This document shows, piece after piece, positions 1 to 43,691 of a DNA stretch of 43,691 nt. The stretch spans positions 1-43,691 of the forward strand of contig CANFSO010000007.1 in NCBI GenBank assembly GCA_947449895.1. The letters are read 5' to 3'. The notes under the pieces are model-generated. The model was given only the letters and a program-made list of their open reading frames with translations, ran no database searches and was not told the origin of the DNA. Made by a program: the position numbers and the translations under genes. The number at the start of each line of letters is the position of its first letter. Position 1 is the first letter of the stretch. The stretch is from Comamonadaceae bacterium (GTDB lineage: Bacteria; Pseudomonadota; Gammaproteobacteria; Burkholderiales; Burkholderiaceae_C).

Positions 1-859
1 ATTCGGCATAAGTCACCCACTTTTGCAGCTGCGCAAAGACCAAGTCCAGCAGCATGCCCATCACGCCGATCACAACGATGGCAAAAATCACATTCGTCAG
101 CGACAGGTTGTTCCATTCGTTCCATACAAAATAGCCGATACCGGTTCCGCCCACCAGCATTTCGGCCGCCACGATGACCAGCCAAGCGATGCTCATGGAA
201 ATCCGCATGCCCGTCAGAATGGTCGGTGCAGCGGCCGGCAAGATCACTAAAAAGGCCTTGCGCAGCGGGTTGACTTCGAGCGTTTTGGCGACGTTGAGCC
301 ATTCACGTTTGACGGCGGACACGCCAAACGCCGTGTTGATCAGCATCGGCCAAACCGAGCAAATGAAGATCACGAAAATGCCGGATGCCGACGAGTCCTT
401 GATGGTGTAAAGCGCCAGCGGCATCCAAGCCAGTGGCGAGATGGGCTTGAGCACCTGAATGAACGGGTCCAGTGCGCGCCGCATCAACGGCGACATGCCG
501 ATCAAGAAGCCCAGCGGAATCGCCACAATGCACGCCAGAAAAAATCCCAAACCAACCCGGGCCAGTGAATGGCCGAGCTGAATGCCAATGCCTTTGTCGT
601 TCGGGCCGTTGTCGTAGAAGGGATTCGACAACTGCGTCCAAGCGGTCTGGCCCAATTGCAGCGGTGTTGGAAAACCACTGGCTTTGTCTGTACCGGGGTC
701 TTTGCCCAGCATCCGCAGGTACTCGGCTCGCTCTGCAGAGACCGCCGGACTGATCGCTGCGCTGCTCACTGGTAGCGTGGCGATGTGCCATGCCGCCAGC
801 AACACCAAGAGCAACAGCACCGAGACCAAGGAGGCCTTGATGTTCAAGGACTTCAGCAT
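1..859 (-). CDS. nrtB: Nitrate/sulfonate-type ABC transporter permease (NrtB-like), 3' end cut by window
   Basis: Inner-membrane permease of a nitrate/nitrite/cyanate-type ABC importer (NrtB/SsuC/TauC family). It forms the channel that takes substrate from the NrtA protein encoded just upstream. The minus-strand frame stays open from ATG at 859 to the window edge (286 codons). It starts with a hydrophobic anchor (residues about 9-28) and contains the permease core, including the EAA-like stretch around VAKTLEVNPLRKAFLVILPA and a late segment ending FAQLQKWVTYAE. A GGAG lies a few bases upstream of the start, 40 bases after the nrtA stop, so the two genes are probably one operon. A second ATG at 863 is in another frame and gives a non-homologous shadow protein. 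The family is clear. Nitrate as substrate rests on the nrtA neighbour. An ATPase gene (nrtC/nrtD) is expected beyond the left edge. Confidence 0.87.
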   Translation of the reverse strand, partial: MLKSLNIKASLVSVLLLLVLLAAWHIATLPVSSAAISPAVSAERAEYLRMLGKDPGTDKASGFPTPLQLGQTAWTQLSNPFYDNGPNDKGIGIQLGHSLARVGLGFFLACIVAIPLGFLIGMSPLMRRALDPFIQVLKPISPLAWMPLALYTIKDSSASGIFVIFICSVWPMLINTAFGVSAVKREWLNVAKTLEVNPLRKAFLVILPAAAPTILTGMRISMSIAWLVIVAAEMLVGGTGIGYFVWNEWNNLSLTNVIFAIVVIGVMGMLLDLVFAQLQKWVTYAE

Positions 860-899
860 GCATGAACTCCGTTGATTGCGCAGTCAGTGAGCGTGGGTT

Positions 900-2309
900 T
901 CATGACTTGCTGATGGGGAAGCTTTTCAGGTACGCCTCCGGCTTGGCAGAGTCAAACACTTTGCCCATGATGGTGAACTTGGGATAAGCGCCTTCAGCAG
1001 GTTTTTGGCCAAGCTCGACCATGCGTTTTTTGGCATCTGTCAGCAAGAACACTTTCTCGGCGATTTGCTTGTAGTTGATGTCGCCCTTGACATAACCCCA
1101 GCGCTTCATCTGCGTCAGCATCCAGACTGCCATCGACTGCCACGGCATCGGGTCAAAGTCAGCGCGATCTGGGACGTTTTGGATGTTGCCAAGGCCGTCG
1201 GCAAACTTGCCGGTCAGCACTTGGTTGATCACCACCTCGGGCTGGTTCAGGTACTGCGCCGGCGCAATCACTTTGGAGATCAACTCGCGGTTGTTCGGGT
1301 CACGGGCCATGGCTGCCGCGGTTAAGACGGAGCGGTACAGCGCCGCAAAGGTGTTCGGGTTTTTTTGAATGAACTCGGTGGAGGTGCCAAACGCGCAGCA
1401 AGGGTGGCCGTTCCAGATGTCTTTGGTCAGCAGGTGAATGAAGCCGGCTTCTTCGTAGACCGCGCGTTGGTTGAAGGGATCGGGGCCAAGGAAGCCGTCG
1501 ATGTTGCCGGCACGCAGGTTGGCCACCATCTCGGCTGGCGGCACCACGCGCAGCTGCACATCGGTGTCGGGGTTCAGGCCCGCTTCAGCCAGGTAGTAGC
1601 GCAACAAGAAGTTGTGCATCGAGTATTCAAAGGGAATCGCAAACTTGAAGCCTTTCCAGTTTTTCGGGTCGCGGTTGTTCTTGTGCTTGAGCGCCAGTGT
1701 GATGGCTTGGCCATTGATGTTTTGGATAGTGGCCACATTCATGGGCGTGGCGTTGGAGCCCAGGCCCATCGAAATGGCCAGCGGCATCGGCGACAAAAAA
1801 TGCGTCGCGTCGTATTCCTTGTTGATCATCTTGTCGCGAATGAGCGCCCAGCCAGCGGTCTTGGTGAGCTCGACAGTCAGACCCTGCTGCTTATAAAAAC
1901 CCAGCGGCTGCGCCATGATCAGCGGCGTCGCACAAGTAATAGGGATGAAGCCGATTTTCAGGTTGGGTTTTTCCAGCGAGCCGGTTTTCTTGCCCGCCTC
2001 TTGCGCCATGGCTTGCATGCTGGCCACAGGCAGCAGGCTGGAAATCGCGGCCATCGCCGTGCCCTTGCCGACGGCGCGCAAGAAGCGGCGACGCACCTCG
2101 TCTTGCGGAAAAATGGCTTTGACCAAGGTGGCTTCAATGAAGGCGTTGGAGTAGGCCTCAAACTCGCTGGTCAAGCTGCGGCGGCGCAGTTCGGTGGTGG
2201 CGCTGGAAGCACTTTCCGCTTCGTGCTCGGCTGCGGAGTGTTCTTTGCCGCAGCTGCACTTCAGCATCAACGGACGGTCGGCGTCGTACGGCGAAAAGTA
2301 GTCTGACAT
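900..2309 (-). CDS. nrtA: Nitrate-type ABC transporter substrate-binding protein (NrtA-like) with Tat signal and Cys-rich N-terminal extension
   Basis: Periplasmic or membrane-tethered binding protein of the NrtA/CynA family, which delivers nitrate or a similar anion to the NrtB permease encoded downstream. A twin-arginine motif (VRRRFLRAVG, about residue 73) and a hydrophobic stretch ending in AMAQ form a Tat-type signal. The mature part has the NMT1/SsuA-like fold with the typical LKIGFIPITCATPLIMAQ start. It is unusual that about 70 residues precede the signal and include a CSCGKEH motif near residue 18. I recall such extensions in Burkholderiales NrtA proteins, and their role is unknown to me. 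I prefer the ATG at 2309, preceded by AAGG at workable spacing, over a GTG at 2318. Length is 469 residues. The binding fold is certain, but the exact ligand is inferred. Confidence 0.9.
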   Translation of the reverse strand: MSDYFSPYDADRPLMLKCSCGKEHSAAEHEAESASSATTELRRRSLTSEFEAYSNAFIEATLVKAIFPQDEVRRRFLRAVGKGTAMAAISSLLPVASMQAMAQEAGKKTGSLEKPNLKIGFIPITCATPLIMAQPLGFYKQQGLTVELTKTAGWALIRDKMINKEYDATHFLSPMPLAISMGLGSNATPMNVATIQNINGQAITLALKHKNNRDPKNWKGFKFAIPFEYSMHNFLLRYYLAEAGLNPDTDVQLRVVPPAEMVANLRAGNIDGFLGPDPFNQRAVYEEAGFIHLLTKDIWNGHPCCAFGTSTEFIQKNPNTFAALYRSVLTAAAMARDPNNRELISKVIAPAQYLNQPEVVINQVLTGKFADGLGNIQNVPDRADFDPMPWQSMAVWMLTQMKRWGYVKGDINYKQIAEKVFLLTDAKKRMVELGQKPAEGAYPKFTIMGKVFDSAKPEAYLKSFPISKS

Positions 2310-2552
2310 GCTGCGCACCTTTTCAAATGAAGAGTGGTTTGCTAATGCAAGTGCCGCGCCAACTCAATGGCAGCGGCTTTCAGGGTGACTTGTCAAACAG
2401 GCTGCGGCCTAGAAGCTTGGCCTTCGTATCCATGAGATGTCGAAATTGGTGCGTGCAGCTGAGTTGATGAAGTGCTGCTTTGGTGCGCGCGAACCATTTT
2501 TTGCAGCCCAGCAGACGCCCTACGCACCGAACTGCAGCGCTGCAAAACATGA

Positions 2553-3230
2553 ATGGTTGTAAAGTCAGGCTTTGCTTTGTTCCAACTTGTTATGCCCAAT
2601 AGATCAAGGCTCGCTTTGACAATCCCCTTCATGTCTCTTTTCTCGTCGCCCATCACCTTGATTTCGCAATGCATTTTTCCTGCGAGGGCATCCAGATGGT
2701 TTGTGCGCACGGCCTGGAGTTTGGTGGCCTTGACGGGGCTGCTGCTCGCTTCGGGCTGTAGCCCAAAGCTCAACTGGCGCGACGCTCAGCCCAGCAACAG
2801 CGGGCTCACGTTGTTGTTGCCCTGCAAGCCAGACCAGGGCGACAAGATCGTGCCGTTGGGGGGGCAACCTACCAAGATGAGCATGTTGGGTTGCGACGCC
2901 GGTGGTGCCACTTTTGCCGTAGCCATCGCTGACTTGGGTGACGGTGTGAATTTGCCCGAAGTACTCAAGCAGTGGCAAAGCATCACTCTGACCAACATGA
3001 ACGCCATGCCGGCGAGCACGCGATCACGTCTTCTCCGTGTGCCTGGGGCCTCTTCCGAGCCAGCCCCGGTGCTGGTTTCGTCGCAAGGTCAGCGGCCAGA
3101 CGGCAGCACTGTCAACGGCTGGGCCGCTTACTTTGCGAAGGGCTCCAAAGTGGTCCAGGTTGTCATGTATGCGTCGGCCATCGAGCCGGTGGCTGCAGAG
3201 ATTTTTTTCGCCAGCCTGAAGTTTGATTGA
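2553..3230 (+). CDS. Small predicted lipoprotein of unknown function
   Basis: No family recognised. The protein contains a clear lipoprotein signal: a short positive stretch, a hydrophobic run and the lipobox LLASGC, so it is probably anchored in the outer or inner membrane facing the periplasm. The stop is firm but the start is not. In-frame ATGs at 2553, 2592 and 2631 would put a long N-terminal arm before the signal. A GTG at 2703 gives a normal 18-residue lipoprotein signal ending at the cysteine, and I think the mature protein begins there. The roughly 155-residue mature domain has two further cysteines, LPCKP and LGCDAG, and ends in FFASLKFD. It sits 24 bases before the MFS gene and may be cotranscribed with it. 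Confidence 0.7.
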   Translation: MVVKSGFALFQLVMPNRSRLALTIPFMSLFSSPITLISQCIFPARASRWFVRTAWSLVALTGLLLASGCSPKLNWRDAQPSNSGLTLLLPCKPDQGDKIVPLGGQPTKMSMLGCDAGGATFAVAIADLGDGVNLPEVLKQWQSITLTNMNAMPASTRSRLLRVPGASSEPAPVLVSSQGQRPDGSTVNGWAAYFAKGSKVVQVVMYASAIEPVAAEIFFASLKFD

Positions 3231-3254
3231 CCGTGCCGATCACGCCCGCCCGAT

Positions 3255-4514
3255 ATGATATCTGCCGCTAACACCGACCTTCAGCCCGACATCGGCAGAC
3301 TAGATCGCAAAGCCGCAGCCTTGGTTTTTTTGGCCTTTGCTGCCGCCTACTTTTGCTCGACGCTGGTGCGCGCCATCACCGCCACACTGTCGCCAGTGTT
3401 GACGCAAGATTTCAGCCTCAAGGCGAGCGACCTTGGCTTGCTCGCCGGCGGCTACTTTTTTGGCTTTGCCGCGATGCAGTTGCCATTGGGTCGCTGGTTA
3501 GACCGGTATGGCCCCAAGCGCGTCATCCTTTACTTTTTGAGCTTTGCTGTATTGGGTTGTGTGGCGTTTTCAATGGCCAGCAGTTTTGCATGGCTACTGG
3601 CGGCACGGGTGCTGGTGGGCATGGGGGTGAGTGCATGCTTGATGGCGCCGTTGACCGGTTTTCGACGTTGGCTGGACGGGCCCTCTTTGCTGCGCGCCAA
3701 CTCGTGGATGCTCATGACCGGATCACTCGGCATGCTTGCCTCAACATTGCCGGTGCAGTGGTTGATGCCCTTGACCGGTTGGCGCCCACTGTTCTGGTTG
3801 CTCGCCATCTTGATTCTGCTGTGCATGGCGGTAATCGTCTGGATCGTGCCGGCCGCGCCCCGTGCGCCTGTGACTGAGTCGGCTGAGGTCACCCCAGCCA
3901 GTTATGCACAGGTCTGGCGCAGTCGGTACTTTCAAAAAATGTCACCGCTGGCTTTTTTTAATTATGGTGGACTGATCGCTGTTCAAACCTTGTGGGCTGG
4001 TCCTTGGATGGTACGGGTCACGGGCTACACACCGCTAGAGTCCGCCACAGGTCTTTTCTATCTCAACGCCTGCATGTTGGTGACATTCTGGAGCTGGGGC
4101 ATGCTCACTCCTTGGCTGGTTGGCAGAGGCTGGAGTCCTGAGCGACTGATCGCCTGGGTAGTACCCTTGAGTCTGTTGGCCTTGGCGGCCAATATTGCCG
4201 GCGCAAGCGGCACCGGCTGGATCGGTTGGACTATTTTTTGCATGACCTCCAGTGTCTTGGGCCTAGCCCAGCCGGCGATGGGGATGGCCTTCAAACCGTC
4301 GTTGGTCGGCCGCGCGCTGTCGGCTTATAACCTGATGATCTTCTCTGGTGTTTTTGTCGTCCAGTGGGGGATAGGCTTGCTAATTGATGCCTTCAAGGCT
4401 GTCGGCTTGTCCGAAATCGCCAGTTTTCAAGCCGCAATGAGCGTCTTTTTGTGTTGCTCTCTTGCCTCATATGCCTGGTTCCTCAGGGGGAAGGCTGATA
4501 ATTCACACCAATGA
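3255..4514 (+). CDS. MFS transporter, about 12 membrane segments
   Basis: Major facilitator superfamily carrier of 419 residues in the inner membrane. The family signature between helices 2 and 3 is visible as GRWLDRYGPKRV (about residues 78-89), after the ASDLGLLAGGYFFGFAAMQ helix. The two-halves pattern of six helices each, with a basic/polar loop near the middle (around PRAPVTESAEVTPA), is evident. The substrate cannot be told from sequence. Its last 4 bases overlap the start of the EIIA gene (ATGA arrangement), so it is translationally linked to the PTS genes. In many betaproteobacteria a glutathione synthetase gene precedes this EIIA, so a transporter in that position is notable. Confidence 0.88.
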   Translation: MISAANTDLQPDIGRLDRKAAALVFLAFAAAYFCSTLVRAITATLSPVLTQDFSLKASDLGLLAGGYFFGFAAMQLPLGRWLDRYGPKRVILYFLSFAVLGCVAFSMASSFAWLLAARVLVGMGVSACLMAPLTGFRRWLDGPSLLRANSWMLMTGSLGMLASTLPVQWLMPLTGWRPLFWLLAILILLCMAVIVWIVPAAPRAPVTESAEVTPASYAQVWRSRYFQKMSPLAFFNYGGLIAVQTLWAGPWMVRVTGYTPLESATGLFYLNACMLVTFWSWGMLTPWLVGRGWSPERLIAWVVPLSLLALAANIAGASGTGWIGWTIFCMTSSVLGLAQPAMGMAFKPSLVGRALSAYNLMIFSGVFVVQWGIGLLIDAFKAVGLSEIASFQAAMSVFLCCSLASYAWFLRGKADNSHQ

Positions 4515-4954
4515 ATGGCATCCTCATCATCGCCCACGCACCTTTAGCTTCGGCGCTGCGCCAGTGCGTCGCGCATGTTTTTACGGACAACCCGGAAGGG
4601 GTGGCCGCCCTAGACGTGCAGCCCAACACGCCCCCTGAAGAAACGTTGGCACAGGCTCGCATCATGCTTCAGCAGTTGGGTGCGACAGACGCGCTGGTGT
4701 TGGCCGACGTGTTTGGCGCCACGCCTTGCAACGTCGCCCAAAAATTGGTCGACGGCGTGCACTCCAAGCTGATCACTGGTGTCAACCTGCCGATGTTGCT
4801 GCGCACCGTGTCGTATCGGCATGAGACGCTTGACGCATTGGTGGCGCGCGCCCTGATTGGCGCCACACAAGGCGTCATGCAGGTGGCCATCACCGCTCCC
4901 CAAAACCAGAACCGTCGAAACCATGATCAAGACCAGCACAACCATCAGCAATAA
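4511..4954 (+). CDS. PTS EIIA component, mannose family (regulatory PTS)
   Basis: Cytoplasmic EIIA-Man-type phosphocarrier of 147 residues that receives phosphate from HPr on a histidine. The expected active residue is His9 in ILIIAHAPLASAL. The rest follows the family up to about residue 130, including LVLADVFGATPCNVA and TGVNLPMLLR. No EIIB or EIIC gene is nearby, so the phosphorelay probably serves regulation rather than sugar uptake, as in other betaproteobacteria. The reading frame continues about 10 codons into the HPr gene, giving a polar His/Gln/Asn-rich tail (HDQDQHNHQQ) that looks like a by-product of the overlap rather than a domain. Translational coupling with both flanking genes is likely. 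Confidence 0.88.
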   Translation: MNGILIIAHAPLASALRQCVAHVFTDNPEGVAALDVQPNTPPEETLAQARIMLQQLGATDALVLADVFGATPCNVAQKLVDGVHSKLITGVNLPMLLRTVSYRHETLDALVARALIGATQGVMQVAITAPQNQNRRNHDQDQHNHQQ

Positions 4955-5192
4955 ATTGGGCCTGCACGCCCGTGCATCGGCCAAGCTGACCAAGCTCGCT
5001 GGCAGCTTCCCGTGTGAGGTCTGGATCAGCCGTGGGGAACGCCGTGTCAACGGCAAAAGTATCATGGGCGTGATGATGCTGGCAGCCGGCATGGGAAGTG
5101 CCGTGGAAGTTGAAACCAGCGGCACCGACGAACAAGCGGCGATGGACGGCTTGCTGGCCTTGATTGCTGACAAGTTTGGTGAGGGCGAATGA
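4923..5192 (+). CDS. ptsH: HPr phosphocarrier protein
   Basis: HPr of 89 residues, the small cytoplasmic phosphocarrier between enzyme I and EIIA. The phosphorylated His15 lies in KLGLHARAS. The regulatory serine is Ser46 in NGKSIMGVMML, the site used by HPr kinase/phosphorylase where that enzyme exists. I chose the ATG at 4923, which overlaps the EIIA frame by 32 bases, because an upstream extension would be unlike any HPr. The stop overlaps the ptsI start by 4 bases. The retained Ser46 motif suggests control by an HPrK encoded elsewhere, which is inference. Confidence 0.93.
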   Translation: MIKTSTTISNKLGLHARASAKLTKLAGSFPCEVWISRGERRVNGKSIMGVMMLAAGMGSAVEVETSGTDEQAAMDGLLALIADKFGEGE

Positions 5193-6940
5193 CTTTCTCC
5201 ATCCACGGTCTGGCGGTTTCACGCGGTATTGCGATTGGCCGGGCTGTGCTGGTCGCGTCCAGCCGGGCCGACGTGGCGCATTACTTTGTTGATGCGAGCC
5301 AGGTCGAGACTGAAATTCAACGCGTGCGCGTCTCGCGCAATGCGGTCACTGAAGAGATCACTCGCTTGCAGCGTGAGCTGCCGCGTGACGCGCCGAATGA
5401 ACTCGCGGCACTGTTGGATGTGCACTTGATGCTGTTGCAGGACGAGCAGTTGATCAGCGGCGTCAAGGGCTGGATTGCTGATCGTCACTACAACGCCGAG
5501 TGGGCGCTGACCACGCAGTACGAGATGATTGCGCGGCAGTTCGACGAAATGGAAGACGAGTACTTGCGTGAGCGCAAAGCCGACCTAGAACAGGTGGTCG
5601 AACGCATTCTGCGGCACATGAAAGGCGTTGCTTCGCCGGTTCAGCCGCAAACGCCAAGCAGCCGCAAGTTGCAACAAGACCTGCTGCTAGACGACACCAT
5701 GGATGTGCCGCTCATCTTGGTGGCGCATGACATGTCGCCCGCCGACATGCTGCAGTTCAAGCAGAGCCTGTTTGTTGGCTTCGCCACCGATGTCGGTGGC
5801 CGCACCTCACACACCGCCATCGTGGCGCGCAGCATGCACATTCCGGCGGTGGTCGGTGCGCGCAGTGCCAGCCAACTGATCAAGCAAGACGACTGGGTCA
5901 TCATCGACGGCGATGCCGGTGTGCTGATCGTCGACCCCTCGCCCATCATCTTGGCAGAGTATGGTTTCAAACAACGCCAAGGCGAGTTGGAACGCGAGCG
6001 TCTAAACCGTCTGCTGCACACACCGGCGCTGACCCTAGACGGTCAAAAAATTGAGCTGCTGGCCAACATTGAAATGCCGGAAGACACGACCGGTGCGGTC
6101 AAGGCCGGCGCTGTGGGTGTGGGTTTGTTCCGCAGCGAATTTCTGTTCATGGGCCGCATCGGCAATCTGCCAGACGAGCAAGAGCAATATTTGGCCTACC
6201 GCCAAGCCATTGAGGGCATGCAGGGTTTGCCGGTGACGATTCGCACGGTGGACATTGGTGCGGACAAGCCCTTAGATCGACACACCAAGGCGCAAGAGAC
6301 GCACCTCAACCCGGCGCTGGGCTTGCGGGCGATTCGCTGGAGTTTGGCGGATCCCCCGATGTTCCTGACGCAGCTGCGCGCTATTTTGCGGGCGGCGGCA
6401 CATGGTCAGGTGAACCTGCTGGTGCCGATGCTGGCGCACGCGGCGGAAATTCGCCAGACCATGTCATTGATTGACCATGCGCGGGCGACGCTCGACAACA
6501 AGGGCGTGCCTTATGGGCCGGTCAAGCTGGGCGCCATGATTGAAATTCCGGCGGCGGCGTTGACCCTCAAGCTGTTTCTCAGGTACTTTGATTTCTTGTC
6601 CATCGGCACCAACGACCTGATTCAGTACACGCTGGCGATCGACCGCGCCGATGAGGCCGTGGCGCATTTGTACGACCCGTGTCACCCGGCCGTGCTGCGC
6701 TTGGTGGCCGACACCATCGCCGAATGCAATGCGCAGGGCAAAGGCGTCAGTGTCTGCGGCGAAATGGCCGGCGATGCCAGCATGACGCGGCTGCTGCTGG
6801 GGCTGGGTTTGCGGAGTTTTTCGATGCACCCGTCACAAATTCTGGCCGTCAAGCAAGAGATCTTGCGCGCGGACGCCAGCAAGCTCAAGGCCTGGTCGCA
6901 GAAGGTGATCGACAGCGAAGACCCGGCTTCGCTGCTGTAG
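5189..6940 (+). CDS. ptsI: PTS enzyme I (phosphoenolpyruvate-protein phosphotransferase)
   Basis: Enzyme I of 583 residues moves phosphate from phosphoenolpyruvate to HPr. The order of domains is normal: N-terminal HPr-binding helices, the phosphohistidine domain with GGRTSHTAIVARS (His208), then the PEP-binding barrel with GVGLFRSEFLFM, LSIGTNDLIQYTLAIDR and the catalytic cysteine in SVCGEMAGD near residue 523. Length matches the family (about 570-590). It starts inside the ptsH stop (ATGA), so EIIA, HPr and EI form one overlapping unit. The gene ends 30 bases before the convergent lipA stop, and I see no strong terminator in that gap. Confidence 0.95.
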   Translation: MTFSIHGLAVSRGIAIGRAVLVASSRADVAHYFVDASQVETEIQRVRVSRNAVTEEITRLQRELPRDAPNELAALLDVHLMLLQDEQLISGVKGWIADRHYNAEWALTTQYEMIARQFDEMEDEYLRERKADLEQVVERILRHMKGVASPVQPQTPSSRKLQQDLLLDDTMDVPLILVAHDMSPADMLQFKQSLFVGFATDVGGRTSHTAIVARSMHIPAVVGARSASQLIKQDDWVIIDGDAGVLIVDPSPIILAEYGFKQRQGELERERLNRLLHTPALTLDGQKIELLANIEMPEDTTGAVKAGAVGVGLFRSEFLFMGRIGNLPDEQEQYLAYRQAIEGMQGLPVTIRTVDIGADKPLDRHTKAQETHLNPALGLRAIRWSLADPPMFLTQLRAILRAAAHGQVNLLVPMLAHAAEIRQTMSLIDHARATLDNKGVPYGPVKLGAMIEIPAAALTLKLFLRYFDFLSIGTNDLIQYTLAIDRADEAVAHLYDPCHPAVLRLVADTIAECNAQGKGVSVCGEMAGDASMTRLLLGLGLRSFSMHPSQILAVKQEILRADASKLKAWSQKVIDSEDPASLL

Positions 6941-6969
6941 TTTTTGCTGTTTTAACTTGAGTTGTCAGT

Positions 6970-7986
6970 TCAGCGAACGGCCGCCAACGCGACGGCTTCT
7001 GCCGCCGAGTGCGCCTGCTGGTCAGCGTGGTAACTTGACCGCACCATCGCACCCACCGCCGCATGTGAAAAGCCCATCTCGTAAGCGCGCTCTTCAAACA
7101 TCTTGAAGGTGTCAGGATGGACGTAGCGCCGCACGGGCAGGTGCGAGGTGGACGGTGCCAAGTACTGGCCGATGGTCAGCATGTCGATCTGGTGGTCGCG
7201 CATGTCTTGCATCACTTGAAGCACCTCTTCGTCGGTTTCGCCCAAGCCGACCATGATGCCGCTCTTGGTCGGCACGTTCGGGTGCAGCGCCTTGAACTTC
7301 TTCAGCAGGTTCAGCGAGAACTGGTAGTCGCTGCCTGGGCGTGCTTCTTTGTACAAGCGCGGTGCAGTTTCCAAGTTGTGGTTCATCACATCGGGCGGCG
7401 CTAAGGTCAGGATGCTCAGCGCGCGGTCGTCACGGCCACGGAAGTCAGGCACCAGCACTTCAATTTGCGTGCGCGGTGAGAGTTCACGAATGCGCGTGAT
7501 GCAGTCGACAAAATGCTGGGCGCCACCGTCGCGCAAGTCATCGCGGTCGACGCTGGTGATGACAACGTAACTGAGCTTCAGGGCGGCGATGGTCTTGGCC
7601 AGATTCTCCGGCTCATTCACATCGAGTGGGTCAGGCCGGCCGTGGCCCACATCGCAAAACGGGCAGCGGCGTGTGCACTTGTCGCCCATGATCATGAAGG
7701 TGGCCGTGCCCTTGCCAAAGCATTCGCCGATGTTCGGGCAGCTGGCTTCTTCGCAAACGGTGTTGAGTTTGTTTTCGCGCAAGATCTGCTTGATCTCGTA
7801 AAAGCGGGTGGTCGGGCTGCCGGCTCTGACACGAATCCAGTCTGGTTTTTTGAGCACTTCGGCGCGCTCGACCTTGACCGGAATACGCGAGAGTTTGGCC
7901 GCCGCTTTTTGCTTGGCCAGCGGGTTGTAGTCTTGCTGGCTCTGGACTTCGCGGACAACTGGGTTGCCGTTTTCAAGTGTGCTCAT
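6970..7986 (-). CDS. lipA: Lipoyl synthase
   Basis: Radical SAM enzyme of 338 residues that inserts two sulfur atoms into protein-bound octanoyl groups to make the lipoyl cofactor. Both iron-sulfur clusters are visible: the auxiliary cluster cysteines at 78, 83 and 89 ([12 protein letters not shown]) and the radical SAM cysteines at 104, 108 and 111 (CTRRCPFC). Downstream segments [26 protein letters not shown] and [11 protein letters not shown] are typical. The frame is open up to 8067, but that would add 27 residues overlapping lipB. The ATG at 7986 has a GACGAGA element before it and lies 23 bases after the lipB stop, so I use it. It is the last gene of the lipoate operon. Confidence 0.95.
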
Positions 7987-8009
7987 AGGGTTCTCGTCTT
8001 GGAGATGCA

Positions 8010-8711
8010 TCAGGGCGAAAGATACGTGACGAGCTTGTGGCCCAACACGTCGGCAGCTTCCTGCCAACTCACCGATACGCCGATTGTAGAAAGATCCGTG
8101 GTCTGCAGCCCAACGTAACCACAGGGGTTGATACGGGAATAGGGTTCAAGGTCCATCGCCACATTCAGGGCGACGCCGTGGTACGTGCAATGCCGACTCA
8201 CCTTGATGCCGAGCGCGGCGATCTTGCCAAGGCCGCGAAACGGGTCGGCCGGATGGCGCGGGCCGCTCAGCGCGGCGTGCGATGTCGGGTCATCGAGCCG
8301 CACATAAATCCCGGGCGAGCCGCTCACGCGGTGTCCTGTCACACCAAAGTGCGCCAGCGTTTTGATGACGGATTCTTCGATGCGGTAAACATATTCTTTG
8401 ACGTAATAACCGGCGCGTTTCAGGTCGATCAGCGGGTACGCGACAACTTGGCCGGGACCATGAAAGGTCACCTGGCCGCCGCGGTTGCTCTGCACCACCG
8501 GGATATTGCCGGGATTTAAAACATGGTCGGCCTTGCCCGCTAAGCCTTGGGTGTAAACCGCTGAGTGCTCGCAAATCCATAGTGAGTCAGGTGTCTGCGG
8601 GTCGCGGGTTTCTGTGAATTTTTGCATCGCCTCAAAAGTGGCGAGGTAGTCCACCAGACCCAGCTGGCGCGGCTCAAGGCACGACAAAGGCGGAGCCGTC
8701 ACAGGCAGCAT
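8010..8711 (-). CDS. lipB: Octanoyltransferase
   Basis: LipB transfers octanoyl groups from acyl carrier protein to lipoyl domains of target enzymes, which makes the substrate for the LipA encoded just downstream. The protein has 233 residues, with the family signature [20 protein letters not shown]. The lysine in [11 protein letters not shown] and the cysteine in INPCGYVGL match the thioester/acid-base pair of the family. An insertion of about 15 residues around [16 protein letters not shown] is a little longer than in E. coli LipB. The gene follows the DUF493 gene by 15 bases and precedes lipA by 23, so the genes are cotranscribed. Confidence 0.95.
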
Positions 8712-8726
8712 GTCAGCGGGCCACGC

Positions 8727-9032
8727 TCACAGCACCACCTTGACCATCGGGTGGGTTGACAGCGTGCGGTACAGCTCGTCGAGTTGCTCACGGCTGGTGA
8801 CGGTCACAGTGACGGTGATGCCCAGATATTTACCGCCTTTGCTTTCCCGCAGCTCAATCGTGCTGGCGTCAAAGGCCGCATCGAACTCGTGCGCGATCAT
8901 GGTGATGGCGTGCACAAAACCGTCGACCTTGAGGCCCATGACTTTGATGGGGAAAAGTGACGGGTATTCGATCAGCGAATCAGGCTGCGCTGCGGGAGTT
9001 GCGGGAACGGACGGGGTTGTCGGCTTGTTCAT
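8727..9032 (-). CDS. YbeD/DUF493 family protein
   Basis: Small cytoplasmic protein of 101 residues of the YbeD/DUF493 family (ACT-like ferredoxin fold). In many proteobacteria this family is encoded directly upstream of lipB. The biochemical role is not established. Visible family features are SLIEYPSLFPIKVMG near the start, the HEFDAAFDASTIELRESKGGKY segment and the YRTLSTHPMVKVVL end. A Pro/Ala-rich leader of about 17 residues precedes the fold. Its ATG overlaps the stop of the aminotransferase gene by 4 bases and it is 15 bases from lipB, placing it inside the lipoate operon. Confidence 0.9.
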   Translation of the reverse strand: MNKPTTPSVPATPAAQPDSLIEYPSLFPIKVMGLKVDGFVHAITMIAHEFDAAFDASTIELRESKGGKYLGITVTVTVTSREQLDELYRTLSTHPMVKVVL

Positions 9033-9952
9033 GGGGTTGGTATTGACTTGGCACCTTGGTAGCCCGCGTACAACTTGGCATAGACGGGGCCGGGTTGGCC
9101 GCTGCCAACAGCCAAGCCGTCGAGCAGGGTGATGGGCAAGATTTCCTTGGTGGCCGAGGACAGCAGCAATTCGTCTGCAGCGATGACTTCCGCGCGGCTG
9201 ATGCGACGTAGCTCAAAACCAAGACCGGCAGCGCGGCAGAGTTCTTCTATCAAGCCATAGCGAATGCCTTCAAGCACCAGATGGTCTTTGGGTGTGCCGA
9301 GGACGCAGCCGTCCTTGACGACCCAGACGTTCGAGGCAGCCGCTTCGCTCAGATAGCCACCCCGGAACATCACGGTTTCCATCGCGCCGACGTCGGCGCT
9401 GATTTGCCGCGAGAACACTGCGCCCAGCAAGCTGGTGCTTTTGATGTGCGCTTTTTCCCAACGGAAGTCGTCGGCACTGACGCAAGCCACGCCTGAGGAC
9501 CGTTGCGCGGCGGGCACTGGTTTCATGATGTTGGTCATGACGAAAATGGTGGGCGCCACACCGCTGGTCATGACGTGATCGCGCAGCGCTACGCCACGCG
9601 TCACCTGGATATAAATCAGCTGGTCTGGCGGCGTTGTGGTGCCCGCTTCGCGGGTGAAGTCGGTCACCAGCTTCTGAGCGACTTCGCGCCATTCGACATG
9701 GGTCAAGGGGTTGTTGATGCGCAACTCGGCCAAGCTGCGGTCTAGTCGGGCCATGTGCTGCGCAAAACGAAAGGGCTCACCCGCATAAACAGGGACCACT
9801 TCATACACACCATCGCCAAAAATGAAGCCGCGATCGAGCACGCTGATCTTGGCGTCACGAAGGGCTGTGTAGTCGCCGTTCAAATAACACAATGTGGCGG
9901 GCAAATCAGCGCCCAGCGCTGAAGACGAGTGCGATGAAGTGGACGTATTCAT
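9029..9952 (-). CDS. D-amino-acid aminotransferase-like PLP enzyme (class IV)
   Basis: Class IV pyridoxal-phosphate aminotransferase of 307 residues, closest in look to D-alanine aminotransferase (Dat); branched-chain aminotransferase or ADC lyase are the sister families. Visible are SVLDRGFIFGDGVYEVVPVY, the PLP-lysine region AHIKSTSLLGAV and the cofactor-binding EAAASNVWVV and SATKEILPIT segments. D-amino acids would supply peptidoglycan, but the exact substrate is not determined by sequence. The frame is open to 10057. The ATG at 9952 avoids overlap with the upstream gene and fits family length. It is the first gene of the unit running through ybeD, lipB and lipA. Confidence 0.88.
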   Translation of the reverse strand: MNTSTSSHSSSALGADLPATLCYLNGDYTALRDAKISVLDRGFIFGDGVYEVVPVYAGEPFRFAQHMARLDRSLAELRINNPLTHVEWREVAQKLVTDFTREAGTTTPPDQLIYIQVTRGVALRDHVMTSGVAPTIFVMTNIMKPVPAAQRSSGVACVSADDFRWEKAHIKSTSLLGAVFSRQISADVGAMETVMFRGGYLSEAAASNVWVVKDGCVLGTPKDHLVLEGIRYGLIEELCRAAGLGFELRRISRAEVIAADELLLSSATKEILPITLLDGLAVGSGQPGPVYAKLYAGYQGAKSIPTP

Positions 9953-10017
9953 GAGGATCGATTGTCCGGCAAAGTCAGCCTCTTCGCTGATTGCCGGTTG
10001 TTCTGTGGCAAGTGTGC

Positions 10018-10542
10018 TTAGCGGCCTCTTCGCTTGAGCCAAACCCGAGCCCGCCATACGAGCTTGACGCTGACGTAAGCCAGAGCTGCGCCAAATACAG
10101 CAAACAAACCCATGCCCAGCGCTGCTGGTGCGCCAAAATTACTGATCCAGTCCATGATCTCCGCTACGCGGCTGACTGCAGGCTCCAAGTCTGGCACTTG
10201 TCCCGTAGACCCTAGCAAAGAGCTACCCACCCTGTACGCCAGCCACAGCCAAAACGCCAGCGTGAAGGGGTTGGTGATCAACGTCAATCCGGCGGCAACT
10301 GGAATATTGCCGCGCCACCAGACGCAATGGGCTGCAGCAAAAAGAAATTGTCCGAATGGAACTGCAAAAGCCCAAAAGACACCGATGGCTGCACCGCGCG
10401 CCACTGATTCGTGGCGTACATGCCACAACCCAGGTTCTAGCAAGCGGTGCGATAAAGGCTTCAGCCATGGGTGCGCTGCCAGCGTGTGACGGTTTGGAAG
10501 GGACTGTTGGATGGCTTGAACCCAAGATGATTTTTTATCCAC
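10018..10542 (-). CDS. DUF2062 family inner-membrane protein
   Basis: Membrane protein of 174 residues of the DUF2062 family, whose function is not established. Visible family features are HPWLKPLSHRLLEPGLWHVRHESVARG near the N-terminus, then hydrophobic stretches GVFWAFAVPFGQFLFAAAHC and AAGLTLITNPFTLAFWLWLAYRVG, and a last helix around MGLFAVFGAALAYVSVKLVW followed by a basic tail. The start appears to be GTG at 10542. It is 65 bases upstream of the aminotransferase gene and divergent from the atp operon, so its promoter must lie in 10543-10674 together with that of atpI. Confidence 0.85.
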   Translation of the reverse strand: MDKKSSWVQAIQQSLPNRHTLAAHPWLKPLSHRLLEPGLWHVRHESVARGAAIGVFWAFAVPFGQFLFAAAHCVWWRGNIPVAAGLTLITNPFTLAFWLWLAYRVGSSLLGSTGQVPDLEPAVSRVAEIMDWISNFGAPAALGMGLFAVFGAALAYVSVKLVWRARVWLKRRGR

Positions 10543-10600
10543 GGATGGTGATATTTTCGAAGCTTAGATGCGTATAAGCATCGTTTGAGGATAATTTTTC

Positions 10601-10631
10601 TTGACGACGCTCGGGGGTTTCTACTTATAAT
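10601..10631 (+). promoter_or_regulatory. Candidate sigma70 promoter of the atp operon
   Basis: TTGACG at 10601-10606 and a perfect TATAAT at 10626-10631 face the atp operon, 44 bases before the first ATG. The 19-base spacer is longer than the preferred 17, so strength is uncertain. It lies in the only sizeable gap upstream of atpI. Confidence 0.5.
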
Positions 10632-10674
10632 AAGCGGCTTTACTGAACACGCACTTGTAACCTTGGCGTAACCC

Positions 10675-11196
10675 ATGGTGAAGACAATGACAGATGAAAC
10701 ACAAGCTGCGCAAAATGCAAAGCTTGGTAACAAACTGGATGATGCGAAGGATGGCACGTGGGGTCAACAAGACGTCACGCCCCTGACACGCGAGCAGGCG
10801 CAGCGGCTTCGAGAGCAAGAGCCATCGGTGTCAATTTGGTGGATTGTGCTGGGTCAGTTGGTGATGGGTATTTTGGCTGCGTTGGTGGCTTTGCTTCTAA
10901 CGGGCAAGGCTTCGGTGGCTTGGTCGACGTTCTATGGCGCGTTGGCGGTGGTGGTTCCGGGTGCGCTTTTTGCGCGAGGTTTGACGAGTCAGTTCTCGTC
11001 GATCAGTCCAGTCACTGCGGGATTCGGATTTTTTGTGTGGGAGGCGGTCAAGATCGGCGTGAGTGTCGGTATGTTGGCTTTAGCCCCTCGCTTGGTTGCA
11101 GGTCTGGACTGGTTGGCAATGCTGATCGGCCTGATTCTGGCTCTGAAGGTGTATTGGCTGGCGCTCTTGTTGCGTCATAAACGAAAAACGGCTTAA
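10675..11196 (+). CDS. atpI: ATP synthase subunit I (AtpI)
   Basis: Small membrane protein of 173 residues with four predicted helices, in the position of AtpI at the head of the ATP synthase operon. The family is thought to help assemble the c-ring. The first 50 residues are polar and charged, including a PLTREQAQRLREQE segment. The helices follow (WWIVLGQLVMGILAALVALL, FYGALAVVVPGALFARG, FFVWEAVKIGVSVGMLALAP, and a last one near the C-terminus). Two starts are possible: ATG 10675 and ATG 10687. The second has GGTGAAG just before it. The atpB start follows by 10 bases. Confidence 0.85.
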   Translation: MVKTMTDETQAAQNAKLGNKLDDAKDGTWGQQDVTPLTREQAQRLREQEPSVSIWWIVLGQLVMGILAALVALLLTGKASVAWSTFYGALAVVVPGALFARGLTSQFSSISPVTAGFGFFVWEAVKIGVSVGMLALAPRLVAGLDWLAMLIGLILALKVYWLALLLRHKRKTA

Positions 11197-11206
11197 AGAG
11201 TAAACA

Positions 11207-12091
11207 ATGTCTGAAGTAGAAATTCAACCGTCGGCCAGTGACTATATTGTTCACCACCTGACGCATTGGCAGAACAAGCCGCAAACCGAGATTGTTGACT
11301 TCACCGTTTTCAATATCGACTCGATCTTCTTTTCCATTTTGCTGGGCGTACTGGGCTCTTTCTTTTTGTGGATGGCTGCGCGCAAGGCGACATCTGGGGT
11401 TCCGGGGCGTTTTCAGGCCGCCGTTGAGATGCTGTTCGAAATGGTCGATGGCCAGGCCAAGTCTATTGTTCATAACGCGACCAGTCGCAAAATGGTCGCG
11501 CCCATGGCGATGACGGTTTTTGTCTGGATTTTCCTGCTCAATGCCATGGACTTGTTGCCGCTGGATTTGCTGCCGGTGATCTGGAGCGCGGTGTTCGGTG
11601 CGGCGGGGCTTGATCCGCATCACGCGTATCTGCGCGTTGTGCCGACTGCCGATCTTTCGGTGACCATGGGTCTGTCGGTCTCGGTGCTGTTTATCTGCTT
11701 GTTCTACAACATCAAAATCAAAGGCGTCGGTGGCTGGGCTCACGAGCTGGTTTCTGCGCCATTTGGCACCAGCAAGAATCCGATTTTTGCGGTGATTTTG
11801 GGTGTCATCAACATCGCTGAACAGCTGATCTCTTTTGTTGCTAAAACTGTTTCGCATGGTATGCGACTGTTTGGCAATATGTATGCTGGAGAGTTGGTGT
11901 TCATGCTCATCGCCTTGCTGGGCGGCTCTTGGGCCATGTCGGCCGAGCCGTCAAGTTTGATGCTGTTGTTGTTGCATATCGTTGCTGGATGGGCGTGGGC
12001 TGTATTCCACATCATCATCATCTTGCTGCAGGCGTTTGTGTTCATGATGTTGACCTTGGTCTACATCGGGCAAGCACACGACGCGCACTGA
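11207..12091 (+). CDS. atpB: ATP synthase F0 subunit a
   Basis: Subunit a of 294 residues forms the proton half-channels of the membrane F0 sector. The essential arginine is in GMRLFGNMYAGELVF. Earlier helices carry WIFLLNAMDLLPLDLLPV, the proteobacterial signature of this subunit. Five to six membrane segments are visible and the protein ends QAHDAH. The length is slightly above that of E. coli (271) because of a longer N-terminal arm and the VFGAAGLDPHHAYLRVVPTAD loop. It is preceded by atpI and followed by a T-rich leader and atpE. Confidence 0.96.
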   Translation: MSEVEIQPSASDYIVHHLTHWQNKPQTEIVDFTVFNIDSIFFSILLGVLGSFFLWMAARKATSGVPGRFQAAVEMLFEMVDGQAKSIVHNATSRKMVAPMAMTVFVWIFLLNAMDLLPLDLLPVIWSAVFGAAGLDPHHAYLRVVPTADLSVTMGLSVSVLFICLFYNIKIKGVGGWAHELVSAPFGTSKNPIFAVILGVINIAEQLISFVAKTVSHGMRLFGNMYAGELVFMLIALLGGSWAMSAEPSSLMLLLLHIVAGWAWAVFHIIIILLQAFVFMMLTLVYIGQAHDAH

Positions 12092-12423
<332 letters not shown>

Positions 12424-12459
12424 GCCTAGCCTGTCAACCCCGGTCTAGGGAGATCAACT

Positions 12460-12930
12460 GTGAACATTAATGGAACACTGATAGCACAAGCTATCGTCTT
12501 CGCATTGCTGGTCCTGTTCACGATGAAATTCGTGTGGCCGCCATTGGCGGCTGCATTGGACGAACGTGCCAGCAAGATCGCTGACGGCCTGGCTGCTGCC
12601 GACAAAGCCAAATCTGAACTCTCCGTAGCCAACAAGCGCGTAGAAGAAGAGTTGGCCAAGTCGCGCAACGAGTCAGCTGTGCGTCTGGCAGAAGCCGAGC
12701 GACGCGCTCACGCCATGATTGAAGAAGCCAAGGGCAAAGCAACCGTAGAAGGCGCGAAAATTATCGCCGCTGCGCAAGCTGAAGCTGAGCAGCAAACCGT
12801 CAAGGCCCGTGAAGTCCTGCGTGAGCAGGTCGCTGTGCTGGCGGTCAAGGGTGCCGAACAGATCCTGCGCAAGGAAGTCAATGCCAGCGTGCATGCTGAC
12901 TTGCTCGGTCGACTGAAAACTGAGCTGTAA
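12460..12930 (+). CDS. atpF: ATP synthase F0 subunit b
   Basis: Subunit b of 156 residues forms the peripheral stalk. A single N-terminal membrane helix ([20 protein letters not shown]) is followed by a long charged helix rich in Ala, Glu and Lys that dimerises and reaches subunit delta. The start codon is GTG at 12460, preceded by TAGGGAGA. Length equals that of E. coli subunit b. The atpH start follows after 2 bases, so translation is coupled. Confidence 0.95.
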
Positions 12931-12932
12931 AC

Positions 12933-13463
12933 ATGGCAGAACTCGCCACTATTGCCCGCCCCTACGCTGAAGCGCTTTACAAAGCCTCTGGTGCCGAGTT
13001 GGCTGCGACTGCTGTCTGGCTCGACGAGCTGGCTGTGATCGCGGTCGATGACCAGTTGCTGCAGTTCGCTGACAGCCCCAAGGTCACGGTTGCCCAGACT
13101 TTTGACGTGATCGTTGGCGTGGTCAAGACTGCTTTGCCTGAAAAGGCCAAGAACTTCATGCGCACCGTTCTCGACAACGGTCGGCTCAGTGTCTTGCCTG
13201 AAATTGCGAGCCAGTTCCGTGCCTTGAAAAATGCACAAACTGGTTCATCTGACGCAGTGGTTTACAGCGCTTTTGCTCTGGATGCTGCGGCACTGGCTGA
13301 CTTAGCAGTCACGCTTGAAAAGCGTTTCGCACGCAAACTCAATGTTCTGCTCGAAGTTGAGCCGGCATTGATTGGTGGCGTGCGCGTCGTGGTGGGTGAC
13401 GAGGTGCTTGACACCTCCGTCAAAGCCCGTTTGGAACAAATGAAAGTGGCGCTGGTCGCCTGA
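12933..13463 (+). CDS. atpH: ATP synthase F1 subunit delta
   Basis: Delta subunit of 176 residues links the peripheral stalk to the top of F1. Family features are the [14 protein letters not shown] start, the [21 protein letters not shown] segment in the middle and the C-terminal [24 protein letters not shown] signature. It starts 2 bases after the atpF stop and ends 46 bases before atpA. Confidence 0.95.
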
Positions 13464-13509
13464 GCGTTTGCTCCGGTCCAGCCAACAACCTAGAAAGAAG
13501 GAAAGAGTC

Positions 13510-15063
13510 ATGAAACTCAATCCAGCAGAGATTTCTGAGCAGATCAAGAGCCGCATCGAAGGTCTTGGCGCCAGCAGCGACATTCGCAATCAGGGCACCG
13601 TGGTGTCTGTTGCTGACGGTATCGTTCGTATCCACGGCCTGTCCGATGTGATGCAGGGCGAGATGCTTGAATTCCCCGCCACTGCCGATGGCACGCCGAC
13701 ATACGGCTTGGCATTGAACCTCGAGCGCGACTCTGTGGGTTCTGTGGTGTTGGGTGAGTTCGAACACATTGCCGAAGGCGACACAGTTAAATGCACCGGT
13801 CGTATTCTGGAAGTTCCGGTCGGTCCTGAGTTGCTTGGCCGCGTGGTCAACGCACTGGGTCAACCGATTGACGGCAAAGGCCCGATCAATGCCAAGCTGA
13901 CCGACGTGATTGAAAAGGTGGCACCTGGCGTCATCGCCCGTAAATCGGTCGACCAGCCATTGCAGACCGGTCTCAAGTCGATTGACTCGATGGTGCCGAT
14001 TGGCCGCGGTCAACGCGAACTGATCATTGGTGACCGCCAGACTGGTAAAACAGCTGTTGCGATTGATGCCATCATCAACCAAAAGGGCCAAAACGTCCCT
14101 TGTATTTACGTTGCCATTGGTCAAAAAGCATCTTCCATCAAGAACGTTGTGCGCTCACTCGAGCAAGCTGGCGCGATGGAATACACGATTGTGGTGGCGG
14201 CTTCCGCTGCTGAATCAGCCGCTATGCAATACGTCAGCGCTTACTCAGGCTGCACGATGGGCGAGTACTTCCGCGATCGCGGTCAAGACGCGCTGATCGT
14301 GTATGACGATTTGTCCAAGCAAGCCGTGGCTTACCGTCAAGTGTCCTTGTTGCTGCGTCGTCCACCAGGCCGCGAAGCTTACCCTGGGGATGTGTTTTAT
14401 CTCCACAGCCGCTTGCTCGAACGCGCAGCTCGTGTGAATGAAAAGTACGTTGAAGACTTCACCAAAGGCGAAGTCAAAGGCAAGACTGGTTCACTGACCG
14501 CACTGCCGATCATCGAAACGCAAGCCGGCGACGTCTCTGCTTTCGTGCCAACTAACGTGATTTCGATCACTGACGGCCAGATCTTCTTGGAAACCAGCCT
14601 GTTCAATGCCGGTATTCGCCCCGCTATCAACGCCGGTATCTCGGTGTCGCGCGTCGGTGGTGCTGCGCAGACCAAGCTGATCAAGAACCTGTCTGGCGGT
14701 ATCCGTACCGACTTGGCTCAGTACCGTGAACTCGCAGCTTTTGCGCAGTTCGCCTCTGACCTTGATGAAGCCACCCGCAAACAGCTCGATCGCGGTGCCC
14801 GCGTGACCGAACTGCTCAAGCAGGCGCAGTACTCACCACAGTCGATCTCTATCATGGCTGCCACACTGTTCGCAGTGAACAAAGGGTTCATGGACGACAT
14901 CGAAGTCAAGCAAGTTTTGGCTTTTGAAGCCGGTCTGCACAGCTATCTCAAAGACAAGCATGCGGTCTTGATGAGCAAGCTTGAGACAGCCAAGGCCATG
15001 GACAAAGATGCTGAGGCCGAAATGATGGCCGCAGCCACTGCGTTCAAGAAATCGTTTGCCTGA
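13510..15063 (+). CDS. atpA: ATP synthase F1 subunit alpha
   Basis: Alpha subunit of 517 residues carries the non-catalytic nucleotide sites of F1. The P-loop GDRQTGKTA starts at about residue 174. The conserved block [20 protein letters not shown] and the signature [17 protein letters not shown] are present. The frame is open to 13468, but the ATG at 13510 (MKLNPAEIS) is the family start and has AGAAAGAAGGAAAGAG purines just upstream. The mature length matches E. coli AtpA (513). Confidence 0.97.
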
Positions 15064-15118
15064 TTCATACCTGAATAGATAAAAAGCCAAAAGCTTTCAA
15101 AAACATTTAGGAATACAT

Positions 15119-15979
15119 ATGGCAGCAGGCAAGGAAATACGCGGCAAGATCAAATCGGTGGAAAACACCCGGAAGATCACCAAGGCCATGGAGATGGTGG
15201 CCGCTTCCAAGATGCGCAAGGCGCAGGAGCGCATGCGGGCAGCACGTCCGTACAGCGAAAAAATTCGCAATATTGCGGCTAACCTGAGTCATGCGAACCC
15301 CGAGTACACGCATGCGTTCATGCAGACCAACGAGTCCAAGGTGGTCGGCTTCATCGTCGTCTCCACGGACAAGGGTCTGTGCGGCGGCATGAACACCAAC
15401 GTGCTGCGGGCGGTCACCAGCAAGCTGAAAGACGCTCAAGCAGCGGGTCAAACGGCGCAAGCTGTGGCCATCGGCAACAAAGGCCTGAGTTTTCTGAACC
15501 GGGTTGGCGCTCAAGTGGTGTCGCATGCGACCCACCTGGGTGACAAGCCGCATCTGGAAAAACTCATTGGTCCGGTCAAGGTGATGCTCGACGCTTACAG
15601 CAAGGGCGAGATCAATGCGGTGTATCTTTGCTACACCAAGTTCATCAACACCATGCGGCAAGAGCCAGTGATTGAGCAGCTGCTGCCTTTGGCGACACTT
15701 GAAGTCACCAAAGGCGAGCACAGCTGGGACTACATCTACGAGCCAGATGCACAGAGCGTCATTGACGACCTGCTGGTTCGTTATGTTGAAGCGCTGGTGT
15801 TCCAAGCTGTGGCGGAAAATATGGCGTCCGAGCAATCGGCTCGCATGGTGGCCATGAAGGCCGCGACCGATAACGCAGGTAGCGTGATTGGCGAACTCAA
15901 GCTGATTTACAACAAGACGCGTCAAGCGGCGATCACGAAAGAACTTTCGGAAATCGTCTCGGGCGCCGCAGCTGTCTAG
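15119..15979 (+). CDS. atpG: ATP synthase F1 subunit gamma
   Basis: Gamma subunit of 286 residues is the rotating central shaft. The N-terminal coiled helix ([20 protein letters not shown]) and the C-terminal helix with [15 protein letters not shown] and the [18 protein letters not shown] signature are both present. The middle Rossmann-like part contains [15 protein letters not shown]. It is preceded by an A/T-rich gap of 55 bases with AGGA near the start. Confidence 0.96.
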
Positions 15980-16010
15980 GCCAGTGGCCGGGCGGCGATT
16001 CAGAATTTAA

Positions 16011-17435
<1,425 letters not shown>

Positions 17436-17447
17436 CGGACGGTTGCC

Positions 17448-17864
17448 ATGAATACCATCCAAGTCGATGTTGTCAGCGCCGAAGAGTTGATCTATTCGGG
17501 CGAGGCACGTTTCGTGGCTCTGCCCGGCGAGGCGGGCGAGCTGGGGATTTTCCCCCGCCACACGCCGCTGATCACGCGCATCCGTCCTGGTGCTGTCCGC
17601 ATTGAAAAGGCTGACGGCACAGAAGAGTTCGTATTCGTCGCTGGCGGGATTCTCGAAGTTCAGCCAAACCTTATCACTGTGCTCAGCGACACAGCGATTC
17701 GAGGCAAGGACCTCGACGAGGCCAAGGCCATGGAAGCGAAAAAGGCGGCTGAAGAGGCACTGAAAAATGCCAAAAGCGATATCGATCTGGCCCGGGCGCA
17801 ATCAGAACTGACTGTCATGGTCGCTCAGATTGCAGCGCTGCGCAAATTCCGCCAGAAGCGTTAA
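17448..17864 (+). CDS. atpC: ATP synthase F1 subunit epsilon
   Basis: Epsilon subunit of 138 residues, the rotor-tip protein that can inhibit ATP hydrolysis. It has the N-terminal beta sandwich ([29 protein letters not shown]) and the C-terminal pair of helices ([20 protein letters not shown] and the last segment to RQKR). It is the last gene of the operon, 12 bases after atpD, and is followed by a terminator. Confidence 0.95.
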
Positions 17865-17908
17865 TCGCTTGACTGCTGGGCATCTTGCCTAGCACGACAA
17901 GTGTTCGC

Positions 17909-17938
17909 AAAAAACCGACCTGTGAGGGTCGGTTTTTT
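17909..17938 (+). terminator. Rho-independent terminator of the atp operon
   Basis: A 12-base arm (AAAAAACCGACC, 17909-17920), a six-base loop (TGTGAG) and the complementary arm GGTCGGTTTTTT (17927-17938) form a perfect hairpin running into T residues, 45 bases after the atpC stop. Because the arm begins with A residues it could also act on the convergent gene at 17953. Confidence 0.9.
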
Positions 17939-17952
17939 TATGTCCAGTCGAG

Positions 17953-18501
17953 TCAGAACAGCGCTGGGGTATCTGGCAACTCGTTCGGATGACGGCTGTT
18001 TGCGGGCGAGCCGTCAACAGTTGGGCGGTGAGAGATTCGCTCTAGTTTGAAACACACCTCATCCAGCGCACGGGTCAACCCATCTTCGTAAGACTTGACC
18101 CGGAAGGCCTCAGTCATGTTCGCCACCAGCTCAGTCCACTGGGCACTGCTGATGTACGCGGCCAACCCGCGGTCGGCGACGATCTCAATCGCGTGTTCGG
18201 CCAGCAGCACATAAATCAACACACCATTGTTGTGCGCGGTGTCCCAGACGCCGAGTTTGCCAAACATCATCAAGGCGCGTTCACGGATCACCTGTTGCAA
18301 GCTGCGCTCACGGCCAACGCGCCACAGATAACTCAGGGGCAGGGACGCTTCAATACAAATGCGGATTTGGCCGCTGTGGCGTTGTTCGCTTGACGCCACG
18401 CGACTCGCTAGCCGAGCCAGCATGGCAGGCGGAACCAGCCGGCTCGTGTCATCGGCGTCAAACCACACGTGTTTAATAAAAGTCTTGATGTGAGCAGCCA
18501 T
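17953..18501 (-). CDS. Small TPM-domain protein
   Basis: Soluble protein of 182 residues with a TPM-type domain (the Psb32/TLP18.3-like fold), related to the gene just upstream but lacking a signal peptide and membrane segments. The domain spans about residues 30-150, with segments GQIRICIEASLPLSYLWR, LGVWDTAHNNGVLIYVLL and AIEIVADRGLAAYIS. Its function is not established. The frame is open to 18780, but the extra part is a shadow of the neighbouring gene. The ATG at 18501 lies 10 bases after that gene's stop and I use it. Together with the larger TPM protein and LemA it forms a three-gene unit common in proteobacteria. Confidence 0.86.
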   Translation of the reverse strand: MAAHIKTFIKHVWFDADDTSRLVPPAMLARLASRVASSEQRHSGQIRICIEASLPLSYLWRVGRERSLQQVIRERALMMFGKLGVWDTAHNNGVLIYVLLAEHAIEIVADRGLAAYISSAQWTELVANMTEAFRVKSYEDGLTRALDEVCFKLERISHRPTVDGSPANSRHPNELPDTPALF

Positions 18502-18511
18502 GCTTAACGCT

Positions 18512-19468
18512 TTACCATTTGCCTGAGGCTCCACCGCCGCCAAAATTACCACCACCACTGCCGAAACCACCGCCCCCCAAACCACCTGAGCTGCCAAAGC
18601 CGCCGTAACTGCCCGAGGAGCGGCCGCTGCCAAAACCACCCATGCCCGAACCCCAACCGGCGCTCCGGCCGCCAGAGGCAAGCAAGCTTGCCAAAGCAAA
18701 AACAAAGCCAGCCATCCCCGCAAGAACACCCGTGACGAGGCTGGCGGTGAGCAGCCAAGCCAGCAGGCCAACCGCAGCACCGGTCAATAGCGAGCCGACC
18801 TTGCGGCCAACGACAGAGCCAAGCAGTCTGGCGGAAAACGGCACAGCAACGAACAGAAGCACCGCCAAATCAAGCCACTGAAAACCGGCATCATGCGCAC
18901 GAGGCGCGACAGTGACCGAAGGCGCTGGCAGCTTCTCGCCAGAAATCAAGGCGGCGAGCATGTCAACACCCGCATTCAGGCCGCCAGCAAAATCACCTGC
19001 GAGAAATCGCGGTGCGATGGCCCGCTCGATGATCTGCTTAGCTGCCAAGTCTGGAACAGCACCTTCAAGCGTTTTGGCGGTAGCGATGCGCACCACGCGA
19101 TCGTTCTTAGCCACCACAAGCAGAAGTCCATCGCCAATATCTTGACGACCGATATTCCAGAGCTCACCCACACGCTGGGTGTAATCAACGATGTCTTCTG
19201 GCGCGGTCGTCGGCACCATCAACACCACGATTTGCGAGCCCTTGGCGGTCTCAAAAGCTTGCAGCTTGTTTTCAAGGGCTTGGCGTTGCGTCGCATCTAG
19301 CGTGGCCGTGGTGTCGATCACGCGAGCGGTCAGCGCCGGGATCGGCTGCAATCCAGTTTGCGCCGACGCGAAGTGGGGCACCAGCAGCATGCACAGGCTG
19401 AACAAGAATGCGTGCAACTTATTTCTTCTCAAAGTTAACCGACGGCGGCTGAGAAATCTTAACTTCAT
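18512..19468 (-). CDS. TPM-domain membrane protein with Gly/Ser-rich tail
   Basis: Exported membrane protein with a signal peptide (core FLFSLCMLLVPHFASAQ), a periplasmic TPM domain (about residues 45-165 with GSQIVVLMVPTTAPEDIVDY and IGDGLLLVVAKNDRVVRI), two or three membrane segments (about 205-265) and a low-complexity Gly/Ser/Phe tail ending GGGGASGKW. This architecture is the usual partner of LemA, encoded upstream. The precise role is unknown. The start is uncertain. ATG at 19468 overlaps lemA by 50 bases and gives a very basic n-region. TTG at 19417 lies directly after the lemA stop and has GAGAAG seven bases before it. Confidence 0.87.
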   Translation of the reverse strand: MKLRFLSRRRLTLRRNKLHAFLFSLCMLLVPHFASAQTGLQPIPALTARVIDTTATLDATQRQALENKLQAFETAKGSQIVVLMVPTTAPEDIVDYTQRVGELWNIGRQDIGDGLLLVVAKNDRVVRIATAKTLEGAVPDLAAKQIIERAIAPRFLAGDFAGGLNAGVDMLAALISGEKLPAPSVTVAPRAHDAGFQWLDLAVLLFVAVPFSARLLGSVVGRKVGSLLTGAAVGLLAWLLTASLVTGVLAGMAGFVFALASLLASGGRSAGWGSGMGGFGSGRSSGSYGGFGSSGGLGGGGFGSGGGNFGGGGASGKW

Positions 19469-20018
19469 TCACAACCGCCAAGCTAGGCTTCACTGAGTAG
19501 CTGAAGACCATCGCGGTCAGGTTGTTCGGGAAGCTGCGCGCCAGCACGTTGTATTGTTGAACCGACTGAATGTAGCGGTTGCGGGCCACGGCAATGCGGT
19601 TTTCAGTGCCTTCAAGCTGCACGCGCAAATCTTGGAAGCCTTGGTTGGCCTTCAGGTTGGGATAGTTTTCGGTCACCATCAACAGCCGCGAAAGAGCCGA
19701 ACTCAAACCCGACTGAGCCTGCTGGAAGCGCTGAAAGGCAGCCGGGTCATTGAGAGTTTCAGGCGTGACTTTGATCGATGTGGCGCTGGCGCGGGCTTCG
19801 ATCACGCGCGTCAGCGTCTCCTGTTCGAACGCGGCCTCACCTTTGACTGTGGCGACGATATTGGGCACCAAGTCAGCACGTCGTTGATACTGGTTGAGCA
19901 CTTCTGACCACGCTGATTTGGATTGCTCGTCAAGCCGCTGAAACTCGTTGTAACCGCAACCAGAGAGCAGCACAGCAATCAACGCAGCCAGAAAAATTTT
20001 GAGAAAATGCGATGACAT
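19419..20018 (-). CDS. LemA family lipoprotein
   Basis: LemA-family protein of 199 residues. Residues 1-20 form a lipoprotein signal with lipobox LLSGC, so Cys21 should be lipidated and the helical domain should lie in the periplasm. The family signature is visible in NEFQRLDEQSKSAWSEVLNQYQRRADLVPN, and ENRIAVARNRYIQSVQQYN is typical of the last helices. Its stop is part of the ribosome-binding region of the TPM gene downstream. Function is not known beyond co-occurrence with TPM proteins. Confidence 0.9.
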   Translation of the reverse strand: MSSHFLKIFLAALIAVLLSGCGYNEFQRLDEQSKSAWSEVLNQYQRRADLVPNIVATVKGEAAFEQETLTRVIEARASATSIKVTPETLNDPAAFQRFQQAQSGLSSALSRLLMVTENYPNLKANQGFQDLRVQLEGTENRIAVARNRYIQSVQQYNVLARSFPNNLTAMVFSYSVKPSLAVVNEVKISQPPSVNFEKK

Positions 20019-20223
20019 GAAGAAAGCCTTTCGGATAAAGACGGAATCAAATCAACCTCAATAGCAAAAAACAACACTAACATGCCAACCCTCTTCGGCG
20101 TCAGTCGACCCACCCTTTGTGTTGTCATCAGGAGGCGGGAATTCTTACCGCCGAGTTAAAAAGTGGGCTTCGGGCATGGCTTAATACGGCAGCGCCACTC
20201 ACTCACGCCAAAGAAACTCATTC

Positions 20224-20667
20224 ATGCGAAAAGCAAAACCAACGCTAACCCACAACGGGCACGCAGACGAAACAGAAGTCGCGTTTTATGAGGCCATGCA
20301 ACTCGGCGACATCGACAAACTGATGGCCTGCTGGGCCGATGAGGATGACATCGTTTGCGTCCATCCGGGCGGCCCTCGATTGGTCGGCGCGTTGGCCATC
20401 CGCGGTGGCTTTGATGCCATGTTTTCACACGGTACGATTCGCGCCCACATTGAACAGGTGCGGCGGGTTCAAACCCTCGGAGTCAGCATCCACAGCGTGC
20501 TGGAGCGGGTCGAAGTCTTGACCGCCAATGGGCCAGCGAAAGCCTACGTCATCGCCACCAACGTCTACCTCAAAACCGCTCAAGGATGGCGCTTGGTCGC
20601 GCATCATGCGAGCCCGGGGACTGCACAAGAAGTGCTGCAAAGTGACAGTCCGACCATCCTCCACTGA
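20224..20667 (+). CDS. NTF2-like (SnoaL/DUF4440-type) protein
   Basis: Small protein of 147 residues with an NTF2-like cone fold, judged from the pattern EVAFYEAMQLGDIDKLMACWADEDDIVCVHPGG (helices plus the Trp-Ala-Asp turn) and the final strand GWRLVAHHASPG. Such proteins are isomerases, hydrolases or ligand-binding subunits. No specific activity can be assigned here. It has no signal peptide. The yheT-type gene starts 4 bases after its stop, so they are cotranscribed. The 205-base gap upstream shows no clear motif. Confidence 0.83.
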   Translation: MRKAKPTLTHNGHADETEVAFYEAMQLGDIDKLMACWADEDDIVCVHPGGPRLVGALAIRGGFDAMFSHGTIRAHIEQVRRVQTLGVSIHSVLERVEVLTANGPAKAYVIATNVYLKTAQGWRLVAHHASPGTAQEVLQSDSPTILH

Positions 20668-20670
20668 CAG

Positions 20671-21669
20671 ATGAACTACTGCGCACCATGGTGGTTGCCC
20701 GGAGGTAACCTGCAGACCATTTGGGCCGCTTTGCACGGTCTGCGCTACCTTGGTGGGAAACCACAATTTAGACGCGAGCGCTGGTCCACGCCAGACCAAG
20801 ATTTTGTCGATGTCGATTGGCTGCTAGACAGTTCCAGTGCCGATGCGAAGTCGCAACCGCTCCTGGTCGTATTCCATGGTCTTGAGGGCTCTTCATCGAG
20901 CCACTACGCAGAAGCTTTTGCAGATGTCGCCAGCAGCCTCGGTTGGGCTTGTGCCGTGCCGCATTTTCGCGGTTGTTCAGGCGAGATAAATTTGGCGCCA
21001 CGGGCCTACCACTCTGGCGACTTTGCCGAAATCGACTGGATACTGCGACGCTTCAAGGCGGTGCACGCGGGGCCGCTGCTGGCCGTTGGTATTTCGCTTG
21101 GTGGGAGCGCGCTCATGCGCTGGGCAGGCGAGCTTGAAAACGCGGCAGTCGATGTGGTGAGCGCCATCACCTCGGTCTCATCGCCGCTTGACCTGACTGC
21201 CAGCGGGAAAGCCATCAGCGAAGGCTTCAACCGGCAGACTTACACGCGCATGTTTCTCGGCACGATGGTGCCCAAGGCCTTGCAAAAATTGGCACAACAC
21301 CCGCATCTTTTTAACCGTGAAGCAATGCTGGCTGTCCGCGACCTTTACGCTTTTGACAACATCTTCACCGCGCCGCTGCACGGCTTCAAAGACACCGTAG
21401 ATTACTGGCAACGCGCTTCGGCCAAACCGCATATGCAAAGCATTGTGGTTCCTACATTGGCACTCAACGCTCTCAACGATCCGTTTGTTCCTGCCGTGAG
21501 CCTGCCTACTGTGCGCGACGTCAGCGCTAGGGTCACGCTTTGGCAACCTGGACAAGGCGGCCATTCGGGCTTCCCTGTCAACACTGGCCGTGGATGGGCG
21601 AACGCCCATGTTCGCGGAATGCCGATGGCCGTCTGCGAATTTCTTGCGCAGCACTTACCATCCAAATGA
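20671..21669 (+). CDS. yheT: YheT-family alpha/beta hydrolase
   Basis: Alpha/beta hydrolase of 332 residues in the YheT/EMB8 family. Visible are the N-terminal WWLPGGNLQTIWAAL signature, the oxyanion region VVFHGLEGSSSSHYA, the nucleophile elbow GISLGGSAL, the acid region ALNALNDPFVP and the catalytic histidine in GQGGHSGFP. The physiological ester substrate is not established. The gene is sandwiched between an NTF2-like and an unknown gene, all on the plus strand with gaps of 3-15 bases, which suggests an operon. Confidence 0.9.
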   Translation: MNYCAPWWLPGGNLQTIWAALHGLRYLGGKPQFRRERWSTPDQDFVDVDWLLDSSSADAKSQPLLVVFHGLEGSSSSHYAEAFADVASSLGWACAVPHFRGCSGEINLAPRAYHSGDFAEIDWILRRFKAVHAGPLLAVGISLGGSALMRWAGELENAAVDVVSAITSVSSPLDLTASGKAISEGFNRQTYTRMFLGTMVPKALQKLAQHPHLFNREAMLAVRDLYAFDNIFTAPLHGFKDTVDYWQRASAKPHMQSIVVPTLALNALNDPFVPAVSLPTVRDVSARVTLWQPGQGGHSGFPVNTGRGWANAHVRGMPMAVCEFLAQHLPSK

Positions 21670-21684
21670 GAGGTGTTAAAAATC

Positions 21685-22248
21685 ATGGACGACATCGTTA
21701 CAGCGGCGATAGCCAAATGGCCGAATGTGCCCAACTGCTTCGGATGGTTGGGGTTGGATGCGCGCGGCAACTGGTACATGCGAGACGACCGGGCTCAGGC
21801 GGCTGGGCCATTTGCCGGTGGCAGTTTACTGAGCAAAGGCTCTCTTCTCCAACACGAGAAGTTGATTGACTTTATCCAGCGCAACTACGAGGCCGACGCT
21901 GAAGGTCAGTGGTTCTTTCAAAACGGGCCCCAGCGTGTGTATGTCGAACTCGAAGCCACACCGCTGGTTTGTCGTGTATCGCCCGATTTTTCGGTCTGCT
22001 CCCACACCGGAGAGCTGGCCCGCGTGCAGCGCTGCATGATGGATCAATATGGCCGGCTTTACTTAGAAACAGGAATCGGTTTTGGCTTGGTACACACACA
22101 AGACATGACGCACGCAGCCGAGGCTGTGGAGTGCGGCCTGTGGGTGCCTGAAGCTGTGACGTCAGCCGATTTACCTAAACGATTTGGCTATGTCCGCAGT
22201 CCGTCTAAGCGTCATTCACCTGCCGGAAATGAAAATGCCGGTCATTGA
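21685..22248 (+). CDS. Conserved protein of unknown function next to yheT
   Basis: Protein of 187 residues. I recognise the pattern as a Burkholderiales protein regularly encoded after YheT-type hydrolases, but cannot give a function. It has no signal peptide or membrane segment. The N-terminal part, VPNCFGWLGLDARGNWYMRD, is rich in aromatic residues. The middle has FIQRNYEADAEGQWFFQNGPQRVYVELE. Four cysteines occur, including SVCSHTGE and QRCMMDQYG. The ATG at 21685 is preceded by GAGAGGTG. A GTG at 21673 would add four residues. The stop lies inside the loop of the terminator hairpin that follows. Confidence 0.8.
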   Translation: MDDIVTAAIAKWPNVPNCFGWLGLDARGNWYMRDDRAQAAGPFAGGSLLSKGSLLQHEKLIDFIQRNYEADAEGQWFFQNGPQRVYVELEATPLVCRVSPDFSVCSHTGELARVQRCMMDQYGRLYLETGIGFGLVHTQDMTHAAEAVECGLWVPEAVTSADLPKRFGYVRSPSKRHSPAGNENAGH

Positions 22249-22257
22249 CCGGCATTT
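22233..22257. terminator. Bidirectional terminator between convergent genes
   Basis: A perfect 10-base inverted repeat (AAATGCCGGT / ACCGGCATTT) with a five-base loop lies between the stops of the convergent genes ending at 22248 and 22275. The arms carry A and T runs at their outer ends, so it can work on both strands. Confidence 0.75.
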
Positions 22258-22274
22258 CTAGAGCGAAAAGAACC

Positions 22275-22823
22275 TTACTTGGTGGCTGCCATTGGATCTG
22301 ACGGTGCAGCTGCAGCAGGCGCTGCAGGTTCAACAAACTTGCCCCCAGCTGCAGCGGTCATGTGAACCACTGCGCGACCGATTTCGATGTCGCTGAAATC
22401 GCCGCCGCCCTGCGGTCCCATAGCGTTCTTGCCTTTGAGTGCTGAGTTCCAAAGGGATTCAAAACCGGTCTTGATCCGTGGTGCCCAAGCGGCAACGTCG
22501 CCGAACTTAGGTGCACCCGCTGCACCAGAGGCGTGGCAGGCAACGCACTGGGCTGCATAGACCTCAGCCCCAGCTTTGAGCGGACGGTTCGCGTCACGGA
22601 TTTCGACAGAGCCGATTTTTTGGATCCGCTGGGCAACGGATTTCTCCATATTCCCCGCACCCATCGCTGGCTTAGGAGCCGCTGTCACGTAATAAACCAA
22701 ACCAATGATCGCGAAGATCGGAATCACGAAAGAGAAAAACGCCATCAGCAAAAACTGCTTCGGTGTTTTGACTGGACCGGTGTGCTCTTCTTCGTGAGCC
22801 GAGTTGTTGTCGTGTGCGCTCAT
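22275..22823 (-). CDS. Membrane-anchored cytochrome c5-type protein
   Basis: Class I c-type cytochrome of 182 residues. Residues 24-46 form a single membrane anchor, and the periplasmic domain binds one haem through CVACH (Cys93, Cys96, His97). The likely Met axial ligand is in GKNAMGPQGGG. A Pro/Ala-rich tail follows the domain. It would carry electrons to a terminal oxidase or reductase. The frame is open to 22859, but ATG 22823 has GAGGA immediately upstream and gives the normal hydrophilic start MSAHDNNSAHEEEHTG, typical of Burkholderiales c5 proteins. It is the last gene before the tRNA. Confidence 0.92.
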   Translation of the reverse strand: MSAHDNNSAHEEEHTGPVKTPKQFLLMAFFSFVIPIFAIIGLVYYVTAAPKPAMGAGNMEKSVAQRIQKIGSVEIRDANRPLKAGAEVYAAQCVACHASGAAGAPKFGDVAAWAPRIKTGFESLWNSALKGKNAMGPQGGGDFSDIEIGRAVVHMTAAAGGKFVEPAAPAAAAPSDPMAATK

Positions 22824-22922
22824 GGCGTCCTCAAAAAAAAACGGGATTTCGGGGGGCAACCAGGGTCAAGCCCGGCAGCCCGTGATTATAGCCGTCAGCT
22901 CGGATTGATTTGCAGATCTTCA

Positions 22923-22941
22923 AGTCGCTTGCGGAGCGACT
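22923..22941. repeat. Perfect 7-base hairpin upstream of tRNA-Arg
   Basis: AGTCGCT at 22923-22929 and AGCGACT at 22935-22941 flank a five-base loop (TGCGG). No T run follows, so it is not a standard terminator. It may be a boundary or processing element before the tRNA. Confidence 0.4.
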
Positions 22942-22983
22942 GTTAGAATCCATCGCTGATGTCGTGAGGCATTAATCAGCGTT

Positions 22984-23059
22984 GCGGCTGTAGCTCAGTG
23001 GATAGAGTATTGGCCTCCGAAGCCAAGGGTCGTGGGTTCGATCCCCGCCAGCCGCACCA
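22984..23059 (+). tRNA. tRNA-Arg (anticodon CCG)
   Basis: A complete 76-base tRNA with the CCA encoded. The acceptor arm is GCGGCTG pairing with CAGCCGC, the D arm GCTC/GAGT, and the anticodon stem TTGGC/GCCAA with loop CTCCGAA, giving anticodon CCG (arginine). The T arm is GTGGG-TTCGATC-CCCGC. Its last 20 bases are the left attachment site of the integrative element downstream. The element restores the full 3' end, so the tRNA stays functional. Confidence 0.96.
23040..23059 (+). repeat. attL: 3' end of tRNA-Arg
   Basis: GATCCCCGCCAGCCGCACCA, the T-arm half, acceptor arm and CCA of the tRNA, matches the copy at 28666-28685 without mismatch. Confidence 0.9.
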
Positions 23060-23135
23060 ATCAACGTTGGAACCTACGTAAGCTGTTGTTTTGTATGGTT
23101 CCCAACGTAAATCAAGCACCTAGTTCTTCCCGTCT

Positions 23136-23154
23136 GGATACATCTGCGGATACA
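23136..23154 (+). repeat. Left-end GGATACA repeats (candidate integrase arm sites)
   Basis: GGATACA occurs at 23136-23142 and again at 23148-23154, 12 bases apart on the plus strand, 77-95 bases inside attL and upstream of the preferred integrase start. Related repeats with the same 12-base step occur close to attR. Confidence 0.55.
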
Positions 23155-23205
23155 TTGACCGAAAAACACGGCCAATTACTCCGTATTTTCAAGGCGGAGT
23201 TCGTC

Positions 23206-24957
23206 ATGGCAAAGCCACCGGGCTACAGTAAAGAAGGCAATCGCATACGGTTTCAACGCCGCATCCCAGAAGATGTTCGCCATGCTTTCAATGGCAAGGA
23301 CTGGATACGCTTCTCACTAGATTTTCCCACCGAGCGAGAGGCCAAGCGCAGCGCCCTTGCGTGGTATGTGATCTATGAGGAAGAGTTCGCGGAGATACGT
23401 TACGAGACCGAATTCGGTAAGCGTTTGGCACCCGATACGGTCACTAAAAAGCCACTGAGCGAATACACGCCAGCGGAGATGCAAGCCCTTATCAAGCCTG
23501 TATCCGAGGGACTTAACCGGAGCCAGCACACCGCGATTGCCACAGGTACAGCGTCATTCAATGAATTGGCTGCGAACCATGCAAAGCTTGATACCGCAGT
23601 ACGGGATGTTTTGCGTGGTCAAGGCTCGGAGTATTTGGGTGTCCTCATACAGTTGTTCTTGATGTCCCGTGGCATTCGCTACGACACTAAGGACCCGAGC
23701 TTTAAGAGGTTCCTGTTTGAGTGCGCCCGTGATCACCGGACCCATGTCCTCATCCCGAACGCCCGCCGACTTGATGGTGAAGACGTAGAGCCTCCGCCGT
23801 TGCCTTCGATGGGCGTTGGGTTGCTTATACCGATGCCAGATGGCTTGACCTTGGGGGCTGTGATTGCGCGATACATCGAGACCCTCCCGGAGAACCATTA
23901 CAAGCGCAAGCTGGCGTTGTGCCTAACCTTGTTGCGAGAGGTTGTTGGGGCATCGCTCCTTGTCAAAGACCTGAAGCAAACGCACATTCGAGACTTCTTG
24001 TTGACGGTGTGCGAATTGCCAAGCGATTGGGGCAAACGATTCAAGGAGAAGCGTGTACCCCTTGCAGAGTTGCTGGAAGAGGCAGACAGCGAAGGACTTT
24101 CGGAGACGACCTACAAGGACAGCTACAAGGCCACGCTGACGAAGTTTCTCAATCGCGCCTTGCGAGATTATGGCGATCAAGGTTTTCCCGTGCTGACTGC
24201 GGACTATGAGTACACGGGTAGCCAACAAGCCGCTCGAGACAAGCAGCGGCACCTTGAAGAGCTTGAACTCGTGCGGTTGTTTGAAGGGGCTGAGTTTGCT
24301 GCAATAGCTGTAGACCCAGCGCAGGAGCACCGTTACTGGCTTCCGATCATTGGCCTTTACACGGGTGCACGCCCTCGCGAGATCTGTCAGTTGAATCCTC
24401 AATGTGATTGGGGTGTGGTGGGCGAAGTGTGGTTCTTGACCTTTGACGAAAACACACCCGCTGGTGATGGCGTAATCAAGAGCATCAAGACTGGCGAAAA
24501 GCGGTTTGTGCCATTGCACCCAGAACTTGTCCGCTTGGGGCTTCCTGAATATCTTGCACGTCTGCGCGATACGGGTGCCGACCGACTATTTCCCAGCTAT
24601 CGCGTCAAGGGCGGCAATCCATACTTGGTTGCTGGCGCTGAGTTTTCGGAGCTGCTGCGAACAGTGGGCCTGTACGACAGCCAGACCAAGGGCGCTAAGG
24701 TCACTGGCATGTATGTTTTTCGCAAGACCTTCGCCACTTACGGTGATGAGCAGGACATCAATGTGGCACCCTTTGTGGGCCATCGAAACACAGGTAAAAC
24801 TATCACGGAGAAGCACTACATCACCCGGCCCAAAGAAATGCCGTGGCTGTTTGAACGGTTTGCGGCACTGGACTTCTCTGTGAAAATTCCGATTAGAGCT
24901 TGGTTGCATTCACCGCTGGTCGAGTGTTCCGGTGCCTATGCAATTACACCCCTATAA
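23206..24957 (+). CDS. int: Tyrosine-family integrase of the tRNA-Arg element
   Basis: Site-specific recombinase of 583 residues. The N-terminal 60 residues (NRIRFQRRIPEDVRHAF) look like the short arm-binding module of large integrases. The catalytic domain begins around residue 370. Active-site residues are Arg389 (GARPREICQL), a lysine in the TGEKRFVPLHPEL hairpin, Arg506 (YVFRKTFAT), His526 (VGHRN) and the nucleophile Tyr538 (TEKHYITRP). The usual histidine three residues before the second arginine is Tyr here. I chose ATG 23206 because GGCGGAG sits six bases before it. The frame opens earlier, at a GTG inside the tRNA and an ATG at 23095, but those would run through the putative arm repeats. 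Confidence 0.9.
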   Translation: MAKPPGYSKEGNRIRFQRRIPEDVRHAFNGKDWIRFSLDFPTEREAKRSALAWYVIYEEEFAEIRYETEFGKRLAPDTVTKKPLSEYTPAEMQALIKPVSEGLNRSQHTAIATGTASFNELAANHAKLDTAVRDVLRGQGSEYLGVLIQLFLMSRGIRYDTKDPSFKRFLFECARDHRTHVLIPNARRLDGEDVEPPPLPSMGVGLLIPMPDGLTLGAVIARYIETLPENHYKRKLALCLTLLREVVGASLLVKDLKQTHIRDFLLTVCELPSDWGKRFKEKRVPLAELLEEADSEGLSETTYKDSYKATLTKFLNRALRDYGDQGFPVLTADYEYTGSQQAARDKQRHLEELELVRLFEGAEFAAIAVDPAQEHRYWLPIIGLYTGARPREICQLNPQCDWGVVGEVWFLTFDENTPAGDGVIKSIKTGEKRFVPLHPELVRLGLPEYLARLRDTGADRLFPSYRVKGGNPYLVAGAEFSELLRTVGLYDSQTKGAKVTGMYVFRKTFATYGDEQDINVAPFVGHRNTGKTITEKHYITRPKEMPWLFERFAALDFSVKIPIRAWLHSPLVECSGAYAITPL

Positions 24958-25001
24958 GGTTGTATATGGTGATCGCTTGGGGCAGTGACTCACTTCGTAG
25001 A

Positions 25002-25868
25002 TCAGGAGTCGCTGGCCACATCATCACTATCTGCCTCCGCATCCTCATCCTCCTCTCCCCACCAACCGATTAGCCGGTCTGGCAAGCGGCTGTCATAGAT
25101 TTCTAAAGCTCTGGCAAAGACTTCTGGGTACTTGGCACCTTCGGAACCAAGACTTCGCCGTAGAGCTAACGCCATCTCTTGAGCCTTTTTCTCATTAGCT
25201 TCATCTCGGTCAAAGTCAGCAGCATCTCGACCTTCGGCCAGTCGCTTAGCGTCAGCCCAGCTGAGATCTCGAAAGTCTGCTTGAGGTGGTGCATCGAAAT
25301 CATTGGCCTCATCATTCGCTTTTGATTCCAATTGGATGAAGACCTTACGCATGGTGGCAACCGTGGACTCAGAGACGCTCGAAGCCTTGGCAACCTCGAC
25401 CTTCGACATATCAGCCATCGCCACGAGGTGCCATGCGGTATTAGATTTCTCAGTGCGACTCATGGGCAACTTATCTTTGGTGTTCGCCTCCGCTGCTGCC
25501 CCCATAGCCTGATTGAGTGTGCCGGTAAAGACCTCCACCGGCACCTTGTGCGTGATGCCAACCTCGGCCTGCAAATAAGCCTCATACCGGTGGTGACCAT
25601 CGACACAGGCCCACCCTTTGCCATCCCACCAGATCGTGATGGGATCGAGTGATTTGTTCTTTCGCTTTTTGATCGCAGCGGCCAAGACCATCACATGGCT
25701 TTTGCTTGATACGCCTCCAAAGCTCCGATGTTGAAAGACCTTGGGCCACAGCTTAATTTCAGACAAGCGCAGTGACGTTGGTTGCGTGGCCGGAAGCTTT
25801 CCCTTGATGACTTGCTTGGTTAATGTGGCGTAGTCCGCAGCGAGTGAATTACCGTGCTTCAGTTTCAA
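25002..25868 (-). CDS. ParB-like nuclease-domain protein with HTH
   Basis: Protein of 288 residues. Residues about 32-115 fit the ParB/Srx-type N-terminal domain: a start like LRLSEIKLWPKVFQHR and the nucleotide-binding box VDGHHRYEAY (residues 89-98). Residues about 156-178 (KVEVAKASSVSESTVATMRK) look like a helix-turn-helix. The C-terminus is very acidic (EEDEDAEADSDD). In plasmid and phage biology such proteins partition DNA or act as CTPase/nuclease regulators. On a small element it could be a regulator or nuclease, but this is not known. Its ATG overlaps the stop of the upstream gene by 4 bases, so the two are translated together. Confidence 0.8.
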   Translation of the reverse strand: MKLKHGNSLAADYATLTKQVIKGKLPATQPTSLRLSEIKLWPKVFQHRSFGGVSSKSHVMVLAAAIKKRKNKSLDPITIWWDGKGWACVDGHHRYEAYLQAEVGITHKVPVEVFTGTLNQAMGAAAEANTKDKLPMSRTEKSNTAWHLVAMADMSKVEVAKASSVSESTVATMRKVFIQLESKANDEANDFDAPPQADFRDLSWADAKRLAEGRDAADFDRDEANEKKAQEMALALRRSLGSEGAKYPEVFARALEIYDSRLPDRLIGWWGEEDEDAEADSDDVASDS

Positions 25869-26530
25869 GACATTTCCTTCAATGCATCATTCAATTGCTG
25901 CCGCTCGGCCTTCAGGCCCTCGACATCTTTCTTCTCCAACTCAGCCAGCCGCATCCCAGCAACCCCAAATGCCACCTTCAGCGACTCCGCAAGGCAATCG
26001 AGCACCCGAGGTGGCGTGTCCCTGTAGGTGCGCTTGATGCGGCCTTCAGTGGGGCTGTAATGGCTGCTTGAGTTGGCTTCTGCCAGTCCACGGACACGCC
26101 TTGCGAGTTGAAAGTTAAATGCCTTGTCCGACATGAACCGGTGCGGACTCTGCTCCCACAGCAGGAACATGGCGAGGGCCGTATCGATCACGACATCCAC
26201 CGTCACAGTGTTTCGCAACGTGCCCAGCTGTTCAGCCGTTTGGCGCTCGTAGGAGATCGCTGGTGACCCATTGGCATAGGCATCCAGCGTAGCCTTGGCA
26301 TGGGCAGTCAGAGCCTCCCAGCGGGCACGTAGCAGCTCCCATGTGGGATTGGCTGGGTTCTTGGCTCGTCTTGCTGCGATGCGATCTTGAAAGGGTTTCA
26401 ACTCCAGGACTGTGATGCCTTTTTGCAGGGCATGCCCGTGGCGTCGAAGGGTTCTCTTGTGAGACTCACAGAGAGTGCTGTAACCAGCTACTGGCTCCGC
26501 ACAGTGAAGGGCGGCACATCGCTTGGTCAT
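25865..26530 (-). CDS. Unknown element-borne protein with N-terminal zinc-finger-like motif
   Basis: No family recognised; 221 residues. The first 30 residues have Cys5, Cys10, Cys21 and His24 (C-x4-C-x10-C-x2-H) followed by a basic stretch KRTLRRHGH, which suggests a zinc-binding, possibly nucleic-acid-binding head. The rest is mostly helical and charged, with a conserved-looking core DVVIDTALAMFLLWEQSPHR and a closing coiled-coil-like helix LAELEKKDVEGLKAERQQL. It is the first gene of a two-gene operon with the ParB-like protein (ATGA overlap). The pair probably acts together on DNA, which is inference only. Confidence 0.72.
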   Translation of the reverse strand: MTKRCAALHCAEPVAGYSTLCESHKRTLRRHGHALQKGITVLELKPFQDRIAARRAKNPANPTWELLRARWEALTAHAKATLDAYANGSPAISYERQTAEQLGTLRNTVTVDVVIDTALAMFLLWEQSPHRFMSDKAFNFQLARRVRGLAEANSSSHYSPTEGRIKRTYRDTPPRVLDCLAESLKVAFGVAGMRLAELEKKDVEGLKAERQQLNDALKEMS

Positions 26531-26711
26531 TGGTGCAATCGTTAATGTTGTCCACGACTATAGACGCAGGCGGGCAGGTAATTTGTTAGGAGGCTTGGAT
26601 GACTATGCCCACTCCATCCGATTGTGCGGATTCAGTGGTGTTTCGAGCCTGAAAATTTATGGGCTTTTGACCCTTCGCAATTTGATTTGACCGCTATCTC
26701 TGGTGTACCGT

Positions 26712-27509
26712 TCAGCCCGTCACAACTACGCAATTACGGCCTGCATTCTTGGCGGCGTAAAGTGCTTTGTCTGTTGCATCCAACACATCCTGAACTGTGA
26801 CGAGATTTATCTCCATGGCAGGAGCAAACAAGCCAATGCTGATAGTGACTTCAATTCGTTGGTTGCCAGCTACAAATTTGTGCTCGGCTACTGCCCTGCG
26901 AAAGCGTTCAGCAGCAGCACTTGCCGCTACCTGATCACTGTCTGGCAATACGACCAAGAACTCCTCGCCACCAATACGTCCAACAGTATCTATCTTACGG
27001 AATGAGCCGATTGCAATATCGGTTAAGCCTTGCAGCACGATATCACCTGCAGGGTGCCCATGCGTATCGTTCACCACCTTGAAATGGTCTAGGTCATACA
27101 TCAAGAAGGCGACTGGGCGCTTCGTCCTCATAGCGCGGTCAATTTCGTGGCGAACGGAGTCAAGTACGGAGCGCCTATTTGGAAGACCCGTCAGCTCGTC
27201 AGTATCAGACTTTGACTTGAGGCCGGTTAACAATTCAGTTAGGCCATAAACGCCCACAACCATCAGCACAGAGATGGCCAAGCCAAATAGCGCGTCCATC
27301 ATGCTGCTGACCTCTCCCACACTTATGTGGCGCCACAGAGGCACCATTCGGCGCTCCACCATCAAGACCAAAGCCAGCGCCACAATAAGCCAAGCCAAGC
27401 GGTAACGATCCTCAACCTTGCTAACCTGTACCAAGGCAATAAAAGCAGCCGTTGTTTGCAGTGCAACGGACAGCACGAAAATCACTGCTAATAGGGTAAA
27501 TTCATGCAT
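26712..27509 (-). CDS. Membrane GGDEF diguanylate cyclase
   Basis: Diguanylate cyclase of 265 residues that should make the second messenger c-di-GMP from two GTP. The N-terminal half has about four membrane segments (from LLAVIFVLSVALQTTAAFIA to ISVLMVVGVYGLTELL). The GGDEF domain follows, with DELTGLPNRRSVLD at its start, DHFKVVNDTHGHPAGD and the active-site loop GGEEF at residues 180-184. The RKID motif five residues before GGEEF is a product-inhibition site (RxxD). No EAL domain. The frame opens at a TTG at 27518, but I chose ATG 27509. Its presence as cargo on a tRNA element suggests the element can alter motility or biofilm behaviour of the host. Confidence 0.88.
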   Translation of the reverse strand: MHEFTLLAVIFVLSVALQTTAAFIALVQVSKVEDRYRLAWLIVALALVLMVERRMVPLWRHISVGEVSSMMDALFGLAISVLMVVGVYGLTELLTGLKSKSDTDELTGLPNRRSVLDSVRHEIDRAMRTKRPVAFLMYDLDHFKVVNDTHGHPAGDIVLQGLTDIAIGSFRKIDTVGRIGGEEFLVVLPDSDQVAASAAAERFRRAVAEHKFVAGNQRIEVTISIGLFAPAMEINLVTVQDVLDATDKALYAAKNAGRNCVVVTG

Positions 27510-27607
27510 GAGGTTCAACAGGACGATGAAACACCAACTTTATATTTTTGAACGTTCCATGCTGTTTTGAACATGCAAGCAAACTTTCAACATGTAAGTG
27601 CAACCCA

Positions 27608-28222
27608 TCACTCCTCCGCCACCACTCGCTGAACCACCGATACCCCGCACTGAAGCTGCTTGGCGATCTTGAGCATGCCCATGCCCTGCGCCCTGAGTTC
27701 TCGAATCTGGGCTTCCGTCTCCGGTGATGTTGCTGGCCTGCCAATAGCCTTGCCAGACTTGGTTCCATGCTTCTTGGCACGGGCAAGACCAGACTTCACC
27801 CGCTCCTGAATCATGCCCCGCTCGAACTCAGCAAAGACACCCATCATTCCGAACAGCGCCTTACCGGCTGGTGTGGTGGTGTTGATGCCTTGCTGGTGCA
27901 GGTACAGATCAACGCCCATCGAGTGCAGCTCCTGAAGCAGTCCAACGAGATCAATGAGAGACCGCCCTAGACGATCCACTGACCACGCGGCAACGATATC
28001 GAAGTCCTTGCGTGATACGCCTTTGAGTAAGGAATCCAGCTTGGGCCGATCCTTGCGACTCTTGGCTCCACTGATACCGTGATCGACAAACTCACCGACC
28101 ACCTCCCAGCCCATGCGTTTGGCGGCATCACGCAGTTCAGTGAGTTGGTTCTCCGTGCTTTGCTTGTCCGTACTGACTCGGGCATAAAGGGCAACTCGTT
28201 GGGGCTTGGTGATCTTGGACAT
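27608..28222 (-). CDS. Serine recombinase (resolvase/invertase family)
   Basis: Small serine recombinase of 204 residues. The catalytic N-terminal domain begins VALYARVSTDKQ with nucleophile Ser17, followed by the expected arginines in SVDRLGRSL and the FAEFERGMIQERVKSGLARAK helix leading to the C-terminal DNA-binding helix-turn-helix (MLKIAKQLQCGVSVVQRVV). Length is that of Tn3-type resolvases and Hin/Gin-like invertases. No transposase is nearby, so it may invert or resolve DNA within the element or be a leftover. ATG 28222 is chosen over an extension to 28252. Confidence 0.9.
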   Translation of the reverse strand: MSKITKPQRVALYARVSTDKQSTENQLTELRDAAKRMGWEVVGEFVDHGISGAKSRKDRPKLDSLLKGVSRKDFDIVAAWSVDRLGRSLIDLVGLLQELHSMGVDLYLHQQGINTTTPAGKALFGMMGVFAEFERGMIQERVKSGLARAKKHGTKSGKAIGRPATSPETEAQIRELRAQGMGMLKIAKQLQCGVSVVQRVVAEE

Positions 28223-28665
28223 TGGGTGCTTTATTGTTGAAGACCCAATCATGAACTCAAGTCATACGGAAAGCAAGTGGTTTACGTATATCATTTTCGA
28301 TGACATGCTCCAGAGTCAAAGCAAGCACTGAAACGGGAGGAGGTTTCCGTATGGGTTGAACAGCGGCCTTGCACTGCATCAAGCAGGTGCAGCCAGATAG
28401 CTTGTTGGATGACTGCACCACAGACCCTCCCTCGATCATTCAAGGAAAGCGATGGGGGCCATCGGGGGTAATTGCCGCGTCTAATTCCTCGAGGTAGGGC
28501 CTGACAACTTTGCGCCAAAATAATGGCGACCACTGCAGGGATCTGACGCAACCCAGCAAAATAGCGGTAGGATGTAACTCAGTAGCCGGATACAAATCTG
28601 GGTACAAGGTGGCGGGATACACCGCTAAGTGATTGATTTATATGGTGCAAGGCCACGGGAACTAA
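28223..28665. other. Right end of the element without a convincing gene
   Basis: This 440-base stretch between the serine recombinase and attR holds only short frames without ribosome binding sites or recognisable domains. One minus-strand frame (28440-28622) reads YPATLYPDLYPATEL because of the GGATACA-type DNA repeats, not because of a protein repeat. Confidence 0.6.
28570..28621 (+). repeat. Right-end GGATACA-type repeats (candidate integrase arm sites)
   Basis: GGATACA at 28588-28594, GGGTACA at 28600-28606 (12 bases later) and GGATACA at 28615-28621, with a weaker GGATGTA at 28570-28576. They lie 45-95 bases inside attR, on the same strand as the pair near attL. Confidence 0.55.
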
Positions 28666-28685
28666 GATCCCCGCCAGCCGCACCA
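28666..28685 (+). repeat. attR of the tRNA-Arg element
   Basis: Exact 20-base copy of the tRNA-Arg 3' end (GATCCCCGCCAGCCGCACCA). The preceding bases do not match the tRNA, so this is an attachment site and not a second tRNA. Confidence 0.9.
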
Positions 28686-28761
28686 GACACCATGACCGAC
28701 AAAAGGGAGCACTTCGAGTATTGCCCACGCGGCAATCCGTACTCTTGCACCCAACAGCTGG

Positions 28762-29352
28762 TCAAGCCAACAAACGTTGCCTTATTTCCAGCGGGTCCAA
28801 CACCTGAAGCGGCAAAGTGCCGCCACCCGGTACGCCCACTTGAGTAGCGTTCAGCAGCATCGACACCATGACGTAGGTGCCAGACAACACTGTCAGATCA
28901 ATCACCGCCTGTTCGCCCATCTTGGTCACTGCTTCTTGCCAAAGCGCATCTTGCACCCGGTGATTCAGGCTCAATTGAACGCAGTAGTCATAGACAAGGC
29001 GTTCGTCGACTTGCATTGCGGTGGGCCTGCGACATACGCGCAAGTCTTCTATCACGGCATCCGACAAGCCCGCCTTGCGAGCAATGGCGGCATGCGCCCA
29101 CCACTCGTACTGGGCATTGGAAATACGCGCTTGAATCAAAATGGCGAACTCATTCAAACGCTTGTTGACGGATGTCTTGAAGCGCAAATAATCCAGAAAG
29201 TCAAAGCAACGTCGCGCCATGTCGGGGCTGCGCAGGAGTGCACTGTAGGGCCCTCCCAATCCAGCGCTGGAAACCTTCAAAATATCGTCTGCCAGCGGTT
29301 TGACCGTATCGGGCAAGGCGTCGTAAGAGATGGGGGAAAGTCGTTCATTCAC
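28762..29352 (-). CDS. Carboxymuconolactone-decarboxylase-family protein
   Basis: All-helical protein of the CMD/AhpD-like superfamily, about 196 residues. Visible are GPYSALLRSPDMARR near the start, LNEFAILIQARISNAQYEWWAHAAIARKAGLS (Glu-Trp-x-x-His pattern of the family) and VIDLTVLSGTYVMVSMLLNA. The CxxC pair of true AhpD peroxidases is absent, so a decarboxylase-like or other role is more likely. The frame runs to a TTG at 29385 with no ribosome site. GTG 29352 is an alternative start that I use. The gene is just outside attR and divergent from the Bug-family gene, a pairing seen in catabolic clusters of this order. Confidence 0.83.
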   Translation of the reverse strand: MNERLSPISYDALPDTVKPLADDILKVSSAGLGGPYSALLRSPDMARRCFDFLDYLRFKTSVNKRLNEFAILIQARISNAQYEWWAHAAIARKAGLSDAVIEDLRVCRRPTAMQVDERLVYDYCVQLSLNHRVQDALWQEAVTKMGEQAVIDLTVLSGTYVMVSMLLNATQVGVPGGGTLPLQVLDPLEIRQRLLA

Positions 29353-29474
29353 GCCTGGATAGTAGCGCGATTGGGCAGATGTCAAAGGGTGTGAGGCATC
29401 CAGCCTGAGGAATTCACTCTTTACACCTGAGCGTTAAGCTCGGAAGATCGCAGCATCATGAAGGAGAGACGGGT

Positions 29475-30443
29475 ATGAAGCGACGACACCTGCTGCAAGC
29501 GGCCTCAGCTGCTTTGGTTCTGCCGGGCATTGCGCGGGCGCAGTCGTATCCCGTCAAGCCGATACGCTACATCGTCCCCGTGGCAGCCGGAGGCGGAAAC
29601 GACATGATCGCGCGGGTCGTGACTGAGCGTTGGGGACGGCTGCTTGGCCAGAGCTTTTTGGTTGACAACCAAAGTGGCGGCGGCGGCGTCGTTGCATGCC
29701 AAGTCACAGCGCGCGCAGGCCCCGATGGCTATACCCTTATGCAGGGCTACGTGGCGACCCACGGCACCACGCCGGCGACACGTCGCGTGAGCTACGACGC
29801 AATCAAAGATTTCACGCCCATCGGGATGATCGGCGCGACGCCAAATGTGCTCGCCATCAACGACAACGTGCCGGCTAAAAACGTCAACGAATTCATCGAA
29901 TACATCAAACGAAATCCTGGCAAGGTGAATTACGGATCAGCTGGTGCAGGGTCACTGACCCACATGACGATGGAACTCTTCAAGCAGGAGACTGGCGCAC
30001 TGATGCTGCACATCCCCTACCGCGGCATTGCGCCGGCCATCAATGACTTGCTGGGCGGGCAGACGCAGGCGATGTTCCCCGGGCTAGCGGCGGCCTTGCC
30101 GCACTTACGCTCTGGTCGTATGCGCGCGCTGGCCGTTACCGGTAAGCAACGCAGCCCCCAACTCAAGGACATCCCCACCATGGAGGAGATCGGCTTCAAG
30201 GGCTTCGATGCGATGCAGTGGTATGGCTCGGTCGGTCCTGCGGGCATGTCTGCGGCGGTGGTGCAGCGCCTCAACGAAGCGCAAGTGGCGGTTTTGAAAT
30301 TACCAGACTTGGCCGACAAACTCGCGGGTGAAGCGGTGGAACCTTGGCCGATGACGCCGGAACAATTTGGCCTGTACATCCGTTCGGAAGTCGAGCGCTG
30401 GACGGCGCTCGCCAAGGCGCGCGGGATTCGTCTGGAGGAATGA
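29475..30443 (+). CDS. Bug-family tripartite tricarboxylate transporter substrate-binding protein
   Basis: Periplasmic binding protein of 322 residues of the Bug/TctC family, which is greatly expanded in Burkholderiales. Signal peptide residues 1-23 with a twin arginine (MKRRHLLQAASAALVLPG) and cleavage after IARA. The mature protein begins with the family signature YPVKPIRYIVPVAAGGGNDMIARVV and has NYGSAGAGSLTHMTMELF in the middle. The ligand is probably a carboxylate but cannot be named. AGGAGA precedes the ATG. No TctA/TctB membrane genes are adjacent, which is common for orphan Bug proteins. Confidence 0.92.
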   Translation: MKRRHLLQAASAALVLPGIARAQSYPVKPIRYIVPVAAGGGNDMIARVVTERWGRLLGQSFLVDNQSGGGGVVACQVTARAGPDGYTLMQGYVATHGTTPATRRVSYDAIKDFTPIGMIGATPNVLAINDNVPAKNVNEFIEYIKRNPGKVNYGSAGAGSLTHMTMELFKQETGALMLHIPYRGIAPAINDLLGGQTQAMFPGLAAALPHLRSGRMRALAVTGKQRSPQLKDIPTMEEIGFKGFDAMQWYGSVGPAGMSAAVVQRLNEAQVAVLKLPDLADKLAGEAVEPWPMTPEQFGLYIRSEVERWTALAKARGIRLEE

Positions 30444-30542
30444 TCGCCACCACGGTGGCGTGGCCTCGGTTTGACGGACGGTCGTATAAAAATGCGTGAA
30501 CGACAATGAGTTGGTAGTGACTCAAAAAAGACAGACGTACGC

Positions 30543-31910
30543 ATGGTCATAGAAACTGAATCTATCTCAACAGCACCACCTGCAGCGTTTCCGCCGCAGG
30601 TGAGTTTTGGGCAGGCCTTTTGGTTCTGGCTGAAGCTGGGTTTCATCAGTTTTGGCGGCCCAGCTGGTCAGATCGCCATCATGCATGAAGAGCTTGTTGT
30701 GCGTCGTCGTTGGATCTCTGAAAAACGCTTCCTGCATGCTCTGAATTACTGCATGGTGTTGCCCGGCCCGGAAGCGCAGCAACTGGCAATTTACATCGGC
30801 TGGCTGCTACACAAAACTCGCGGTGGCATTGTGGCGGGCACGCTGTTTGTGTTGCCATCCCTGTTTATTCTGATTGCGTTTTCGTGGGTCTACATCGCCT
30901 TTGGTGAAGTGCCATTGATTGCTGGCATTTTCTACGGCATCAAGCCGGCGGTGACCGCCATCGTGGTGCATGCAGCGCATCGCATTGGCTCCCGCGCCTT
31001 GAAGAATAATGTTTTGTGGGCGATTGCGGCTGCCAGCTTCTTAGCGATTTTTGCGCTCAATGTGCCTTTCCCCTTCATCGTTGCGGGTGCTGCTGCAATG
31101 GGCTTTTTGGGCGGACGTCTGGCGCCTGAAATTTTTAAAGTGGGTGGCGGCCACGGCAGCGTGCACAAGTCTTTCGGTGCCGCTTTGATTGATGACCAAA
31201 CGCCGACGCCCGCACATGCGCTGTTCAAATGGCGGCGATTGATTCAATTAGCGGCTGTTGGTGCATTTCTCTGGGCCGTGCCGATGGGTTTGTTGGTCGT
31301 TCAATTCGGCTGGGACCACACCTTCACCCAAATGAGCTGGTTTTTCACCAAGGCTGCGCTGCTGACATTTGGCGGTGCCTACGCGGTGCTGCCTTATGTT
31401 TACCAAGGTGCGGTTGACCAGTTTGGTTGGGCTACAGCCACGCAAATGATCGATGGCTTGGCGCTGGGTGAAACCACCCCTGGTCCCTTGATCATGGTGG
31501 TGGCGTTTGTTGGCTTTATCGGCGGCTACGCCAATGAAGTGCTGGGTCCGCAAAGCCTGTTTCTGGCGGGTGCCGTGGCGGCCAGCTTGGTGACTTGGTT
31601 TACTTTTCTGCCGTCCTTCATGTTCATTCTGGCCGGTGGCCCGTTGGTTGAGAGCACGCACAACGACCTGAAGTTCACCGCGCCCTTGACCGCTATCACG
31701 GCGGCTGTCGTCGGCGTGATCTTGAACCTGGCGATGTTCTTTGGTTACCACGTGCTGTGGCCGCAAGGGTTTGGCGGCGCGTTTGATGTGCCCTCGGCCG
31801 TTATCGCCCTGGCAGCAACGGTGGCGCTTTTCAAATACAAACGCAACGTGATTCATGTCATTGGCGTCTGCGGCCTGCTGGGCGTTGCGCTCCAGTGGCT
31901 CCATATTTAA
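30543..31910 (+). CDS. chrA: Chromate transporter (ChrA, two-domain form)
   Basis: Chromate ion efflux protein of 455 residues with two CHR domains. The first has the signatures FWLKLGFISFGGPAGQIAIM and YCMVLPGPEAQQLAIYIGWL. The second has FFTKAALLTFGGAYAVLPYV and GLALGETTPGPLIMVVAFVG. About 10-12 membrane segments are seen. It probably exports chromate, although the family also contains members with unclear anions. There is no chrB or chrF regulator next to it. A 37-codon ORF follows its stop by 27 bases. Confidence 0.92.
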   Translation: MVIETESISTAPPAAFPPQVSFGQAFWFWLKLGFISFGGPAGQIAIMHEELVVRRRWISEKRFLHALNYCMVLPGPEAQQLAIYIGWLLHKTRGGIVAGTLFVLPSLFILIAFSWVYIAFGEVPLIAGIFYGIKPAVTAIVVHAAHRIGSRALKNNVLWAIAAASFLAIFALNVPFPFIVAGAAAMGFLGGRLAPEIFKVGGGHGSVHKSFGAALIDDQTPTPAHALFKWRRLIQLAAVGAFLWAVPMGLLVVQFGWDHTFTQMSWFFTKAALLTFGGAYAVLPYVYQGAVDQFGWATATQMIDGLALGETTPGPLIMVVAFVGFIGGYANEVLGPQSLFLAGAVAASLVTWFTFLPSFMFILAGGPLVESTHNDLKFTAPLTAITAAVVGVILNLAMFFGYHVLWPQGFGGAFDVPSAVIALAATVALFKYKRNVIHVIGVCGLLGVALQWLHI

Positions 31911-31937
31911 AGAAATAAAAAAAGAGACAATGCCGGC

Positions 31938-32051
31938 ATGACTGCGGACACTTTATTTGAACAGCTGACCATCATCAGCTACCGTGTGGCGGCCTACGCC
32001 ATGCTTAACTTGGCCGACGATGCGGCCATGCTGGCTTTCATTTTTTGCTGA
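31938..32051 (+). CDS. Possible small protein (37 residues) after chrA
   Basis: A short frame starting at ATG 31938, with AAAAAGAGA about 9 bases upstream, encodes a mixed polar and hydrophobic helix-like peptide (MTADTLFEQLTIISYRVAAY to the Cys at the end). It follows chrA closely and stops 25 bases before the convergent gene. Codon use resembles its neighbours. No family is recognised. It could equally be a chance frame or the remnant of a longer gene. Confidence 0.35.
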   Translation: MTADTLFEQLTIISYRVAAYAMLNLADDAAMLAFIFC

Positions 32052-32075
32052 TCGGGCGCCGGAGTTGGCCCAACA

Positions 32076-33470
32076 CTAAGGCGCTGGGCTCACCATCGGT
32101 GCGGCGAGCACCATCAGGCTGATGCCGGTGTAGACAATCATCAAGAGCGTCAGTGGCAGGGCCGTGATGGCGGTGTGAGCACCTGACAACCCCATGCTCA
32201 GCGCCAAGCGGTGCGCCCGCCAAATCGAGATCACGTGCCCACCCACGATGGCGGCCAGGGCGACAATCCAGGTCAGCTTGGCGTCGACTAAGCCAATGTC
32301 GGGATAAAACTTAGCCGTGCCCAAAATATCCCATTGACGTCCGAGTGGGTCAGACAGCAGCGAAATAAGTGTCTGCCCCTGAATCAACAGGTTCGAGAAA
32401 TTATGGGCGATGAGATAGGCTGCAGCAATCGGTATCAAGGTCGGTAAAAAGAGGCGTGTGAGCGGGTTGCCAGAGCTTGATGCTGGCGTTGGTATCAAGG
32501 CAAAACACAGCCGACAGGTGAGCCGATAGGCAGCCACAAAAATCAGCCAGACGGTGATCAACCCGAGGATTCCGGCGACATAGCCGTTGGTGTCTAGCCA
32601 CTGCGGTATCCACACCGTCAACGCGCCGTCAAAGTAGCCCCAAGTCGCGCTGCCGTGCAAGCCATCAAACAACACCGTCGACAACATCGCCAACACAAAG
32701 CCGACCTTTCCAGCGACGGGAGCTTCACTCTCTGCGGTTGGACAGTTGCCGAATTGACGCCCCAAGGTGGAGAAATACACCGCGAAGACATCGGCATGAC
32801 GTTGCCACACCTCGCGCCCAAAGCAGACCATGCCGGTCACGTTGATGACTGACCAGACCACGGCCAGGCAACCCAGCTTGAGCGGCGACATGGCAATCGG
32901 GTAGATGACTTCCAAGCCACACCAAACCAGTAAAAGCACCGTCGCAGGCCAGCGGCCGATTCGCGCAGGCCACGGCCAATTGAGCGCGATGCCGTTTCTC
33001 CGCCCGAGCATTTTGGCACCCGCATTGAGCAATTCAAACAGGGACCGCCAAGGGTCCAGCAGCGGCCAAATATTGCCCAAAATAATCACGGCAAAAGACA
33101 GGCCAACCCACCAACCAATCCAGATCAGGGTCGGTGCCAGATTCATCAATGGGTCGCGCGTGCCCCACAGCGCCGAAACCAGCGTGAGGGCAAACAAGAG
33201 GAATGAAATGCCCTTGACCAACCAGCGCGAGACAGCCGGTTGCTTGGTGCTGCTTTGGCGCAGCGGTGCGCTGGTGGAGGGGCGAGCTTGGGCAACATCG
33301 GGCCGGCGCATCCACACCACCGCAGCGATGAACGTCAACAAGACGCAGGCGCAAGCCCCTGCTATCACGTAAGCCAGTGGGACGGGGAGGTCGTAGCGCT
33401 CTTCAAATCCATGGGCTTGCGCGCCAAATGTCGCGCCCCATGCGAGCCACATCAGCAGTGTAGATTTCAA
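32076..33470 (-). CDS. Polytopic membrane protein, fenitrothion-hydrolase-like family (function uncertain)
   Basis: Membrane protein of 464 residues with a short signal (WLAWGATFGAQAHG) and about 10-12 helices. The mature N-terminus AHGFEERYDLPVPLAYVIAG is the hallmark of a family that automated annotation in Actinobacteria and Burkholderia calls fenitrothion hydrolase. I recall this assignment from memory and have not checked it, and most members probably do something else. Later landmarks are LSTVLFDGLHGSATWGYFDG and IAAAYLIAHNFSNLLIQGQ, with His residues inside helices that might bind a metal or haem. It overlaps the upstream cupredoxin-like gene by 4 bases, so the two products probably work together. 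Confidence 0.7.
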   Translation of the reverse strand: MKSTLLMWLAWGATFGAQAHGFEERYDLPVPLAYVIAGACACVLLTFIAAVVWMRRPDVAQARPSTSAPLRQSSTKQPAVSRWLVKGISFLLFALTLVSALWGTRDPLMNLAPTLIWIGWWVGLSFAVIILGNIWPLLDPWRSLFELLNAGAKMLGRRNGIALNWPWPARIGRWPATVLLLVWCGLEVIYPIAMSPLKLGCLAVVWSVINVTGMVCFGREVWQRHADVFAVYFSTLGRQFGNCPTAESEAPVAGKVGFVLAMLSTVLFDGLHGSATWGYFDGALTVWIPQWLDTNGYVAGILGLITVWLIFVAAYRLTCRLCFALIPTPASSSGNPLTRLFLPTLIPIAAAYLIAHNFSNLLIQGQTLISLLSDPLGRQWDILGTAKFYPDIGLVDAKLTWIVALAAIVGGHVISIWRAHRLALSMGLSGAHTAITALPLTLLMIVYTGISLMVLAAPMVSPAP

Positions 33471-33877
33471 CGCGGTTGCACTTCAAGCATAGCCAAAGGG
33501 GGCGCATGATGCCCCGCGGCGGGTGCGCTGGTTGCTGGCGCGCCATGCCACTCCAGCCGAAACTGCCCAGTGGCAAAAGCCGTGAAAGCCAGTTCAGTCG
33601 TTTGGCCGGCTTGCAAGGCCGCGCTGAGCCTGTAGGCGTGCAGATGGAACTCGCCTGCCGTGTTGCTGCTGATGCGCCAACGAAGTCGATCGCCTTTGTT
33701 GGCTTTGATCAGGCGAAACTCTTTGGGCAGGATGCCATCTGTGATGGCCAAGGTGAGGACTGCTTTCGTCGACGCTTGGGTACTGGGCGACGACAGTGCC
33801 AGTGCGAGAGGCAGCGACCCCAGCAGCCACACGCCAAAGCATCCGGCCAGCGCCGCTGTCGTGAACTGGAAACGCAT
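33467..33877 (-). CDS. Secreted cupredoxin-like protein
   Basis: Exported protein of 136 residues with a signal peptide (about residues 1-28) and a single beta-sandwich domain of cupredoxin-like shape. The pattern GDRLRWRISSNTAGEFHLHAYRLSAALQAG, then AFTAFATGQFRLEWHG, resembles the domain often found before polytopic transporter-like proteins. Possible metal ligands are the histidines in FHLHAY and EWHG and in GHHAPP. The classic type-1 copper cysteine is absent, so electron transfer is doubtful and ligand binding is more likely. It is translated ahead of the membrane protein with a 4-base overlap and starts 16 bases after the LVIVD gene. Confidence 0.75.
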   Translation of the reverse strand: MRFQFTTAALAGCFGVWLLGSLPLALALSSPSTQASTKAVLTLAITDGILPKEFRLIKANKGDRLRWRISSNTAGEFHLHAYRLSAALQAGQTTELAFTAFATGQFRLEWHGAPATSAPAAGHHAPPLAMLEVQPR

Positions 33878-33893
33878 GACGGGTAGGCCGTGT

Positions 33894-35363
33894 TTATTTG
33901 GCAGCGGCTTTCCAGTCGGCGATACCTCGAGCCGGCCCAGTCAATTCCAAAATGTGCATGCCTGTGTTGGCCCGGTCAACGATGTAAACGTAGCCGCGCG
34001 CATCCACTTCCACATTGTTGGTTTGAATCGCACGCTTGGTTGCGGCCGCGGTGTAAGGTAGTTTGCCGATCTGGCCTGCCGGGGTTTCCAGCACCACGGT
34101 ATTGGCGTTCATGCCGGGAATGTAATAAGCGATTTCTTTCGGGCTGAACGGATCTCGCACGTCCAAAGCGCGCACGCCGGCATTGAAGTGCGCGAAGAAC
34201 ATGATCTTTTTATAAAAGACTGGCGCCGTGCTTTCATTCGATGAGTGAGAGCCGAAGCGACCACCCCGCGAGCAGAAGTTGCCGCTTTTTTCTGGCACCG
34301 TCCAGCTGGCAACACCAAATGGTTTTTTCTCAGTCGTGATGTCGACAAACCAGACCATCTGCCGACCTTCCAGACATTCTTTTTGAATCGCCTCATCGGT
34401 CACGACGATGAAGTCACGCTTGTGCCCCAGTAAATTCTTTTGAAATTCGGGGACGTCCATGTCGAGCATCGGAAACACCGTGTGCGCGCCGTGCATGGGC
34501 GGCAGATCAAGCCTGGCAATCTGTGGCGACAGCAGGTTTTCTGGGGTGGGATCTTTGGCGCCGTTCAGCAGTTTTTCGCGGTCGACGATTTGCAACACGC
34601 CTTCGGTGTTGGTGCCATAGCCAAAAAACACGCGGTTGCCTTTGGGGCCGGTGGAAATGGGGCCATGCAGTTGCATGGGGACGTCGCCGCCTGCGCCGGG
34701 TTGCTGTCCAACCAAACCGAAGTCGCGAATAAACACGGGTTTGGCGGGGTCCGACAAGTCATAAATCTGCGTCATGCGGGTGGTGCGCCATTGCGGATTG
34801 CCGGAGACCAGATAGGCGATGCCGGTGTCGCATTCCCAGAAGTTTTTGTGCGTGCCTTTCAGCCCCTTGCCGATGGTGGTGAGGAGCGTTGGCTTGGCCG
34901 GCTCGCTGACGTCCCAGACCTCGTGCGACTGGTTGCCGAAGACCCGCAGCATGTAGAACTTGCTCTTGTCGGCCTTGGGCAAATCAGCGCCGCTGCAGAT
35001 CCGCACCATCTGCGCGCCGCCTTGTTCAGCCTTGCCTTCTTCGCCAGGAATATGGGCCAGGTACGTGGGATGTTTGGGGTCGGTCACGTCAAGAATGGAT
35101 GTGCCGTTATCCTCCTGCTTACCGCTCAGCGGGTTGAGTTTTTTGTCGCCATGGTGGCCGACATACGCAATCCAGCGATTGCCCTGTTTTTGAATCGTCG
35201 GCTGATAGGCTGTGCGGCCTTGCAAGTCGCTGTAGCCCACGAGTTTCATGTTGCGCGACTCGGGCTTGGTGGTGTCTGCTGCAGGTCCGGCGGCCGTCGC
35301 CGTGATGGTAATGGTTGCGAGAGACAGTAGCAGCGAAAGCCGAGTGAAGCCAAAGCGGATCAT
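33894..35363 (-). CDS. LVIVD-repeat (beta-propeller) exported protein
   Basis: Exported protein of 489 residues with a signal peptide (about residues 1-25, ending ATAAG) and repeated units of the LVIVD type: TSILDVTDPKHPTYLAHI, SHEVWDVSEPAKPTLLTTI, RMTQIYDLSDPAKPVFIRDF, VRALDVRDPFSPKEIAYYI and a last unit YIVDRANTGMHILEL. Such repeats form a beta-propeller, often at the cell surface or in the periplasm. No catalytic signature is visible. It is the first gene of a three-gene minus-strand operon with the cupredoxin-like and membrane proteins. Confidence 0.85.
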   Translation of the reverse strand: MIRFGFTRLSLLLSLATITITATAAGPAADTTKPESRNMKLVGYSDLQGRTAYQPTIQKQGNRWIAYVGHHGDKKLNPLSGKQEDNGTSILDVTDPKHPTYLAHIPGEEGKAEQGGAQMVRICSGADLPKADKSKFYMLRVFGNQSHEVWDVSEPAKPTLLTTIGKGLKGTHKNFWECDTGIAYLVSGNPQWRTTRMTQIYDLSDPAKPVFIRDFGLVGQQPGAGGDVPMQLHGPISTGPKGNRVFFGYGTNTEGVLQIVDREKLLNGAKDPTPENLLSPQIARLDLPPMHGAHTVFPMLDMDVPEFQKNLLGHKRDFIVVTDEAIQKECLEGRQMVWFVDITTEKKPFGVASWTVPEKSGNFCSRGGRFGSHSSNESTAPVFYKKIMFFAHFNAGVRALDVRDPFSPKEIAYYIPGMNANTVVLETPAGQIGKLPYTAAATKRAIQTNNVEVDARGYVYIVDRANTGMHILELTGPARGIADWKAAAK

Positions 35364-35493
35364 GAATTACCCCAGAGAAGTGACCGGTTACAAAGTGAGC
35401 CGCTGCATTGTTGTGTCATGTGCGGACTTGATGGCCTAGGGTTTTCCATCGGTCCGGAGATATTTATTAGGACTTCTTTTAAAGGGTATTTTT

Positions 35494-37173
35494 TCAGGGT
35501 TGTTTGGAGACATGGCGAGCCGCTAGATAGGCGAAGGTCAGCGCCGGACCCAGCGTGATGCCGGGCCCCGGGTAGGCACCCTCCATCACTGAGGCCATGT
35601 CATTACCGCAGGCGTACAAGCCAGGGATGGGTTTGTCGCCAGGGCCAAGCACGCGCGCTTGGTCATCCGTGACGATGCCGGCGGACATCCCTAGGTCGGC
35701 AGGCCACACCTTCACGGCATAAAAAGGCCCGGTTTGCAATGGGGCTACACACGGATTGGGGGACTGATCTGCATCGCCCAAATGGCGTTGGTAGGCGTTG
35801 CAACCACGGCCAAACTCTGGGTCATCACCTTGGCGTGCGTGCGTGTTGTAGTGGTCGACCGTCAAGCGCAGTGCATCGGGCGCAATCCCAAGTTGCACAG
35901 CCAGTTCATCAAGGCTGGATGCGCGTGTGAGGTAGCCGTCATTGACCGCGGCCGTGACAGACCAAGAGAAGGAGAAGGGCTTGATGCGCCCGAGCCCGTA
36001 CTTCCAAAGGAACCGGCTGTCACACAGCAGGAATGCAGGTACAGCCGTCGCTGCGTTGGCGAGTTGGGCGCGCACAAACTCATGGTACGAAACGGCTTCA
36101 TTCACGAAGCGCTTACCGTTTGAGTCAACGGCAATCAACCCCGGCTTAGAGCGGTCTGTGACGGTGTGAGGAAAAACGCCCTGACTGCCATCGCGCCTAG
36201 TGAAGCTGGAAGCGGGCACCCAAAAGGCCCCGGCCTCGGTCAACTCGCTCAGCCGGCCACCCGCATTCAGTGCCAGCTGCGCTCCGCGAGCAGATGTGCC
36301 GGGCTTCACGGTGGCCGATAACGTGCCCGCAGCGGTGGGCACAAAGCGGGCCCGTAAGTCACCGCCGTGCGAAAGTCCACCCGTGCAAAGGATGACGCCC
36401 TGCCGCGCTCGAATCAAGGTTGTCACACCCAAGGCGCAAATCTCCACTCCACTGAGGCGCCCATCCTTTTGCATGAGCTTCTCTACCGAGATCCCGGTGC
36501 GCACGCTCACACCGAGCTGCCGTGTCGACTGCAGCAGGCGTCCAGCCAACGCATTGCCGAGGTAAAGCGTGGTTCCTCTGCGAGCCCTCAGGCGCTGAAG
36601 GGCATAGCGCGACAGCAAGCCCGCCACATGCCGCGCGGAGCGCCAGGAGCGTGCCATGCGCCGCAGGTGGGGAATGTCTTGCCGGCTGATCATCATGCCG
36701 CCGAACAGCGTGAATTCTGGCAACGGGCCCCGCAGGATATTGAATTCGGCCCCCAGTACGCTGGCGTCAAAGGGTTCTGGTTCCAACACGCGGCCGCCCA
36801 GTGTGGCGCCGGGTAAATCGGGGTAATAGTCGGGATAGGTGGTGACCGGCTGCAGACGGAGTGCGGTGTGGGCTTCCAGATAACGCACGGCCTCATCGCC
36901 ATGCGCCAGAAAGGCATGCAGTCGCTCAGGCGCGACGCTTGGCACGGTGGCCGCCAGGTAGGCGCGTGCTGCTTCTAAGCTGTCGGGTCGGCTGCCCGTG
37001 GCGGCTTTATGGTTCGCCGGAATCCAGACCATACCGCCCGATATAGCGGTGGTCCCGCCGACAACAGAGGCTTGCTCAAGCAGCAGCACCGAGCAGCCTT
37101 CTGCGGCCGCTACGCAAGCCGCAGTCATGCCGGCTGCACCCGCACCCACAACGATGACATCCCAAGTTTCCAC
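35494..37173 (-). CDS. FAD-dependent oxidoreductase, ketosteroid-dehydrogenase/fumarate-reductase type
   Basis: Flavoprotein of 559 residues of the FAD_binding_2 family. The N-terminal dinucleotide fold is VIVVGAGAAGMTAACVAAAE (glycines 10, 12 and 15), followed by GGTTAISGGMVWIPAN. The C-terminal FAD-binding segment is IPGLYACGNDMASVMEGAYP. The overall pattern matches 3-oxosteroid 1-dehydrogenase and related dehydrogenases that desaturate next to a carbonyl. The natural substrate is not known. The start is GTG at 37173 with AAGGA before it. It lies downstream of the LysR gene on the same strand, 41 bases away, and is probably part of the same catabolic locus. Confidence 0.87.
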   Translation of the reverse strand: METWDVIVVGAGAAGMTAACVAAAEGCSVLLLEQASVVGGTTAISGGMVWIPANHKAATGSRPDSLEAARAYLAATVPSVAPERLHAFLAHGDEAVRYLEAHTALRLQPVTTYPDYYPDLPGATLGGRVLEPEPFDASVLGAEFNILRGPLPEFTLFGGMMISRQDIPHLRRMARSWRSARHVAGLLSRYALQRLRARRGTTLYLGNALAGRLLQSTRQLGVSVRTGISVEKLMQKDGRLSGVEICALGVTTLIRARQGVILCTGGLSHGGDLRARFVPTAAGTLSATVKPGTSARGAQLALNAGGRLSELTEAGAFWVPASSFTRRDGSQGVFPHTVTDRSKPGLIAVDSNGKRFVNEAVSYHEFVRAQLANAATAVPAFLLCDSRFLWKYGLGRIKPFSFSWSVTAAVNDGYLTRASSLDELAVQLGIAPDALRLTVDHYNTHARQGDDPEFGRGCNAYQRHLGDADQSPNPCVAPLQTGPFYAVKVWPADLGMSAGIVTDDQARVLGPGDKPIPGLYACGNDMASVMEGAYPGPGITLGPALTFAYLAARHVSKQP

Positions 37174-37214
37174 GTCAGTCCTTTTGTACGGCTTCGTTTA
37201 AGCTGGTGCCGGTT

Positions 37215-38150
37215 TTATAGCAGATTCACCCCTTGCCAAACACCTGACTGCGTCAACTCAACAACGGTTTCGCGCAGTTCTGTGCGAACAGCCGCCGCCG
37301 CAGGAGAGAGTCGCCCAGGATCGACCGAGTACAGGTAGTTTGAGCGTTTCATGTTGGCATCCGAAAATGCGAGGGTACGCCATCCTTCGCGCATTTGACC
37401 TTCAAGGATGGCGGCTGACATGGGCTTGATCGTGACGCCCATACCGTCGCGCACACAACTCATCAACAGCGAAAGCGAATCAATTTCGGCCACGATATTC
37501 ATCGGCAGGTTGCGTTGCTCGAACTCGGCCGTGATGCGGCGGCGAAGGCCGTGAATACCGGTGGGGAGAATCAGCGGTAACTTGGAGACTTCGGCGCAAT
37601 TCAGGTTTTTTCGAAATCGTGGGATCAACTCGCTGGAGTCTGGCAGCATCACGAACAGCTCTTCTTCAACCAGTGGCTCAGAGGGCATGTCCGGGATGGC
37701 GTCATGGCCGAACAAGATCGCTAAGTCGAGCTGTGCCTGACGCATCATTTCACCCAAATGACCGCTCATGCCTTCGACAACATTCAGCACGATGCCGGGG
37801 AATTTTTCACGGACACGTCTCATCAAGGGGGCGCCCACAGCGCAGACCGTGGTCGACGCCAGCCCGACCGAGACCATGCCATGTATGGAGCCGGGTTCTT
37901 GGCGCGCAATTGAAAGTGCTTGGTCAAGTTGACGCAGCATGAAGCGTGCATGTTGATGCAGCGCCGCGCCGTTGGCCGTCGGGGTCACGCCTTTGGCGGT
38001 CCGAATCAGTAGGGGTTTTCCCACCTCTGCCTCAAGCTTGGCAATGTGCTGACTCAAGGAGGGCTGGGCAATGAACAGCTGCCGCGATGCCTTGGCCAAG
38101 CTGCCGCACTCGACGATTCGAACAAAATATTTGAGTTGCCTTAGATCCAC
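37215..38150 (-). CDS. LysR-family transcriptional regulator
   Basis: LysR-type regulator of 311 residues. The winged HTH is at residues 1-60 (DLRQLKYFVRIVECGSLAKASRQLFIAQPSLSQHIAKLE), close in look to the Nac/CbbR-like group with FIAQPSLSQHI. The ligand-binding part has GMVSVGLASTTVCAVGAPL and the usual receptor fold. I chose GTG 38150 because GGAG lies seven bases before it; a TTG at 38162 would add four residues. It is divergent from the ABC transporter operon, and a T-N11-A inverted repeat lies between, so it probably controls that operon and itself. Confidence 0.9.
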   Translation of the reverse strand: MDLRQLKYFVRIVECGSLAKASRQLFIAQPSLSQHIAKLEAEVGKPLLIRTAKGVTPTANGAALHQHARFMLRQLDQALSIARQEPGSIHGMVSVGLASTTVCAVGAPLMRRVREKFPGIVLNVVEGMSGHLGEMMRQAQLDLAILFGHDAIPDMPSEPLVEEELFVMLPDSSELIPRFRKNLNCAEVSKLPLILPTGIHGLRRRITAEFEQRNLPMNIVAEIDSLSLLMSCVRDGMGVTIKPMSAAILEGQMREGWRTLAFSDANMKRSNYLYSVDPGRLSPAAAAVRTELRETVVELTQSGVWQGVNLL

Positions 38151-38178
38151 GCGCGACTCCAACCGGTTGGTTTTGTAG

Positions 38179-38201
38179 GGCTATAAGAAATTCCTATAGC
38201 C
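38179..38201 (+). promoter_or_regulatory. Candidate LysR binding site (inverted repeat)
   Basis: GGCTATA-N9-TATAGCC, a 7-base inverted repeat containing the T-N11-A arrangement of LysR operators (ATAAG...CTTAT-like), lies 28 bases upstream of the LysR start and about 87 bases before the ABC transporter gene, inside the divergent promoter region. Confidence 0.6.
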
Positions 38202-38287
38202 AGTCTCTGAAAATAGTATTTTACCTTTTGCTCTCAAAGCCATAGGATGCGGCAAATTGGCTCAAAAACTAAATCTCAGGAGACGAT

Positions 38288-39556
38288 ATGAAACATGCCA
38301 CTCTTCAAATTGCAGATGATTCCTTGAATCAGCGTCGCAAGCTGCTCAAGACCGGTGCGCTCATGGCGGGTGGCGCGGTGTTGGGTTTGCCGGGCGTGGT
38401 TGGGGCACAAACTGAAAAAATCAAAATTGGACATCTGACGCCGCTGACTGGATTTTTGGGTGCACTTGGCGAGTACGCCGTGATGGGCATCAAGATGGCT
38501 GAAGAGGAAATCAACGCCAGCGGCGGCGTGATGGGTCGACAGATTGATGTGAAGAGCGAGGACTCGGTGAATCCGCAGGTCGCATCGACTAAGGCGCAGC
38601 GCATGATCGAGCGTGATGGCGTGGCCGTGTTGATGGGTGAGATCAACTCGGCATCGGCGTTGACCATCTCCCAAGTCGCCGCACGCAACAAGAAGTTGTT
38701 CATGAGCATTGGCGCACGTTCCGATGCACTGCGCGGCAAGGACTGTAATCGCTATACCTTCCACGTCGATATTCCCGTCACGGTGATGGTCAACGCAGCT
38801 GGCGAAGCGCTGGTGCGACAAGGTTTGGTCAAGGGCAAAAAGATTTACAGCCTGACCGCCGATTACCTGTTTGGGCACGACCTGTCGCGCCAGGCCAAGC
38901 GCTTCTTTGCCGCCAACGGCGGCAACCAAATCGGTGACGAATTAGTCGCAACTGATGTGACCGACTTCAGCCCTTACCTGCTGAAGATTCGCCAAGCTAA
39001 GCCTGACCTGGTGGCCACCAACTTGGCGGGTAATCAAGTCACCATTTTCGTCAAGCAGTACGCCGAGTTTGGCCTGCCATATCCGGTCGCCGGCTTCAAC
39101 CTCAACACGGCTGACGCATGGGCTACCGGCGAAGGGAATTTGGGCGGTATCTGGCCGACGGTCTGGCACCATGAAATCAAGACGCCGGGCACACAAGCCT
39201 TTGTTGCCAAATTCATCAAAAAGTACGGCAAGACACCTGAGAACCATGCGTGGATCGAGTACGTCTCGCTGAAGATGATGGCGCAGGCTATGAACGCCAC
39301 CAAGTCAACTGACAGCGAGAAATTGATCGCCTACTTTGAGTCGCAGGCCGAGTTCGACATTCTCAAATCGCGTAAGGCTTACTTCCGTTCATGGGACCAC
39401 CAGTTGATGCAGGAGGCCTATCCATTCACGGTCAAGCCCAAGGGCCAGTCTAAGAACAAGGAGGACTTCTTGTTGTTCGGAGAGGCTGTGCCCGGCCCGA
39501 GCCAGCCGCTTGAACTGTTGGCGCCGACCAAGGCCGACAACACCTGCAAGATGTAA
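38288..39556 (+). CDS. Branched-chain-type ABC transporter substrate-binding protein
   Basis: Periplasmic binding protein of 422 residues (Leu/Ile/Val-binding or amide/urea-binding type, peripla_BP_6). Residues 1-40 form a signal with twin arginine (QRRKLLKTGALMAGGAV) cut after GVVGA. The mature domain begins IKIGHLTPLTGFLGALGEYAVMGI, then EINASGGVMGRQIDVKSEDS, typical of this fold. The ligand is unknown; neighbours suggest an organic acid or aromatic compound. AGGAGA precedes the ATG. A terminator-like hairpin follows, before the permease gene. Confidence 0.9.
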   Translation: MKHATLQIADDSLNQRRKLLKTGALMAGGAVLGLPGVVGAQTEKIKIGHLTPLTGFLGALGEYAVMGIKMAEEEINASGGVMGRQIDVKSEDSVNPQVASTKAQRMIERDGVAVLMGEINSASALTISQVAARNKKLFMSIGARSDALRGKDCNRYTFHVDIPVTVMVNAAGEALVRQGLVKGKKIYSLTADYLFGHDLSRQAKRFFAANGGNQIGDELVATDVTDFSPYLLKIRQAKPDLVATNLAGNQVTIFVKQYAEFGLPYPVAGFNLNTADAWATGEGNLGGIWPTVWHHEIKTPGTQAFVAKFIKKYGKTPENHAWIEYVSLKMMAQAMNATKSTDSEKLIAYFESQAEFDILKSRKAYFRSWDHQLMQEAYPFTVKPKGQSKNKEDFLLFGEAVPGPSQPLELLAPTKADNTCKM

Positions 39557-39567
39557 ATCGGCAGGGC

Positions 39568-39606
39568 GGTCGCTGGGGTCATTGCGCTCCCCGGCGGCCT
39601 TTTTTT
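39568..39606 (+). terminator. Hairpin with T run between binding protein and permease genes
   Basis: GGTCGCTGGGG (39568-39578) pairs with CCCCGGCGGCC (39589-39599) across a 10-base loop, with two G-U pairs, and is followed by seven T residues. It fits an intrinsic terminator or attenuator that lowers expression of the permease genes relative to the binding protein. Confidence 0.7.
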
Positions 39607-39658
39607 GGTTTTTTGTCACCAGCTTCGGCAGCGCTTGCGCGCCTATTTTTCCCTTTGG

Positions 39659-40540
39659 ATGGCTATGGAACTCGTGTTTTTGCTGGAGCAAGTGATCAAT
39701 GGTCTGGTGCTGGGCGGTTATTACCTGTTGTTGGCTCTCGGGCTTTCGCTGATATTCAGCGTCGGCGGCATTGTCAATCTGGCGCACGGTGCGTTTTACG
39801 CGCTCGGTGCCTACGTGTCGCTCGAAGTCATCAAGCATGTGGGCTTTGGCGCCAGCATCTTCATCACGCCGTTAGCGGTCGGGCTGTTGGGCATTCTGTT
39901 TGAGCGCTTTTTGCTGCGGCGCTTTTATTCTGCCGATCCGATCCTCAGCTTGCTCGTGACTTTTGGCTTGGCCTTGGTGGCCGAGCAGTTCATCCGCATG
40001 GTCTGGGGTGCTGCACCGCTTCAATCCACCATGCCGCCGGAGTTCAAGGGCCAACTCATTGTTGGCGACATGATGTTTTCGAGGTACCGGCTCTTTATCT
40101 TGGGCGTGGTGATTGTTGTCATGAGCGGCATCTGGCTGTTGCTGCACAAGACCGCCTTCGGCCGCGTGGTGCGCGCGGGTGTTCAAAAACCTGACATGGT
40201 GGCGGTGTTAGGTATCAAGTTGCAGCCTTATATGACCGCGATTGTCATGTTGGGCGTGGCCACCGCCGCGCTGGGTGGCGTGTTGTTCGGGCCCATTGCG
40301 GTGGTGCATCCAGCCATGGGTACGGAGATCATGACCGTCGCCTTCGTGGTGGTGGTGATCGGCGGCCTTGGCAGCTTCTGGGGTGTGGTGTTGGCAGCGC
40401 TGTTGGTGGGCGTGGTGCGCGGCATCACCATCCATTTCCAGCCGGCCGCTGGCGAAGCATCGATGTACGTGCTGATGTTTCTCGTGTTGATGTTCCGGCC
40501 ACGTGGCTTGTTGGGTGAGCGCATCGAGCGTTTTGAATGA
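39659..40540 (+). CDS. Branched-chain-type ABC permease (LivH-like)
   Basis: Inner-membrane permease of about 293 residues with about eight helices, LivH family: ELVFLLEQVINGLVLGGYYLLLALG and IFSVGGIVNLAHGAFYALGAY at the start, GRVVRAGVQKPDMVAVLGI (EAA-like loop) and a final MYVLMFLVLMFRPRGLLGER. The frame is open to a TTG at 39605 inside the terminator, but ATG 39659 or 39665 is the family start. Its stop overlaps the start of the fused permease/ATPase gene by 4 bases. Confidence 0.88.
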   Translation: MAMELVFLLEQVINGLVLGGYYLLLALGLSLIFSVGGIVNLAHGAFYALGAYVSLEVIKHVGFGASIFITPLAVGLLGILFERFLLRRFYSADPILSLLVTFGLALVAEQFIRMVWGAAPLQSTMPPEFKGQLIVGDMMFSRYRLFILGVVIVVMSGIWLLLHKTAFGRVVRAGVQKPDMVAVLGIKLQPYMTAIVMLGVATAALGGVLFGPIAVVHPAMGTEIMTVAFVVVVIGGLGSFWGVVLAALLVGVVRGITIHFQPAAGEASMYVLMFLVLMFRPRGLLGERIERFE

Positions 40541-43074
40541 TGAGTCATCTCGTGAATAAAAAATACCAACCCTTTTGGATTGCTGCTGTCAGCTTGGTGC
40601 TGTTGCCTTTGGTGTTTCATGGCATCGGCCTGACACTGGATGCCGCGACCGTGGTGGTGATTCTGGCGATGGCGGCCATGGGCTTGAATCTGCTGGTGGG
40701 CTATACCGGACTGGTGTCTTTCGGGCACAGCGCCTGGTTCGGTATTGGGGGCTATGCCGCCGCACTGGCACAGCTGCACTTTTTTCCTGGCCAGATGTGG
40801 CTGCCCTTGCTTTTCTCGATAGGCTTCACGGCAGCGCTGTCTCTGGTGGTGGGTTTCCTGATCCTGCGCCGGCGCGGAGTCTACTTCTCATTGTTGACAC
40901 TGGCGCTGTGCGCCTTGACCTTTGCGATTGCTTTTCGTTGGACGGCTTTGACGGGTGGTGAAGGCGGGCTCGGTGGTATCGAGCGTGGCACGCTGGGCCC
41001 CTGGAGTCTGGACGGGCATTTGGCGTTTTACCTTGTCGTCGCTGTCATCGGCTTGATGGTTATCTACGGTCTGCTACGCGTGGTGCGCTCGCCCTTCGGA
41101 CACGTGCTGGTGGCCATTCGCGAGAACGAGCAGCGCGCGACCTTCCAGGGTTACGACACCAACAAGTACAAGCTGCAGGCCTTCGTGCTCTCGGCCTGCG
41201 TCACCGGACTGGCAGGTGCGTTGCTGGTCTTTTTGCACCGGCTGGCAGCTGCCGAGTCGAGCACTGTCGCGTTTTCTGGTGAGTTGCTGGCGATGGTGGT
41301 GATTGGCGGTATGCACAGTTTTTTGGGGCCGGTTATCGGTGCGCTGTTCTTTCTGTTGTTTCGCGAACTGTTCTCGATGTACACGGACAACTGGCTGCTT
41401 TGGTTCGGCCTGATCTTCGTTGGCTTCATTCTGTTCTCGCCCGCGGGCCTGACAAGCATTTGGGAGAAGGTATGCCGTCGTTTCAAGCCGCTGCCGGAGG
41501 ACGATGCAGCGATGAGTCGGCGCAAGATTTATAGCGGTTTGCCGCTGCCGACTTTCTTGCGTCCAGTGGCCCATCAGGGCGCGGTACTTGAAGCCAAAGC
41601 CATCAGCAAAAGTTTTGGTGGCATTCAGGCGGTGCAAGAGACCGGCATCACCGTCGGTGCCGGGCAGATTCATGCCTTGATTGGACCCAACGGAGCAGGT
41701 AAAACCACCACGTTCAATTTGATTTCAGGCATGTTTGAGTCAGACCACGGCACGGTGACGCTGCATGGGCAAGACATTCAAAACTTGCCACCTGATCAGA
41801 TCTGCCAAAAGGGATTGGCGCGCTCGTTTCAGATCACTAATTTGTTCAAGGGTTTGTCGATCTACGAAAACCTGCGCTTGTCATTGCAAGCCCAACACAC
41901 GGCACGCTTTGGCTGCTGGCGTGATGTCGATGACTACCCTGAAATTCATGCCGAAACGGCGGAGCTCATGAAGTTTCTGGGGCTCGAGGGCATGGAAGAT
42001 GTCAGCGGCGGAGATCTGTCTTACGGCGGTCAACGGCTGGTGGACTTGGGCATTGCACTGGGTTCGAAGCCGAAAATTTTGTTGATGGACGAACCGCTGG
42101 CGGGGCTGGCTGCTGCCGAGCGCGAGCGCGTGTCGAACCTGATCAGCACCATCGCGAGCAATATTCCAGTCCTCATTGTTGAGCACGACATTGATCGCGT
42201 GCTGGCTTTTTCGCACCGCGTGACGGTGATGAACCAAGGCGAGGTGCTGATGAGTGGCACACCCGATGAAGTGCGGAACGACCGCCGTGTGCAAGAGATT
42301 TACACCGGCACGGGCACGCCGCCCGTCACCGGCCGTGTGCCGGGAGTCGCCACCGATCGGCCACTGGTGCTTGACTTTCAAAAGGTGAATGCGTTTTACG
42401 GCAAGAGCCATATCCTCAACGATGCCAGCTTGCAGGTGCGTGAAGGCGAGATCGTCGCGCTGCTCGGCCGCAATGGCGCGGGCAAGTCCACCTTGCTCAA
42501 GTCTTTGGTCGGCTTGGTGCCCCCACGCAGCGGGCGTGTGAACTTTGCGGGGCAGGAAATTGCCGGCATGAGCGCGCCCGACATTGCTCGCATGGGCATT
42601 GGTTATGTACCGCAGGGACGCGGCCTATTTGCGGGCATGACGGTGGCTGAGAACCTGAGTTTGGGCCGACTCGCACGCCTAACCGATGGCAGCACCGGTG
42701 TGGTCTGGGATGAGGCTCAAATCCTTGACTATTTCCCTCGTCTGAAGGCTCGGATGCACGTTGCGGCTGACTACCTCTCGGGCGGTGAGCAACAAATGGT
42801 GGCGGTGGCGCGCGCGCTTTCCGGCAACGTCAGGCTGCTGCTGCTCGATGAGCCGTTTGAAGGCTTGGCGCCATCGGTAGTGCAAGAGTTGTTCACGGTG
42901 TTTGATCGACTGCGCCAGCACGTTCCGATCATCATCGTGGAGCACAACCTGGACCTGGTGTTGGCGTTGGCTGACCGGGTTTATGCCCTCGAACGCGGGG
43001 CTGTTTTTCACCAGGGCCCCGCCGAGCCGTTGTTGACCGACTTGGACTACCGCAAGCAAATTCTGTGGCTCTGA
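40537..43074 (+). CDS. Fused ABC permease plus two ATPases (LivM-LivG-LivF in one protein)
   Basis: A single 845-residue frame joins three parts normally encoded separately. Residues about 1-320 are a LivM-type permease (LNLLVGYTGLVSFGHSAWFG; RVVRSPFGHVLVAIRENEQRA). Residues about 345-600 are a LivG-type ATPase with Walker A GPNGAGKTT (383-391), signature LSYGGQR (494) and Walker B ILLMDEPLAG. Residues about 605-845 are a LivF-type ATPase with Walker A GRNGAGKST (644), signature LSGGEQQ (747) and Walker B LLLLDEPFEG. All motifs are intact, so it should be functional. The usual stops between the genes are absent over 2.5 kb. With the separate LivH-type permease and the binding protein it would form an importer. 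Confidence 0.9.
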   Translation: MMSHLVNKKYQPFWIAAVSLVLLPLVFHGIGLTLDAATVVVILAMAAMGLNLLVGYTGLVSFGHSAWFGIGGYAAALAQLHFFPGQMWLPLLFSIGFTAALSLVVGFLILRRRGVYFSLLTLALCALTFAIAFRWTALTGGEGGLGGIERGTLGPWSLDGHLAFYLVVAVIGLMVIYGLLRVVRSPFGHVLVAIRENEQRATFQGYDTNKYKLQAFVLSACVTGLAGALLVFLHRLAAAESSTVAFSGELLAMVVIGGMHSFLGPVIGALFFLLFRELFSMYTDNWLLWFGLIFVGFILFSPAGLTSIWEKVCRRFKPLPEDDAAMSRRKIYSGLPLPTFLRPVAHQGAVLEAKAISKSFGGIQAVQETGITVGAGQIHALIGPNGAGKTTTFNLISGMFESDHGTVTLHGQDIQNLPPDQICQKGLARSFQITNLFKGLSIYENLRLSLQAQHTARFGCWRDVDDYPEIHAETAELMKFLGLEGMEDVSGGDLSYGGQRLVDLGIALGSKPKILLMDEPLAGLAAAERERVSNLISTIASNIPVLIVEHDIDRVLAFSHRVTVMNQGEVLMSGTPDEVRNDRRVQEIYTGTGTPPVTGRVPGVATDRPLVLDFQKVNAFYGKSHILNDASLQVREGEIVALLGRNGAGKSTLLKSLVGLVPPRSGRVNFAGQEIAGMSAPDIARMGIGYVPQGRGLFAGMTVAENLSLGRLARLTDGSTGVVWDEAQILDYFPRLKARMHVAADYLSGGEQQMVAVARALSGNVRLLLLDEPFEGLAPSVVQELFTVFDRLRQHVPIIIVEHNLDLVLALADRVYALERGAVFHQGPAEPLLTDLDYRKQILWL

Positions 43075-43132
43075 GGACGGGCGCGGCATCAGTTCATCAA
43101 CCCCATTTTTAACGCCTCAAATCTTAAACACC

Positions 43133-43519
43133 ATGAAACAAAAAAAAGCACCTCAGGCCTTGGTCGAAAAAATGGCCAATATCGCGTGGCGAGAATATCC
43201 CGGTCACTTTGGCGGTGCCCTGTCGAAAGCGTTGGCGGCTCCGGAGAATGTCGGCAGCGCCCGCATCGACTTTCGTATCTCGCGTTATGCGCCTGCTGCT
43301 TACGTGCAAGAACACGTGCACAAAGTCCAGGAGCAGGTTTATTACGTGCTCGAAGGCGAGGGCGTTTTGACCTTGGACGATGAACGCCATTTGATGCGCC
43401 CGAACGACTATGTTTATGTGCCGCCCGGTATTCGCCATAGCTTCACCAACACCGGTACCAATGGATTGGTGTTTCTCGTGATCACCACGCCAGCCATGGA
43501 CGACGAGGAGACGCATTGA
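43133..43519 (+). CDS. Cupin-domain protein
   Basis: Small single-domain cupin of 128 residues. The first cupin motif has histidines in QEHVHKVQEQVYYVLEGEG; the second has PNDYVYVPPGIRHSFTN. Metal binding through these histidines is likely. Members act as sensors, isomerases or dioxygenase-like enzymes, and none can be chosen here. The stop overlaps the ATG of the aldehyde dehydrogenase gene (TGATG), so the two are coupled. It follows the ABC transporter by 58 bases and is part of the same presumed catabolic operon. Confidence 0.87.
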   Translation: MKQKKAPQALVEKMANIAWREYPGHFGGALSKALAAPENVGSARIDFRISRYAPAAYVQEHVHKVQEQVYYVLEGEGVLTLDDERHLMRPNDYVYVPPGIRHSFTNTGTNGLVFLVITTPAMDDEETH

Positions 43520-43691
43520 TGGACCGACACGCTTCTTCTGTGGCGGATGCCTCGCAACAGTTTTTGGCTCGACTCCTGATCAACGGTGAGTGGGTTGACG
43601 GTGCTGGCCCAGGCGTCACGCTACAAGACAAATTCAAGCTGCAGCCGCTGACGACGATTGGCGCGGCCGATGCAGCGCAAGTGCGGCAGAC
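43519..43691 (+). CDS. Aldehyde dehydrogenase family protein, 5' part only
   Basis: The first 57 codons of a gene cut by the right edge. The protein begins with a polar leader and then FLARLLINGEWVDGAGPG, the first strands typical of NAD(P)-dependent aldehyde dehydrogenases, where the substrate is oxidised to an acid. The active-site cysteine and glutamate lie beyond the window. The start overlaps the cupin stop by one base. Confidence 0.65.
   Translation, partial: MDRHASSVADASQQFLARLLINGEWVDGAGPGVTLQDKFKLQPLTTIGAADAAQVRQ

Follow-up and report, generated by a model that had tools for sequence, protein, structure and literature searches.

A probable small genomic island integrated at the 3′ end of a tRNA-Arg(CCG) gene in a Comamonadaceae genome

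Results

Organization of the element

We analyzed a 43.7 kb stretch of DNA (the window) from a fragmented MAG that is 78.5% complete and split into 209 contigs. Beginning at the 3′ end of a tRNA-Arg(CCG) gene, five genes encoding a tyrosine integrase, a ParB-like protein, a zinc-finger-like protein (zf), a GGDEF protein and a serine resolvase lie between two exact 20 bp copies of GATCCCCGCCAGCCGCACCA (Table 1). Searching the window with up to two mismatches recovered only these two copies, a number matched in 0 of 100 shuffles, and no other exact same-strand repeat of at least 20 bp exists in the 43.7 kb. Exact matches to the tRNA reached at most 12 bp when the sequence downstream of it was resampled 200 times (first-order); together with the shuffles, this led us to reject a chance origin of the repeat. 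Two features expected of tRNA genomic islands, an exact, displaced 3′ fragment of the tRNA at the distal end (20 bp) and an integrase gene within the element, are present, bearing out an earlier note that had described an integrative element at tRNA-Arg with exact att repeats. Its further claim of five genes without recognized transfer, replication or capsid functions held in family searches of all five proteins, in which no relaxase, secretion, replication-initiation or capsid family was among the matches. Two further small ORFs near 28291–28622 matched no family over cut-off.

Table 1. Features of the tRNA-Arg(CCG) locus, in window coordinates.
Feature	Position	Strand	Basis
tRNA-Arg (anticodon CCG), integration target	22984-23059	+	ARAGORN; intact 3′ end
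attL core, 20 bp	23040-23059	+	exact repeat; last 20 bases of tRNA-Arg(CCG)
Tyrosine integrase, 583 aa, DUF6538 N-terminal domain	23206-24957	+	PF20172 2.4e-7; phrog_1 8.2e-17
Site of ~20 bp, AGGGGTGTAATTGCATAGGCA, downstream of parB	24933-24953	-	overlaps integrase 3′ end
ParB-like protein, 288 aa, TTG start	25002-25868	-	phrog_1033 1.6e-12
zf (unnamed zinc-finger-like protein), 221 aa	25865-26530	-	family alignment
Cargo region between resolvase stop and zf upstream region	26599-27604	.	breaks in DNA homology
Diguanylate cyclase-like cargo gene	26712-27518	-	PF00990 9.7e-41
Small serine recombinase (resolvase/invertase type), 214 aa	27608-28252	-	PF00239 1.9e-45
res-like region	28257-28359	-	inverted half sites TTTCCGTATG; alignment with L048
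attR core, 20 bp, displaced tRNA 3′ end	28666-28685	+	exact repeat

The two recombinases

The integrase gene begins with an ATG 146 bases past the tRNA end, and its product contains the motifs TGARPRE, VFRKTF, VGHR and HYITR. Its Phage_integrase match reaches 11.8 bits, under the Pfam cut-off of 27.1. At VFRKTF, a tyrosine stands where HxxR usually has histidine, and the same residue is found in the related integrase of congener G709. The C-termini of these two proteins are unlike each other in alignment.

The serine recombinase has an HTH_7 match slightly under cut-off. Its nearest solved chains include DNA-invertases and Tn3/γδ resolvases, the top two being DNA-invertases. Half sites of TTTCCGTATG lie at 28263–28272 (−) and 28344–28353 (+); within the element, allowing one mismatch, the motif occurs only upstream of the resolvase gene (res). 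Both inverted half sites are present at this position in the window, L006 and G762, and one in L009. The second recombinase proposed earlier seems closer to a resolvase that has a res-like site of its own than to another integrase. It would act on this single site upstream of its own gene, most likely resolving circle dimers or cointegrates.

The zf and ParB-like pair

The zf stop and parB start overlap by 4 bp. Residues C5, C21 and H24 of zf are invariant in the family alignment and C10 nearly so. No match to zf was obtained in Pfam, PHROG or NCBIfam, and neither two scans of viral contigs nor phage records yielded a confirmed relative. The ParB-like protein matched no Pfam or NCBIfam family over cut-off; homologs occur in L006 (87%), L061 (40%), G709 (34%) and L008 (26%), and plasmid records held no relatives. 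Among solved structures, the best matches of both proteins had E values of 0.09 or worse. Sites resembling AGGGGTGTAATTGCATAGGCA lie downstream of parB in L006 (6019–6039) and L061 (10362–10382), in a loose search that returned other matches too. The operon is probably a regulator or stabilizer of the excised form, perhaps a partition-like or recombination-directing factor; any role that we assign to the two proteins in the element is a guess.

An interchangeable position between resolvase and zf

In the GGDEF protein the GGEEF motif is intact and the N-terminal half is hydrophobic. DNA homology between the window and L006 ends at 26598 and restarts at 27605, and that between the window and L009 breaks at 26581 and 27623. 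Where aligned, the three backbones share 85–90% DNA identity; the gap between resolvase and zf holds the GGDEF enzyme in the window, a MerR regulator and an MFS transporter in L006, and a histidine kinase and a hydrolase in L009. The GGDEF gene appears to be exchangeable cargo.

We considered whether it had been captured from a GGDEF gene resident in the chromosome, and rejected this. Four congeners (G741, G754, G757 and G760) retain a GGDEF gene close to CMD, a flank gene, from which a TctC-like gene separates it. A tree of six sequences groups the window copy with one located near tRNA-Asp in G759 (support 0.964), apart from these four, and simple local capture is therefore not supported. 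In the CMD identity comparison, the G757 row (7 aa) came from a wrong frame and was excluded.

Related islands share the resolvase and zf

The resolvase and zf are found together again, in some cases with the ParB-like protein, in islands whose repeats lie at tRNA-Arg, tRNA-Ser, tRNA-His and tRNA-Ala genes; the exact repeats at the last three measure 19, 19 and 20 bp, respectively. Relatives are labeled Comamonadaceae and Rhodoferax, and one sibling resides in a cultured Rhodoferax, U11-2br. Two are decayed: L009 retains a truncated zf and a resolvase fragment, and L010 a zf fragment only. Anti-phage family matches occur in the siblings L007 (PD-T4-10_B and a TIR-like effector) and L008 (PDC-M45A). 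The gene content had been called an unusual mixture, a description at odds with this recurrence and with the other genes that close relatives hold at the GGDEF position. The titles and abstract openings retrieved by literature searches contained nothing recognizable as this backbone.

The same tRNA gene in congeners

Comparison with congeners supports tRNA-Arg(CCG) as an integration hotspot. At this tRNA, G757 carries a 7.8 kb element of this kind, distinct from the window's and bounded by its own exact 25 bp repeat, with ArsB and an FMN reductase as cargo; relative to the window, its integrase shares 34%, its resolvase 31%, its zf 45% and its ParB-like protein 40%. G709 has an integrase (74%) followed by a ParB-like gene (34%), and G741 another island with an Arm-DNA-bind_3 type integrase, a Prim-Pol protein and a 58 bp repeat that extends beyond the tRNA end. 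An integrase-like frame, judged by eye, lies at the same tRNA in G760.

In G761, ChrA begins 1231 bp after the tRNA and is 92% identical to window positions 30543–31910. No recombinase, backbone or integrase match was found between tRNA and ChrA, an interval holding one ORF without a Pfam family. An empty site of the proposed form, with 23059 running directly into 28686, did not turn up: CMD and TctC, present in the window, are likewise missing from this interval of G761, and the sequence following its tRNA does not match that to the right of attR.

Discussion

We consider it likely that the locus is a small non-conjugative genomic island, site-specifically integrated in the tRNA-Arg(CCG) 3′ end, with an integrase that would excise a circle, a resolvase that would resolve multimers, and exchangeable cargo. 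The basis is the att repeats, the recombinase motifs, the varied occupants of the same tRNA, the G761 locus without a recombinase match, and a conserved backbone with differing cargo. Counted against it were the fragmented state of the host genome, the sub-threshold integrase match with tyrosine at the HxxR histidine, and the lack of a base-perfect empty site. The DUF6538-type integrase would recombine the 20 bp core (attP × attB); the tRNA would remain intact, with a displaced copy of the core at the distal end, and a 5.6 kb circle would be freed if the reaction ran in reverse. Transfer could then proceed by transformation, transduction or a helper, and the element may plausibly require a helper or induced excision. 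The element had been placed among the smallest of its kind, but TIGER/Islander bars only islands below 2 kb and its size peak lies at 10 kb (PMC12424338); at 5.6 kb its size is unexceptional, and the island, though genuine, is a fairly ordinary one among small genomic islands.

It is rather doubtful that the element is instead a fixed relic that arrived by integration and has lost the ability to excise. The decayed relatives L009 and L010 are consistent with such a fate, as is the integrase C-terminus, which departs from that of the G709 relative where its 3′ end meets the site downstream of parB; against this, all five reading frames are open, the motifs of the recombinases are in place and the two att cores match exactly. 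Packaging by a helper phage, as a phage satellite, is very unlikely. Compact size, tRNA attachment and the anti-phage matches in L007 and L008 would suit a satellite, but no capsid, terminase or packaging family was among the matches of the five proteins, and zf lacks a confirmed relative in viral contigs or phage records.

Two further alternatives start from the arrangement of the backbone. We think it unlikely that the res–cargo–zf–parB block (~24933–28496) is a transposon-like unit inserted beside different integrases, as might be suggested by L006, where a near-identical block (88–89% DNA identity outside the cargo) accompanies a different integrase in the opposite relative orientation, and by an imperfect 12 bp inverted motif at 24940 (+) and 28464 (−). 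A further occurrence of the 12-mer lies at 26730, however, L006 has it at one end only, and neither a transposase family match nor, in the sequences examined, a target-site duplication was visible. Tn3-family transposons carry a TnpA transposase and terminal inverted repeats of ~38 bp; here there was no transposase match, and no inverted repeat of ~38 bp at the block ends. That the serine recombinase is an invertase flipping the res–zf–ParB block relative to the integrase seems most improbable. Both orientations do exist (window, G709 and L008 versus L006, L007 and G757), and its two best solved-chain matches are DNA-invertases, but inversion needs two inverted sites, the half-site motif occurs in the element upstream of res only when one mismatch is allowed for, and the integrases also differ between the two orientations.

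Among known systems, the preferred reading as a genomic island places the element with tRNA-integrated islands of the Islander/TIGER class, with which it shares a tyrosine integrase beside a tRNA, a 3′ fragment displaced to the far end and variable cargo, while adding the recurrent backbone of resolvase, zf and, in some, ParB-like protein. Like IMEs, it is small and integrative and lacks mating machinery of its own; unlike them, it has no relaxase family among the matches of its five proteins. It may be an IME of the oriT-only type, which appears in a figure legend of PMC5704250. No conjugation machinery is found among its five genes, in contrast to an ICE. It resembles Tn3-type resolvase/res and plasmid stability modules in its small serine recombinase, the inverted half sites directly upstream and the ParB-like neighbor, but differs in lacking a Tn3 transposase, ParA and a replication initiator among its family matches. 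Unlike a phage satellite, it has no capsid, packaging or helper-control genes, and zf, the one protein used to search virus collections, gave no confirmed relative there.

More speculatively, and with considerable doubt, the resolvase, zf and a partner (ParB-like or an SF2-type helicase) could form the core of an undescribed integrative-element family, mainly of the window's own family, with a plasmid-like stage; zf would then be the founder of a new family of DNA-binding proteins that control excision or maintenance, and the resolvase–zf gap would be a preferred cargo slot for regulators, pumps or defense genes.

The DUF6538 integrase, resolvase, zf and ParB-like protein make up a compact, searchable mobile-element core, and this core also marks islands at several tRNA genes whose contents include genes of the arsenic, efflux, c-di-GMP and anti-phage types. 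According to TIGER/Islander, 58% of islands are not readily categorized by gene content (PMC12424338); a recognizable core would help to sort some of them.

A tRNA-Arg element bounded by exact repeats

The MAG to which the window belongs, as its contig 7, totals 2.7 Mb in 209 contigs and is 78.5% complete. The last 20 bases of its tRNA-Arg(CCG) recur exactly at 28666-28685, as an earlier note had claimed, and form the window's sole exact same-strand repeat of at least 20 bp; exact matches to the tRNA reached at most 12 bp across 200 resampled sequences. The two copies enclose the five genes counted in that note, with the integrase on the plus strand and the ParB-like, zf (zinc-finger-like protein), GGDEF and serine recombinase genes on the minus strand. 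The GC content of the element is 53.3%, compared with 56.3% and 58.0% in its 10 kb flanks.

Features of the element in the window and relatives of its GGDEF cargo gene
Feature	Position	Strand	Remark
tRNA-Arg(CCG)	22984-23059		
attL core	23040-23059		
DUF6538-type tyrosine integrase	23206-24957	+	
ParB-like	25002-25868	-	
zf	25865-26530	-	221 aa; conserved Cys/His pattern
GGDEF enzyme	26712-27518	-	intact GGEEF motif
Small serine recombinase (resolvase)	27608-28252	-	
attR core	28666-28685		
GGDEF relative, L055	3585-4394		
GGDEF relative, L056	207-1010		
GGDEF relative, L058	5511-6311		
GGDEF relative, L060	6828-7628		
GGDEF relative, L063	8451-9314		

As a tRNA island, the element is of an already known kind. 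Its size, which the note had ranked among the smallest for such islands, is ordinary, given that TIGER/Islander excludes only islands below 2 kb and has size peaks at 10 and 40 kb (PMC12424338). In the literature searched, which left most subscription papers outside its coverage, titles and abstract openings did not name the resolvase-zf backbone, which is weak evidence of absence, and no paper combining DUF6538 with an integrase was found.

The same tRNA-Arg locus in congeners

We searched 87 genomes of the genus with window DNA 21600-30500 and compared the DNA following the tRNA in 21 loci, the window included, with 421 bp to ~18 kb of downstream DNA per locus. Among the matches listed, the tRNA 3' end is identical in 14 of the 21 loci and variant in seven. 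Integrase queries matched three loci (the window, G709 and G757), and a resolvase fragment was found in a fourth, G762, where the start of a resolvase gene, 95% identical over 39 aa, lies at most 422 bp from the tRNA. In the congener G757, this tRNA is likewise occupied by an element of the window's kind, ~7.8 kb in size with an exact 25 bp repeat. Its integrase, resolvase, zf and ParB-like proteins are 34%, 31%, 45% and 40% identical to those of the window, and its cargo is ArsB and an FMN reductase. In G709, a 74% identical integrase is followed by a ParB-like gene (34%) facing it, the same arrangement as in the window. Another island at this tRNA-Arg, in G741 (L055 6382-15956), is bounded by an exact 58 bp repeat extending 41 bp beyond the tRNA end and encodes a separate integrase together with a Prim-Pol protein. 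In G760, a frame that looks integrase-like by eye lies shortly after the tRNA.

In G761, ChrA begins 1231 bp past the tRNA and shares 92% identity with its window counterpart (30543-31910). The interval holds one ORF without a Pfam family and gave no match to the backbone or integrase queries. It also gave no match to the window genes CMD (28762-29385) and TctC (29475-30443), and its DNA following the tRNA is unlike the window DNA to the right of attR. For these reasons, the empty site that the note had proposed to seek, running directly from 23059 to 28686, was not found in a base-perfect version.

Distribution of zf and its backbone

No match to zf was found in Pfam, PHROG or NCBIfam. A genome-collection scan yielded five loci, and profile searches found zf in six of the 399 family genomes covered (own genome included), in four of 87 from the genus and in one of 369 from the class, the last being the own genome; a single-sequence search of the order likewise returned the own genome as sole match among 300. 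Among 72,556 plasmid records, a single one, from Microvirga, matched zf (37%), and viral contigs and phage records yielded no confirmed match.

Thirteen zf loci were compared (the window, L004, L006-L010, L046-L050 and L061; the fragment L088 was left out). A serine resolvase gene or fragment lies near zf in all except L010. A tyrosine integrase adjoins the backbone or a tRNA in nine (the window, L006, L007, L008, L047, L048, L049, L050 and L061), that of L006 being partial at a contig end; five of these carry DUF6538 by Pfam and two more resemble them by BLAST. In L010, a tyrosine integrase lies 4.7 kb from the zf fragment, and searches with the window integrase detected none in L004 or L009, nor did four queries in L046. 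Exact tRNA-end repeats occur in 5 of the 13, at tRNA-Arg (window, L061), tRNA-Ser (L007), tRNA-His (L008) and tRNA-Ala (L048); no repeat was found in L006, L046 (tRNA-Asp), L047 (tRNA-His) or L050 (tRNA-Thr), although a tRNA is close. In the window, L006, L008 and L061, zf is followed by a ParB-like gene; in L007 and L046, the next gene encodes an SF2-type helicase.

Cargo exchange between resolvase and zf

The window aligns with L006 over 24933-26598 (89%) and again from 27605 to 28496 or slightly further (88%), and with L009 over 26040-26581 (90%) and 27623-27787 (85-86%). The breaks fall close to the resolvase stop codon and ~70 bp ahead of zf. Between them lie the GGDEF gene in the window (1.0 kb), a MerR regulator and an MFS transporter in L006 (2.2 kb), and a histidine kinase with receiver domain and an alpha/beta hydrolase in L009, a decayed locus with truncated zf and only a fragment of resolvase. 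This cargo slot is not universal: resolvase and zf are adjacent in L008, L050 and L061, and the arsenic genes of G757 sit between integrase and resolvase rather than in the resolvase-zf gap.

Defence-like genes occur in the sibling islands L007 (PD-T4-10_B, a TIR-like effector), L008 (PDC-M45A) and L050 (a DndB family protein, 1163-2683). HsdM adjoins the L046 backbone and is a putative part of that element.

Several further loci were observed. L007 2120-15580 (Rhodoferax sp. U11-2br) is a 13.5 kb tRNA-Ser island in which zf adjoins the SF2-type helicase and whose defence-like genes also include HNH/PtuB-like and NERD; L048, a sibling element, has Rha/KilA-N phage-type regulators (7003-8508). 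GGDEF genes with 72-75% protein identity to the window cargo lie near the CMD gene in four congeners and, in G759, close to tRNA-Asp; the five tabulated relatives have no zf/resolvase backbone alongside. L009 6393-7103 is a scrambled remnant, with an att core lacking a tRNA, one side resembling the left end of the G762 element, and the motif from upstream of the resolvase lying in opposite orientation to the resolvase fragment.

Candidate sites and proposed working

Tyrosine integrases carry out integration and excision at a core site. The window integrase retains the TGARPRE, FRKTF, GHR and HYITR motifs, has a Tyr where the first His usually stands, like its G709 relative, and would integrate and excise the element at the 20 bp core.

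Upstream of the resolvase, both inverted half sites TTTCCGTATG are present in the window, L006 and G762 and one in L009, and L048 has a similar arrangement. With one mismatch allowed, 22900-28800 contained no further half sites beyond this upstream region. We infer that the resolvase more probably serves dimer resolution than inversion, as a single set of half sites per element suits the former better.

The zf stop and ParB-like start share a 4 bp overlap. Downstream of parB, a loose search, which also returned other matches, placed a similar ~20 bp site at 24933-24953 in the window, 6019-6039 in L006 and 10362-10382 in L061, whose ParB-like protein is just 40% identical, yet the site is present. 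It is a possible binding site, on which zf and the ParB-like protein may act.
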